A stretch of 48,138 nucleotides of DNA from Thermoproteota archaeon (GCA_027061785.1 JAMOVA010000049.1:1-48138); one strand, 5' to 3'; positions 1 through 48,138 are shown, counted from the stretch's first letter. Program-made: numbers and translations. The notes: generated by a model not told the origin, from the letters alone.

Positions 1-1
1 C

Positions 2-607
2 CATGTGAACTCGAATCCCCTGATAATTGCACATCCAGAGGTCTTCTCACCTAAATACGCGATACTGCCATCCCTCGGCCTCAACGAGCTCACCTACACG
101 GGCCCACCGTACCCGCTTGGGGAGCTGGAGAGGCATGCCGAGGTCATCCTATCGAGGGATCCCGTTCCCCTAGCCAAGGACGTCATGACCACCGGTGAGA
201 TCCCCCGAAAGAACGACTTCGAGATCGTGAGGGGCTTCTACAAGGTGGAAGGTGGAAAGTTTGTGACGGACGAGCTTCCGGATGACCAAGCCTTGGTGGT
301 GAGGATGGGGGACGGGTTGGTGATCCTGCTGGGTTGCGGCCACAGTGGGGTGGTGAACACGGTAGCGAGAGCCATCTCCCTCACGGGGGAGGACAGGATA
401 AAAGCGATCATAGGAGGATTCCACCTGATCGACGCCAGTGACGAGAGGATAGAGAGGACAGTCGAGGCTTTGAAAGAGTACAATCCGGAGATACTCGTTC
501 CAATGCACTGCACCGGTTTCAGGGCCAAATCCAAGCTTGCGTCCCAGCTGAGGGACAGTTTCAGGGAGTTGTACGCTGGGGAAAGCCTAGAGATATATTC
601 TCAATAG
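2..607 (+). CDS. Metallo-beta-lactamase-fold hydrolase, 5' partial
   Basis: C-terminal part of an MBL-fold protein resembling the COG1237 group (beta-ribofuranosylaminobenzene phosphate synthase-like MBL proteins). Visible are the GCGHSG motif near residue 111, the IGGFHL motif near 137 and the terminal VPMHCTG motif near 166, which carry metal-binding His residues of the fold. The N-terminal HxHxDH metal motif is absent, and the frame stays open to the window's left edge, so the gene starts upstream. A GTG at 5 could be read as a start but would give a protein without half its metal site. Family known; substrate unknown. Confidence 0.75.
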   Translation, partial: HVNSNPLIIAHPEVFSPKYAILPSLGLNELTYTGPPYPLGELERHAEVILSRDPVPLAKDVMTTGEIPRKNDFEIVRGFYKVEGGKFVTDELPDDQALVVRMGDGLVILLGCGHSGVVNTVARAISLTGEDRIKAIIGGFHLIDASDERIERTVEALKEYNPEILVPMHCTGFRAKSKLASQLRDSFRELYAGESLEIYSQ

Positions 608-669
608 CCGGTGAGCCAATACTTACTGAGCCACAATTCCATAAAAAGGAAATAAAGAAATTCACAAAA

Positions 670-682
670 GCTTAATAAGTAA
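670..682 (+). promoter_or_regulatory. Probable TATA box for the FtsX-like gene
   Basis: AT-rich core GCTTAATAAGTA about 45 nt before the ATG at 727, which would leave a leader of about 20 nt containing AGTGATT as a ribosome binding site. Assigned from spacing and composition only. Confidence 0.4.
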
Positions 683-726
683 AATTCCACATGCGAATTG
701 TGTAGTTTACAGACTAGTGATTCAAA

Positions 727-1935
727 ATGATATTCACACGCTTCCTTCTTCCTCCTCTGGCCATTATAGCTATTTCACTAACTTTCTCTTTCCTGGTGGC
801 GCAGGTCGTAACGTCATCGGAGTCCATCGGGATAGAAATTAAGAGACTGAACGACCTGTCCAGATATAGGATCATATACGTATCTGTGAGCAGGGAGAAA
901 GCCTGTGGTGCGCGCATGGATGAAGAACCTATCCTCATTCTTTCCCAAGCATCGACTCAGTTTGTTCGAATCCACAGAATATGGGCCCCTGTATCCATAA
1001 AGGAGATCAATAGCAAGGCTATACTGATCTTGGTCAATTTTACCGACTTTCCTGATCTGATGAAGCCCGTCTTAGTTAGGGGGACTTATCCCAGCCAGAC
1101 CGACGAGTGCATAATCTCGGAGTTTCTTTACGGGAACCTCTCGAGGAAGGGCTTTAGAATAGGTCAGAAGATTTCTATAGAGATCATACTACCAAAGGAA
1201 GGGGCCCTATGTGGTAGTAATCTGACTTTAAGCGATTTTACGAGATTTGTATACGAGTGCAGGGTCGTTGGAACGTACCTCCCCATGGAGATAGAATTCT
1301 CGCCCCTGTCTTCCTTGATGGTCTCTGAAGGGGGGTTCACGAGCTTCCTGAAGAAGAGGAACTTGAAAGTCGGCCCTATGAGCGTGTTCGCCGAGTACTT
1401 ATTCCTGACCGAGGAAGGGGCCTCTGAGCGGGTAAATAGGTTGAGGGAGCTCGGTTACGATGTTCACGAGGAATCACTCTCGCTCCTGAGGAGAGGAGCG
1501 GATGTCTATGGAGAGGTATCGAAGAGACTTCGAGATCTGCTCCTCTTATTCCTCGCTGCGGGAATCTTCTCCTCCCTACTGATTACCGCCCTGACATATC
1601 GTGCTTATGAGAGGAGCTTATTCCTCATGGTCTCACTGGGATCGAGATGGTCTCTCCTATCCCTTACTGATCTGATCCTTTACATTTCCTCGCTAGTAAT
1701 CGGACTATCACTCGGCCTGATTCTCTCTTTGCTGAGTGGACCTGTGGTAGCCCAGCTTACAAGCGGGATGGAGCCGTTTGTAGTCCCTCTATGGATCGAG
1801 CGAAATGCACTCAGCTCATGGCCCTACTTGATACTGTTCCTCCTAATCAACGTGCTGTTCAAGGTGCTATTACTCTGGAGATCGGGAAATGAAGACCTGT
1901 CCTCCCTGCATCGCATACGCATACGGGCCCGGTAG
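727..1935 (+). CDS. FtsX/MacB-like permease subunit
   Basis: 402-residue membrane protein with the layout of an FtsX-type ABC permease: one N-terminal membrane segment (about 5-27), a large extracytoplasmic domain (about 28-265) and three C-terminal hydrophobic segments (about 268-292, 308-335, 362-385). The short loop after the second segment contains a LGSRWS stretch, like the LGxxR coupling loop of FtsX permeases. Known members export lipoproteins, peptides or drugs, or control cell-wall enzymes. No partner ATPase lies next to it, because the downstream ATPase belongs to a different transporter class. The substrate cannot be inferred. Four Cys in the external domain may form disulfides. 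Confidence 0.65.
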   Translation: MIFTRFLLPPLAIIAISLTFSFLVAQVVTSSESIGIEIKRLNDLSRYRIIYVSVSREKACGARMDEEPILILSQASTQFVRIHRIWAPVSIKEINSKAILILVNFTDFPDLMKPVLVRGTYPSQTDECIISEFLYGNLSRKGFRIGQKISIEIILPKEGALCGSNLTLSDFTRFVYECRVVGTYLPMEIEFSPLSSLMVSEGGFTSFLKKRNLKVGPMSVFAEYLFLTEEGASERVNRLRELGYDVHEESLSLLRRGADVYGEVSKRLRDLLLLFLAAGIFSSLLITALTYRAYERSLFLMVSLGSRWSLLSLTDLILYISSLVIGLSLGLILSLLSGPVVAQLTSGMEPFVVPLWIERNALSSWPYLILFLLINVLFKVLLLWRSGNEDLSSLHRIRIRAR

Positions 1936-2163
1936 CTTGACTCAAAGGAACGATGTAAGGGGTACTCCAAGGTTCAGGAGGTCCCGTTCGATCTGACACT
2001 TGAGATCTGGGTAACTCTCAGGAGACTCATGACCCCCCATCGCACCTGTAAATGCGTAAAATGGGTCAGATACGCCCTCGATCTGTTGAATGGGCGATCC
2101 AGCCGACCCGAACCCACCGACAGCTAGTTTAATATCTGTCCTGATACGGCGCTCGGGGGTAGC
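1936..2163. other. Intergenic stretch before the ABC operon
   Basis: 228 bp without a convincing gene. The distal end holds an AT-rich core (GTTTAATATC, 2127-2136) followed by a GGGGGT ribosome binding site at 2155-2160, placing a probable promoter about 28 nt before the TTG start of the transporter ATPase. Nothing else was recognised. Confidence 0.4.
2127..2136 (+). promoter_or_regulatory. Probable TATA box of the nucleoside ABC operon
   Basis: GTTTAATATC in otherwise GC-rich sequence, about 28-37 nt before the TTG start at 2164, which is archaeal TATA spacing for a transcript beginning just before the start codon. Confidence 0.45.
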
Positions 2164-3690
2164 TTGACCCGAGCATCGGACGGGGAACCTCTCGTGAGGA
2201 TGGAAGGGATAGTGAAGAGGTTCCCCGGCGTCTTAGCGAACGATCACGTCGATTTTGAGCTACTTCCCGGGGAAATCCATGCCCTCTTGGGTGAGAACGG
2301 AGCCGGGAAGACGACCCTCATGAACATACTCTACGGCATATACCAGCCGGACGAGGGACAAATTTTCGTAAAGGGGAAGAGGGTGGAGATACGCAGCCCC
2401 AAGGATGCGATAAGGCTGGGAATAGGGATGGTGCACCAGCACTTCCTCCTGGTGGACAAGCACACCGTGGCTGAGAACCTGGCCATGGGTTACGCTAGGA
2501 GCATCCTCAATCCCCTGAGAGAGGTGAAGGCTAGGATAAGGGATTTCGCCGAGAAGTACGGGATCCAGGTGGATCCCGACGCTTACATTTGGCAGCTCTC
2601 GGTGGGGGAGCAGCAGAAGGTGGAGATAGTGAAGGCCCTCTACGCCGGGGCGGACATCCTCATCTTGGATGAGCCCACATCGGTTCTCACGCCCCAGGAG
2701 GCCAGGGACCTCTTCAACGTGCTCAGGAGGATGAAGAAGGACGGGAAGGGCATAGTCTTCATCACGCACAAGCTCTCGGAGGTCTTCGAGGTGGCGGACA
2801 GGGTGACGGTCATGAGGAGGGGAAGGGTAGTCGGCACGCTCAGGGTGGAGGAGGCAACCAAGGAATCGCTGGCCAGGATGATGGTGGGGAGGGATGTGGT
2901 CTTCGAACTGGAGAAGGTGCCTGGCAAGCCCGGCAGACCTGTCCTAGAGGTCAGGGACCTCGTAGTCCTCGGTGATAGGGGGAGGGAGGCCGTCAAAGGT
3001 GTCAGCTTCGAGGTGAGGGAGGGCGAGATATTCGGAGTCGCTGGAGTGGCGGGGAACGGGCAGAGGGAGCTGGTACAGGCCATAGTGGGATTGAGGAGGG
3101 TGAAATCTGGCTCTGTGAGGGTGATGGGGGTGGATGCGACCAATAAATCGCCTCGAGAGATCGCCGAGCTGGGCGTCGGACACATCCCGGAGGAGAGGCT
3201 CAAGTTCGGCATAGTTCCTGACATGAGCGTCGCGGAGAACTCCGTGCTGAAGAGCTACTACAGGCCCCCCTACAGGAAGGGTCTGCTGCTCGACTACGGC
3301 GAGATAAGGAGGACTGCTGAGTCCCTCATAAACGAGTACGAGATAGCCGTCCCTTCACCGGACACGCAGGCCAGGCTCCTATCCGGTGGTAACATGCAGA
3401 AGCTCATAGTGGGGAGGGAGATAAGGAGGGATCCCAAACTCATAGTGGCCTCCAACCCGACCTTCGGCTTGGACGTGGGGGCCACTGAATACATAAGAAA
3501 ACTCCTTCTCAGGAAGAGGGATGAGGGGAGAGCCATCCTCTTGGTCTCCGGCGACTTGGACGAGGTGATCCAGCTCAGCGATCGCATAGCCGTGATGTTC
3601 GAGGGCAGGTTCGTGGGAATAGTCAGGCCGGAAGAAGTGACGAGGGAGGAGATCGGTCTCATGATGTCCGGATCGGAGGTGCTCTCATGA
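2164..3690 (+). CDS. BMP-type nucleoside/sugar ABC importer, ATP-binding protein
   Basis: 508-residue double ATPase that powers the importer encoded by the next three genes. The first domain has Walker A GENGAGKTT (43-51), the signature LSVGEQQ (145-151) and Walker B ILILDE (165-170). The second has the degenerate P-loop GVAGNGQRE and signature LSGGNMQ typical of the RbsA/YufO/NupA group. Start is TTG after a GGGGGT site. The stop overlaps the next start by 4 nt (ATGA), so translation is probably coupled. Family known to take up ribonucleosides or related compounds; the exact substrate here is inferred only. Confidence 0.9.
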   Translation: MTRASDGEPLVRMEGIVKRFPGVLANDHVDFELLPGEIHALLGENGAGKTTLMNILYGIYQPDEGQIFVKGKRVEIRSPKDAIRLGIGMVHQHFLLVDKHTVAENLAMGYARSILNPLREVKARIRDFAEKYGIQVDPDAYIWQLSVGEQQKVEIVKALYAGADILILDEPTSVLTPQEARDLFNVLRRMKKDGKGIVFITHKLSEVFEVADRVTVMRRGRVVGTLRVEEATKESLARMMVGRDVVFELEKVPGKPGRPVLEVRDLVVLGDRGREAVKGVSFEVREGEIFGVAGVAGNGQRELVQAIVGLRRVKSGSVRVMGVDATNKSPREIAELGVGHIPEERLKFGIVPDMSVAENSVLKSYYRPPYRKGLLLDYGEIRRTAESLINEYEIAVPSPDTQARLLSGGNMQKLIVGREIRRDPKLIVASNPTFGLDVGATEYIRKLLLRKRDEGRAILLVSGDLDEVIQLSDRIAVMFEGRFVGIVRPEEVTREEIGLMMSGSEVLS

Positions 3691-4760
3691 GGTTGAGGGT
3701 GATCAAGAGGCTCGAGACGAGCAGGAAGACCGTGATCCTCGTGAGGATACTGTCCGTTTTAGCAGCCCTGATGACGGCCTCGATCGTCTTCCTGGTCTAC
3801 GGCCTGAATCCCGTCGATGTGTACTCCTCCATATTCTACAACGCGTTCGCCACTCGCATAGGCGTGACGGAGTCGATAGTCAGGATGATCCCCCTCCTCT
3901 TGGTGAGCACGGGGCTCGCCTTGGTGTTCAGGACGGGGTTCTGGAACATAGGGGCCGAGGGCCAGCTTCTGGCTGGGGCGATGGCCGCCTACGTGGTGGC
4001 GGTGAGCTTGGGATCCCTTCCATCTGCCTTACTGATCCCCGTACTCTTCTTCGTCGGGTTCGCAGCCGGTGCCGCCTGGGGCATACCACCAGCCATCTTG
4101 AAGGCCAAGCTCAACGTGAACGAGGTAATCTCCACCCTCATGCTCTACTACGTCCTGTACTGGGTGTTCCAGCACCTAATTCACGGGCCTTGGGAGGCTA
4201 AGGAGAAGGTCGGGCAGCTCACCTACGGGGGCTTTGCCCACACGGAAGTAATACCCGAGGCATCCCACCTTCCCCTGATAGATGGCACGAGGATCCACTG
4301 GCCCACCCTCCTGATAGCCGTGATTACCTCCATCCTAGCCTATGTACTCCTGACAAGGGCCCCTTGGGGATTCGAGATGAGGGCTGTGGGGAGCAATCCA
4401 GATGCCGCAGCGGCGGCCGGTATGAGCTACTTGAGGACTGTGGTTCTGGCCATGGTGGTGAGCGGTGGTCTAGCGGGGATCGCAGGGGTGGGAGAGCTGT
4501 GCGGCATCCAGAAGAGGTTTACCCCGGAGTTCCTCTCCGGGTACGGGTTTTCCGGAATAATAACCGCCTGGCTGGGCGGCAACAATCCATTAAGCCTGAT
4601 CGTAACTAATTTCCTCTATGGAGGCCTTTTAGTCGGCGGAGAATACATAATGATAACGTACAGGCTTCCCATAGGAGTGGTGGACCTCTTCAACGGGATA
4701 ATATTGTTCTTCGTCCTTGCAGGCGACTTTCTGGTGAGGTACAGGGTGGTGAAGGGATGA
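3687..4760 (+). CDS. BMP-type ABC importer, permease 1
   Basis: 357-residue polytopic membrane protein of the BPD_transp_2 family (RbsC/YufP-like), with about nine or ten hydrophobic segments and the GAEGQLLAGAM and ATAxG-like motifs of this class (FWNIGAEGQ near residue 88). It overlaps both neighbours by 4 nt, consistent with tightly coupled synthesis of the two half-channels. It should form a heterodimer with the product of the following gene. Confidence 0.88.
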   Translation: MRLRVIKRLETSRKTVILVRILSVLAALMTASIVFLVYGLNPVDVYSSIFYNAFATRIGVTESIVRMIPLLLVSTGLALVFRTGFWNIGAEGQLLAGAMAAYVVAVSLGSLPSALLIPVLFFVGFAAGAAWGIPPAILKAKLNVNEVISTLMLYYVLYWVFQHLIHGPWEAKEKVGQLTYGGFAHTEVIPEASHLPLIDGTRIHWPTLLIAVITSILAYVLLTRAPWGFEMRAVGSNPDAAAAAGMSYLRTVVLAMVVSGGLAGIAGVGELCGIQKRFTPEFLSGYGFSGIITAWLGGNNPLSLIVTNFLYGGLLVGGEYIMITYRLPIGVVDLFNGIILFFVLAGDFLVRYRVVKG

Positions 4761-5692
4761 TCGAGGCCAAGCTGGTAGAGAACATCCTCTGGATAGGTCT
4801 GAGATCAGCGACGCCCCTGTTGCTCGCGGCCCTAGGTGAGATATACGCTGAGAGATCCGGAATTTTGAACTTGGGCGTCGAGGGAATGATGGCAGTGGGT
4901 GCCCTCAGTTCATTCGCTACCGCCCTAGTTACTGGGAACCCGTGGTTGGGGGTTCTGGTCGGAATGATCTCCGGAGGCTTACTGGCTATGATACACGGGG
5001 CTATAAGCATAGGGCTCAAGGGAAATCAGGTGGTCTCTGGACTTGCCCTGACCATGTTCGGCCTAGGATTAAGCAGCGTTCTCGGAAGAGCTTATGTGGG
5101 GAACCAGCTACCAGTAGAGGCGAGGTTCCTTCCGAAACCCGTGGAACCGCTGTCCTCAATTCCCGTGCTGGGGAAGGTGCTCTTCGATCAGGACCCTCTC
5201 TTCTATATCTCCCTTCTACTCGCCCTGATAATGTGGTTCCTCCTCTACAGGACCAAATACGGTATAATCATAAGGTCCACCGGGGAGAACCCCGCCGCCG
5301 TTGATGCGATGGGCATTAACGTGAGTAAAGTCAGGTACGTGAGCACCCTCATAGGGGGACTGCTCGCCGGTCTCGCCGGCGCCTACCTGTCGGTCGCATA
5401 CAACCCGGCTTGGATAGAGAACATGACCGCGGGAAGGGGATGGATAGCCTTGGCGCTGGTGATATTCTCTCTCTGGGATCCCCTCAGGGCTCTCTTGGGC
5501 TCGTACCTATTTGGCGTCGTAGAAGCGAGCGGTTACACGCTGCAGGCCTATGGTTACAGCCAGTGGCTCCTGAACGGACTTCCTTACTTTCTGACCATAG
5601 TAATACTGACTCTAGGAGCCACTGAATCCATGAGAAGGAAGATGGGAGCTCCTGCTGCATTGGGCAAACCGTATGAAAGAGAGGAGAGATAG
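4757..5692 (+). CDS. BMP-type ABC importer, permease 2
   Basis: 311-residue second permease (YufQ-like), with the conserved AERSGILNLGVEGMM segment near residues 27-41 that marks this family and about eight hydrophobic segments. ATGA overlap with permease 1. It ends 194 nt before the binding-protein start, and that gap contains its own promoter-like sequence. Confidence 0.88.
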   Translation: MIEAKLVENILWIGLRSATPLLLAALGEIYAERSGILNLGVEGMMAVGALSSFATALVTGNPWLGVLVGMISGGLLAMIHGAISIGLKGNQVVSGLALTMFGLGLSSVLGRAYVGNQLPVEARFLPKPVEPLSSIPVLGKVLFDQDPLFYISLLLALIMWFLLYRTKYGIIIRSTGENPAAVDAMGINVSKVRYVSTLIGGLLAGLAGAYLSVAYNPAWIENMTAGRGWIALALVIFSLWDPLRALLGSYLFGVVEASGYTLQAYGYSQWLLNGLPYFLTIVILTLGATESMRRKMGAPAALGKPYEREER

Positions 5693-5709
5693 ATAGGAGA
5701 GGCTCGCGA

Positions 5710-5879
5710 CCCCCCATGAGGTCTAAGCCCTCTACCCGCGGGCCTCTCCTAGGCCGCCGCCCACGGCAGCCTCCTACTCCGTTTACCTCTTACTTGAAAA
5801 GCTTTGCGGTGCAGGTGAAACGATTGGGTCATCTTTATGAAATGCCCACTGGCCTCAGCCACAACACCCCCCATGAGGT
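5710..5879 (+). repeat. 13-bp direct repeat in the leader of the binding-protein gene
   Basis: CCCCCCATGAGGT occurs at 5710-5722 and again at 5867-5879. The second copy supplies the GAGGT ribosome binding site before the ATG at 5887. The first copy's ATG opens an in-frame but non-signal-like extension. Origin and function unknown. Confidence 0.6.
5831..5840 (+). promoter_or_regulatory. Possible internal promoter for the binding-protein gene
   Basis: ATCTTTATGA, about 47-56 nt before the ATG at 5887. Initiation about 25 nt downstream would give a leader of roughly 25 nt that contains GAGGT. Extra expression of the binding protein over its permease is usual for ABC importers. Confidence 0.4.
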
Positions 5880-5886
5880 AGTTAGT

Positions 5887-7212
5887 ATGACCTCTACCCA
5901 GTGGGCCGCGATAGCGGTAATACTCCTTATTCTGGGCCTGATCGCGGGTTATTTTGCCGCTCCGAGTCGGGTCACCACGGTCACCCAGACCGTGACCGTG
6001 GGGGCGACGGGAGCACCCGCCAAGACCGTCACTGTAACCCAGACCAAGACCATCACATCAGGAGGCAAGAAGATAAAGGCCGCTTGGATATACGTGGGGC
6101 CGATAGGGGACATAGGCTGGACCTACGCCCACCATCAGGCCAAGGAGATGGTGGACAAGAAGTACGACTGGCTGGAGACGACTCATGTAGAGTCAGTAGC
6201 TCCCGCCGATGCCGCCGGAGTGATAGAGCAGCTCATCTCCCAGGGTTACGATGTCATCTTCACCACGAGCTTCGACTTCATGGATCCAACACTGGAGGAG
6301 GCCCATAAACACCCGGACAAGATATTCTGGCACTGTTCAGGCTACAAGAGGGCCCCCAACATGGGCACGTACTTCGCGGACTTCTACCAAGTCTACTACC
6401 TGAACGGTCTCATGGCCGGAGCCCTGACCAAGACCAAGAAGATAGGTTACGTGGCTGCGCACCTGATACCCGAGGTCGTCAGGCACATAAACGCCTTCTC
6501 CTTGGGAGTCAAGGAGGTCTGCGGGGACTGCAAGGTATACGTCAGGGAGATAGGAGCTTGGTACGATCCCACAAAGGCCAGGCAGGCCGCCGAGTCCCTC
6601 ATATCGGAGGGCGTGGATGTGCTTGCGTTCACGGAGGACTCGCCGACCGTTGTTCAGGTGGCCGAGGAGCACTTCCAGAGAGGGGATCGCGTACTCGCCT
6701 TCGGGCACTACAGCCCAATGGAGAAGTTCGGGAAGGATGTGTGCGTCAGCGGCCAGCTCGTCCATTGGGAGGTGATATACGACGACATCCTCAGCAAGAT
6801 ATACGCCGGCTCCTACACACCCAAGAATCTCCAGGATGTCGATTACTGGTGGAAGTTGAAGGAGGGCGCCGTGGAGCTCGGTTGCACCTACAACCAACCG
6901 GTCAATCCCAAGTTCGTGGACGAGCTGAAGTCCGTTAAGGTGAATGAGAAGGTCCAGCTCCCGAACGGCACCGTAATAGAGAACCCGGATGTCTACACGC
7001 TCGTCATGGCGAGACTCGTTCAGATGGGTGCCATCTGGACCGGGAAGAAGTGGGTATTCGTTAACGACGAGACCTTCGACCCGTTCACCGGACCGATATA
7101 CGATAACCAGGGCAAGTTGAGGGTGCTCCCAGGGCAGAGGATAGGCCACGATGAGCTCTGGTCCATGCAGTGGTGGGTAGACAACGTGGTAGGTCCGTCA
7201 CTGGGAGGCTAA
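5887..7212 (+). CDS. BMP-family substrate-binding protein of the ABC importer
   Basis: 441-residue extracellular binding protein. Start ATG 5887 is chosen over the in-frame ATG at 5716 because it follows GAGGT by 7 nt and immediately opens a membrane anchor (residues 6-25). A Thr-rich linker (about 28-58, repeated TVTQT-like units) resembles the stalks of archaeal surface binding proteins. The ligand domain has the BMP-type opening WIYVGPIGDIGWTYAH and the later GYDVIFTTSFDFM segment. It lacks the lipobox Cys of bacterial members, so membrane anchoring is by the N-terminal helix. Family ligands include nucleosides; the ligand here is not provable from sequence. Confidence 0.88.
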   Translation: MTSTQWAAIAVILLILGLIAGYFAAPSRVTTVTQTVTVGATGAPAKTVTVTQTKTITSGGKKIKAAWIYVGPIGDIGWTYAHHQAKEMVDKKYDWLETTHVESVAPADAAGVIEQLISQGYDVIFTTSFDFMDPTLEEAHKHPDKIFWHCSGYKRAPNMGTYFADFYQVYYLNGLMAGALTKTKKIGYVAAHLIPEVVRHINAFSLGVKEVCGDCKVYVREIGAWYDPTKARQAAESLISEGVDVLAFTEDSPTVVQVAEEHFQRGDRVLAFGHYSPMEKFGKDVCVSGQLVHWEVIYDDILSKIYAGSYTPKNLQDVDYWWKLKEGAVELGCTYNQPVNPKFVDELKSVKVNEKVQLPNGTVIENPDVYTLVMARLVQMGAIWTGKKWVFVNDETFDPFTGPIYDNQGKLRVLPGQRIGHDELWSMQWWVDNVVGPSLGG

Positions 7213-7215
7213 TTG

Positions 7216-7276
7216 TCTTACCCCCTCTTTCTCTTTCTTCTTTTCCTTCCTTACTCCTCTCTTCACTCTTCCTTTT
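7216..7276 (+). terminator. Pyrimidine-rich terminator region
   Basis: About 60 nt of almost pure C/T with several T-runs directly after the binding-protein stop, ending just before the convergent acetyltransferase gene. Archaeal transcription commonly stops in such T-rich tracts. Confidence 0.45.
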
Positions 7277-7281
7277 AAGGG

Positions 7282-8154
7282 TCAGATCTCCTTTCTCATC
7301 CACTTATACCTGCTTACTGGCTCGAAGCCAGCGGCCTCGAACGCCGCCCTGTACCTGCACCAGGTCTGCGTGACCACCTTGGGCACACCCATCTCATGGG
7401 CGAGGGTAACCGCCATCTCAGCAGAATCAAATATCTGGCCGAGACTGGCCCTCTTCGGTCCCCACATCAGGGCATAGAGGTGATCATCGTCCCTAGTGGG
7501 CTGGAACATTGCGAGGATGAGCTGCCACAGCCCCATTCTGACCTTCACGACCCTCGGCGAGGGAAGACCCACGCTCTCCCTGTCCCACAGCAGCTCCCAA
7601 AGGAGAGATGAAGGCCTCGTCTGTCCGGCGATCATCTGGGCGGCAGCGGGGAACTCCTCCCTAGTAGCCTCCTCCACCTTGGGCTGCTCGGGTGCGGGTC
7701 TCGCTGGCGCCTCCATAAGTACCTGAGAATCGATCTCCCGGAAGCCGAGGCTTTCAAAGAAGGGAAGGGCCTCAGCGGTCGGTATCGTATCCAAGTGGCG
7801 CATTCCCATTCCCCTAGCCAGATCCATGCACCTCTCAACGAGCTTCCTCCCTACGCCAGTTCTCCTCGCCTCCTCCTTTACCCACACCATCTGCAGGTAT
7901 GCGTGCTCACCCACGGGCGTGAGGAACCTCTCCGGTACGACCTCAGCCTCGCCAATCACCTTTCCATCCGATAGGGCGACCACTGCCTTGCCGCCGGAGG
8001 AGTAGAGGGCCTCCAAGTACCACTCAAATACTTGGGGATCGCCCCAGTATCCGCACTCCTTGATCCGGAGATCGAAGGTCATATCCTTCCAGTTGGGGCA
8101 GTGGATTGAGACGACCTCATCCAACAAATCGTGCCTGAACTCAACTATCTCCAA
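7282..8154 (-). CDS. GNAT-family acetyltransferase (double GNAT-like)
   Basis: 290-residue protein with a clear N-terminal GNAT domain: beta-strand AYLQMVWVKEEARRTGVG, where RRTGVG is the acetyl-CoA pyrophosphate-binding R/Q-x-x-G-x-G/A motif near residues 97-102. A second, weaker GNAT-like half (about 160-290) has no intact motif. Last gene of a four-gene operon; its ATG lies inside the end of the Sir2 gene (10 nt overlap). A linked acetyltransferase and Sir2 deacylase suggests opposing control of lysine acylation, as known for Pat/Sir2 on Alba in Sulfolobus. The target here is not known. Confidence 0.82.
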   Translation of the reverse strand: MEIVEFRHDLLDEVVSIHCPNWKDMTFDLRIKECGYWGDPQVFEWYLEALYSSGGKAVVALSDGKVIGEAEVVPERFLTPVGEHAYLQMVWVKEEARRTGVGRKLVERCMDLARGMGMRHLDTIPTAEALPFFESLGFREIDSQVLMEAPARPAPEQPKVEEATREEFPAAAQMIAGQTRPSSLLWELLWDRESVGLPSPRVVKVRMGLWQLILAMFQPTRDDDHLYALMWGPKRASLGQIFDSAEMAVTLAHEMGVPKVVTQTWCRYRAAFEAAGFEPVSRYKWMRKEI

Positions 8155-8918
8155 GAGAGATCCTCCTCCACCAGCCGGGCGAGCTCCCTGAAGATCTCTC
8201 CCGCCGGCCCTCTCAACCTGATGGTCGCCAAGCTACTTAAATTAGTTTCCTCGGGGTTCACTTCTACCAATATCTTCCCCTGCCTAGCCGCGTTGATGGG
8301 TAACAGGGCTGCAGGCATGACCACACCACTCGTCCCCACAATGAGGATGACTTCTGCCTCGGAGAAGAGCCTCTCCGCTCTCTCGAACTGGTCCATCGGA
8401 ACGGGCTCCTCGAACCACACAACGTCAGGCCTGAGAAGTCCTCCACATTCTCTACACCTCGGTAGATCTTCCTCCGGTATGTTCCCGAAACCTAGATCGA
8501 ACCGCCTGCCGCACACGGTACACCTGGTCCTCCATATCGATCCGTGAAGCTCTATGACCAGCCTGGAGCCAGCTCTCTGGTGAAGCCCGTCCACGTTTTG
8601 GGTCACCACGCCCATAAGCACACCTTTCCTCTCCCAGTCAGCCATTACCTTGTGGGCCCAAGTTGGCTCGGCCCTCGCGATTATGGACATCCTCCACTTG
8701 TACCACTCCCAGACCCTCTTGGGGTTGGACTCGAACGCCCGGGGCGTGGCCAACTCCTCCGGTCTGTACCTGTTCCAAAGCCCGTCCTTACCCCTGAAGG
8801 TCGGGATACCTGCCTCTGCTGAAACGCCAGCACCGGTGAACGCTAGCACCTTTCCGGAGTGCTCCTTGATCAAGCGGGCCGCTGAGGACAGGTCCTCGGG
8901 AGGGACGACCTCACTCAC
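8145..8918 (-). CDS. Sir2-family NAD-dependent protein deacylase
   Basis: 257 residues. NAD site GAGVSAEAGIPTFRG (29-43), TQNVDGLH (107-114), catalytic H125, zinc cysteines C133, C136, C155, C158 and the GTSG motif near 194. Tyr73 and Arg76 (WYKWR) match the YxxR pair that defines SIRT5/CobB-type (class III) sirtuins, so removal of acidic acyl groups such as succinyl is plausible besides deacetylation. Start GTG 8918, overlapping the radical SAM gene by 8 nt and the acetyltransferase by 10 nt. Expected to be cytoplasmic. Confidence 0.92.
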   Translation of the reverse strand: MSEVVPPEDLSSAARLIKEHSGKVLAFTGAGVSAEAGIPTFRGKDGLWNRYRPEELATPRAFESNPKRVWEWYKWRMSIIARAEPTWAHKVMADWERKGVLMGVVTQNVDGLHQRAGSRLVIELHGSIWRTRCTVCGRRFDLGFGNIPEEDLPRCRECGGLLRPDVVWFEEPVPMDQFERAERLFSEAEVILIVGTSGVVMPAALLPINAARQGKILVEVNPEETNLSSLATIRLRGPAGEIFRELARLVEEDLSWR

Positions 8919-10218
8919 CCAACCTCACCTCCGGCGGGGAGCTGGGGTACGGTCTCACCTCCGCCTCAAGGGGACACCCTCCCCTGCAGACTTGGAGCAG
9001 AGGGCAGGAGAGACACGCATCCCCTACGAAACGGAGCTCCCTGATCTTCAGGCACTCATCGTGATACCAGATCCTCTCCCAAGGATCCCTCAGGATGTGG
9101 CCCAGAACTTTGTAATGGCTCTGGCAGGGTATCACGGATCCATCAGGCTCCACCGCTAGGGTTATGCTGCATGCCGAGCAGAACTTCGGTCCCAAACCCT
9201 CGCCCATGGGATCCAACTCGCAGTACCGGGTCACCCCGTACCACCTGAAGTCCAGATCCAGCTCCGTGGTGAGCTCCTTGGCCTCAGCCAACACCTCCCT
9301 CATCTCATCAAAGGAGGGCTCCAGATCTCTCAGGTCCCTGCCCCTTCCGCTGTATATCAGCCTGTTCAGCGAGAACCCATCCACACCCAGATCCGCGACG
9401 AACCGGATCAATGATTCCACCGTGCTCATGTTCCTCCTCAGGAGGGTCGCATTGACGCTCACGTAGATATCGAACCTCAGCAGGTTCTTGAGCCCTTCGA
9501 CCGTCTCCTTCCAGCTCCCCCTCACCTGGGTTATGGAATCGTGAACCTCTGGATCGCTGGACTCCAAAGTCACCTGAGCGAAATCCAGTCCGGCCTCGAC
9601 TAACCTCTCAACCAGCTCCCGCGTCAGGAGCCTTCCATTCGTCACTATTCCCGAGACCATCCCGAGCCTCTGAGCTTCAGCCACCAGCTCCGGGAGGTCC
9701 CTCCTGAGAGTGGGCTCTCCACCGGTGAAAGTGACTTGAGGAACCCCCAGCTCGTGGAACTTCCTTATCACGGCCTTCCACTCATCCGTGCTCAATTCCT
9801 CCCGCTCGTCGGGACTGGAGGAGTAGCAATGGATGCAGGCGTTATTGCACCTGTATGTGAGGGCCAAGTCTACCCTGAAAGGGGCGCCGAGGGTTGATGG
9901 GTCAGGGAAGGCCGGTTTAAACCCCAGATCGGTTACAGGATCCTCGTACCCCTCAATGAATCTCCTGAGCTTACTAACTACCTCCTCATAGTGCCTCCTC
10001 ACCTCATCCTTCCTCATACCCCTGTAAATCCTCTTCAACTCCCTGTAAGCCTCATCCCATCCCTTACCTGAGAGGAAAGCCTTGGCGAAGACCGCTGCCG
10101 TGTAATTGAGGTACGCAACCCTCTGAGCATCCACCACGAGGGCGCCCATGGCTAGGGGATCTATGCGGAGCTGGATCCTCCTACCATTCAATTTGAACGT
10201 CAGGAATTCTCTCTCCAT
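8911..10218 (-). CDS. RRE (PqqD-like) + radical SAM + SPASM peptide-modifying enzyme
   Basis: 435 residues. Start ATG 10218 is chosen because it shares one base with the stop of the upstream gene (TGATG); a longer reading would run into the Cys-coding repeat of the neighbour. Residues about 22-90 look like a PqqD/RiPP-recognition element (a VVDAQRVAYLN strand followed by helices with DEVRRHYEEVVSKLRRF). The radical SAM core has C124, C128, C131 (CNNACIHC) and TGGEPT (165-170). The C-terminal SPASM region has C347, C350, C365, C402, C405, C411, C415, enough for auxiliary Fe-S clusters. RRE-rSAM-SPASM proteins typically crosslink Cys or other residues in peptides. The obvious substrate is the Cys-Ala tail encoded just upstream (inference). 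Confidence 0.88.
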   Translation of the reverse strand: MEREFLTFKLNGRRIQLRIDPLAMGALVVDAQRVAYLNYTAAVFAKAFLSGKGWDEAYRELKRIYRGMRKDEVRRHYEEVVSKLRRFIEGYEDPVTDLGFKPAFPDPSTLGAPFRVDLALTYRCNNACIHCYSSSPDEREELSTDEWKAVIRKFHELGVPQVTFTGGEPTLRRDLPELVAEAQRLGMVSGIVTNGRLLTRELVERLVEAGLDFAQVTLESSDPEVHDSITQVRGSWKETVEGLKNLLRFDIYVSVNATLLRRNMSTVESLIRFVADLGVDGFSLNRLIYSGRGRDLRDLEPSFDEMREVLAEAKELTTELDLDFRWYGVTRYCELDPMGEGLGPKFCSACSITLAVEPDGSVIPCQSHYKVLGHILRDPWERIWYHDECLKIRELRFVGDACLSCPLLQVCRGGCPLEAEVRPYPSSPPEVRLGE

Positions 10219-11882
10219 CAACCGACCCCACCTCCGGCACAGGCACAAGCGCAACTCACACACGCGCAGGCACATGCGCAGCTGACGCAGGCGCAGCTGA
10301 CTGATGCCGTCCTCCTAGCTCGAGGTCTGGAGGGGACGATGACCCTAGCCACTCTGTCGGCGAAGCCCTCGATGTTCCTGACGACGTTGGAGGAGACCTC
10401 TTCAACCGATCTGGCGATGGTGTCCGCTGCCTTCTCTATGTCAGGGATGACCGGGACATCCACCTTGCCACTAGGCGTCCCGGACGTATCGGGAGCTCTG
10501 GGCACCCCTGGAGCGGGGGGAATCGAGGTCCACCTACCCCTAGGCCACCATATCCACACATCGTCCAGCGGATAGGGATAGGAGGTAACGACCACCTCCC
10601 TCTTAGGCCTCCTCAATGCCCTTCTCAGGTTTCTCTCGAAATCAGGATCGGTCAACAGCCATGCCAGATTATCCCTGACGAGATCGAGCTTCTCATCGAT
10701 GGGAGCACTCTCGATCATCTCCCATATCGACCTCACCTTGCTGTCGTAGAAGGTGAGGGTCTCCCTCCTCGAGTACCCGGATAACTCCCTCTCCACCCTC
10801 CTGTGTATGAGCTTGATTACCTTAACCAGGCAATCCTGATCTAGAGATCCGTCCTCAGTCACACAGTCCAAGAACCTCCTCTCGTAGATCCTCAGGTTCC
10901 TCTCCGATCCCTCCAGCTTCCTCAGTTTGAGCGGGTCCAGGCTCTCCACCGCCAAGAATCCCTTCTCCACCAAGCTGGCTATGAGAACCGCTAAGATTCG
11001 CCCATAATTGAGCTTGGCTCCCTCTAACTTACGGAGGTAGGCAACTTCCGTTGGAGCCATGTTCTTGTTTGGTCCCAAGCTCTCCGCGAATATTTCGGGG
11101 GCCTGATAGGGGAGCTTCTCTATCCATGACTTGAACAACTTGACTATGGCCACGATGGAGATTACTATCGCTCCCAGAAACACGAGTCCGATAATGAAGC
11201 TGAGGTAGTCTGGAATCCCGCCACCCGCGGGTACCACCTTCTCGACGTAGTCCCTCGGAAAGGACACCCCTATCTCGAACTTGTAGTTGGGGGGAAGGTC
11301 CTTCCTCTCCCAGTAGAGGTATATCCTGCCGTCATCCAGCACCTGCAAGTTGTCGTAATCGGGCTGGTTCTTCACCTCTTCCTTGGAGACCCCAGGAGGT
11401 AGTATCACGAAGACTTGGAGCAGCTTGATGGGGGCATTGAACCATGAGGGTGTGAACATGAGGCCCGCATTGCCCGGGTTGGTCTCGTCCTCGTAGATGA
11501 AGTCCCTGAGCTCGACCTCCACCACGTAGGTCCTGCTCTCCCCCGGGTCTATGGGCTCGCTGGGTCTCATCTTCACCGCGTAGTACGAGCCCTCTCTGAT
11601 CTCCTCGGCATCGACCTCAACGGTTCTACCGTCGGGGAAGACCTCCTTAGCCTCTAGCACGCTGAAAGATGGGGAGGGCATCCCTATCGATACGTAGCGG
11701 GCTATGGTCCCCGACTTCACCTTTAGAGTGAGGTTGTACCTCAAGTACACCGTTCCTGAACGCTGTATATCTAGAATGACTTTTTCCCTCTCTATTTCAT
11801 ACACTATCTGACCGCTCGTGTTTACTAGAGGAATTAAGAGCGTGGAAATGACGAGGAATAGTAGAATAAGCCTTAACCTCAT
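10218..11882 (-). CDS. DUF2207-like membrane protein with C-terminal Cys-Ala repeat tail
   Basis: 554 residues: signal peptide/anchor (about 4-22), an extracytoplasmic beta-rich domain (23-224) and one membrane helix (about 225-250), then a predicted cytoplasmic region. This is the layout of DUF2207 (COG4907) proteins. Residues 527-554 are a low-complexity tail: Ser-Cys-Ala and Cys-Ala units with Cys at 530, 532, 535, 537, 539, 541, 544, 546 and 548, ending AGGGVG. Only C340 and C351 occur elsewhere. The tail precedes the stop that is fused by one base to the radical SAM gene, suggesting it is a maturation substrate. Function of DUF2207 is unknown; modification is inferred. Confidence 0.85.
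   Translation of the reverse strand: MRLRLILLFLVISTLLIPLVNTSGQIVYEIEREKVILDIQRSGTVYLRYNLTLKVKSGTIARYVSIGMPSPSFSVLEAKEVFPDGRTVEVDAEEIREGSYYAVKMRPSEPIDPGESRTYVVEVELRDFIYEDETNPGNAGLMFTPSWFNAPIKLLQVFVILPPGVSKEEVKNQPDYDNLQVLDDGRIYLYWERKDLPPNYKFEIGVSFPRDYVEKVVPAGGGIPDYLSFIIGLVFLGAIVISIVAIVKLFKSWIEKLPYQAPEIFAESLGPNKNMAPTEVAYLRKLEGAKLNYGRILAVLIASLVEKGFLAVESLDPLKLRKLEGSERNLRIYERRFLDCVTEDGSLDQDCLVKVIKLIHRRVERELSGYSRRETLTFYDSKVRSIWEMIESAPIDEKLDLVRDNLAWLLTDPDFERNLRRALRRPKREVVVTSYPYPLDDVWIWWPRGRWTSIPPAPGVPRAPDTSGTPSGKVDVPVIPDIEKAADTIARSVEEVSSNVVRNIEGFADRVARVIVPSRPRARRTASVSCACVSCACACACVSCACACAGGGVG
10221..10304 (-). repeat. Sequence coding the Cys-Ala tail
   Basis: Degenerate tandem units of TGCGCX/TGTGCX encode alternating Cys and Ala, in three blocks each opened by Val-Ser-Cys (2, 4 and 3 Cys), then Ala-Gly-Gly-Gly-Val-Gly. 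Codons vary (TGC and TGT, GCC/GCG/GCA/GCT), which argues for selection on the protein rather than a recent slippage product. Confidence 0.8.
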
Positions 11883-11902
11883 CCTGACTTCGGGAGGGTC
11901 CG

Positions 11903-11913
11903 GAATATTAACT
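11903..11913. promoter_or_regulatory. Shared TATA core between the divergent pgi and DUF2207 operons
   Basis: GAATATTAACT is the only AT-rich core in the 60 bp between the two starts. It lies about 26 nt from the minus-strand ATG (11882), implying a nearly leaderless transcript, and about 35 nt from the plus-strand ATG (11943). Confidence 0.45.
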
Positions 11914-11942
11914 TGGCTTAGGGTACTACTCTGGGAGCGCGG

Positions 11943-12668
11943 ATGATGATAGCCCCCGGCGTCGAATATAGGGAAGAGGAGGGCGAACTTCTAGTCCAAG
12001 GCGAGAGGGTCATCCCCAGCGTGAGAAGGTTCTCCGATCTTCTCACGGTCTTGGAGGATCCCGATGCCCTCAAGGAGGATGGAGACGCGTACTTCATGTA
12101 CAGGGATCTCCCCCCACTGAGGGGGAGATGGGCCCGGTTCGACGTAACGATAATCCCACCTTGGATGGTTGGAAGGGAGTACGCTAAGACGAAGGGCCAC
12201 TACCATAAGCCCCCCTCAGCCGGTAAGCCCTCCTACCCTGAAGTCTATCAAGTGCACTCCGGCAGCGCCATGTACCTCCTCCAGAGGGCGGGCGCCTCGC
12301 CCTCGGAGATAGTGGATTTCATAGTGGTGAGGGCATCACCCGGAGATGTCGTGGTCATACCACCCGGTTATGGCCATGTCACAGTTAACCCGAGCGGGGA
12401 GACCCTCGTCATGAGCAACCTGATCTACAGGGAGGTAGAATCCGATTATGGGCCGTATGAGAGGCTCAGAGGAGCTGCCTACTACTACACGATCGACGGA
12501 TTCGTCAGGAACGGACGTTACTCCTCGGTACCGGAGATAAGAGAGGGTAAGCCACTCTGGAGGTCTCAATCCATCGCGATTGACTTCTTGGAGGACGAGG
12601 GTTCCTTCTCATGGTTGAGGGACGTTGACAGGGCGTGCGAGGAGGGATTCCTCGGTGTTAGGTGTTGA
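11943..12668 (+). CDS. pgi: Cupin-type glucose-6-phosphate isomerase
   Basis: 241-residue archaeal cupin phosphoglucose isomerase interconverting glucose-6-phosphate and fructose-6-phosphate. The family metal site is intact: TKGHYH (H86, H88), PEVY (E100) and GYGH (H145), followed by the conserved YGPYE motif. Members from Pyrococcus and Archaeoglobus are about 190 residues; this one has a longer C-terminus (about 50 residues). Two adjacent ATG codons (11943, 11946) could start it. It overlaps the next gene by 14 nt if that starts at GTG 12655. Confidence 0.88.
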   Translation: MMIAPGVEYREEEGELLVQGERVIPSVRRFSDLLTVLEDPDALKEDGDAYFMYRDLPPLRGRWARFDVTIIPPWMVGREYAKTKGHYHKPPSAGKPSYPEVYQVHSGSAMYLLQRAGASPSEIVDFIVVRASPGDVVVIPPGYGHVTVNPSGETLVMSNLIYREVESDYGPYERLRGAAYYYTIDGFVRNGRYSSVPEIREGKPLWRSQSIAIDFLEDEGSFSWLRDVDRACEEGFLGVRC

Positions 12669-13290
12669 TCTCCCTGGAGAGGACCTGATAACCTTCATTT
12701 GGAGCTTTCTAAACAGGGAAGAGGTGATCACGGGGAAAAACGATGTCTTGGAGAGGGTAGTGGGAGAGGGGCTCCTGACATCCGAGAGGGTGACCACCTT
12801 CTCCTGCGATGGACCTACCTATGCCATCCTGAAGTGCCCTTCCTGCGGTGCCAGCGACTTGGAAGTGATGGAGGCTTGGATCCACATCCCTTGTGGATCG
12901 GTGACCTACGAGAGGGATGCCTGCCCGAGATGCGGACCTATCACAGGCGAGGAACTCGTCTCAATAGGTCCCGTGTACAGGTGCAGATCCTGCGGGGCGA
13001 TAGTCACCTACCCCACGGTAGAGACCCCTTGCGGGCACCTCGCCATCGGCAGTTTCGTCAGGTACAGACTGACCGGGAGGGGAAGGGAACTCATAGAGAA
13101 GATCAGGAGGGAATTAGAGGGGTTGCCCGACCCCAAGATAGTCTTGGCAGACCTGAAGGTGACGAGGGTAGAGGCCCTCCTCCTAGATGGACCCACCGGC
13201 GTCATCCTGAGAACCGATGACGAATATCAGAGGAAGAGGGAGGAGAAACTCTCCAGGCTTGGGCTGAAGATCAAAATCTTGGAGGTTTAG
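12655..13290 (+). CDS. Double zinc-ribbon protein, possibly TackOD1-like
   Basis: 211 residues from GTG 12655, which follows GAGGAGG at about 10 nt; an upstream in-frame TTG at 12625 lacks such a site. Residues 61-128 hold CPSCG, an isolated Cys80, CPRCG, CRSCG and PCGH, enough for two zinc ribbons. The order and spacing recall the TackOD1 zinc-ribbon output domain described for TACK archaea, but this match is from memory and tentative. The N-terminus (1-50) looks helical and the C-terminus is charged. No enzyme motif is seen. It overlaps the isomerase by 14 nt and meets aIF2-gamma head-on with a 4-nt overlap. Confidence 0.65.
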   Translation: MLGVDLPGEDLITFIWSFLNREEVITGKNDVLERVVGEGLLTSERVTTFSCDGPTYAILKCPSCGASDLEVMEAWIHIPCGSVTYERDACPRCGPITGEELVSIGPVYRCRSCGAIVTYPTVETPCGHLAIGSFVRYRLTGRGRELIEKIRRELEGLPDPKIVLADLKVTRVEALLLDGPTGVILRTDDEYQRKREEKLSRLGLKIKILEV

Positions 13291-14564
13291 GAGGGTGGTC
13301 TGTACTCCTTCCCCCCTCTGATGTGCCCGTACCCTATGAGCCTCCACCTATTACCTATCCTGGATGAGATGGCGACTCTCTGGTTGAGCTCGGCCGTGGC
13401 AGGTATTCTCAGTAGGAGGGTCATCTCATCCTCGGGAGTTATGTCCCTGAGCACGGCCGGTACCGTGGCCGTACCGACGTTCAGCTGTATGAACTCACCC
13501 TTGTTGGGCTTCTTGACCTCCATCTCCTCCTTGGTACCCACTATCTTCTCGAAGAACTTGGCCTCTACGTCCAGCTCCACCCAGGTGGGCGGCAGCTCTC
13601 CGGGCATTCCAACTACGTTACCCACCATGTTGTCGGCCTTAGTCAGAGCTGGATCTAGGAGGGTCCCCACACCTATGAGCCCACCGGGGTAGGCTTCCTC
13701 CAAGGGGGTGTTCTCGCTCCTCAGGCTCACTATCTTGGTCGTGAGCGGGATGAACTTACCGGCCTTGTAGGCTCCGGGCCTTATCTCTATCTCGTCGTCC
13801 ACCCTGAATCTGCCTTGGATGATGGTGCCTCCGAGCACGCCACCTACGAGCTTGTCGGGCCTCGTTCCCGGCTTGTTCACGTCGAAGGACCTGGCCACGT
13901 ACATTCTGGGGGGCTTAGTTGGGTCTCTGGGCGGAGGCGTGAACCTCCTCACCATCTCCCTGATCAAGTAGCCGATGTTCACCCCATGGAGGGCGGAGAC
14001 GGGGATTATCGGGGGGACCTCATCCAGGTAGCTCTTCAGAAACTCCACGATCTGCTCATAATTCTTCAGGGCTTCCTCATCGCTGACGAGCTCTATCTTG
14101 GTCTGGACCACTATGATCTGCTTGACATCCATTATCTTCAGGGCAACCAAGTGCTCCCTGGTTTGGGGCTGCGGAGCTGGCTCGTTAGCCGCGATGACCA
14201 GTAAGGCCGCATCCATTAACGTGGAGCCGGCCAACATCGTGGCCATCAGGGTGTCGTGACCAGGACAGTCCACGAAGGAGACCTTCCTGAGGAGGACCGT
14301 CTCCCCTCCGTCTATGGGGCATCTCTCCATGGTGGTGTAGCACTTGGCATCGTCCCCCTCGCAGGACTTGCACTTCCTCAGATCGGCGTTGGCGTACCCC
14401 AGCTTTATGGTGATACCTCTCCTAAGCTCCTCACTGTGCCTCTCTGGCCATATGCCCGTCAAAGCTTGAACTAAGGTGGACTTGCCGTGGTCCACGTGGC
14501 CAGCGGTCCCTATGTTCATCTCGGGCTGCAGGATGACCCTGTCCTTGTCAACTTCATTTCCCAT
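13287..14564 (-). CDS. eif2g: Translation initiation factor 2 gamma subunit (GTPase)
   Basis: 425 residues. aIF2-gamma carries Met-tRNAi to the small ribosomal subunit and binds mRNA 5' ends. G1 AGHVDHGKST (21-30), a zinc knuckle with C65, C68, C75, C82, G3 DCPGH (99-103), and a full set of C-terminal beta domains. G4 reads TKIE (155-158) instead of the usual NKxD/NKIE, an Asn-to-Thr change at the guanine-reading position. The ATG 14564 follows GGTGAT. Lies downstream of S6e with 10 nt between. Confidence 0.97.
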   Translation of the reverse strand: MGNEVDKDRVILQPEMNIGTAGHVDHGKSTLVQALTGIWPERHSEELRRGITIKLGYANADLRKCKSCEGDDAKCYTTMERCPIDGGETVLLRKVSFVDCPGHDTLMATMLAGSTLMDAALLVIAANEPAPQPQTREHLVALKIMDVKQIIVVQTKIELVSDEEALKNYEQIVEFLKSYLDEVPPIIPVSALHGVNIGYLIREMVRRFTPPPRDPTKPPRMYVARSFDVNKPGTRPDKLVGGVLGGTIIQGRFRVDDEIEIRPGAYKAGKFIPLTTKIVSLRSENTPLEEAYPGGLIGVGTLLDPALTKADNMVGNVVGMPGELPPTWVELDVEAKFFEKIVGTKEEMEVKKPNKGEFIQLNVGTATVPAVLRDITPEDEMTLLLRIPATAELNQRVAISSRIGNRWRLIGYGHIRGGKEYRPPS

Positions 14565-14574
14565 TGGATCACCT

Positions 14575-15009
14575 TCAGGAGGCCTCAGCTTCCGCCTCCT
14601 CCTTCTTCAGCAGCTCTTCCAATGGCTTCTCCCCGACCTTAACGACTCTCAGGTTTATTTGCTTTATGGCATCGGAGATTATGGCACCCCTCACGGTCTT
14701 AGCCCTCCTCTCTCCCTTCCTCCTGGGGTGGAACCCCGGCGGTGAGGACAGGAGGACCTTCTTCTTCCCCGGTATCTGCAGCGAGGGGTGCATCGGGAAG
14801 CCATCCTTGTCGGTCCCTCCGGTTATCTTGAACGTGTATCCGGGTAGGCCAAAGGCATCTCCACTGATCTCCTCGCCCAGTCTCCTTCCCACGAAGAACC
14901 GGATGTTGTCCTTTGGCAGCTTAACGTGAAAAGTCTTACCAGTATTGGGATCGCCGATGTCGAGCACGAGGAACTCTTCCTCTACCCTCCTCCTTCTTCT
15001 CATCGCCAT
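14575..15009 (-). CDS. rps6e: Ribosomal protein eS6
   Basis: 144-residue small-subunit protein with the characteristic GLPGYTFKITGG-like core, the basic PPGFHPRRKGERR segment and an acidic-lysine tail. First gene of a two-gene operon with aIF2-gamma. Two in-frame ATG codons occur at the start; 15009 has GGTGAT at suitable spacing and a strong TATA box upstream. Confidence 0.95.
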   Translation of the reverse strand: MAMRRRRRVEEEFLVLDIGDPNTGKTFHVKLPKDNIRFFVGRRLGEEISGDAFGLPGYTFKITGGTDKDGFPMHPSLQIPGKKKVLLSSPPGFHPRRKGERRAKTVRGAIISDAIKQINLRVVKVGEKPLEELLKKEEAEAEAS

Positions 15010-15043
15010 GGGGTGGAATCACCTTCCCGAAACTGACCACTTG

Positions 15044-15055
15044 AGTTATATAAGT
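15044..15055 (-). promoter_or_regulatory. TATA box of the S6e-aIF2-gamma operon
   Basis: On the minus strand AACTTATATAAC lies 35-45 nt before the S6e ATG, leaving room for a short leader with GGTGAT. A strong match to the archaeal TATA consensus. Confidence 0.65.
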
Positions 15056-15059
15056 TGAA

Positions 15060-16880
15060 CTACTCAGGGGAGCCGGCTCCCCGGGAGTACCTGATCCAGA
15101 GGATCCGTCTGTACAGCTCCTTTTCGTCATCGCTCATCTTGCTGAAGTATATGGAGCGGGCCTTATCGTCCTCGAACTCGGACACCTCAGTGTAAAGCTT
15201 CCTGCCCTCTTTAACGTTCCTCCCCACCACACCGCCCTTTATCGAGATCGCTACCCTCTGCCCAGCCCTAGCTTCGGGTACCCTGTTCCCCTCGTACTGG
15301 ATGTCCAGTATGGTTCCGACCCTCCTCCCGCTCTCGTTCATCAGGGGATAGCCGGGTCTTATCCTGCCCCTGAGGACCTCAACCCCCACGATGGCGGGGT
15401 CACTCCTCCTGAAAACGAAATCCGGCAACACTAGGATTTCAGCGGGGAATACAGCCTGTGAAAGTACCCTCTCCTCCTCCCTCCTCTTCAGCTCTTCTAA
15501 GTACTCCTTGAAGCTCTCAATCAGCCTATAGATGATGACATCGGTGAATATGGGGATCTTCCTATCCCTCGCCTCTCTCTTTGCGTCCTCCTTCACCTTC
15601 ACGTTGAACGCGAGTATCACCGCGAATTTCTCCTCCTTCTGCTTTATCACAGCCGCCTCGAACACATCCACCTTGGAGACATCGCCTATGTCGGCCCTCC
15701 TTATCGGTATGCCCTCCTTCTGGAGCTGAGCTATCAGGGCCTCCAGCGTGCCCAGCGTGTCCGCCTTGACTATAACGCCGATCTTGTCCGTCTTTATGAT
15801 GATACGCTCGACCTCCTCCTGGACCTCCTTCTTGACCTCCTCTATCCTCTCCTTATCTCTGACCACGTATAGGGGAGATCCGGCGAGTACCTCATCCAAA
15901 TTAGGTGCGGAGATCATTACTCCAGCAGCAGCGGAGACCTCATCGACTCTCCTGAACTTCTTCGTAGCCCTCATCTCCTGCAGGGGCTCTGGAACTAGGA
16001 GCGCCCTCACCTTCGTCACGACCGGTCCGTTGACGCCAGCCACCACTATGGTGTCGTCCTTCCTGAGGACCCCGTCGTAGATTATGGCCGTCAGCACCGT
16101 ACCTAATCCCTGCTGCTGCTTGACTTCCAGTACAGTACCTCTCCCCTCCTCGGTGGTTATCTCCAGCCTGTCGAGCATAAACCTCTGCACGAGTCCTATG
16201 AGCATCGTTAGGAGGTCCGGAATGCCCTCCCCCGTCACCGCGCTGGTCGGTACGATGGCGAAGGTCTTGGTGAAGTCTTGGACCCTATCATACCTGTCGG
16301 CGTATATCCCCAAGGTGGCTAGTTGATCCACTACCCTATAGAGCCTCTTCTCCAGTTCAGCCAAAACGGAAGGGGGCTGCTCCTTCTCCGCCAATATGAA
16401 AGGCCTGCCCTCCTCAGACTTCCAGCCGTACAGAGTGTCTATCTTGTTGAGCGCTATGACGAAGGGGACCCTTCTCTCCTTTAGGATGTTTATGGACTCG
16501 ATGGTCTGGGGCTGCACCCCCCCATTTATGTCTATCACTAGGATGGCTATGTCGGCTACGGATCCGCCCCTCCTCCTCAGGTTGGAGAACACCTCATGTC
16601 CGGGCAGGTCTATGAAGAGCAATCCTCCGGTCTTTATCTCGAACTTGAGGTTGAGGGCCTTCATCACGGGCTCGCATATCTCGTAGATCACGTCAGTGGG
16701 TATCTCAGAAGCCCCCACATGTTGAGTTATCGAGCCCGGCTCCTTAGCCGCCACCCTGGTCCTCCTGATGTAGTCCAGCAGAGTGGTCTTACCTGAATCC
16801 ACGTGGCCCAGAACAGATACTAGGGGCTGCCTGTACCTCTTCTCCTCATCTCTCTTATCCTTACCGTCCTTCTTGGGCAA
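15060..16880 (-). CDS. infB: Translation initiation factor aIF5B
   Basis: 606-residue GTPase that promotes ribosomal subunit joining. G1 GHVDSGKTT (25-33), switch II DLPGHE and G4 NKID are intact, followed by the beta-barrel domain II, domain III and the C-terminal barrel. Lacks the long N-terminal extension of eukaryotic eIF5B, as archaeal members do. Start is TTG 16880 after GGTGAC. Belongs to the S28e-L24e-infB run. Confidence 0.96.
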   Translation of the reverse strand: MPKKDGKDKRDEEKRYRQPLVSVLGHVDSGKTTLLDYIRRTRVAAKEPGSITQHVGASEIPTDVIYEICEPVMKALNLKFEIKTGGLLFIDLPGHEVFSNLRRRGGSVADIAILVIDINGGVQPQTIESINILKERRVPFVIALNKIDTLYGWKSEEGRPFILAEKEQPPSVLAELEKRLYRVVDQLATLGIYADRYDRVQDFTKTFAIVPTSAVTGEGIPDLLTMLIGLVQRFMLDRLEITTEEGRGTVLEVKQQQGLGTVLTAIIYDGVLRKDDTIVVAGVNGPVVTKVRALLVPEPLQEMRATKKFRRVDEVSAAAGVMISAPNLDEVLAGSPLYVVRDKERIEEVKKEVQEEVERIIIKTDKIGVIVKADTLGTLEALIAQLQKEGIPIRRADIGDVSKVDVFEAAVIKQKEEKFAVILAFNVKVKEDAKREARDRKIPIFTDVIIYRLIESFKEYLEELKRREEERVLSQAVFPAEILVLPDFVFRRSDPAIVGVEVLRGRIRPGYPLMNESGRRVGTILDIQYEGNRVPEARAGQRVAISIKGGVVGRNVKEGRKLYTEVSEFEDDKARSIYFSKMSDDEKELYRRILWIRYSRGAGSPE

Positions 16881-16910
16881 TTAGAGTCACCGTGAGATAA
16901 AAGGAGGGTT

Positions 16911-17105
16911 CTACTTCCCCTCCTTCTTGGACTTCTTCCTGACCCACTTGACCTTCTTGGGGTTCCTACCCAGTTTGAGGTAGTTCTTGGCGCACTTGGA
17001 GGAACAGAAATACAGGATGGTACCATCAGCTTTCACGTACATCCAGCCGTGCCCGGGCTCTATATCGCTACCGCAGAACGCGCACTTCTTCAGCAGTATG
17101 GACAT
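16911..17105 (-). CDS. rpl24e: Ribosomal protein eL24
   Basis: 64-residue large-subunit protein with the zinc-binding CAFCG and FCSSKC pairs and a basic C-terminus ([18 protein letters not shown]). GGTGATTGA precedes the ATG. It sits 4 nt after S28e and 30 nt before infB. Confidence 0.95.
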
Positions 17106-17109
17106 TCAA

Positions 17110-17328
17110 TCACCTCGGCTTCAGCTTCCTAGCCTCCATCTCGGTCTCTCTCAGGATGAGTATGTCTCCTATCCTCACTGGACCCTTGACGTTCCTGGTC
17201 AGGACCCTCCCCCTATCCTTACCGACGAGGATCTTGGCTCTGACCTGTATGACGTCTCCAGCCACGCCCGTGCGGCCTATTATCTCGACTACCTCGGCCG
17301 GGTATCCCTTGTCCGCCTCCTGGGACAT
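17110..17328 (-). CDS. rps28e: Ribosomal protein eS28
   Basis: 72-residue small-subunit OB-fold protein with the conserved [17 protein letters not shown] core and C-terminal [15 protein letters not shown]. First gene of the S28e-L24e-infB operon, with GGTGATTGA before the ATG. Confidence 0.95.
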
Positions 17329-17360
17329 TCAATCACCTTCAGAAAGGAGGGGGGTGAGCA

Positions 17361-17371
17361 TGTTTTTTAAA
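17361..17371 (-). promoter_or_regulatory. Probable TATA box of the S28e-L24e-infB operon
   Basis: Minus-strand TTTAAAAAACA just beyond the L7Ae stop codon and about 33-43 nt before the S28e ATG. This may allow S28e-L24e-infB to be transcribed separately from L7Ae. Confidence 0.5.
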
Positions 17372-17770
17372 CTACTCGGTCCCTCCGGTCCCCCTTATCT
17401 CCTTTATCTTCTCTATAAGGGCCTCCAAGAGGCTCTTGGCCTGCCCGGCATCCACCACAGCGACGGAGGATGCGGGAACTTCTATACCAGCGGCCTTCCC
17501 CAGGTCCTCCTTGCTCGGGACGTAAGCGTAGGGAACTCCCTTGTCGTCGCACAGCAGCGGCAGGTGAGCCACTATCTCAGGGGGATTCACGTCCTCCGCT
17601 ATGACTACGAAGAGGGCCTCACCCCTCTCCACAGCCTTCGTGGTCTCGTTGACGCCCTTCCTGACCTTGCCACCGGTCTCCCGGGCGGTCTGGACTAACT
17701 CGAGTATCTTGGGAACGAGGTCATCAGGGACCTCAAACTTCACATAGAAGGGTTTGTCCTGAGCCGTCAT
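17372..17770 (-). CDS. rpl7ae: Ribosomal protein L7Ae / K-turn binding protein
   Basis: 132 residues. Has the conserved [23 protein letters not shown] region used for K-turn recognition. Archaeal L7Ae is both a ribosomal protein and the core protein of C/D and H/ACA guide RNPs and RNase P. Follows idi2 on the same strand but has its own TATA box and a GC-rich hairpin in its leader (17778-17797). Confidence 0.96.
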
Positions 17771-17777
17771 CCTTCAT

Positions 17778-17797
17778 TCCCCGGAGGGGGCCGGGGA
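17778..17797 (-). promoter_or_regulatory. GC-rich hairpin in the L7Ae leader
   Basis: A perfect 7-bp stem (TCCCCGG/CCGGGGA) with a 6-nt loop, 8 nt before the L7Ae start. Its 3' arm contains GGGGA, the only ribosome-binding-site-like sequence near the ATG, so folding could hide it. L7Ae autoregulation through a leader structure is known in Sulfolobus. No canonical K-turn is evident here. Confidence 0.45.
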
Positions 17798-17800
17798 GTG

Positions 17801-18883
17801 TCATATAAAAATATGCCTCTCATCCGCGAGGGTCTTCAATGGACCCGTCAGCAAGTATTTCTTGGTCAATCGGAGCTGGTTTACCGTGAGAGAGCCCGTG
17901 AGGAACGCGGCGAGCTTCATCTCGAAGATAAATTTATTTAACTCGTCCCTGACGCCGTCACTCCCCTCCTCCACCGCGCGTATGAAGAAGGGACGGGCGG
18001 CGCCAGCCATATGGGCGCCTAAGGCCAGGCATTTGGCGGCATCCAGCCCGGACCTGACCCCCCCGGAGCCTATGACTTCGACGTCAAGGGTGGAGACCTC
18101 CATTACTGCAAGGGGGGTGGGTAACCCCCAGTCGGCGAACCTCCTCGAGGCAACCCATCTCACGGATCCCTCGGGGGATCTCTCCCCCTCTATTAGGGAC
18201 CAACTCGTCCCTCCCTGTCCGGCCACATCTATTATCCCGACGCCAGCTTTCTTTAGGACGAGCGCGGTCTCCTTGGATATCCCCGAGCCAACCTCCTTCA
18301 CTATCACCGGGACATCTAACTCCCTTACCACATCCCTTATCGCCACCAAGGATCCCGAGAAATCCACTGATCCCTCGGGTTGTATTATCTCCTGTAGGGG
18401 ATTGAGGTGTATTGCCAAGGCATCGGCATCTATCATATCAACCGCTCTCTTCGCGTTGTCCGGACCTTCATCGCCTATGACGTGGGATATGCCCAAGTTG
18501 GCTATCACCGGCACCTCCGTGGCCGTCTCCCTGACTACGGAGTAAGTCCTCACGAGGTCCTCATTCTTCAAAGCCGCCCTCTGACTGCCAACCCCTATGG
18601 CGACCCCCTCAGCTTGAGCTGCCTCAGCTAGAGCCCTATTTATGGGTAAAGTTGCCTCATGGCCGCCAGTCATCCCCTCTATCAGGAGGGGGGCCCTCAG
18701 CTCGTATCCCAAGAACTTCCAGGAGAGGTCCACATCGTCGAAGGAGGCATCCGGCAGGGGGTTGTGGAGCAGTCTCACATGCTCGAACCAAGAGCGGGTG
18801 GTGCTGAGGTCGACATCATCTCTCTTAGCTATCATTATGTGCTCGATTTTACGCTGGGAGGTTTCCTCGGGATCATCTATCAT
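17801..18883 (-). CDS. fni: Type 2 isopentenyl-diphosphate isomerase (FMN-dependent)
   Basis: 360 residues. Interconverts IPP and DMAPP for archaeal isoprenoid lipids. Conserved: RKIEHI start region, IEGMTGG, GVGSQRAAL, ANLGISH, HLNPLQEIIQPEG, KEVGSGIS, DVAGQGGTSW and the GSGGVRSGLD FMN-phosphate site. Overlaps memo by 4 nt. Its place beside rpsB/memo matches the archaeal habit of linking mevalonate-pathway genes to this ribosomal cluster. Confidence 0.95.
   Translation of the reverse strand: MIDDPEETSQRKIEHIMIAKRDDVDLSTTRSWFEHVRLLHNPLPDASFDDVDLSWKFLGYELRAPLLIEGMTGGHEATLPINRALAEAAQAEGVAIGVGSQRAALKNEDLVRTYSVVRETATEVPVIANLGISHVIGDEGPDNAKRAVDMIDADALAIHLNPLQEIIQPEGSVDFSGSLVAIRDVVRELDVPVIVKEVGSGISKETALVLKKAGVGIIDVAGQGGTSWSLIEGERSPEGSVRWVASRRFADWGLPTPLAVMEVSTLDVEVIGSGGVRSGLDAAKCLALGAHMAGAARPFFIRAVEEGSDGVRDELNKFIFEMKLAAFLTGSLTVNQLRLTKKYLLTGPLKTLADERHIFI
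17803..17813 (-). promoter_or_regulatory. Probable TATA box for L7Ae
   Basis: Minus-strand TATTTTTATAT overlapping the last codons of idi2, about 33-43 nt before the L7Ae ATG. Initiation about 25 nt on would start transcription close to the hairpin. Confidence 0.5.
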
Positions 18884-19728
18884 CTCGCGAACACCACCGA
18901 AGCGTAGCCCACCACGAAAGACCTGTCACCACTCGCCTCAGCGCTGGTGGAGTACCTCACGAGCTTGCCCCTCTCAACACCCTTCAACTTCGCGTAGGTT
19001 ATGGCCACTGAGGCAGGTCCAGGACCGCACATGGAAACATCCAGCTCGAACAGGATCCTGAATAGTCTGTCCACATCCATGTCCAAGATCGCCTCCAGCG
19101 CAGCCATGTCCCTCCTCCTCGCCTCCTCCTCAGGCAGGTAATGGGACATGTCCGATGAGGCTATCACCACGACATCCCTCTTCAGAAATTCGGAGGCGAG
19201 GCCTATAGCCTTCCCCAGCAGTTTAGCCGAGGAAGGGTCCTGAACACCCATGGTAATGGGAACTATCTTGGGTGAGCCGTATATTGCCTGCAGAAATGGT
19301 ATCTGGACCTCTATGGAGTGCTCCGACATGTGAGCTAGGTCATCAAACTCCAGATCCTCGAAGTACTCTTTGATGGCTAGGGCGAGCTCCTTGTCAACTT
19401 CAACCCTGCCCAAGGGTGTCTCCCAATAATCCGCATTCGAAACAGAGAACGCGGCACCGAGTCCCGTGTGATTCGGGCCCAAAATGACGAAGGTCTCAGG
19501 GATCCCGTCCCTAGCCAAGACCGAGTAGCCGGCAGCTGCCGTTCTTCCCGAGTATATGTATCCGGCGTGGGGCGATATCAGAGAAGCTATTCTCCTCTCC
19601 CCAGATGGATTCGGTGAGGGGATTCCGCTCTCCCCAATGCTCAAGAACAGCTCCCTTAACAGGGAAAGGAGGTCATCCGGATCGGAAGGATAAAAAGAGC
19701 CAGCGACGGCTGGCCTTCTGACCTCCAA
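18880..19728 (-). CDS. MEMO-family protein (AmmeMemoRadiSam protein B-like)
   Basis: 282 residues with the MEMO family signatures RRPAVAGSFYP at the start, SPHAGYIYSG, LGPNHTG, SEHSIEVQIPFLQ and SSDMSHYLP, including the conserved metal-site His residues of this non-heme-iron dioxygenase-like fold. The biochemical role in archaea is unknown. It lies 6 nt after rpsB and overlaps idi2 by 4 nt; rpsB-memo-mevalonate clustering is common in archaea. Confidence 0.93.
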   Translation of the reverse strand: MEVRRPAVAGSFYPSDPDDLLSLLRELFLSIGESGIPSPNPSGERRIASLISPHAGYIYSGRTAAAGYSVLARDGIPETFVILGPNHTGLGAAFSVSNADYWETPLGRVEVDKELALAIKEYFEDLEFDDLAHMSEHSIEVQIPFLQAIYGSPKIVPITMGVQDPSSAKLLGKAIGLASEFLKRDVVVIASSDMSHYLPEEEARRRDMAALEAILDMDVDRLFRILFELDVSMCGPGPASVAITYAKLKGVERGKLVRYSTSAEASGDRSFVVGYASVVFAR

Positions 19729-19734
19729 ATAGTT

Positions 19735-20388
19735 TCACCTGAGGCCCATTATCCTAGTGGCGAAGTCCTCGTAGCTCTCCTCGAGATCTCCGTCGGGAGG
19801 TATGTCTCCCCTGTTCCTGAGAACCTCCCTTGTCAGGAGCCAGTAAACTAGGGCCAATGCCCTCCTTCCCTTATTGTTGGCGGGTATAGCCAAGTCTATG
19901 TTTTCCAACGTGTTGTCAGCGTCCACTAGGGCCACCACGGGTATGCCCAGCTTGACGGATTCGACGTGAATCTGCCTGTCCACTCTGGGATCAGACAGGA
20001 GCACGACATCGGGCTCCAAGTGGAGGGGCGCCTGGGGGTTGGTTAGGGTCCCCGGAAGTATCCTCCCGGTTATGTATGTGGCACCGGTGTATTCGGCGAA
20101 CTTCCTCACGGGCTTGAATCCGTAGATCCTAGCTGAAACGGCAAGTATCTTTTCTGGCTCGAACCTAGCCAAGAACTTCCCCGCAACCCTGATCCTCTCG
20201 TCCAGCTTCTTTATGTCTATCATGCACAGGCCGTCTGGCCTGACCTTGTAGATGAACTTCTCCATGTCCTTCGTCCGTATCCTAGTGCCCACGTGGACGC
20301 CTGCCGACAGGTACTTCTGCTTCGGTATCAGCAGATCCTTATCCTCCACTGGAGGTACATTAGAGAGACTCATATCGTCATATCCCAT
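19735..20388 (-). CDS. rps2: Ribosomal protein uS2
   Basis: 217 residues from ATG 20388, chosen because GAGGTGATC sits just before it and family homology starts there; a longer reading to 20436 would overlap rpoN. Conserved: [37 protein letters not shown]-like [10 protein letters not shown] and DPRVDRQ. Four nt after rpoN. Confidence 0.94.
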
Positions 20389-20392
20389 TTGA

Positions 20393-20596
20393 TCACCTCT
20401 CCATAACCGGAGTGAAGGACAGCTCCAGCTCGGCAAGATCTATGTGGCTTATGAACATCCTCCGGCAGCAGTATCGAGTCACGCCTAGGGAGTCCAGCAC
20501 CTTACCTGGGTCCTCCCCGGACATGACCCTCCGGGAGAACTCCTCCCACTTATCTCCTATCACACTGCCGCAGGTGAAGCACCTCACCGGGAACAT
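20393..20596 (-). CDS. rpoN: RNA polymerase subunit N (Rpo10)
   Basis: 67 residues with the family zinc site: PVRCFTCG at the N-terminus and [13 protein letters not shown]. Slightly longer spacing than usual between the Cys pairs. First gene of the rpoN-rps2-memo-fni operon, with GAGGTCAGG before the ATG. Confidence 0.96.
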
Positions 20597-20628
20597 ATCC
20601 TGACCTCGGCTGGGTATGACCTACTGAG

Positions 20629-20640
20629 GTTATTAAATTA
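20629..20640. promoter_or_regulatory. Shared TATA core between divergent rpoN and rfcS
   Basis: GTTATTAAATTA is the sole AT-rich core in the 95 bp between the divergent starts, about 33-44 nt from the rpoN ATG and about 52 nt from the rfcS ATG. Orientation of use cannot be decided from sequence. Confidence 0.45.
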
Positions 20641-20691
20641 TGCCGTTGGAAGAGTTCCTGAAGGGAATGTTTCAAGGGAGGTTGATGGGAA

Positions 20692-21678
20692 ATGGCGTTC
20701 GAGCTTTGGATAGAGAAGTACAGGCCGAGGACCTTGGATGACATAGTGGACCAGGAGGACGTCATCCGGGCCCTCAAAGGTTTTGTGGAGAAGAGGTCCA
20801 TGCCGCACCTTCTCTTCGCCGGTCCTGCCGGGACTGGAAAGACCACTACCGCTTTGGCTCTGGCTCACGACATCTACGGTTCCGAAGAACTCCTGAGGGC
20901 CAACTACATGGAGCTCAACGCGAGCGATGAGAGGGGCATCGACACCATAAGGACGAAGATAAAGGACTTCGCCAAGACGGCGCCCTTCGGCGATGTCCCA
21001 TTCAAGATAATACACCTTGATGAGGCGGACAGCCTCACAGCCGACGCTCAGCACGCCCTCAGGAGGATAATGGAGATGTATTCTACCACCACGAGATTCA
21101 TCTTGGCCTGCAACTACTCCTCCAAGATAATAGAGCCGATTCAGTCGAGGTGCGCGGTCTTCAGATTCGGTCCCATACCGGAGGAAGCTGTAAGAGAGAG
21201 GCTCATAATGATAGCAGAGAAGGAGGGTGTGAAGTACACCGAGGAGGGCATATCAGCCATAGTGTACGTGGCTGAGGGGGACCTCAGGAGAGCCATCAAC
21301 CTGCTGCAGACCGCCTCGGCTATGGCGGACGAGGTGGACGCCAAGGTCGTGTATAGGGTAGCAGGACTCGCGCACCCCGAGGAGGTGAGGGGGATGATAA
21401 ATGCCGCACTGAAGGGGAGGTTCGTCGCCGCTAGGGACATGCTAAGGAACCTCATGATAAACTACGGCATGTCCGCTCAGGACGTTATCAAACAGCTGAA
21501 TAGGGAGATAATGGCCAGCAAGTCCATCCCAGACAAGATGAAGGCCCAGCTCATGGTGTTCCTCAGCGAGGTCGACTTCAGGGTGACCGAAGGCGCCCAC
21601 GGAGATGTCCAGCTTGCGGCCATGCTGGCCAAGCTGGTAGAGTTAGGTGAGTCCCATGGCGGACCTTCCTTGGACTGA
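20692..21678 (+). CDS. rfcS: Replication factor C small subunit
   Basis: 328-residue AAA+ clamp-loader subunit that opens PCNA rings. RFC box WIEKYRP (6-12), Walker A GPAGTGKT (44-51), Walker B IIHLDEAD (106-113), the SRC arginine-finger motif (152-154) and the C-terminal oligomerisation helices. No intein in the usual P-loop position. A GGGAGG site precedes the ATG. It overlaps rfcL by 23 nt. Confidence 0.97.
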   Translation: MAFELWIEKYRPRTLDDIVDQEDVIRALKGFVEKRSMPHLLFAGPAGTGKTTTALALAHDIYGSEELLRANYMELNASDERGIDTIRTKIKDFAKTAPFGDVPFKIIHLDEADSLTADAQHALRRIMEMYSTTTRFILACNYSSKIIEPIQSRCAVFRFGPIPEEAVRERLIMIAEKEGVKYTEEGISAIVYVAEGDLRRAINLLQTASAMADEVDAKVVYRVAGLAHPEEVRGMINAALKGRFVAARDMLRNLMINYGMSAQDVIKQLNREIMASKSIPDKMKAQLMVFLSEVDFRVTEGAHGDVQLAAMLAKLVELGESHGGPSLD

Positions 21679-22900
21679 GAAGTACCGTCCCAAGAGATTG
21701 GATGAGATAAAGGGGCAGAACAAGGCCATTAGTGAGATAAGGGATTGGATGAGGAGCGTCAGGGCCGGGAAGGTGAACAAGGCCCTGTTATTGGTGGGTC
21801 CACCCGGGTCGGGCAAGACCTCAGCAGCTTACGCGATAGCTTACGAGTTGGGATATGATCCAGTGGAGGTCAACGCCAGCGATCTTAGAGATAGAACTCA
21901 CCTTAAGTACGTGGTAGAGAGCGCCAAGGCAGTCAGTCTGCTTACCCTTAGCAAGAGACTGATAATCTTGGACGAGATAGACGCCCTCCCTAGTGAGGGA
22001 GGAGCTTTGGTGTCTTTGGTGAAGGAACTGATAACAAAAGAAGGGGTCCCCGTTGTGATGACGGCAAACGATCCTTACGAGAGACATCTCTACGAGATAA
22101 GATCCCTTTCAAAAGTGGTCAGATTCTACAGGCTCCGATGGACTACCGTCCTCTCAGTGCTCAAGGAGATATGCAGGAAGGAGGGCGTGAAGGTACCCGA
22201 CAATGTCTTAAGGCAGATAGCCATCAATTCACAGGGGGACCTCAGAGCAGCCATTAACGACCTCGAGAGCCTCGTTAAGGGAAGCCACAAACTATCTGAG
22301 GTTATAGGAAAGAAGTTCGGCAAGAGGGATGTTGAGGCTGATGTATTCAAAGTACTCACAGCCGTGTTTTACGGAGAGAACTGCTACTCCGCCTATCTAA
22401 CGTCCCTCAACACGGATGTGGATCCGGACATGCTCTTCAGATGGGTTGAGGAGAACTTACCCTACGTTTACAAGGGGAAAGCCCTCTCTAGGGCCTACGA
22501 TTACCTCTCTTACGCTGATATTGTGAGGAGCCGCATAATAAAGACGAATAACTGGAAACTCTTGGTTTACTACACTCAATTAATGACATACGCGGTGTGC
22601 ACGGCCAAGGAGGCCAAGCCTCAGGGGGTGAAGATGAGGTTCCCTGAGATCATCAGAAAGCTTGCCACCACTAAAGAACTCAGGGCCAAGACGAGAGAAT
22701 TCTTGTCTAGGCTCGCCAAGGAACTTCACGTGCCAACAAAGACCGTGAGGATGGAGATAGTCCCCATACTAATCGCCGATAGCAAGAGAGAGGGCAAGAT
22801 CATAAAGAGATTGGAGAGGGATCTGGGATTGAGGGAGGAGGAGATAAGGGAAATACTGGAGGACCTAGAGGAGCACTACAAGTTAGAGATTGGAGGCTAA
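21656..22900 (+). CDS. rfcL: Replication factor C large subunit
   Basis: 414 residues from ATG 21656 (preceded by TAGGTGAG; a GTG at 21647 is possible). RFC box WTEKYRP (6-12), Walker A GPPGSGKT (48-55), Walker B IILDEID, Ala-Asn-Asp sensor 1. The C-terminal region is charged but no clear PCNA-interacting QxxLxxFF box is seen. Convergent with the Orc1/Cdc6-like gene, overlapping it by 18 nt. Confidence 0.96.
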   Translation: MADLPWTEKYRPKRLDEIKGQNKAISEIRDWMRSVRAGKVNKALLLVGPPGSGKTSAAYAIAYELGYDPVEVNASDLRDRTHLKYVVESAKAVSLLTLSKRLIILDEIDALPSEGGALVSLVKELITKEGVPVVMTANDPYERHLYEIRSLSKVVRFYRLRWTTVLSVLKEICRKEGVKVPDNVLRQIAINSQGDLRAAINDLESLVKGSHKLSEVIGKKFGKRDVEADVFKVLTAVFYGENCYSAYLTSLNTDVDPDMLFRWVEENLPYVYKGKALSRAYDYLSYADIVRSRIIKTNNWKLLVYYTQLMTYAVCTAKEAKPQGVKMRFPEIIRKLATTKELRAKTREFLSRLAKELHVPTKTVRMEIVPILIADSKREGKIIKRLERDLGLREEEIREILEDLEEHYKLEIGG

Positions 22901-23947
22901 GGGGCTCAATTCCTCTCTCAATATCTCCTTTAGCTTCTCCTGGAGCTTGTCCGCTGGTATCGAGCCGAGAGATATCAGGGTAGTCTGCCCCTTCATCCCC
23001 TCGCCCGACTTCTTCGCCTCCAAGAACCCCATGTTCTTGAGGTTCCTGACCCTCTTCCAGATGGCCGTGTACTTGTAGGGGAGAACCCCTACCTCCTCAC
23101 ACAGGAGCCTGTACTCCTCCAGCAGATCGCCCATCTTTATCCAAGATCTCCCGGATGAAGCCAGCCTCTTAGATACCGCCAGGAGCAGTATCTTGTCGTG
23201 AAGATCCAAGGGAGTCAGCGAGTCCTCCGTTATCCCGATGACCCCGATCCTCGAGGCCGCCTCGCTGACCATGTCCGGAGTTATCTTAGACAGACCAGCC
23301 TCCTCTGACAGCCTAGCAGCTAGATACAGTATCTTCAGGGCCACTCTAGCGTTACCCATGTGTTCCGATAGTTCTACTACCTTACTTACGATCTCATCAT
23401 CGAAACTTCCCTCTTCCAAGGCCTCCTCAGCCCTGTACCTCACTATGGCCTCCAACTGCTCCGGAGTGTACTTCTCTAAGGGGAGCCTGGTCACCATGAA
23501 GGACCTTATCGAGTCATCCATCATGTACGGCGGATCCCACCTAGCGACCACCACGAGGGTCGGTGATTTGGGTGCATCTCCTTCATGAAGCCTCAGGAGG
23601 GTGTAGACTAGAGTATCTCCATCCCTGAGGTAGTCTACCTCGTCCAGAACTATTAGCAGATCCCTGTCCTCTCCAGATAGCACCTTCTCAAGTATCAACA
23701 CGACCTCCTCGTACGAGAGCCCCCTATCTGGTACTCCGGGGAGGAGGGAAGAGACCACCCTTTGAACGACGGAGGTCGGCGTCCTATAGGTCCTGCAGTT
23801 GATGTGAACGACATCTAGGGAATCCAGCTTCTCCTTCAATTTCGCGGACGATAACTTGGCTACCGACGTCTTACCTACTCCCGGCTCTCCTCTGATGAGT
23901 ATGAGCCCCTCAGTCAAACCATACCCGCTGGCCAGCGTATTAACCAA
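22883..23947 (-). CDS. Orc1/Cdc6-like AAA+ initiator protein
   Basis: Initiator-type ATPase with Walker A RGEPGVGKT (19-27 from TTG 23947), Walker B LLIVLDEVD, the sensor stretch VVARWDPP and a C-terminal winged helix (about 255-340, ending LISLGSI). TTG 23947 is the first standard start in frame, but clear family homology continues upstream to 24031, so the true protein is probably about 28 residues longer (see separate entry). Known members bind origin ORB elements or act in replication control. No ORB pair is recognisable nearby, so this could be a paralogue without initiator function. Confidence 0.88.
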   Translation of the reverse strand: MVNTLASGYGLTEGLILIRGEPGVGKTSVAKLSSAKLKEKLDSLDVVHINCRTYRTPTSVVQRVVSSLLPGVPDRGLSYEEVVLILEKVLSGEDRDLLIVLDEVDYLRDGDTLVYTLLRLHEGDAPKSPTLVVVARWDPPYMMDDSIRSFMVTRLPLEKYTPEQLEAIVRYRAEEALEEGSFDDEIVSKVVELSEHMGNARVALKILYLAARLSEEAGLSKITPDMVSEAASRIGVIGITEDSLTPLDLHDKILLLAVSKRLASSGRSWIKMGDLLEEYRLLCEEVGVLPYKYTAIWKRVRNLKNMGFLEAKKSGEGMKGQTTLISLGSIPADKLQEKLKEILREELSPLASNL

Positions 23948-24031
23948 GATGTCAACCTCTCTTTCCCTGTGAGGTAGCTTGGGTGGAGTGTACGACTCCG
24001 AAAACTTGTGAGGATCCCTTATTATCGGTAT
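23948..24031 (-). CDS. Probable N-terminal extension of the Orc1/Cdc6-like gene (AUA start?)
   Basis: The reading frame continues from the TTG to an upstream TGA at 24038-24040 with no ATG, GTG or TTG. It encodes the classic Orc1/Cdc6 N-box: RDPHKF, then YTPPKLPHREREVD. An ATA at 24031 lies 5 nt after GGTGAT, the ribosome-binding-site form used by neighbours, and about 30-40 nt after a TATA-like element. Alternatives are initiation at TTG with loss of the box, or an assembly or frameshift error. Confidence 0.65.
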
Positions 24032-24061
24032 TTCACATCACCGAGTGTTATGCTGCGGAGA

Positions 24062-24072
24062 GAAATAATTTC
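24062..24072 (-). promoter_or_regulatory. Probable TATA box of the Orc1/Cdc6-like gene
   Basis: Minus-strand GAAATTATTTC, with initiation predicted about 25 nt downstream, just before the GGTGAT site at 24037-24042. This position supports translation from near 24031 rather than only from 23947. Confidence 0.45.
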
Positions 24073-24080
24073 ATTATGGT

Positions 24081-24097
24081 CCCCCGTAGAGAGGGGG
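24081..24097 (-). terminator. Short GC hairpin after the membrane-protein gene
   Basis: CCCCC/GGGGG stem with a 7-nt loop directly downstream of the stop at 24112. It could end that transcript; it has no long T-run, so the call is weak. Confidence 0.3.
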
Positions 24098-24111
24098 GTT
24101 GGGTGAAAGTA

Positions 24112-25125
24112 TTACTTCCTCCTCAGAGACCTCCTGTAGAGTAGGTAGCCCGCTATCTCAAGCAGCACTGTTCCTAGGGAAACACCTGCCACCATTATAT
24201 CAGGACTCACCGGATAAACGGGAATCTCGCTAGCTAGCTTGAGGGCGTAAGTTAGATTAGAGCCCACTCTCCTAGGGGCCAGTGTGGAGAATTTGTAGTA
24301 CAGATCGAAGAGCTCCTTAGCCTTCTTAGCCGTCTCCTCATCCAGCGGAAGAGTGGGAGTCTTCCTGATCTCGGCAATCTTCTGCCTTATCTGCTCCAAA
24401 GCCTGAACTTCTTCCTTTGTGTGATTGATTACGCCAAGGAAGAACCATCCGCTGTACCCAGACGACTCTCTTGTGTCCACTGTGGGGCTCTTCAGTATCC
24501 AAGAAACCACAACTCTGAGCTCTTTGGAGACATTAGCCAAGTAGATGGCGTTTGGTGATGGCCTAGAGATGCTCACCACGTAGTCCTTGGGTAGGATCAC
24601 CGTCAGGTTGAGAAGGTCCAGTTCCTTGACGAACAACTTAGATACATTGCTGTAGTCCTCCCTGGTCGTGTACACGATACCCTTACGCCCCTTCGACTCC
24701 TTAGGTGCTCCTTTCTTGGCTTCCAGATCTATTATGAGAAGTAGATCTATCCTCTTAGATTTGTTGTGATAGGTGCTCTTGTGAATCTCCGCCTTCATGC
24801 TGGTTGGGTAGAATTCCATGTCCCCACCTATGTAGGGGCCTTTTATATTCTCCTTCACGAACTTGATGAAGTTCTTCGTGTAGTTCTGTTCGCCTCCAGT
24901 CTTATTGAGTATCCTCTCTAGATCATTGGCCCAGAGCCCGTACCAAGTGTAATTGACCACTATCCTAGCCGTAAACTCATCTTTGAAGAAGAAAGTGGCC
25001 TGAGTGCTCACGTAATGGGGTTTCTCTGAGAGGATCTCCGCCTTGGATACTTGAGCCACAGGGACGAGAATCGCGAGTATTAGAACCGCCACGAGCACGC
25101 CTTTGCCTATTTTTGTGCCATTCAT
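24112..25125 (-). CDS. Secreted/membrane-anchored protein of unknown function
   Basis: 337 residues from ATG 25125, which follows AAGGTG by 5 nt (a GTG at 25134 is part of that site). Signal peptide about 6-29, an extracellular domain rich in Asn-x-Ser/Thr glycosylation sites, a helical stretch (about 230-275) and a C-terminal membrane helix (about 310-330) with a basic cytoplasmic end. No family recognised. Divergent from the AAA ATPase with a shared promoter region. Confidence 0.75.
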   Translation of the reverse strand: MNGTKIGKGVLVAVLILAILVPVAQVSKAEILSEKPHYVSTQATFFFKDEFTARIVVNYTWYGLWANDLERILNKTGGEQNYTKNFIKFVKENIKGPYIGGDMEFYPTSMKAEIHKSTYHNKSKRIDLLLIIDLEAKKGAPKESKGRKGIVYTTREDYSNVSKLFVKELDLLNLTVILPKDYVVSISRPSPNAIYLANVSKELRVVVSWILKSPTVDTRESSGYSGWFFLGVINHTKEEVQALEQIRQKIAEIRKTPTLPLDEETAKKAKELFDLYYKFSTLAPRRVGSNLTYALKLASEIPVYPVSPDIMVAGVSLGTVLLEIAGYLLYRRSLRRK

Positions 25126-25171
25126 CGAACACACCTTAGTCTGGAGATATGCAACACTTTTTCATTGGGCT

Positions 25172-25185
25172 AGATTATATAAACG
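25172..25185. promoter_or_regulatory. Shared TATA core between the membrane protein and AAA ATPase genes
   Basis: GATTATATAAACGT lies near the middle of the divergent intergenic region, about 45-55 nt from each start; it reads as a TATA box on both strands. Confidence 0.5.
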
Positions 25186-25229
25186 TAGTTGGGGCTTAGA
25201 CGTAGCCTAGAAAAGTGAGGGTCCTATGA

Positions 25230-26366
25230 ATGCCGGATGAGAGCGATGTCAGGGTAGTAGAAGCCGGTTATATGCGATGGATGCTCAGAGCCAACCCCTT
25301 CGCCTACTTGAGCAGTGAGAGCTTGGAGGAAGTGAGGACTCTACATGTAGACACTGATGTGGATGAGAAGCTAGCTCAACTGCTCGATGAGGTCATAAAA
25401 GGAAGAGCCAAGCATCTCGTATTTCTAGTCGGAGAATTTGGGACAGGTAAGACCCACAGACTAAGGTTGATCAGCGAGATTCTCCCTGATATACCGACTT
25501 TCTACGTGAAGATAGACGTAGATGATTACGAGGCCTCCCTATACAGGATAGCCACTACCATCAAGAAGATGCCCCCTCTCAAGCCTCTTCGAAGGAAGTT
25601 TCCGAGAGATCCTGACTCACTCTTCTCTATCATAAAGGAAGAGCTCAACAAACACGATGTGGCGATACTCATGCTGGATGAGGTAGAGAACATAGTGATC
25701 TCAGGTACTAGGAAGGATGCTGAACTATTCTCGGAATTCATAAGACGCTTGTATAAGGGAGTGGAGCCTGGTCGGATGTTAATAATAGCCTGCATACCTC
25801 CAGCCTACGATATAATGAAGAAACTCCTCGGTAAGATACCCCACGACAAGATCGAAATGAGGACTATCAGTCCCGAGGAGGCTAGTAAGATATTGAAGAA
25901 GAGGATACAGCACTACAGAGACATATTGAACGAGGAAGCGAGGGGTCTCAACTTGGGTGAGCCCTTCACGGAAGATCTGGTCAGGAAGATGAACGAACTC
26001 GCTGGAGGAAATCCGAGGAGGTTAATGAAATTGGCAAGAAACCTGCTAGCCATGCTAACTAGAGAACTCAAGGAAAGCGGGAAACTCAGCCAAGACAAGA
26101 TACTCAATCTGATCTCCGAGGCCAGCGAGGAGAAGGAGATCCCAAGGGAGGAGAGAAGAGAAGAGGAAGAAGTGATTCCAGAGGACATAAGACCTGAAAT
26201 AGCCATACTACGCAAAAAATTTCCACCAGGAACCACTTTTTCACTCATAGAAGCTTCTAAGGCCTTGGGGATGAGATTAACGCAGGCGAGGGAACTATTA
26301 AGGGAGCTCATGGAAGAAGGGCTGGTGGAAAAAGCCCCGGGAGGTAGGTTCACCCTTAGGAGCTAA
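25230..26366 (+). CDS. AAA ATPase with C-terminal winged helix
   Basis: 378 residues. Walker A GEFGTGKT (68-75), Walker B ILMLDEVEN (about 147-155), sensor-like IIACIPP, then a charged linker and a winged-helix-like C-terminus. An Orc1-related or BREX/ATP-binding-type STAND-like AAA is possible; no specific family is claimed. ATG codons at 25226 and 25230 overlap; only 25230 is in frame. Its last codons overlap the convergent small acidic gene by 11 nt. Charged and lower in GC than the ribosomal block. Confidence 0.8.
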   Translation: MPDESDVRVVEAGYMRWMLRANPFAYLSSESLEEVRTLHVDTDVDEKLAQLLDEVIKGRAKHLVFLVGEFGTGKTHRLRLISEILPDIPTFYVKIDVDDYEASLYRIATTIKKMPPLKPLRRKFPRDPDSLFSIIKEELNKHDVAILMLDEVENIVISGTRKDAELFSEFIRRLYKGVEPGRMLIIACIPPAYDIMKKLLGKIPHDKIEMRTISPEEASKILKKRIQHYRDILNEEARGLNLGEPFTEDLVRKMNELAGGNPRRLMKLARNLLAMLTRELKESGKLSQDKILNLISEASEEKEIPREERREEEEVIPEDIRPEIAILRKKFPPGTTFSLIEASKALGMRLTQARELLRELMEEGLVEKAPGGRFTLRS

Positions 26367-26745
26367 CTTCATCATGTTCCTCAGCCTTGAGTTCCTCTAA
26401 AACCCTCTCGAGTAATTCCCTCCATAACTGAAGGATGTCCTTCGTTTCCATCTCCTTGAACGGTTCATCTTCGAGGAACCTGTCGATCGACTGGATGATC
26501 ATGAGTAACTCATCCCTATCCATCCTGATACTCTTTCCCAACAAACTCCTCTCCTCGAAGTTACCCTCTCTCAAGCTCTTCACTACCACTTGCAGGTGCT
26601 CACGCAGAACCGAGCCCTCGTCGTAGCCCGAGAGCGCGTTAGAGATCTTCTTCAGGAGGTCATCCTCGACCGACCCTTTCTTCCTGTACTCCAGAACCGC
26701 CCTTGATAGCAGCTCAGGCAATTCTTCTGCTACTGAGCTATCCAT
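26356..26745 (-). CDS. Small acidic helical protein, unknown function
   Basis: 129 residues from ATG 26745 (AAGGTG 5 nt before; GTG 26751 is the alternative). Highly charged, predicted all-helical, no Cys, no recognised motif. Convergent with the AAA ATPase. A TATA-like core lies about 30-40 nt upstream, shared with the divergent sRNA gene. Confidence 0.6.
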   Translation of the reverse strand: MDSSVAEELPELLSRAVLEYRKKGSVEDDLLKKISNALSGYDEGSVLREHLQVVVKSLREGNFEERSLLGKSIRMDRDELLMIIQSIDRFLEDEPFKEMETKDILQLWRELLERVLEELKAEEHDEVSS

Positions 26746-26774
26746 GTTCACACCTTCGGGAAGGAGGGGGAGGC

Positions 26775-26787
26775 ATTAATAATATCA
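26775..26787. promoter_or_regulatory. TATA core between the acidic-protein gene and the C/D sRNA
   Basis: ATTAATAATATCA. On the plus strand it is about 20-30 nt before the sRNA's terminal stem; on the minus strand about 30-42 nt before the ATG at 26745. A single core could serve both. Confidence 0.5.
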
Positions 26788-26804
26788 TCCCCTCCACTTA
26801 TAGG

Positions 26805-26869
26805 CTGGGGGGATGATGTAAAAGGGCCCTCTGATTCGTGAAGACGATCTTGAGTCCTGACTCCCCCAG
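26805..26869 (+). ncRNA. C/D box guide sRNA, D guide predicted to target C34 of tRNA-Leu(CAA)
   Basis: Terminal stem CTGGGGG (26805-26811) pairs with CCCCCAG (26863-26869). Box C ATGATGT (26813-26819), 11-nt guide, D' CTGA (26831-26834), 3-nt spacer, C' GTGAAGA (26838-26844), 12-nt guide, D CTGA (26857-26860). This matches the compact archaeal C/D spacing. The D guide (26845-26856) is complementary to GACUCAAGAUCG, the anticodon arm of a tRNA with anticodon CAA; the fifth nucleotide before box D (26852) pairs with C34, so 2'-O-methylation there is predicted. The D' guide target (AGGGCCCUUU-like) is unknown. L7Ae for this RNP is encoded in the window. Confidence 0.78.
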
Positions 26870-26920
26870 AGAAATTCTCTATCGTTCTTAAACGTCCCTC
26901 CGTCTGTGGGAGGGATGAAA

Positions 26921-26933
26921 AACTTTATTTAAG
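26921..26933 (+). promoter_or_regulatory. TATA box of tRNA-Val(GAC)
   Basis: AACTTTATTTAAG, 20-32 nt before the tRNA 5' end. Confidence 0.6.
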
Positions 26934-26952
26934 GGACCTCCCAAACCACAAG

Positions 26953-27028
26953 GGGCCGGTGGTCTAGCGGCTATGACGCCGCCTTGACGAGGCGGAGGTC
27001 GGGGGTTCGAGTCCCCCCCGGCCCACCA
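26953..27028 (+). tRNA. tRNA-Val (GAC), CCA encoded
   Basis: Full cloverleaf: acceptor GGGCCGG/CCGGCCC, D arm, anticodon stem CCGCC/GGCGG with loop TTGACGA (anticodon GAC), T stem GGGGG/CCCCC with loop TTCGAGT, discriminator A and encoded CCA. No intron. Identical to the tRNA-Val(CAC) at 34775-34847 outside the anticodon loop. Confidence 0.96.
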
Positions 27029-27051
27029 ACGAGAAAAAGAGGGACAGGAAT

Positions 27052-27333
27052 ATGGCCAGGTACTCGGTTTCTAGGCTCGCTGGTAAACCCATAATAACGG
27101 ACAAGGGTCTAATGCTAGGAGAGGTTACCGATCTGATCGTCGATGAGATAACCGGTAAGATGATTTCCCTGGTAGTGAAGAGCAGTAGAGGTGCTGCTGA
27201 TGCCCTGCTGCAGAAGCTGAAGAAGGACAGGAAGGGCAACGTTCTAATTCCTTACTCTACTGTGAAGTACATAAGGGAAATGATCGTTGTAGATGAACGC
27301 CTCCTAAAGGTGTACATCGCCACCAAGGGCTAG
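27052..27333 (+). CDS. PRC-barrel domain protein
   Basis: 93 residues forming a single PRC-barrel: SRLAGKPIITDKGLMLGEV, DLIVDEITGKMISLVV and LIPYSTVKYIREMIVVDE. Archaeal stand-alone PRC-barrel proteins are proposed RNA-processing or division-related adaptors (CdpB-type proteins are PRC-barrels in haloarchaea). Starts 23 nt after the tRNA and may be co-transcribed with it. Function not proven. Confidence 0.85.
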   Translation: MARYSVSRLAGKPIITDKGLMLGEVTDLIVDEITGKMISLVVKSSRGAADALLQKLKKDRKGNVLIPYSTVKYIREMIVVDERLLKVYIATKG

Positions 27334-27584
27334 CCGAAAGCGGTCTTCACAATGAAAGATCTTAACTCATCTGTCAAGACAGTAAGTATCGCCTTGACCT
27401 TTAGGACATTGGGAACATTTTCTTCTCCCCAATAAAATGGAGCGACCTCCTTACCCATCAGATTCAGCAGCTCATTAGCGCCCTCAAGCAATTCCTCTAC
27501 TTCTAGATGGCTAGGATTTGGAAGAGAATTCCTAGTAAGCCTCCTTATCTCCGCATTCTTCTCTAGTATTAGGGTGAGAGACAC
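27330..27584 (-). CDS. Small hypothetical protein
   Basis: 84 residues from GTG 27584. Mostly helical; no family recognised. It fills the space between the PRC-barrel gene (4-nt convergent overlap) and Rpo8 and has a TATA-like core about 25-37 nt upstream. Codon use resembles neighbours, but the start lacks a strong ribosome binding site. Confidence 0.5.
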   Translation of the reverse strand: MSLTLILEKNAEIRRLTRNSLPNPSHLEVEELLEGANELLNLMGKEVAPFYWGEENVPNVLKVKAILTVLTDELRSFIVKTAFG

Positions 27585-27608
27585 CTATTCCCCCCCAAGA
27601 TGAAGGGA

Positions 27609-27621
27609 AGATGTTTTATTA
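27609..27621. promoter_or_regulatory. Shared TATA core between Rpo8 and the divergent small gene
   Basis: AGATGTTTTATTA, about 35-47 nt before the Rpo8 ATG and about 25-37 nt before the GTG at 27584 on the other strand. Confidence 0.45.
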
Positions 27622-27655
27622 CGGAGGGGCGCGGCAATGAAGAGGTGAAAGTTTG

Positions 27656-27994
27656 ATGGGAATAGAGGCCACCCTAGAGACCTTGGAAAGGGATCCTGTG
27701 TTCGACATAGAGGTGGCTAAGTTCAAATCGAAGGACGGATCTCTTACCCTCTCACTGGAGCTACCTAGAGATCTAATTGACTTGAAGAAAGGATCTAAGG
27801 TCTTGATAGATCTGGGTGAGGAGGGCGAGGGAGATCTGGTCATGAAGGGAGTGGTCTACAAGGTAGATGAGGGAGAAAAGAAGATTGAAATCTCCTTCCA
27901 TGGTCTCTGGATGAGAATATCCTACAAGAAGAACCCATTCGACTTGGAGGAGGGTAAAGAAGTGTATTTGGTGATGAAGCTCCCCAAGAAATAA
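27656..27994 (+). CDS. rpoG: RNA polymerase subunit Rpo8 (RpoG, Rpb8 homologue)
   Basis: 112 residues from ATG 27656 (GAGGTGA 7 nt before). The N-terminal half has FDIEVAKFKSKDGSLTLSLELPRDL and the C-terminal half VMKGVVYKVD followed by IEISFHGLWMRIS, matching the Rpb8 layout (ydyvmyGkvY, then isFgGLlm). In archaea this subunit is reported from Crenarchaeota and Korarchaeota. It is short and divergent, so the call rests on motif order. It lies just upstream of a TFB-like gene, fitting a transcription role. Confidence 0.75.
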   Translation: MGIEATLETLERDPVFDIEVAKFKSKDGSLTLSLELPRDLIDLKKGSKVLIDLGEEGEGDLVMKGVVYKVDEGEKKIEISFHGLWMRISYKKNPFDLEEGKEVYLVMKLPKK

Positions 27995-28042
27995 AGTATA
28001 TGCACATTTATGAAAATTTTATTTAACATACGTGCAAGAAAT

Positions 28043-28053
28043 GATTAAAATTA
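28043..28053 (+). promoter_or_regulatory. TATA box of the TFB-like gene
   Basis: GATTAAAATTA in a strongly AT-rich stretch, 23-33 nt before the ATG at 28076, consistent with a leaderless transcript (no ribosome binding site is seen). Confidence 0.5.
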
Positions 28054-28075
28054 TGAGAAATTTATGCCATAGTGT

Positions 28076-28807
28076 ATGAGGAGATGCCCGTTGTGTGGAT
28101 CCCCCCTCCGGGATGAGGGCGGGTTGCTGGTCTGTGGTAGATGCGGGTTCATAGTAGATGAAGACCTAGTGCCTAGCTTATTTGACCGCAGCGATTCACC
28201 GATGATGAGTAGGAGCAGATCGCTGGAACATATGGCGAGGGAGCTAGACCTCTCAGACGAGATCATTAAGCTCGCTGAAGAACTCGTAAGGGCATATAGC
28301 TCCCTATATGGGAAGGTCCATACACATTCTATACTCTTAGCGGCCCTAATAGTGGCCAGTAGATTAAGAGGATCGCCTATCCCTATAAAAGAAGCAATAA
28401 GACGTCTCTCCATTGGGGTATCGCCTTCAAGAGTGGCTTTCTATGTAGGGAGGCTAGAGGACCTGCTACCTAGGAAGGACATACCTTGGGAGGGTTACAT
28501 AAACTACCTGATAGCTAAGATGTCCAGAGACGAGGAACTCATGAGGAAACTGGAAAAGGCTTCAGGTAAAGTGGATCCAAGGATACTCTTAGAGAGACTC
28601 AGGATAAGAGCGCTGAAGGAGATGAAAGAACTGAGAAACAGAAAGAGATCCGCCTTGGTGGGGAGGAATCCTGTGTACATCGCCGCAGCAGTAGTGTATC
28701 TAGCTGGAAAGAAGATAGGAATGAGGTATCTCTCACAAGGAGTGATCGCAGATCTGCTAGGAGCCAACAGATCGACCATTTCTAAGGTCTTAGGCTTGGT
28801 GAAATGA
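28076..28807 (+). CDS. Short TFIIB-like transcription factor
   Basis: 243 residues. N-terminal zinc ribbon with C4, C7, C20, C23 (CPLCG, CGRCG), then two cyclin-like repeats: the first about 50-130, the second about 150-243 ending in GVIADLLGANRSTISKVLGLVK, the TFB helix-turn-helix. At 243 residues it is shorter than usual TFB (about 300), with the B-reader/linker region nearly missing. It may be an auxiliary TFB paralogue rather than the main factor. Followed without a gap by a coiled-coil microprotein. Confidence 0.82.
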   Translation: MRRCPLCGSPLRDEGGLLVCGRCGFIVDEDLVPSLFDRSDSPMMSRSRSLEHMARELDLSDEIIKLAEELVRAYSSLYGKVHTHSILLAALIVASRLRGSPIPIKEAIRRLSIGVSPSRVAFYVGRLEDLLPRKDIPWEGYINYLIAKMSRDEELMRKLEKASGKVDPRILLERLRIRALKEMKELRNRKRSALVGRNPVYIAAAVVYLAGKKIGMRYLSQGVIADLLGANRSTISKVLGLVK

Positions 28808-28950
28808 TGGAGGAGAAACTGGAGCTGGAATCTATAGAGCATCAGATAGAATACCTGTTCTTCAAGCTAGACGATATAATCCACAGGATACGCGAGATCG
28901 AATCTAGGTTGGAACGGCTGGAGAGGAAGATCCTCTATGAAAGCCGATAG
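28804..28950 (+). CDS. Coiled-coil microprotein between the TFB-like and HerA-like genes
   Basis: 48 residues from ATG 28804 (a second ATG is at 28807). The start overlaps the TFB-like stop (AAATGATGG) and its end overlaps the ATPase start by 14 nt. Sequence is a single amphipathic coiled coil with heptad-spaced Leu/Ile (IEHQIEYL, IIHRIREIESRLERLERKI). Too short for standard gene callers. Tight overlaps on both sides support it as a real operon member; partner unknown. Confidence 0.6.
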   Translation: MMEEKLELESIEHQIEYLFFKLDDIIHRIREIESRLERLERKILYESR

Positions 28951-30652
28951 AGGAGATCTACTTGTTATGATGGCTTTAATCCTACTAGTGGCCCTTTGGG
29001 TATATAGGAGAGGGTATCAAGCCCTAGTTCCTCAGGTCTTAATATCTATTGGCAAATATCTGATGACCATTCCCTTAGCGTTGATTCCTCCGCTTATAGT
29101 CGTCATTCTCAAGTTCAAGAGGAGTAGAAGAGATGATTTATCTATTAACGCTGCTCTGGTGAGCACAGATAGAGGGACATTCCTAGTAGCTCCTCTGAAA
29201 ATCGAAGTTAAAGGAAGCGAGTCCCAGCTCGATTTCAATTCGCTAAGCAATGTACTTGAGGACTTAGGGATAGGAATCACGGTGATCATCAACAGATGGC
29301 CAGGGAGATCCTTTTTCTCTTGGAAGCAGGACGGTAGCCTGTTCCTGAGCGGGCTGATATGGAGAAAGCTGGATAACTTGGAGGAGACACAGAGCATGAT
29401 AAAAGCGGCAATACCTGCACTGAACAGCTCTATGGAGGGAATAAAGGTAGGGATCGACCACAAAGCTAGGTTGGATCCGGAGCTATTCTCCGAGATAATG
29501 CGCATGGGCTATGAGGGTGAGGAACTCTCCGTTAGAGTAGAGAGGGAGGAGAGGACCGACATCCCTGTAATTGAGCTGGGTGAGAGCTCAGGCCGGACAT
29601 TCGGCATATCCTTGAGAGACCTCACTAGACATGTCCTCATAGTTGGCCAAACCGGTTCCGGTAAGACCACTACCGCTAAGAGAATAGTTTATGAGGCTTG
29701 GAACCTCGGTATACCCTCCCTGATTCTGGATATCCACTGGGAATACAAGGGGTTTGTGTTCCAGCTGGGAGGCAGGATCTTCTCGACCAAGGACGGAATG
29801 CCCCTCGCCTGCATAAATCCACTGTCTGAAATACATGAGTTAGGAGCGACATTCTTGATATCAGAAACTCTCTCTTCTATACTGGATCTGACTCCTTCCC
29901 AGTTTTACCTTTTGAATCAGGCGCTTAAGAGGCTGAGAGATCTATCCATGGGGGGAGCTAAACCCAACCTCAAAGACCTCGTCGAGATGGTGCGAACCTT
30001 AGAACCAGCATCCCACGCCGAAGAAGAGAGTAAAGCATCACTCCTGAGGAAAATGGAGCCGATAGTTAGCTCGCCCGGTGCAGGGATCTTTGACTGCGAC
30101 AACCTCAACGAGAGGGTATTAGGGGAGACAATATCCCTCATAGAAATGGGAGATGTGGAGAGCGATATCTTGAAGCAGATAGCCGCCTTCTTTATCCTGA
30201 AGAGGTTGAAGGATCTGTTCACTAGGGAAGAGAGGAAATCCACCTATCCTAAATTGATCGTGGTAATTGAGGAGGCTGAGAAGCTCCTTCCTAGCTACAA
30301 GGATGCCACGGGCATGGACATCATCGACAGATTGTTCTCAGAGCTCAGGAAGTTCGGCGTGTCCTTGGTGCTGGTGTCCCAAAATATCTCTGAGATACCT
30401 GAGGGAGTCGTGAGGAACGCTGGCACCAAGATATTTCACAGAATAGACTCACCATCCGACGTGAAGGGGATCAGATCCTTGATAAGCGAGAGGGAAATTG
30501 TGGACAGGATAACTAGGCTATCCACGGGAGAGTGCATCGTCTCAACTCCGAAGTACATCAAGGCAGTGAGGATCTCACCGCCCGAGGAGGAGGTACTCGA
30601 TCCAAAGTCCATAGAAGAGGTAGTATCGAGGGAGAGGTTCTACTTCCCATGA
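28937..30652 (+). CDS. Membrane-anchored HerA/VirB4-like ATPase
   Basis: 571 residues. Two N-terminal membrane segments (about 8-23 and 41-60), a ferredoxin-like region (about 70-205), then a HerA/FtsK-type ATPase: Walker A GQTGSGKT (237-244), DIHWEYKG, Walker B LIVVIEEAEK and a C-terminal arginine-containing motif. Membrane anchoring separates it from soluble HerA-NurA repair helicases and recalls CedB, the DNA-import ATPase of Sulfolobales, or conjugation VirB4. No other Ced or NurA gene is seen. It overlaps the microprotein and converges on the kinase gene (13-nt overlap). Confidence 0.82.
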   Translation: MKADRGDLLVMMALILLVALWVYRRGYQALVPQVLISIGKYLMTIPLALIPPLIVVILKFKRSRRDDLSINAALVSTDRGTFLVAPLKIEVKGSESQLDFNSLSNVLEDLGIGITVIINRWPGRSFFSWKQDGSLFLSGLIWRKLDNLEETQSMIKAAIPALNSSMEGIKVGIDHKARLDPELFSEIMRMGYEGEELSVRVEREERTDIPVIELGESSGRTFGISLRDLTRHVLIVGQTGSGKTTTAKRIVYEAWNLGIPSLILDIHWEYKGFVFQLGGRIFSTKDGMPLACINPLSEIHELGATFLISETLSSILDLTPSQFYLLNQALKRLRDLSMGGAKPNLKDLVEMVRTLEPASHAEEESKASLLRKMEPIVSSPGAGIFDCDNLNERVLGETISLIEMGDVESDILKQIAAFFILKRLKDLFTREERKSTYPKLIVVIEEAEKLLPSYKDATGMDIIDRLFSELRKFGVSLVLVSQNISEIPEGVVRNAGTKIFHRIDSPSDVKGIRSLISEREIVDRITRLSTGECIVSTPKYIKAVRISPPEEEVLDPKSIEEVVSRERFYFP

Positions 30653-31257
30653 CCCTCGCGAGCGAGGCGTTCCAGCAAAGACATGAAGTCGTCCGTCCAA
30701 TTGAATCGTCTACTCACATCTTTACCCTCGAGCTTCATCAGGACATACTCAACCTCGCGGTCGAGATCGCCGCTACAACCGTCAACCTGTACTATCCTAT
30801 CCCACTCAGCGATCTCCAATGCGTCCTGTAAGGGGCCATCTATAGCCTCATACTCTACATTCTCCCTGATCTTAAGGGGACGATATCCCCTCGACTCCAG
30901 CCTCTCTAAGAGGACGGAGGGTCTGCACCTGACAACCACCACCAAAACCACATCCTCCTGGGGAATGGCATAAGGGGAGATCGTCTCGACGACTAAGCAT
31001 TCTTCTGCCCTTAGAATTCTCGAAATCTCTTCCCGGATACTGTTCTCATCTAGGATTAGCGTATCTCTCTCCTCATCCTTTCCTAAGATGTATCCCCTCT
31101 CCTTGGCCATGTCGCCCACATTTATGTGGCGGCACCTCAGCACTTCGGCTAATCTCCGGCACAGGGTACTCTTGCCGGAAGCAGGCGCTCCTATAACTAC
31201 TATTAGGCCCGATGGTCTAGAGCGAGGGCCAGAAACATTTATATTTCCCATACACAT
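30640..31257 (-). CDS. AK6/Fap7-like adenylate kinase
   Basis: 205 residues. P-loop GAPASGKST near residues 24-32, the NMP-binding segment HINVGDMAKERG followed by DEERDTLILDEN, which is the hallmark of Fap7/hCINAP-type kinases, and PSVLLERLESRGY in the lid region. Known members act in 18S/16S maturation and bind S11. It is about 20 residues longer than usual. The only in-frame starts (31257, 31251) lie beside the promoter of the divergent tRNA-Glu, so its own promoter must overlap that tRNA gene. Confidence 0.82.
   Translation of the reverse strand: MCMGNINVSGPRSRPSGLIVVIGAPASGKSTLCRRLAEVLRCRHINVGDMAKERGYILGKDEERDTLILDENSIREEISRILRAEECLVVETISPYAIPQEDVVLVVVVRCRPSVLLERLESRGYRPLKIRENVEYEAIDGPLQDALEIAEWDRIVQVDGCSGDLDREVEYVLMKLEGKDVSRRFNWTDDFMSLLERLAREGHGK
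31236..31246 (+). promoter_or_regulatory. TATA box of tRNA-Glu
   Basis: CATTTATATTT, 25-35 nt before the tRNA 5' end. It lies inside the first codons of the divergent kinase gene. Confidence 0.6.
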
Positions 31258-31270
31258 CCCTTGGCCATGG

Positions 31271-31348
31271 GCTCCGGTGGTGTAGCCCGGTCAAGCATAG
31301 GGGCCTCTCGAGCCCCAGACCCGGGTTCAAATCCCGGCCGGAGCACCA
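31271..31348 (+). tRNA. tRNA-Glu (CTC), CCA encoded
   Basis: Acceptor GCTCCGG/CCGGAGC, D arm GTGTAGCCCGGTCAAGCAT-type, anticodon stem GGGGC/GCCCC with loop CTCTCGA (anticodon CTC), T stem CCGGG/CCCGG with TTCAAAT, discriminator A, CCA. No intron. A T-rich stretch follows. Confidence 0.96.
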
Positions 31349-31370
31349 TTTTCCTCTCCATTTTGTCGGT

Positions 31371-31760
31371 TCAGTATGGGAGTTCTCCGAACATGGAAGT
31401 TATTGGGTGGAACTCCGCGACACCTACTAGGATGGACCATATTACGTAAGCTGTGAGGGCCGCCACTATCAGACGGACAGGTTGCTTATTGTAGGCCGGT
31501 ATCAGCAGGAAAAGCGCTTGGATCATCACTAACACCAAATAGAAGTTCCCCATTATGACGTCGTAGGGTTGCATCCACACTATCATTACCCACACTCCCA
31601 ACTCCGCTATGAAGAGCGCGACCGGAAAAGTGAACACCGCGAAAAGAACACCGTATATTGCCTCCACCAAAGTCTTCTTTATGGCGGGAGGTAGCCCCCT
31701 CCTCCTTCTCCTAGAGATAGCTGTTCTACCCCTTCTCCAACTCCTAGAGGATCTTAACAT
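31371..31760 (-). CDS. Small integral membrane protein, basic N-terminus
   Basis: 129 residues. An Arg-rich N-terminal 28 residues (SWRRGRTAISRRRRRG) precede about four hydrophobic segments. GAGGTGATCT precedes the ATG, 5 nt after pyrH. No family recognised. Last gene of the taw1-pyrH operon; the positively charged leader should sit in the cytoplasm. Confidence 0.72.
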   Translation of the reverse strand: MLRSSRSWRRGRTAISRRRRRGLPPAIKKTLVEAIYGVLFAVFTFPVALFIAELGVWVMIVWMQPYDVIMGNFYLVLVMIQALFLLIPAYNKQPVRLIVAALTAYVIWSILVGVAEFHPITSMFGELPY

Positions 31761-31764
31761 GAGA

Positions 31765-32454
31765 TCACCTCGGTTTTACTAGGCTCCCTGCCCTCTTACC
31801 ACTCACTAGGTCAAGTAGAGCCTCAGGTTCATCCCCACTTAAAATTATCGTTGAGATAGACGATCTCTTCAGTATTTTGATTGACAATGCGTCGAGAAGC
31901 TCGTACCTACCCGGATGATACAACTTGTCCCTCAGAATATGCTCTAGATCGTCGTAGGACAACTCCTCTATCTTTCTAGCGTCTGTATAACGGGTGGGAT
32001 CCTTGTCATAAACCCCGTCCACCCCAGTCATCTTCACCAAGAGGTCCAAGCCGAGCCTCTCGGCCATGAGCGCTGCAACAGCGTCCGTGGACTGTCCGGG
32101 CTGCATACCTCCAGATACAGGTATCCTGCCCAATTGGAATGCGAGAGCAGCTTCATCGTAATCCTCGATCACTCTTGGGAAGGCGATCTCCCCCAGTGCC
32201 GCTATCATGACTAGGGCGTGTAGCCTCGTGGCGAGTATCCCTGCCAGATCCTGCAGGAATTTATTCCCACCTAACGATCCGACGGCCTCTATGTACTTCC
32301 TAGCGGTATCGCTTCCACCCGTGACTATAGCCAGTTTTCTGTCCTTGGAGAGGTTCCTAACAACTTTAGCCGTTCTCTCGAGCAGAGTGAAGTCCCCATC
32401 GGTGATGCCTCTGAACACATGCCCTCCTAGAAGTAGGACGAATCCCTCGGTCAT
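31765..32454 (-). CDS. pyrH: UMP kinase, archaeal type
   Basis: 229-residue amino-acid-kinase-fold enzyme phosphorylating UMP to UDP. Seen: TGGSDTARKYIE, GGMQPGQSTDAVAA, KMTGVDGVYDKDP and the C-terminal RSSISTIILSGDEPE. Length matches archaeal PyrH. The N-terminal LLLGGHVF replaces the more common GGS segment. Middle gene of taw1-pyrH-membrane protein; GGTGATCTC precedes its ATG. Confidence 0.9.
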   Translation of the reverse strand: MTEGFVLLLGGHVFRGITDGDFTLLERTAKVVRNLSKDRKLAIVTGGSDTARKYIEAVGSLGGNKFLQDLAGILATRLHALVMIAALGEIAFPRVIEDYDEAALAFQLGRIPVSGGMQPGQSTDAVAALMAERLGLDLLVKMTGVDGVYDKDPTRYTDARKIEELSYDDLEHILRDKLYHPGRYELLDALSIKILKRSSISTIILSGDEPEALLDLVSGKRAGSLVKPR

Positions 32455-32463
32455 GAGATCACC

Positions 32464-33450
32464 TTAGTAGAATCTTATCGCCCTCTCCAGTCTCGATAGG
32501 AGCACTATCCTACTCTCAGGAGACTCGTCTATGATATTATAGCCCGTCAGCTCCGCTATTTTGGATGCAAAAGCCCTTACCTCCTCATGGGTTGGCATGT
32601 TCTCCCTCCCCAGCCTCCTCCTAGAGTATCCCACCCACATGTAGGCCTTGGGCTCCACATACGTGGGCTGAGATGCCTTTATCAGCCGAGAGAATTCCTC
32701 TATCACCTTATCGTCCATGTTGAATCCCTTTATCAGGGGTATCCTCATGACGGTGGGAGAGGAGAAGGACTGGAGCATCCCTAGGGTCTTCTGAAGCCTA
32801 GACCATGCATCAGGCCACAATGGGCGGGTTATTTCCATGTAGAGCCTCTCGTTCGGGGCGGGGACGGTGACATATAGTTGAGTAGGCTCTCTTTCCAAGT
32901 TCTCCAGCCTCTCAGGGAGGGTACCATTCGTGACGATGAAGGTGGTCATCCCCCTCTTCGCGTACGCTTCCACGAGTCCACCTATGTGCGGATAAAGTGT
33001 GGGCTCCCCCGTCAGGGAGATGGCTGCATGCTTTGGCTCCTCTGCCTCGTACACCCATTCCTTCCTAAACACCTTCACTCCCTTGTAGCCCTGTACTATC
33101 ATTCTCTGCAATCTGATACTCTCCTCGGCTATTTCCTCCGGATCGTCCCACTTCGCATCCTCTTCAGGTACTTCCTTCCACCTGAACTCGGCCGGTACAT
33201 CGCTCACATTTAACCTCCAGCAGTAGAGGCACTGTAGGTTGCAGAAGGACGCGGTGGGGGTCATCTGGAGGCATCTCCACGAGGGAATGCCGTAGAACTT
33301 GTGCTTGTAGCAGGTTCTTCCCTCCATTAGGGCCTTTCTGAACCAGTAGCATGGTTTCATGGCTGAATGATTCAGGATTATCTTGTACCCCTGCTTCTCC
33401 ATGAGTTTCCTCACGTGATCGGGTATCCTCACGAGACCGGTGGATAACAT
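32464..33450 (-). CDS. taw1: 4-demethylwyosine synthase (Taw1/TYW1)
   Basis: 328-residue radical SAM enzyme that condenses pyruvate with m1G37 of tRNA-Phe to make the tricyclic base of wyosine. Seen: SAMKPCYWFRKAL, RTCYKHKFYGIPSWRCLQM, radical SAM CNLQCLYC, ISLTGEPTLYP and KAYMWVGYSRRRL. As in other archaea there is no N-terminal flavodoxin domain. The start codon lies under the TATA box of the divergent translin-like gene, 35 bp away. No taw2/taw3 is seen in the window. Confidence 0.95.
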   Translation of the reverse strand: MLSTGLVRIPDHVRKLMEKQGYKIILNHSAMKPCYWFRKALMEGRTCYKHKFYGIPSWRCLQMTPTASFCNLQCLYCWRLNVSDVPAEFRWKEVPEEDAKWDDPEEIAEESIRLQRMIVQGYKGVKVFRKEWVYEAEEPKHAAISLTGEPTLYPHIGGLVEAYAKRGMTTFIVTNGTLPERLENLEREPTQLYVTVPAPNERLYMEITRPLWPDAWSRLQKTLGMLQSFSSPTVMRIPLIKGFNMDDKVIEEFSRLIKASQPTYVEPKAYMWVGYSRRRLGRENMPTHEEVRAFASKIAELTGYNIIDESPESRIVLLSRLERAIRFY

Positions 33451-33488
33451 CTTTATCCATGCTGAGACCGAGTTCCCGATAAATAATG
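33451..33488. promoter_or_regulatory. Interlocked divergent leaderless promoters (taw1 / translin-like)
   Basis: Only 35 bp separate the two start codons. CTTTATCC (33451-33458) is 28-35 nt before the plus-strand ATG and abuts the taw1 start; ATTATTTATCG (minus, 33478-33488) is 28-38 nt before the taw1 ATG and covers the translin-like start codon. Confidence 0.5.
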
Positions 33489-34100
33489 ATTCGCCCGGGT
33501 AAGGTGACCGAACAGCTGAGGAAGTCTCGACTCGAACTGGAGAAACTGAATTCCCTCAGAGAGAAGGCCATATCTCTCTCCAGAGGCTGGCTCACCAGGT
33601 GCAGGGAGCTTATATCGAGGGCAAGGGGCATGGAGGATCTGGACCGGGTCGAGAGGGAGCTGACGAGCATCATAAAAGAGATAAGAGAATTCCTCTCAGA
33701 GTGTGAGAAGGAGCTGGGATACTTAGATCCCACTCTGAGGAACATCGTCTCCGATCCCATGCAAGAGGCGGTCGAGGGGATAGTTCTGGCGAGATTACTT
33801 GCAGGAAAAGAGGTTCCGTCCCATGAAGATCTGGGAGTTGGCCCCAGAGAGTACGTGCTGGGCATAGGTGATTCGGTGGGAGAGCTCAGGAGGGTGGCTT
33901 TGCATCTACTCTTGGAGAGGAGGGTCGCTGAGGCTGAACATCTCGCTGAGATGATGGAGGAGATATATGAGGGGCTGAACCTCATGGTACTTCCTGACTC
34001 ACTAGTCCCGGTCAGGAGGAAGGCGGATGTGGCCAGATCCTTGGTTGAGAAGACCCTCTCGGAGATCCTCATGCTCAAGTCATCGGGTGGTGGGGGATGA
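33486..34100 (+). CDS. Translin-family protein
   Basis: 204 residues, all helical, with the archaeal translin (COG2178) signature GPREYVLGIGDSVGELRRVAL followed by the paired-helix C-terminus. Eukaryotic translin/TRAX bind and cut RNA; archaeal members have RNase activity in some species. Probably leaderless. It overlaps ribK by 4 nt (ATGA). Confidence 0.88.
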   Translation: MIRPGKVTEQLRKSRLELEKLNSLREKAISLSRGWLTRCRELISRARGMEDLDRVERELTSIIKEIREFLSECEKELGYLDPTLRNIVSDPMQEAVEGIVLARLLAGKEVPSHEDLGVGPREYVLGIGDSVGELRRVALHLLLERRVAEAEHLAEMMEEIYEGLNLMVLPDSLVPVRRKADVARSLVEKTLSEILMLKSSGGGG

Positions 34101-34774
34101 GCAGGGACTTCAAAGAGCTGGATCCATACACATCACACCTGCTGCTGGCCGTCATCCTCTTGGGGGGATCGAAAAAACCTGTGAGAGCCTCTGATTTATG
34201 CGAATATCTCAACACATCCAGAGCTACTATATCTAGGTGGATCTCCAGGGCGGAGGAACTGGGCTTCCTCAGGTCGACCATGGCTAGGAGGGTCCAGTAC
34301 GTGATGGCAACCCAGAAGGCATTGGAGCTCGTCAGAACCCTTTATGAAATGACCCAAGGTATAAGCTGGGACGAAGAAGTGCTGATGGCCGAAGTATTCT
34401 CGGGAATGAAGGAGGGCGCCTATTACATGTCCAGACCGGGCTATGTAATGGGTTTCAAGGAGGTTCTAGGCTATATACCCTTTCCAGGCACGCTGAACCT
34501 CAGAGTGAGGGGAGAGGATGTGTCTAAGATAAGGGAATGGAGGAGGAGGGTGAGACCCAAAGTGGTTCCGGGATTCGTGGAGGCTGGTAGGACATTCGGG
34601 GATGTCGAGGTCTTACCTGTGGTTCTCAATGGATCCGTGGAGGCTCACGCAATTTTCCCCCTCAGGAGGCACTACGGAGATGATGTACTGGAGATAATAC
34701 ATCCTGAGAGCCTGAGGATCAAGTTAAGCGTCAAAGACGGGGATATAGTCGCCGTCACCCTGAAGAAGTGGTAG
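34097..34774 (+). CDS. ribK: CTP-dependent riboflavin kinase with N-terminal winged helix
   Basis: 225 residues. Residues 1-85 form a winged-helix (TSRATISRWISRAEELGFL), and about 100-225 the RibK domain: MSRPGYV, GYIPFPGTLNL, GRTFGDVEVLPV and a final IIHPESLRIKLSVKDGDIV. Makes FMN using CTP in archaea. HTH-RibK fusions (RbkR) can also regulate riboflavin genes. The stop codon abuts the 3' end of the convergent tRNA-Val(CAC). Confidence 0.93.
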   Translation: MSRDFKELDPYTSHLLLAVILLGGSKKPVRASDLCEYLNTSRATISRWISRAEELGFLRSTMARRVQYVMATQKALELVRTLYEMTQGISWDEEVLMAEVFSGMKEGAYYMSRPGYVMGFKEVLGYIPFPGTLNLRVRGEDVSKIREWRRRVRPKVVPGFVEAGRTFGDVEVLPVVLNGSVEAHAIFPLRRHYGDDVLEIIHPESLRIKLSVKDGDIVAVTLKKW

Positions 34775-34847
34775 TGGGCCGGGGGGGACTCGAACCCCCG
34801 ACCTCCGCCGTGTGAGGGCGGCGTCATAGCCGCTAGACCACCGGCCC
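34775..34847 (-). tRNA. tRNA-Val (CAC), CCA not encoded
   Basis: Acceptor GGGCCGG/CCGGCCC, anticodon stem CCGCC/GGCGG with loop CTCACAC (anticodon CAC), T stem GGGGG/CCCCC, discriminator A. The genome continues CTA rather than CCA, because the next three bases are the ribK stop codon on the other strand. Outside the loop it matches the tRNA-Val(GAC) at 26953 base for base. Confidence 0.96.
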
Positions 34848-34867
34848 CTGGGGTCCGGCCAGTCGCT

Positions 34868-34880
34868 CGATTTTAATCTT
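34868..34880 (-). promoter_or_regulatory. TATA box of tRNA-Val(CAC)
   Basis: Minus-strand AAGATTAAAATCG, 21-33 nt before the tRNA 5' end. Confidence 0.6.
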
Positions 34881-35024
34881 TATGTGGGCCTCCCCCTTGG
34901 ATGGATATACCATCGGTTTTTTCAGGTAATTAAAATGATGATTAATGCGATATAAGAAACTTAATGAAAATGACCTACGTTTTTTCATATCATTAGATGG
35001 TAATGTCAAAGAGGTATGGGTAGC

Positions 35025-35037
35025 TATTTTAATTAAT
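35025..35037 (+). promoter_or_regulatory. TATA box of the MFS-deoC operon
   Basis: TATTTTAATTAAT, 25-37 nt before the ATG at 35062. The whole 34900-35060 stretch is strongly AT-rich and otherwise empty. Confidence 0.55.
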
Positions 35038-35061
35038 AGAGGCAAGGAGTAGGCAGCTGAA

Positions 35062-36345
35062 ATGATTAACGGAATAAGGGAGCTGGAAAGGGATCTGAAA
35101 CTACTGCTCATAGCAAGCATACCTACAGGACTCTCTGGAGGTATGTTTTACGCTGTCTGGGGTTTGTATTTCGAAACGGAGGGTATAAATGTTAGCTTAC
35201 TGGGTCTATACAGCTTTCTCGAAGGTTTACTGATGGCTGCAGTGTTCATTCCAGCAGGCCTAATCACAGATAAAATGGGAAGGAAGAAACCTGTTCTAAT
35301 AGGATATCTGTTTTCTGCTGTATCCCTAGCCGTAGTCTCCGTGTGGGGACTTAACTTACCCTCAATCATCGTAAGCGGGATTCTAGGAGGATGCAGCTCC
35401 CTCGCTCTGCCGGCCTTCCAAGCTTGGCTGGCCGACCTTGCTGGTAGTAAAATGGAAGAGGCCTCGAGCATTCAAATGTTCCTTTACAACGTAAGTTTCT
35501 CGGCTGGAAGCCTGATGGGGTGGGTCCCAGAGCTCATGGTCATGTCGTCTCAGGATATGAGTTACTCCCAAGCCTACAGGCTGATGATACTTCTCTCCAC
35601 ACTAGCCACGTTGCTCGCTCTACCCTTCTTCATAGCCACAAAGGATAAGAGAGTGTCCTATCCATCCACTCATTCGATTACGTTCAAGGATGTTCTGAGA
35701 CCCCTGAACGCATCCATGATACGCAGGCTCACCTTTCTCTTGATTCTATCGAGCTTGGCCACTGGGCTCTTCTACCCCCTGACAAGCTACTACTTGGGAG
35801 AGAAGTATGGTGTCGAGTCTGGACCGGTCGGCACGGTCCTCTCCCTGATATATTTGATATCTTCATTCAGTTATCTTGTAGCTCCAGTGTTCTCCAAACT
35901 CTTAGGACTCGTGAGGTTCGTCGTTCTTTCTCAGGGCTTTTCCATACTCATGATGGCCTTAATTCCATTCACTCACAACTTCCTGCTCGCCTCGACCCTA
36001 CTCATCCTCCAAGTGATGGGAACCTATGCACCATTCCCGCTGATATGGGCCCTCTTCATGGAGTATTCACCACCTGATGAGAGAGGGATGGTTAACTCCC
36101 TCTACAACCTGTCGGTGGTGGGTCCTAGGGCTGTCTCCTCGTTAGCGGGAGGTAATCTGATGAGCATGTCTCTGGAATACCCGATATTCGCCTTTATTAT
36201 CCTCTACTCCCTGTATGACCTGTTGTTCGCTATTCTCATAAGAAGCCCCCATTCCAAGAAGAGTTATCTGGCTGAGGTGGTCGAGAACAGGGGTAATGAC
36301 GATGGATTTGAGGGGCAGGATAGATGCAACGCTACTGAGATATGA
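35062..36345 (+). CDS. MFS transporter
   Basis: 427 residues with about twelve hydrophobic segments. The loop 2-3 motif DKMGRKKPVLIG is the MFS signature GxxxDRxGRR/K-type (about residues 70-81), and RGMVNSLYNL marks the second half. Substrate unknown. Co-transcription with deoC, whose start lies 50 nt inside this gene, suggests uptake of nucleosides or deoxysugars, but this is context only. Confidence 0.85.
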   Translation: MINGIRELERDLKLLLIASIPTGLSGGMFYAVWGLYFETEGINVSLLGLYSFLEGLLMAAVFIPAGLITDKMGRKKPVLIGYLFSAVSLAVVSVWGLNLPSIIVSGILGGCSSLALPAFQAWLADLAGSKMEEASSIQMFLYNVSFSAGSLMGWVPELMVMSSQDMSYSQAYRLMILLSTLATLLALPFFIATKDKRVSYPSTHSITFKDVLRPLNASMIRRLTFLLILSSLATGLFYPLTSYYLGEKYGVESGPVGTVLSLIYLISSFSYLVAPVFSKLLGLVRFVVLSQGFSILMMALIPFTHNFLLASTLLILQVMGTYAPFPLIWALFMEYSPPDERGMVNSLYNLSVVGPRAVSSLAGGNLMSMSLEYPIFAFIILYSLYDLLFAILIRSPHSKKSYLAEVVENRGNDDGFEGQDRCNATEI

Positions 36346-36919
36346 CGCCTCCTTGAATGAGGTCATGGATTTCGCGAAGAGGGCCGCGAAAGAGGGAATG
36401 AGGTCCGTTGTGGTTTATCCCTTCTACGCTAGGCGTCTCGTAACCTCGGATATAGAGATACCGGTGTGTACTGTCGTGAGTTTCCCTCATGGCTCTCAAC
36501 TCAAAGAAGCCAAGGAGAAGGAGGCTCAGCTGGCTCTAGAGAGCGGTATCTCAGAGATAGATTATGTTGTCAGTATACCCGCGGTGAAAAACGGAATGTT
36601 TGACTACCTAAAGGAGGAAGCTGATCTCATAACCGCTGCCTTCCCGAGAACGGTGAAAGCCATCATAGAGGTACCTCTTCTCTCGGAAAAGGAGCTCAAG
36701 AGCACACTAGAGGCTCTAGAGTCCACTGATGTCGAGTACGTGAAGACGTCCACCGGACTGTACAGGCCCGTGACACCTGACGATGTCAGGAGGATAAGGG
36801 AGTTTACTGACAAGAAGATAAAAGCTTCCGGAGGAATAAGGACCAAAGAGCAGGCGATTGAGCTGATTAGGTCAGGAGCAGATGTGTTGGGAACCAGTAA
36901 GCCGTTCGATATAGTGTAG
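36296..36919 (+). CDS. deoC: Deoxyribose-phosphate aldolase
   Basis: 207 residues. Splits 2-deoxyribose-5-phosphate into glyceraldehyde-3-phosphate and acetaldehyde. Class I aldolase features: Schiff-base K150 in EYVKTSTG, second active Lys K176 in KASGGIRT, and EIDYVV with the conserved Asp. Start at ATG 36296 (ATG 36302 also possible) because family homology begins at once (RIDATLL). The 50-nt overlap with the MFS gene is unusually long. It converges with a radical SAM gene 5 nt away. Confidence 0.93.
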   Translation: MTMDLRGRIDATLLRYDASLNEVMDFAKRAAKEGMRSVVVYPFYARRLVTSDIEIPVCTVVSFPHGSQLKEAKEKEAQLALESGISEIDYVVSIPAVKNGMFDYLKEEADLITAAFPRTVKAIIEVPLLSEKELKSTLEALESTDVEYVKTSTGLYRPVTPDDVRRIREFTDKKIKASGGIRTKEQAIELIRSGADVLGTSKPFDIV

Positions 36920-36924
36920 CTTGA

Positions 36925-38028
36925 TCAAGCCCCTATCACCCAGCGAGCGACATAGCTCCTAGGACACTGGACTGTGCCCCTGTAATAGGGGCAGAAGGAG
37001 CAGGTCGGACTGTTACCCCAACAGTCGAACTCGTTGCTGTTGGCTATGTGACAGCCATCCCAGAGGAGGCAGTCGTTGCACGACGGGAAGTCAGCGATCT
37101 TCACCTTAGCCCTGAACGACACGTACTCGGGGGACCACCATATCTCCCTCAAGCTCTTCTCCTTCAGATCGCCGAAAGCTAGTTGCTTTACCTCCACTTC
37201 CCTTCCATCGATCCAAGCCCTGTAGTCGTGGAGGGTGAAGAGACATGGTACGACCTTTCCATCGAAAGTTATGGCGAAGGCCCTCTCCTCGATGAAGGGA
37301 CACCGCCTCTCAGTCTTGTAGTAGAAGAAGGGCTCTATCACCCTGACATGGTGGAGCATCGACAGAGTCCTGACCCTCTCCATGATCTTCGAGACACCAT
37401 CGGGCTGCACCTTATCATGTATCTGCTCATGAGCGAGGGCTGGGTGAGTAGCTATCAGATTGGACAGGAGAACACCTCTAGCCCCTACCTCAGCTGCCCA
37501 TTCTATTAGATCAGGGAGCTTACTCACCGTGCTTTTCAGGAGGACGGTGGAGATCCACAGTTCCACCCCATCCCTATTGGCTAACTCTCTGATCCCCTCC
37601 TCGACTACGTGAAAGCTCGATCCCACCCTGATCTTCCTGTACATCTCCGGATCTGTGACATCCACGCTGACGAAAACCCAAGAGAAATAGCGACTTATCG
37701 CATCAGCTTTCCTCAAGAGGGTGGTTCCGTTGGTAATCATCCCCAGATCGAACCCCTCAGCCGCTTTCCTCGCGAAGTCCTCGAACCTCGGGTGTATCGT
37801 GGGTTCCCCCCATCCACTGAACCACAGATCTTGGACACCCACATCGTTGAGCTCCCCGAGCACCTGATCGAACAGCTCCTCATCCATGAACCCAATCCTC
37901 TCACTCCAACTCTGCCTGTAGCAGAACTTACAGTTGAGATTACAAGAGGTAGTGAGCTCTACGTGTGCCTCCTTGGGAGGATCTGGATCTGGCAGGTAAA
38001 AGCCTCCGTGTACCCTTATCTTCTCCAA
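36925..38028 (-). CDS. Radical SAM/SPASM protein, probable tungsten-oxidoreductase maturase type
   Basis: 367 residues from TTG 38028. Radical SAM C29, C33, C36 (CNLNCKFC), WGEPT motif (SGWGEPTIHP) and a Cys-rich C-terminus: CNDC, GCHIANSNEFDCWGNSPTC, then a final Cys-Pro. That ending matches my recollection of radical SAM maturases linked to aldehyde ferredoxin oxidoreductases (TIGR04317-type). No such oxidoreductase gene lies in the window, so it acts in trans or has another substrate. A TATA-like TCATTTAATAC lies 30-40 nt upstream (38058-38068). Confidence 0.7.
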   Translation of the reverse strand: MEKIRVHGGFYLPDPDPPKEAHVELTTSCNLNCKFCYRQSWSERIGFMDEELFDQVLGELNDVGVQDLWFSGWGEPTIHPRFEDFARKAAEGFDLGMITNGTTLLRKADAISRYFSWVFVSVDVTDPEMYRKIRVGSSFHVVEEGIRELANRDGVELWISTVLLKSTVSKLPDLIEWAAEVGARGVLLSNLIATHPALAHEQIHDKVQPDGVSKIMERVRTLSMLHHVRVIEPFFYYKTERRCPFIEERAFAITFDGKVVPCLFTLHDYRAWIDGREVEVKQLAFGDLKEKSLREIWWSPEYVSFRAKVKIADFPSCNDCLLWDGCHIANSNEFDCWGNSPTCSFCPYYRGTVQCPRSYVARWVIGA

Positions 38029-38100
38029 TGTTCCTCGACCGCCTCTTCACCAGACCCGTATTAAATGATTGCTATAACGCTGTGTTTAAGAAAGGAAACA

Positions 38101-38838
38101 TCAGCCGAGGAAGGTGTTTGCTGTTCCCCTAGGGACCTTACTCCATACCTTTTCGATCTCCTCCACGGGCAGCTCCAGCTGCTTGGCTACTAGCTCCATG
38201 GAGATTTCCGGATTCGTTCTCTTTATATCATCTACAGCGTGAGCCAAGTATTCCTCGTATGGAATGGCCTCCTCCCACAATCTATCGAATCTCTCCTTGA
38301 AGATCTTCGCCAGGCTCTCCGACTCCACCTTTATACCAGTTCTTGTGGGCTGCTCCACCCCTATCTTCTCCGGGAATCCCATGACCACGACTCTGTCGTC
38401 AACCACCATGTGCCTGAGATCGTACACCACGAGTCCTCCGTGGTACCTCACCTCGGCCCCGGCCTCCGAATACCTGTAACCCACGTAGAGCTTCTCCCTT
38501 CCCTTGGGCATCATGTACCTTATCCTTACACCCCTCGATGCGGCCGCTTCTATCTCCCTAACGATCTTGTCAAAGAATTCGGTGGAGTCCTTCGGCTTAG
38601 CACCCGTCACAGACCCGAAGATCTCTTTAGTAGCTCCCCTCATGGCCTCCAGCACAGCATTAAAGTACTGGGTTCTGGTGAGCATCCTAGTTACTTCCAT
38701 GAGATGCTCCACGAGCCTCCTCCTGCCCTCGAGCTCGTGTCTACTGAGGTAGAGCAGGATTATAGTGGCTATTAGCAGGGTGAGCTCCACTATCAGGAGA
38801 GCCAAAGCCACCAAGTCCTCCATAGGAGGTCCCTTCAT
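38101..38838 (-). CDS. Membrane-anchored protein with PLD-like (TrmB-type) domain
   Basis: 245 residues. One N-terminal membrane helix (about 9-29), a helical linker, then a domain (about 70-195) resembling phospholipase-D-like domains found in TrmB-type regulators (RIRYMMPK, RHMVVDDRVVVMGFPE, ending IFKERFDRLWEE). The HKD catalytic motif is degenerate (HxxVD without Lys), so an enzyme is unlikely. A short C-terminal helical HTH-like part follows. The ATG overlaps the thrB stop by 4 nt; an ATG at 38823 is an alternative start. Confidence 0.6.
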   Translation of the reverse strand: MKGPPMEDLVALALLIVELTLLIATIILLYLSRHELEGRRRLVEHLMEVTRMLTRTQYFNAVLEAMRGATKEIFGSVTGAKPKDSTEFFDKIVREIEAAASRGVRIRYMMPKGREKLYVGYRYSEAGAEVRYHGGLVVYDLRHMVVDDRVVVMGFPEKIGVEQPTRTGIKVESESLAKIFKERFDRLWEEAIPYEEYLAHAVDDIKRTNPEISMELVAKQLELPVEEIEKVWSKVPRGTANTFLG

Positions 38839-39734
38839 ACCTCATCGGCGCCGCCAGCCGGCGCCACCTTCATCACCGTCGCCGGTACACCTAGCCCCTT
38901 ATAAGCCCGCCTCACCCCCTCGACAACTCGGTCGCACTCCTCGCAAAGGAACAACATGCTCGGTCCAGCCCCGCTGATAGACACACCTAGAGCCCCCGAT
39001 CTCATAGCTATATCTCTGACCTCCCTATATCCCGGAATGAGCTTGGATCGGGACTCGTCTACTAGGGAGTAGGACATCCCCTCTCCTGCTAGCCTCAAAT
39101 CGCCCGTGGCAAGTCCGAGCAGCAGGGAGGCTAGGTGGGAGTAGTGTCTGACCATCTCTTCAATATCCACGCTCCTAGGGACGAGGGACCTCATTTTCTC
39201 AGTCTTCCTTTCGGGAATAGGTGTCCAGGGAACGGATAGAACGAACCTCACATCAGGATCGAGCTTCACGATCCTCCTCCCTATGACGACCAACCCTCCA
39301 AACAGAGAGGGGGCGACGTTATCCGGGTGAGGAGAGCCCGACGCCTCTCTCTCCCCTTCAGCCGCTGCTCTCACGAGATCCTCCTCCGATAGCACACCGC
39401 CCAGCTCCAAGTCCACTGCCCTCACCGCTGCAGCCGAGGACGCGCCACTGCTTCCCAGACCCCTACCTGGCGGAACTCCCTTCCAAAGCTTTATCCTAGC
39501 GGTTAAATGCTGCTCCGCAGCTTTCAGTGCGGCTCTCGCGGCAGCGGCGGCGCTGTTTCTCCTTCCGAGGGGTACGGACTTCGCATAGGGGCCCTTAACC
39601 TCAGTGACTACGGCGTCCGGCCCCCCGCTGACAAGCTCGATCTCGACCACGTCGGAGAATGCATCGATCGCTATCCCCATTATGTCGTAACCGGGTCCCA
39701 AGTTGGCACTAGTGCTCCACGCCCTGACCCTCAT
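38835..39734 (-). CDS. thrB: Homoserine kinase
   Basis: 299-residue GHMP kinase producing O-phosphohomoserine for threonine synthesis. Seen: ANLGPGYDIMGIA near the start, the ATP loop PPGRGLGSSGASSAAAV and GALGVSISGAGPSM near the C-terminus. Overlaps thrC by 4 nt, so the two consecutive pathway enzymes are translationally coupled. Confidence 0.95.
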   Translation of the reverse strand: MRVRAWSTSANLGPGYDIMGIAIDAFSDVVEIELVSGGPDAVVTEVKGPYAKSVPLGRRNSAAAAARAALKAAEQHLTARIKLWKGVPPGRGLGSSGASSAAAVRAVDLELGGVLSEEDLVRAAAEGEREASGSPHPDNVAPSLFGGLVVIGRRIVKLDPDVRFVLSVPWTPIPERKTEKMRSLVPRSVDIEEMVRHYSHLASLLLGLATGDLRLAGEGMSYSLVDESRSKLIPGYREVRDIAMRSGALGVSISGAGPSMLFLCEECDRVVEGVRRAYKGLGVPATVMKVAPAGGADEV

Positions 39735-40912
39735 AGGGCTAGCCCCCTTATCTTATCCACGGCCTCATCAACGCTGGAGGCCCTCACCGGCTCGGGGAAT
39801 GGAAAGGCGTCCGGATCCTTTAGGGCGTGGCCGGTGGCCACAAGCACAACCCTGTCGTCTGGGGAGATCTTCCTTCCCAGTAACTTCAGGTAACCCGCGT
39901 ACGATGCGGCCGAAGCTGGTTCCACCCCTACGCCCATCTTCCCTAGCTTCCTCTGAGCCTCCAGAATCTCTCCATCGGTCACGACCTCGACGGCACCCCT
40001 GCTCTCCCTGAGGGCCTTGAAGGCCTTCGGCCAGTTCACGGGCCTCCCTATTCTTATCGCGGTGGCCACGGTCTCGGGGTTATCCGTAAAGACAGGCTCG
40101 CTCAGCCCCTCCTTGAGAGCTCTAGCTATGGGAGAGGCGCCCTCTGCCTGTATGCCCGCCAACCTAGGCATCCTGTCGATCAGACCCAGCTCCTTCATCT
40201 CCTTGAATCCCTTCCATATCGCTGATATGTTGCCAGCGTTTCCCACGGGCAGCACGATCCAGTCCGGCACGCCTATCTCGTCGGCTATCTCGAAGGCGAG
40301 GGTTTTCTGACCCTCTAACCTCCAAGGATTGATTGAATTGAGGGGGTAAAGCCCGCTCTCCCTCCCGGATACCTTCATCACCACATCCAGCGCGGCGTCG
40401 AAGGGACCGTCTATCTCCACGATGGTAGCACCGTGGAGCACCGCCTGAGCCAGCTTCCCCCTAGCTACCTTCCCTTTTGGCAGCACGACGAAGCTCCTCA
40501 TGCCCGCTCTGGAGGCGTAGGCAGCGACGGAGGCGGAGGTGTTCCCGGTGGAGGCGCATATGACGCTCTTCACGCCAGCCTCCTTAGCCAAGGATACTGC
40601 CACGGTCATTCCCCTGTCCTTAAAGGATCCAGTCGGGTTACTCCCCTCGAACTTCACCCAGAGCTCCTCACCTATCTTTATGAGGGGGGTACCTCCCTCG
40701 CCCATTGAGATGGGCCTCACTCTGGGTAGGAGCTCCTTATACCTCCACACCCCGAACTTCCTCGTCCTGAAAAGAGCCCAAGATATGCCGAGGGGCTTCC
40801 TCCTGAAGACGGGCTCCAGCAGACCTCCGCAGTGAGGGCACACTATCGTCCAGGGATCAGCTCTATAGGTCCTGCCGCATTTGACGCATCGAAGCTCGTA
40901 TTCCCCGAGCAT
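39731..40912 (-). CDS. thrC: Threonine synthase
   Basis: 393 residues from ATG 40912, chosen over an in-frame start at 41041 because GGGAG precedes it by 6 nt, homology starts there, and the longer form would overlap glyA. N-terminal zinc ribbon (CVKC, CPHC), PLP lysine in GSNPTGSFKDRG, STGNTSAS phosphate site and PVGNAGN. Converts phosphohomoserine to threonine. Followed by thrB. Confidence 0.95.
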   Translation of the reverse strand: MLGEYELRCVKCGRTYRADPWTIVCPHCGGLLEPVFRRKPLGISWALFRTRKFGVWRYKELLPRVRPISMGEGGTPLIKIGEELWVKFEGSNPTGSFKDRGMTVAVSLAKEAGVKSVICASTGNTSASVAAYASRAGMRSFVVLPKGKVARGKLAQAVLHGATIVEIDGPFDAALDVVMKVSGRESGLYPLNSINPWRLEGQKTLAFEIADEIGVPDWIVLPVGNAGNISAIWKGFKEMKELGLIDRMPRLAGIQAEGASPIARALKEGLSEPVFTDNPETVATAIRIGRPVNWPKAFKALRESRGAVEVVTDGEILEAQRKLGKMGVGVEPASAASYAGYLKLLGRKISPDDRVVLVATGHALKDPDAFPFPEPVRASSVDEAVDKIRGLAL

Positions 40913-40933
40913 CTCGGCTCCCTTCGACACACA

Positions 40934-40941
40934 GTTATAAC
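40934..40941. promoter_or_regulatory. Palindromic shared TATA between thrC and glyA
   Basis: GTTATAAC is a perfect palindrome and the only AT core in the 59 bp between the divergent starts: 22 nt from the thrC ATG and 31 nt from the glyA TTG. Confidence 0.55.
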
Positions 40942-40971
40942 TTCTCCCCTCGGTGGAAACTGGGTGGGTGT

Positions 40972-42276
40972 TTGGATCCGGAAGATGCTTACAGGAGAGT
41001 CCTCTCCTCGATTGAGGAGCATCATAGGTGGTTTGACTCATCTCTACCCATGATAGCCAGCGAGAATGTCACCAGTCCAGCGGTGAGGAGGGCGATGACC
41101 AGCGATTTCGGTCACCGGTACGCCGAGGGATGGGTGGGGGAGAGGGTCTACGCTGGCACCAAGTACATCGACGATGTCGAATCGTTGGCGATGGAACTCA
41201 TAAAGAAGCTGTACGGGGTGAAGTTCGCAGATGTGCGTCCAATAAGCGGAGTAGTTGCCAACCTGTCCGTATATACGGCCCTCACACAGCCGGGAGATGT
41301 GGTGATGGCGCTGCCCATAACCAAAGGAGGGCACATCAGCATGGGACCCCTGAGGGGCTCCAAGGGGCAGTTCATAGGGGGAACGGCCGGAGCAGTTAGG
41401 GGCTTGGATGTGAAGTACATAGCCTTCGATGACGAGAACATGAACATAGATGTCGATAAGACCATCAGCAGGATGGAGAAGTACAAACCCAAGCTGGTAA
41501 TGATGGGAGGCAGCGTGATCCTCTTCCCGCAACCGGTGAGGGAGCTAGTGGAGGCGGCTAAGTCCATGGGAGCCGCAGTTAACTACGACGCCGCTCACGT
41601 CGCCGGGTTAATTGCTGGAGGAAAGTTCCAGCGTCCCTTAGAGGAGGGAGCCGATGTGATGACCTTCAGTACCCACAAGACCTTCTTCGGCCCCCAGCAC
41701 GGTGCGGTGGTGACCAACGATGAGGAAAAATTCGAGCTGATCAAGCTGGCCAACTTCCCGGGTCTTCTGAGCAATCATCACCTGCATGCGGTGGCTGCGT
41801 TGGCAATAGCAGCCGCGGAGATGCTAGCATTCGGTAAGGAGTACGCTGAAGCCGTTGTTAAGAACGCGAAGGCCTTGGCCCAGGCATTGCACGACGAGGG
41901 ATTCAAGGTGGTCGCGGAGCACTTGGGGTTCACCGAGAGCCACCAGGTCCTCCTCGACGTGGACGATCTGGGTGGGGGATATAAGTGCGAGAAGCTGCTC
42001 GAGGGGGCCAACATAATAGTGAACAGGAACCTCCTCCCGTGGGACATAAAGAGGGGAAGGAGCTTCAAGGATCCAGGCGGCCTTAGGCTGGGGGTCTCCG
42101 AGCTGACAAGGCTCGGCATGGGATCGGATGAGATGAGGGAGGTAGCGAAGTTCTACAGAGAGGTCCTGATAGACGGGAAGGATCCAAAAGAGGTCGCTAA
42201 GGAGGTTTCAGAACTGAGGAAAGGGTTCAAGACCGTGAAATATGCGTTCGAGGAGGGCCCGGCCTACGAACACTGA
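40972..42276 (+). CDS. glyA: Serine hydroxymethyltransferase
   Basis: 434-residue PLP enzyme interconverting serine and glycine. Conserved PMIASENVTSPAVRRA, RYAEGWVGERVYAGTKYID, YDAAHVAGLI and the PLP-lysine motif STHKTFFGPQHG. Archaeal members use modified pterins and differ from bacterial GlyA in the N-terminus, as here. Start is TTG 40972 after GGTGGGTG; no ATG is available nearby. Divergent from thrC. Confidence 0.95.
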   Translation: MDPEDAYRRVLSSIEEHHRWFDSSLPMIASENVTSPAVRRAMTSDFGHRYAEGWVGERVYAGTKYIDDVESLAMELIKKLYGVKFADVRPISGVVANLSVYTALTQPGDVVMALPITKGGHISMGPLRGSKGQFIGGTAGAVRGLDVKYIAFDDENMNIDVDKTISRMEKYKPKLVMMGGSVILFPQPVRELVEAAKSMGAAVNYDAAHVAGLIAGGKFQRPLEEGADVMTFSTHKTFFGPQHGAVVTNDEEKFELIKLANFPGLLSNHHLHAVAALAIAAAEMLAFGKEYAEAVVKNAKALAQALHDEGFKVVAEHLGFTESHQVLLDVDDLGGGYKCEKLLEGANIIVNRNLLPWDIKRGRSFKDPGGLRLGVSELTRLGMGSDEMREVAKFYREVLIDGKDPKEVAKEVSELRKGFKTVKYAFEEGPAYEH

Positions 42277-43084
42277 CCTGCGCCGTCTGGTAGAGGACAG
42301 GACGAGGGGCTCGCTGGAGATATTCGAGGAGGCCCTGATCCTACTCGGTAGGTCGGAGGATCCTTGCAGGGATGCTAGAGTCCTCAGAGAAGCCCATCCA
42401 GAGATGACGGCCCTAGAATACTTGGAGATGGCAGCGTGCTCTGGCTCCCTGCACAAGTTAAGGGAGTTCTACGGTAGATCCAAGGAGGAGCTGGCTTATA
42501 CATGCTCTAAACTCCTATCTGAGCTGGGGATCGAAGTCATAGCGACCTTGAGCAGGAGCTCCGCCGTCATAAACTGCCTAATGAGGTCCCCGGCGAGCGA
42601 GGTGATAGTCGGGGAATCCAGACCAGGAAGGGAGGGGCTGAAGACTGCTGAAATCCTCAGAGACGCGGGGTTCAAGGTCACTCTAGTGGTGGATGCCCTC
42701 CTTCCGTGGTACTCCAAGAGGAGAGGGGCAGTGGGTCTGGTGGGCGCGGACAGGGTCACCCCCTCCCACCTGATAAACAAGGCGGGCACCCTGCCGCTCG
42801 CAACCTTGATCAGGACGATAGCAGTTCCCGGACTCCTGAAGCTTCACAGGGGTGAGTACACCATAGAGAGGAGGGATCCGAGGGAGGTGGCTGTGCTGGA
42901 GGGGGTGGAAGTGGTGAACATCTACTTCGACGAGACGCCCCTGAATTCCCTCCACAGGCTGGTGTTCGAGGGCCTCGTGCTTGAGCCTAAAGAGATAGGA
43001 AAGGCCTTCGAAAAATTGGAGATGGTGCTGGGGATCAAAGCAGGTGGAGGATCATCAGGAAGAAACCTATCACAGCGGAGATGA
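42242..43084 (+). CDS. eIF2B-family protein (alpha-type)
   Basis: 280 residues. Seen: ESRPGREGLKTAEIL, VGADRV, INKAGTLPLA and NIYFDETPL, the core of the eIF2B/MtnA/R15P-isomerase superfamily. Where the isomerases carry a catalytic Cys (THCNAG/TICHS type), this protein has TLSRSSAV, as in eIF2B regulatory subunits, so ribose-1,5-bisphosphate isomerase activity is unlikely. It starts 35 nt inside glyA and runs 50 nt into the convergent membrane-protein gene. Confidence 0.82.
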   Translation: MRSRRARPTNTDLRRLVEDRTRGSLEIFEEALILLGRSEDPCRDARVLREAHPEMTALEYLEMAACSGSLHKLREFYGRSKEELAYTCSKLLSELGIEVIATLSRSSAVINCLMRSPASEVIVGESRPGREGLKTAEILRDAGFKVTLVVDALLPWYSKRRGAVGLVGADRVTPSHLINKAGTLPLATLIRTIAVPGLLKLHRGEYTIERRDPREVAVLEGVEVVNIYFDETPLNSLHRLVFEGLVLEPKEIGKAFEKLEMVLGIKAGGGSSGRNLSQRR

Positions 43085-43391
43085 TCCAGGCGACTATTGA
43101 GATGGCCGCGGCGGTCAGCCATCCGACCTTGAACCACGCCTTCAGCACCCATATCCAGATCACTATGACTATGATCTTCTCTAAGATCCACAAGGGAAGC
43201 AAAGCGAAGATGATCCCAAGCACGAAGTCTATCACCGACCAAACGAAGGCGAGGGCCAGAGCCGATAGGAAGGGCTGCTCCTTCTTCTCAGGAAGCACTA
43301 TCTTCTGAGCTAACCAGAGGACGACGGCACTCACAACCAGGGTCACGAGGAACCTCGCGAGCGAGCCGAAGATACCAGTCATTGAGATCAT
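43035..43391 (-). CDS. Small integral membrane protein
   Basis: 118 residues with about four hydrophobic segments and a charged VLPEKKEQP loop. Unknown family. Its 3' end overlaps the eIF2B-like gene by 50 nt on the opposite strand; the strongly membrane-like composition argues it is a true gene. Confidence 0.68.
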   Translation of the reverse strand: MISMTGIFGSLARFLVTLVVSAVVLWLAQKIVLPEKKEQPFLSALALAFVWSVIDFVLGIIFALLPLWILEKIIVIVIWIWVLKAWFKVGWLTAAAISIVAWIISAVIGFFLMILHLL

Positions 43392-43436
43392 ACGAACCCT
43401 AGACCCCCTCTCTGGGGAAGTTAAAAATGAAGATGG

Positions 43437-46064
43437 TCAGCCGGCCTCACCCCTGATAATTTTCTCTATCTCGCTCTGGAATCTCCTCAAAGCTGCCATC
43501 TTATCCTCCATGAATATCAGATCGCTCAGACCCTCCAGCACTATGTTGTGGGCGAAAGGCGTGGGCACCTCCACCATCCCGATGTCAACGACCCTTATCC
43601 TGCCGCTCTCTATGCCCCTCACCACCTCCTCAGCCCTCTCAACATCCATGTAATCCTCCAAGATCTCCCTGTACGCCTCCTTAAGCAGGGGAAATCCTTC
43701 AATCTTCTCAACTATCCTAAGGAGGCTCTGAGCGCTGATCTGCTGTTTGTTAACGCTGATCTCATATCCCTTGTAGTTCCTGAGGATCATCAATCCCCTG
43801 GCAGCCACGTGCCTGAACCTCCTTCTGAGGAGCTCGGTCTTCGCCAAGGCCTTCTCCAGCACATCCCTGAGGTCCCACCCCACCAAATCCCCTATCGTCG
43901 CGACAGGCTTAACCCCTCTCGGATATATTATCGCGAATCCAGTGTCCTTCACCGCTATCCCTAGGTTCCTCCTCACCTTCCTGCCAGCTATATAGGCCAA
44001 GGCCCTCGAGAGGGCGTCGTTTGTCCTCCTGCCGTAGAGGGAGTGGGTCACCTGATGTATCCTGCCCTCCTCATCCACGTAGCTCTCCACCAAGATGACC
44101 TCGTGGGACGGCATGTCCTCCACGCTCACGCCGAGGGACTTCAGGTAGAGGTACTGCTGCCTCAGGTAGCTGTATATAGCTAAAGCAGCCATCCTGTTCG
44201 CGTTACTCATCCTCATTATCATGCTCACTAGCTCCCTCTTTGTAGCGCCCTCCTCGAGCATCCTGAAGAACTCGCCCCTGAACCTCCCGATCTCCAGCGC
44301 CAACTCGTAGCTGAGGGGGAGCATCTCCGAGAACCACGCAGGTACCGTTGGCTTCTGATCGAAGGCTGGCTTGACCTTGACCCTCAACCCCCTCGCTGAC
44401 ACGAACTCGTAGACCTTTCCGCCCAGCACGAACCTGTCCCCAGGCATGAGCCTCTCCAGGAAGCCCTCCTCCAAGTTCCCCACGTACCTGCCGTCCGTAG
44501 TATATACTTTAGCGGCGACCTCGTCCGGTATCGTGCCGATGTTGGTGGCGTAGATCACCCTGGCGTACTTCCCCCTCCTCCCGAATACCCCCTCCTCCGG
44601 ATCGTACCATATCTTCCCGTACACCTTTCTGCTCTCCAGCTGGGTGTACTCCCCAGCTAGGTACCTGAGGACCGCTTCGAAATCCTCCCAGCTCAGCTCT
44701 ACGTAGGGATAGGCCGACCTCACGAGGTTGTAGGCGTCCTCGACCCTCCACTTGCTCTCGACGGCCATTCCCACTATGTGCTGCGCCAGCACATCTAAAG
44801 GCCCCTTGGGTATGTGCACCCTGTCCAGTCTGCCTGCTAGCGCTTCACGGAGCATGACCGCCACCTCAACGGCGTCATCTCTGTCCACGACAATGAACCT
44901 GCCCTTAGAGACCTCATGGAGCCTGTGACCGGCCCTACCGATCCTCTGCAATGCCCTAGTCACTGACTTGGGGCTGCCTATCTGCACCACCAGATCTATG
45001 TAGCCTATGTCGATGCCCAGCTCTAGGCTTGTGGAGCTCACTATCGCCTTCAGTTCCCCCTTCTTCAGCCTCTCCTCCACCTCCCCCCTGACGTCCCTGG
45101 AGAGGGAGCTGTGGTGCGCAGCTATCCTCTCATCTATGTCCTCAACGCTATCCTTCAGGACCTTTTTCAGGTGGAAGACGACCCTCTCAGTCCCGCTCCT
45201 CGTGTTGGTGAATATGAGAGTGGTGGTATGCTCCCTTATGAGCTTGGAGATGAGCTTGTACATCTTGGCCGATACGACCTCCGTGGGCGTGTTCACCAGA
45301 TCGCTCACCGGAGATAGCAGGGCGAGATCTAAGGCCTTCGCCCAGTTAGTCTCGACTATCAGGCAATCTCTAGCCCTGCCATTCTCGTAGCCCACCAGGA
45401 ACTTGGCGACCTCATCGAGGGGATTTATCGTGGCCGACAGACCTATCCTGATGAAGTCCCTGCCGACGAGCCACCTCAACCTCTCCAAGGACAGGGAGAG
45501 ATGGGTACCCCTTTTGTTCTCCACTAGGCTGTGGATCTCATCTACTATGACCCACTTTACGGTCCTCAGCTTCTCCCTGAACTTGGGGGCAGTGAGGATG
45601 ATTCCCAACGTCTCGGGGGTCGTTATGAGGATGTGAGGAGGTTTTCTCAGCTGCTTGGCCTTTTCACTGGACGGAGTGTCGCCAGTTCTCACTGCATGCC
45701 TTATCTCCGGCAAGTTGGGGGAGAGTTCCCTTATCTCTCTGAGGGGAACCTCCAAGTTCCTGTATATGTCGTTGTTCAGTGCCCTGAGGGGGGAGACGTA
45801 TACAGCATACACCGAATCTTGGAGCTCTCCCCTCTCACCCATCTCCAAGAGCTCACTTATTATGGACAGGAAGGCCGTCAGGGTCTTGCCCGTGCCCGTG
45901 GGGCTGGTGACCAAGACATTCCTGCCCTCATGGATCGGAACCACAGCGTATCTCTGAGGAGGACTTAGATCAACGAACTTGGAGTCGAACCAGAGGGCTA
46001 CGGCCGGGTGGAGCACCTCCAGCACTTCCGCCTTAGTGTACTCCCTGAGGGCCCTGGCTATCAT
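43437..46064 (-). CDS. lhr: Lhr-type large helicase (archaeal Lhr core)
   Basis: 875 residues. SF2 motifs: Q-like PPQRYA, I SPTGTGKT (54-61), Ia SPLRALNNDI, II VDEIH, III LSATINP, IV-VI TNTRSGTERV, SSTSLELGIDIGY and QRIGRAGHR, then the winged helix and Lhr core domain (residues about 430-860). Family members act on DNA or RNA in repair and RNA metabolism. An HAD gene and a PdeM-like phosphoesterase lie upstream on the same strand, as in several archaeal Lhr loci. Confidence 0.94.
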   Translation of the reverse strand: MIARALREYTKAEVLEVLHPAVALWFDSKFVDLSPPQRYAVVPIHEGRNVLVTSPTGTGKTLTAFLSIISELLEMGERGELQDSVYAVYVSPLRALNNDIYRNLEVPLREIRELSPNLPEIRHAVRTGDTPSSEKAKQLRKPPHILITTPETLGIILTAPKFREKLRTVKWVIVDEIHSLVENKRGTHLSLSLERLRWLVGRDFIRIGLSATINPLDEVAKFLVGYENGRARDCLIVETNWAKALDLALLSPVSDLVNTPTEVVSAKMYKLISKLIREHTTTLIFTNTRSGTERVVFHLKKVLKDSVEDIDERIAAHHSSLSRDVRGEVEERLKKGELKAIVSSTSLELGIDIGYIDLVVQIGSPKSVTRALQRIGRAGHRLHEVSKGRFIVVDRDDAVEVAVMLREALAGRLDRVHIPKGPLDVLAQHIVGMAVESKWRVEDAYNLVRSAYPYVELSWEDFEAVLRYLAGEYTQLESRKVYGKIWYDPEEGVFGRRGKYARVIYATNIGTIPDEVAAKVYTTDGRYVGNLEEGFLERLMPGDRFVLGGKVYEFVSARGLRVKVKPAFDQKPTVPAWFSEMLPLSYELALEIGRFRGEFFRMLEEGATKRELVSMIMRMSNANRMAALAIYSYLRQQYLYLKSLGVSVEDMPSHEVILVESYVDEEGRIHQVTHSLYGRRTNDALSRALAYIAGRKVRRNLGIAVKDTGFAIIYPRGVKPVATIGDLVGWDLRDVLEKALAKTELLRRRFRHVAARGLMILRNYKGYEISVNKQQISAQSLLRIVEKIEGFPLLKEAYREILEDYMDVERAEEVVRGIESGRIRVVDIGMVEVPTPFAHNIVLEGLSDLIFMEDKMAALRRFQSEIEKIIRGEAG

Positions 46065-46319
46065 GGATACCGCGCTTCATACACGGAGGGTTTGATAACC
46101 TTGGTGGGCACCGCTTCCGATTTTAAACGAATATGTAAAACCTTGGATGGTAAATAAGTTAATGATATCATTTTAGCTGTCTTATACAGCATACTAACAT
46201 CACACGACCACCTAAACTGGCAACATTGTTCCGAGAAGGCAGACCGCCAGATGGGATCGGTGAGGAAGGATGAAGGTCCCTCCGCAAATGACCACTTAGC
46301 GCTGCAAGCTCGATAGGAT
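46065..46319. other. Intergenic region upstream of lhr
   Basis: 255 bp with no convincing gene. A frame of about 120 codons on the minus strand has no recognisable motif and overlaps the HAD gene and lhr start. The lhr promoter must lie here; minus-strand CGTTTAAAATCGG near 46117-46129 is the best TATA-like core. I found no sRNA with complete boxes. Confidence 0.35.
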
Positions 46320-46826
46320 CTACTCTCTCCCAACCAGTATTTCGAAGGTTCCATCCGGCCTGTGCAGGAAGAGAAGAGCTTCGGGAAAGATCTTTCTAAC
46401 CTCCAACAGCGTCTCCAAATCGTCATCGTGATACTCGACCACCTCGCAGCCCAGCTTCCTAACTAAGGAGGGTTTCAGTTCCCTATCTACCTGGTAGTTG
46501 TCGTTGGGCCTCATGACCAGCTCGTCGAAGGGGATGCCAGCGGCCATGAGCTGGAGGACCGTATCCCTCCTGAGCCACTCGTATCTCCCTGTAATCAAAA
46601 CAACTCTCAATCCCCTCTTCTTGGCATCGTGGACCATCTCTATGGCCCTGTATAGTGGCCTATCCAGTTTCAGGAGGTTAGGATCCATGAAATCTCTCCA
46701 AAACTCCTTCTGAAGTTCGAACGGCAGCTCTCTCGGAGACCTCACTCCGAACCGGCTTATAGCTACCTCAAACCTATTCCTGGCATCGAATAGCGTGTTA
46801 TCTATATCAAACACCGCGCACCTCAT
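46320..46826 (-). CDS. HAD-superfamily phosphatase
   Basis: 168 residues with HAD motif I FDIDNTLFD (D7, D9), motif II ITGRYEW-type Thr, motif III Lys in ELKPSLVRK and motif IV YHDDD. A small HAD with a cap insert of about 60 residues. Substrate unknown. Its ATG shares one base with the stop of the phosphoesterase gene (TAATG). Confidence 0.85.
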   Translation of the reverse strand: MRCAVFDIDNTLFDARNRFEVAISRFGVRSPRELPFELQKEFWRDFMDPNLLKLDRPLYRAIEMVHDAKKRGLRVVLITGRYEWLRRDTVLQLMAAGIPFDELVMRPNDNYQVDRELKPSLVRKLGCEVVEYHDDDLETLLEVRKIFPEALLFLHRPDGTFEILVGRE

Positions 46827-47578
46827 TAGAGCACCCTAGCAGCCCTCTTCACTACACCGAGGGGACCCAGCTCCTCCACACCCACTTCCTCGTCCACAAT
46901 ATAAACGATGAAATCGTCTAGATCCACCTGCCTCAACAGGGGTGAGAGCAGACCGCTGCTCCCCACCTTGAGCATATCCGTTCCGGGAGCCAAGGGGGAA
47001 AGAGCAGGCAGGACTAGGACCTCGACCCCCACGTAGTTCCCCTTGAGGAACACCTTGAACTTGTGTCCTCCACCTAGATCGTCCCTGAGCGATATCGCTG
47101 GATGCTCATGCCCCATCACTATGAGATCCACCCCTTCTGGAATCGCCAGCAGCTCCTTATGACCGTGAAAATACATCACGTTGCCCAGAATGAGGTAAGG
47201 ATCCCTTATCTCGATCCCCTCTCTGAGAAGGATGGGGATCAGGTAGTTATCGTGGTTCCCCCTGACGACCTCGATCCTCACACCCTCCTCCCTCAGAGTC
47301 CTTATCAGGTCCAGGACCTCCCTCCACTCCTGACTGAGGGCCCCTCCGAACTCGTGCTTTATGTCACCGTTGAGGACCACCGTTTCCGGATCTCTCTCCC
47401 TGACGTATCTCAGAATCTCTCTCTTTATCCACGGGTACTGCTCGTAAGGGAGTTCCACTCCTCTCTCCCTCAATGCATCCTCGTAGCCCAAGTGCAGGTC
47501 TGCTACTACCAGCGTACCGTTTACTTCAGCACCGTATGGAAACACTTCAATACCGTTGAGGAGTAGGTGTTTCCTCAT
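46826..47578 (-). CDS. PdeM-like metallophosphoesterase (Lhr-associated)
   Basis: 250 residues from ATG 47578, which is about 25 nt downstream of a TATA box (a leaderless start); TTG 47593 and GTG 47581 are alternatives. Calcineurin-type motifs DLHLGYED, NGDIKHE, RGNHDN, FHGHK and MGHEHP are intact. Resembles the COG1407 phosphoesterases found beside Lhr and DNA ligase in bacteria (PdeM). Its clustering with lhr here supports a shared nucleic-acid processing role (inference). Confidence 0.88.
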   Translation of the reverse strand: MRKHLLLNGIEVFPYGAEVNGTLVVADLHLGYEDALRERGVELPYEQYPWIKREILRYVRERDPETVVLNGDIKHEFGGALSQEWREVLDLIRTLREEGVRIEVVRGNHDNYLIPILLREGIEIRDPYLILGNVMYFHGHKELLAIPEGVDLIVMGHEHPAISLRDDLGGGHKFKVFLKGNYVGVEVLVLPALSPLAPGTDMLKVGSSGLLSPLLRQVDLDDFIVYIVDEEVGVEELGPLGVVKRAARVL

Positions 47579-47593
47579 CACGGACAATCCCAA

Positions 47594-47966
47594 GGACCGT
47601 TAATAAGCTCTCTAACTGGGTGGAGCTAGGACACCCTCTTTTTCTACAGCTAAGGAGGATGCGAGACTAAGTCTTCCCATGCCGCATCGCGGCAAGTTCG
47701 GTGATTCCCCAACTCGCACTAATGGGAGTATCGAGACACTTTTCTGGGGCTCGGTATCTAGGTGAGGACAATCGCACCATTCAGACTTAGGGCGTGGAGC
47801 TCACACAAAGGAGATGATCTCGGAAGGAAGGTGAATATACGCATAGCCGAAGGATTCAAAAGAAGCGGTTACGATGGAATTCAAGAATCGTGAGCCACTT
47901 TAACTAAAATCTCAAACCTGAGGGAAACCATCGGGAGAGCATCAAATTCTGCTGAAACTTCGACAT
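47594..47966. other. Gene-poor region
   Basis: 373 bp with only short open frames on both strands and no recognisable protein, RNA cloverleaf or complete guide-RNA boxes. Apart from the phosphoesterase promoter I see nothing to assign. Composition is less purine-skewed than flanking genes, as expected of non-coding or decayed sequence. Confidence 0.4.
47599..47607 (-). promoter_or_regulatory. TATA box of the phosphoesterase-HAD operon
   Basis: Minus-strand CTTATTAAC, 21-29 nt before ATG 47578, favouring a leaderless transcript from that codon. Confidence 0.5.
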
Positions 47967-48137
47967 TCAGGGTAAATATTTGTAAATTTTTGACGAAATA
48001 AAGGCTGTTATGATAACTCTTGTTCCGCTGGCTCCCTCTACTTTGTATATGACTACGAGCACTTTGTTGTTAATCCTTTTTATGCATCTGAGCTTACCAT
48101 TCTCAGGGATTACCCTATCCGGAGCTTCTAAGCAATC
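47967..48137 (-). CDS. DUF4258-like protein, 5' partial
   Basis: The minus-strand frame is open to the right edge of the window and encodes 56 residues: EAPDRVIPENG, then a strand pair INNKVLVVIYKVEG and RVIITAFISSKIYKYLP. This order (helix-Pro-Asp, then a VVxY strand and an iiTaF strand near the end) resembles DUF4258, a RelE/BrnT-like fold often in toxin-antitoxin pairs. The start is outside the window. No clear antitoxin follows the stop. Confidence 0.5.
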   Translation of the reverse strand, partial: DCLEAPDRVIPENGKLRCIKRINNKVLVVIYKVEGASGTRVIITAFISSKIYKYLP

Positions 48138-48138
48138 C

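Follow-up and report, generated by a model that had tools for sequence, protein, structure and literature searches.

A membrane protein ending in a nearly invariant Cys-Ala tail and a radical SAM enzyme encoded beside it form a gene pair in the window, by which we mean the whole 48,138-nucleotide stretch of archaeal DNA that was analysed. The pair is real, widely conserved and apparently undescribed, and its two products, hereafter referred to as P1 and P2, likely function as substrate and maturase, the chemistry itself being a prediction. In the reading that we prefer, to which we assign a probability of about 0.58, the RRE domain of P2 grips P1, the tail is crosslinked by thioethers and the product stays on the protein. 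The parts of this reading differ in strength: action of P2 on the P1 tail is likely, and for thioethers as the bonds made the odds are slightly better than even. The association of tail and enzyme suggests that the end of this large membrane protein undergoes a chemical modification not yet described. The association is more general than first noted, being present in three archaeal phyla.

The source of the window is a draft genome of 1.76 Mb (98.5% complete). The organism is very probably a korarchaeon of the genus of Ca. Korarchaeum, in line with the TACK origin given in the initial annotation. The two genes had been described there as fused by one base. The P1 stop codon (TGA, 10220-10218) and the P2 start codon (ATG, 10218-10216) do have one base in common (TGATG), but there is no fusion: P1 and P2 are overlapping genes. 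The following features were located.

8911..10218, minus strand: P2, 435-residue RRE-radical SAM-SPASM enzyme, putative maturase (ORF, domain matches, fold)
8974..9222, minus strand: SPASM region of P2, C333 to C415 (invariant motifs; PF13186, 1e-6)
9826..9849, minus strand: CX3CX2C (C124, C128, C131) of the P2 radical SAM cluster, invariant in 17 homologues
9943..10218, minus strand: RRE (PqqD-like) domain, P2 residues 1-92 (NF033530, TfuB1 RRE, PF05402)
10218..11882, minus strand: P1, 554-residue membrane protein with Cys-Ala tail, putative substrate (ORF; homologues in three archaeal phyla)
10221..10235, minus strand: GGGVG tip, P1 residues 550-554, with codons that also serve as a Shine-Dalgarno sequence of P2
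10236..10295, minus strand: CACVSCACACACVSCACACA core, P1 residues 530-549 (97% mean pairwise identity, 49 nucleotide versions)
10338..10439, minus strand: conserved helix, candidate recognition (leader-like) segment, P1 residues 482-515 (identity and model)
10617..11054, minus strand: predicted cytoplasmic (inner) domain, P1 residues 277-422 (model)
11121..11207, minus strand: transmembrane helix, P1 residues 226-254 (model; orientation inferred from signal peptide and flanking Lys)
11238..11810, minus strand: predicted outer beta-sandwich domain, DUF2207-like, P1 residues 25-215 (AlphaFold model, pLDDT about 90)

The C-terminus of P1 reads SCACVSCACACACVSCACACAGGGVG. Nine of the 11 Cys residues of the protein (340, 351, 530, 532, 535, 537, 539, 541, 544, 546 and 548) fall within the C-terminal 25 residues (hypergeometric P = 8e-12), the other two being C340 and C351. 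The order of blocks in the tail is VSCAC, VSCACACAC, VSCACACA and GGGVG, which confirms the three VSC-led blocks and Gly-rich tip reported at the outset. A degenerate codon pattern for CACVSCACAC, with up to three mismatches allowed, matched the window twice and 100 shuffles not at all.

P1 homologues are membrane proteins of 520-590 residues. Among 19 diverse members, mean pairwise identity is 97% in the tail, compared to 45% for the outer and 39% for the inner domain, 44% for helix 482-515, 22% for the transmembrane helix and 23-28% for the linkers. The tail core is still present in a P1 from the third phylum with 26% body identity to the protein of the window. Over 49 distinct proteins, a set that takes in close relatives, seven tail positions are always Cys and five always Ala, with an invariant VS pair. 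The core is encoded in 49 different nucleotide versions, third-position identity being 0.39; conservation therefore acts on the protein sequence, and a DNA-level repeat as its source was rejected on account of these versions and of the use of both serine codon families. A tail so much better conserved than folded domains that are 39-45% identical, and encoded in so many ways, argues for a substrate of P2, as does the fixation of both Ala and Cys positions, which is expected if both residues participate. The few varying positions, occupied by Ala, Val or His, suggest which Ala residues may be non-obligatory partners. In one lineage (L075) an HSAC-repeat tail accompanies a P2 so divergent that identity drops to 36%, as though the two had been altered jointly, which also favours a functional pair. 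The tail in one genome, L061, is without one block. The Gly-tip codons, GGA-GGT-GGG, form the Shine-Dalgarno sequence for P2; conservation of the tip merely as a ribosome-binding site was rejected, since it is retained where no P2 gene follows.

In the AlphaFold model, P1 is built of a predicted signal peptide, the outer domain, the transmembrane helix, the inner domain, a disordered linker, helix 482-515 and the tail, which is predicted to be disordered and to lie in the cytoplasm. This predicted topology supports the earlier suggestion that a disordered cytoplasmic tail is the likely substrate, and a tail of this kind favours modification by P2; the argument is weakened to the extent that the topology is itself a prediction. 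Helix 482-515 is a candidate recognition segment because it is conserved between poorly conserved linkers. Its poor retention in the third phylum weakens the case for a substrate-maturase pair.

The P2 protein matched PF04055 (3.4e-32) and the radical SAM fold. The possibility that its N-terminal 90 or so residues are not an RRE was examined, with no refutation of that assignment: among 12 homologous segments corresponding to residues 1-92, ten matched the PqqD-family model NF033530 (the window's own at E 0.0031) and seven PF05402, the N-terminus matched the solved TfuB1 RRE at 6.4e-5, and the modelled domain consists of strands followed by three helices. The SPASM motif, CX9-15GX4C and CX2CX5CX3C plus a last Cys, is invariant except for the last Cys. 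Specifically, C347-X12-G-X4-C365 and CX2CX5CX3C are invariant in the 17 homologues, while the C-terminal Cys is present in Bathyarchaeota members and absent from korarchaeal P2s. The region holds seven invariant Cys, at least seven having been claimed. Profile matches, invariant Cys motifs and fold support the proposed architecture of RRE, radical SAM core and SPASM domain. The nearest solved enzyme by both profile and fold is the sactipeptide maturase SkfB, followed by SuiB and PqqE; the anaerobic sulfatase maturase anSME is also near in fold, and the epimerase YydG/EpeE is matched weakly by profile (35 bits). The RRE and SPASM domains, with SkfB as nearest solved enzyme, favour a maturase that acts on P1. 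Among the matches listed, P2 reached the NCBIfam equivalog cut-off for none.

Co-inheritance of the tail protein and the enzyme, part of the original proposal, was borne out. Both genes are present in 57 genomes from three archaeal phyla, P1 only in one and P2 only in three. Within the korarchaeal phylum, where P2 orthologues score at least 559 bits and the next radical SAM proteins at most 216 bits, 24 of the 29 genomes carry P1 and P2, one carries P1 only, none P2 only, and four neither. The tail is canonical in 21 of these 24 and of the HSAC type in one (G017); in G005 and G021, P1 is cut by the contig end and the tail is not visible. The tail was found in 17 of 17 good genomes examined from this phylum. 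Of 398 sampled Thermoproteota genomes, 27 show the tail pattern and 30 have P2, every one of the 27 tail genomes being among the 30; a reversed control pattern gave no match in the 398. P2 relatives are present in six of 115 genomes of the third phylum, and all six adjoin a relative of P1 that shares the tail core. Fisher values for co-occurrence (2e-4 and 7e-39) are overstated, since genomes share ancestry. The trees of P1 and P2, with the tail left out, agree (r = 0.97), and the pair persists in genomes where the genes are apart. All of this, co-occurrence in 57 genomes of three phyla included, favours a functional link. In G067, frameshifts disrupt both genes.

Exceptions to this pattern were considered individually. 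A radical SAM gene kept beside a homologue with a Cys-less tail was looked for as a contrary case, and none was seen. The only genome with a tailed P1 in which no P2 was found, G025, also bears a DUF2207 paralogue whose C-terminus, AAAAAGGGAGAGAGGGAG, is Ala/Gly-rich and free of Cys; this Cys-less paralogue in a genome without detected P2 serves as a natural control in favour of the pair. The three P2-only genomes (G312, G453 and G379) yielded no P1 by profile or pattern; these are short-contig drafts in which loss is indistinguishable from missing sequence, and no alternative Cys-string protein was found in them with the pattern tried. These three genomes and the single P1-only one, all of them drafts, weaken the substrate-maturase reading. 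A CPTG-repeat Cys protein, considered as a second substrate, adjoins the radical SAM gene in G021 and not in G017.

Comparison of neighbourhoods revealed no protease and no exporter or transporter gene conserved beside the pair. The sirtuin (8145-8918) and acetyltransferase (7282-8154) genes were rejected as components of the system, as they adjoin the pair only inside the genus. Viral origin was rejected, viral contigs being without the tail pattern, and so was Viperin-type defence, for which PADLOC matches were limited to the common radical SAM core. A zinc-ribbon membrane protein of 111-144 residues adjoins P1 in 25 of the 28 Thermoproteota loci, its gene usually lying directly upstream of P1 and overlapping it. 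The ribbon is C-terminal, and the protein mostly ends in EEPKW or EEPLW. The partner was not found near korarchaeal pairs. The P1 of the third phylum has a zinc-ribbon-like insertion within its inner domain, which ties the partner protein and P1 together.

Modification of the tail by P2 is the simplest reading, because P2 is an RRE-type peptide-modifying enzyme, the tail is flexible, cytoplasmic (as modelled) and fixed, and the two are inherited jointly. P1 would be anchored in the membrane with its DUF2207-like domain outside, a single transmembrane helix and the second domain inside, and a flexible linker bearing the conserved helix and the Cys-Ala core would extend into the cytoplasm. P2 would grip P1 through its RRE, most likely at helix 482-515 or where the tail begins. 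A 5'-deoxyadenosyl radical, generated by the radical SAM cluster, would take hydrogen from tail residues, and the SPASM clusters may aid closure of thioethers that link Cys sulfur to adjacent residues, in the manner of sactipeptide and ranthipeptide maturases. Thioethers are the most likely product, since P2 is closest to SkfB, the tail is rich in Cys, and Ala is known to accept such bonds, as in the Cys9-Ala25 bond of Trn-beta (PMC8172795). The product would stay on P1, forming a tip that is rigid and crosslinked or binds metal. Its candidate roles at the inner membrane face are those of a rigid thioether knot, of a metal site or of a redox element. A wider proposal, which we put forward tentatively and at somewhat less than even odds, is that the invariant C-terminus becomes a crosslinked cofactor or metal site, carried permanently by the protein and serving a housekeeping role, in an ancient modification spread over three or more archaeal phyla.

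The tail might instead be a plain thiol-rich ligand for Cu, Zn or an Fe-S cluster, similar to a metallothionein, with P2 making a minor change or acting on another target. CXC motifs in the tail, the frequent zinc-ribbon partner gene and the His residues of variant tails would all suit such a role. We regard it as unlikely, since Ala is nearly fixed at the intervening positions, a constraint that metal binding would not impose by itself, and since inheritance together with an RRE-radical SAM enzyme is near-strict. Metallothioneins are short, soluble Cys-rich proteins, unlike a tail carried by a large membrane protein.

The choice of thioethers is weakened by the fact that SPASM enzymes also form carbon-carbon bonds and oxidise or epimerise residues. 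P2 could accordingly modify the tail by another radical reaction: epimerisation giving alternating D and L residues, carbon-carbon bonding or anSME-like Cys oxidation. Alternation of Cys and Ala is reminiscent of alternately epimerised peptides, and the fold neighbours SuiB, PqqE and anSME are compatible with such reactions. However, the best match is a sactisynthase, the epimerase match is weak and Cys is the dominant residue of the tail, so that we consider these reactions rather improbable. An association by chance or at the DNA level, a repeat and neighbouring genes with no functional link, could draw on the repetitive nature of the tail, the missing block of L061 and the three genomes with P2 alone. 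It is highly improbable, and contradicted already as far as sequence allows: the tail is kept across three phyla with varied synonymous codons, the pair survives separation of its genes, and the reversed control was silent.

The preferred substrate-maturase pair resembles several known systems. As in sactipeptide and ranthipeptide systems (SkfB, AlbA, PapB and SCIFF maturases), an RRE-radical SAM-SPASM enzyme stands beside a Cys-rich substrate, and the PqqD-like RRE of P2 with a linked precursor bearing a conserved core is a feature of RRE-dependent RiPP-type maturases. Those systems differ in that their substrate is a short peptide, released from a leader, and not the C-terminus of a 554-residue membrane protein; the P1-P2 pair is archaeal, has no conserved protease or exporter gene, and alternates Cys and Ala in its core. 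QhpD is a radical SAM-SPASM enzyme that places thioether bonds in a protein, QhpC, rather than in a short precursor peptide (PMC8172795). This quinohemoprotein amine dehydrogenase system is likened to P1-P2 by description, with a different substrate, a different Cys pattern and no membrane protein. The nearest published concept comes from a 2025 survey in which bacterial TIGR04222 membrane proteins with Cys-rich C-termini were proposed as MNIO substrates (PMC12452194). P1 is likewise a membrane protein with a Cys-rich C-terminus and a proposed substrate of a RiPP-type enzyme, but its conserved neighbour is a radical SAM enzyme and not an MNIO, and its Cys-Ala tail is archaeal and predicted to be cytoplasmic, whereas the bacterial tails are Ser/Gly-rich and predicted to lie outside the cell. 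A literature search returned no paper combining DUF2207 with radical SAM and none on an archaeal pair of this type, and no curated NCBI family describing the pair was found. In the sources searched, the architecture suspected to be new has no earlier description.

Should the tail be modified, the peptide chemistry of radical SAM enzymes would reach beyond small secreted peptides and, across archaea, provide a membrane protein with an enduring modification. A target this short and this nearly fixed allows a direct test of the chemistry with a single peptide and a single enzyme. The pair also offers a way into the function of the uncharacterised DUF2207 and TIGR04222 proteins, the latter with a bacterial parallel in their proposed modification by MNIOs.

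The assignment of P1 to DUF2207 in the initial annotation holds through relatives only. P1 shares with DUF2207 (PF09972) proteins an outer beta domain, a transmembrane helix, an inner domain and a low-complexity C-terminus, and differs from them in its Cys-Ala core and linked maturase. The P1 of the window had no match to PF09972, and most members of its family score under the cut-off; the Bathyarchaeota homologue L043 exceeds it (25.7 bits, cut-off 24.4), and the G025 paralogue (L198), a clear DUF2207 protein at 68.8 bits, is retrieved by the P1 profile at 4e-11. TIGR04222 was not matched by P1 in a search of its own genome, and the inner domain of L075 matches it weakly (2.5e-4, 20.8 bits against a cut-off of 43). 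By fold comparison of the model, the outer domain of P1 is similar to ribophorin I and M1 aminopeptidases.

In 25 of the 28 Thermoproteota loci (the three listed here and 22 further loci), the gene for P1, the Cys-Ala-tailed membrane protein, adjoins one for a small membrane protein whose C-terminus forms a zinc ribbon.

L041:3948-4295, zinc-ribbon membrane protein near P1
L136:6107-6466, zinc-ribbon membrane protein near P1
L155:6029-6364, zinc-ribbon membrane protein near P1

Most of these P1-adjoining proteins end in EEPKW or EEPLW. In the third archaeal phylum with P1-P2 pairs (loci L207, L210 and L212), a ribbon similar to that of the partner protein is located within P1 itself.

In the window, the Gly-tip codons of P1 (GGA GGT GGG) also make up a Shine-Dalgarno sequence for P2, the RRE-radical SAM-SPASM enzyme; therefore, a single stretch is both protein tip and ribosome-binding site. 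Two genes lie downstream of P2.

10221-10235, minus, Gly tip of P1
7282-8918, minus, sirtuin-like and acetyltransferase-like genes

The sirtuin-like gene overlaps P2 by 8 bases. The order P2, sirtuin-like, acetyltransferase-like is conserved only within the genus.

Two loci have a divergent P2 enzyme.

L075:2834-4597, plus, P1 homolog with a tail of HSAC repeats
L076:3854-4786, minus, CPTG-repeat membrane protein with 34 Cys, upstream of the divergent enzyme in genome G021

At L075, a 405-residue coiled-coil-like protein separates the P1 homolog from the divergent enzyme. The CPTG-repeat gene is incomplete, being cut by the contig end, and it is missing from the corresponding position in the HSAC-tail genome G017.

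In one genome, G067, P1 and P2 are each disrupted by frameshifts, reflecting either joint decay or sequencing error.

L145:6618-8429, minus, disrupted P1 and P2

In two genomes with P2 without P1 (loci L186 and L187), the neighborhood of P2 includes, in each, another radical SAM gene as well as one resembling aldehyde ferredoxin oxidoreductase.
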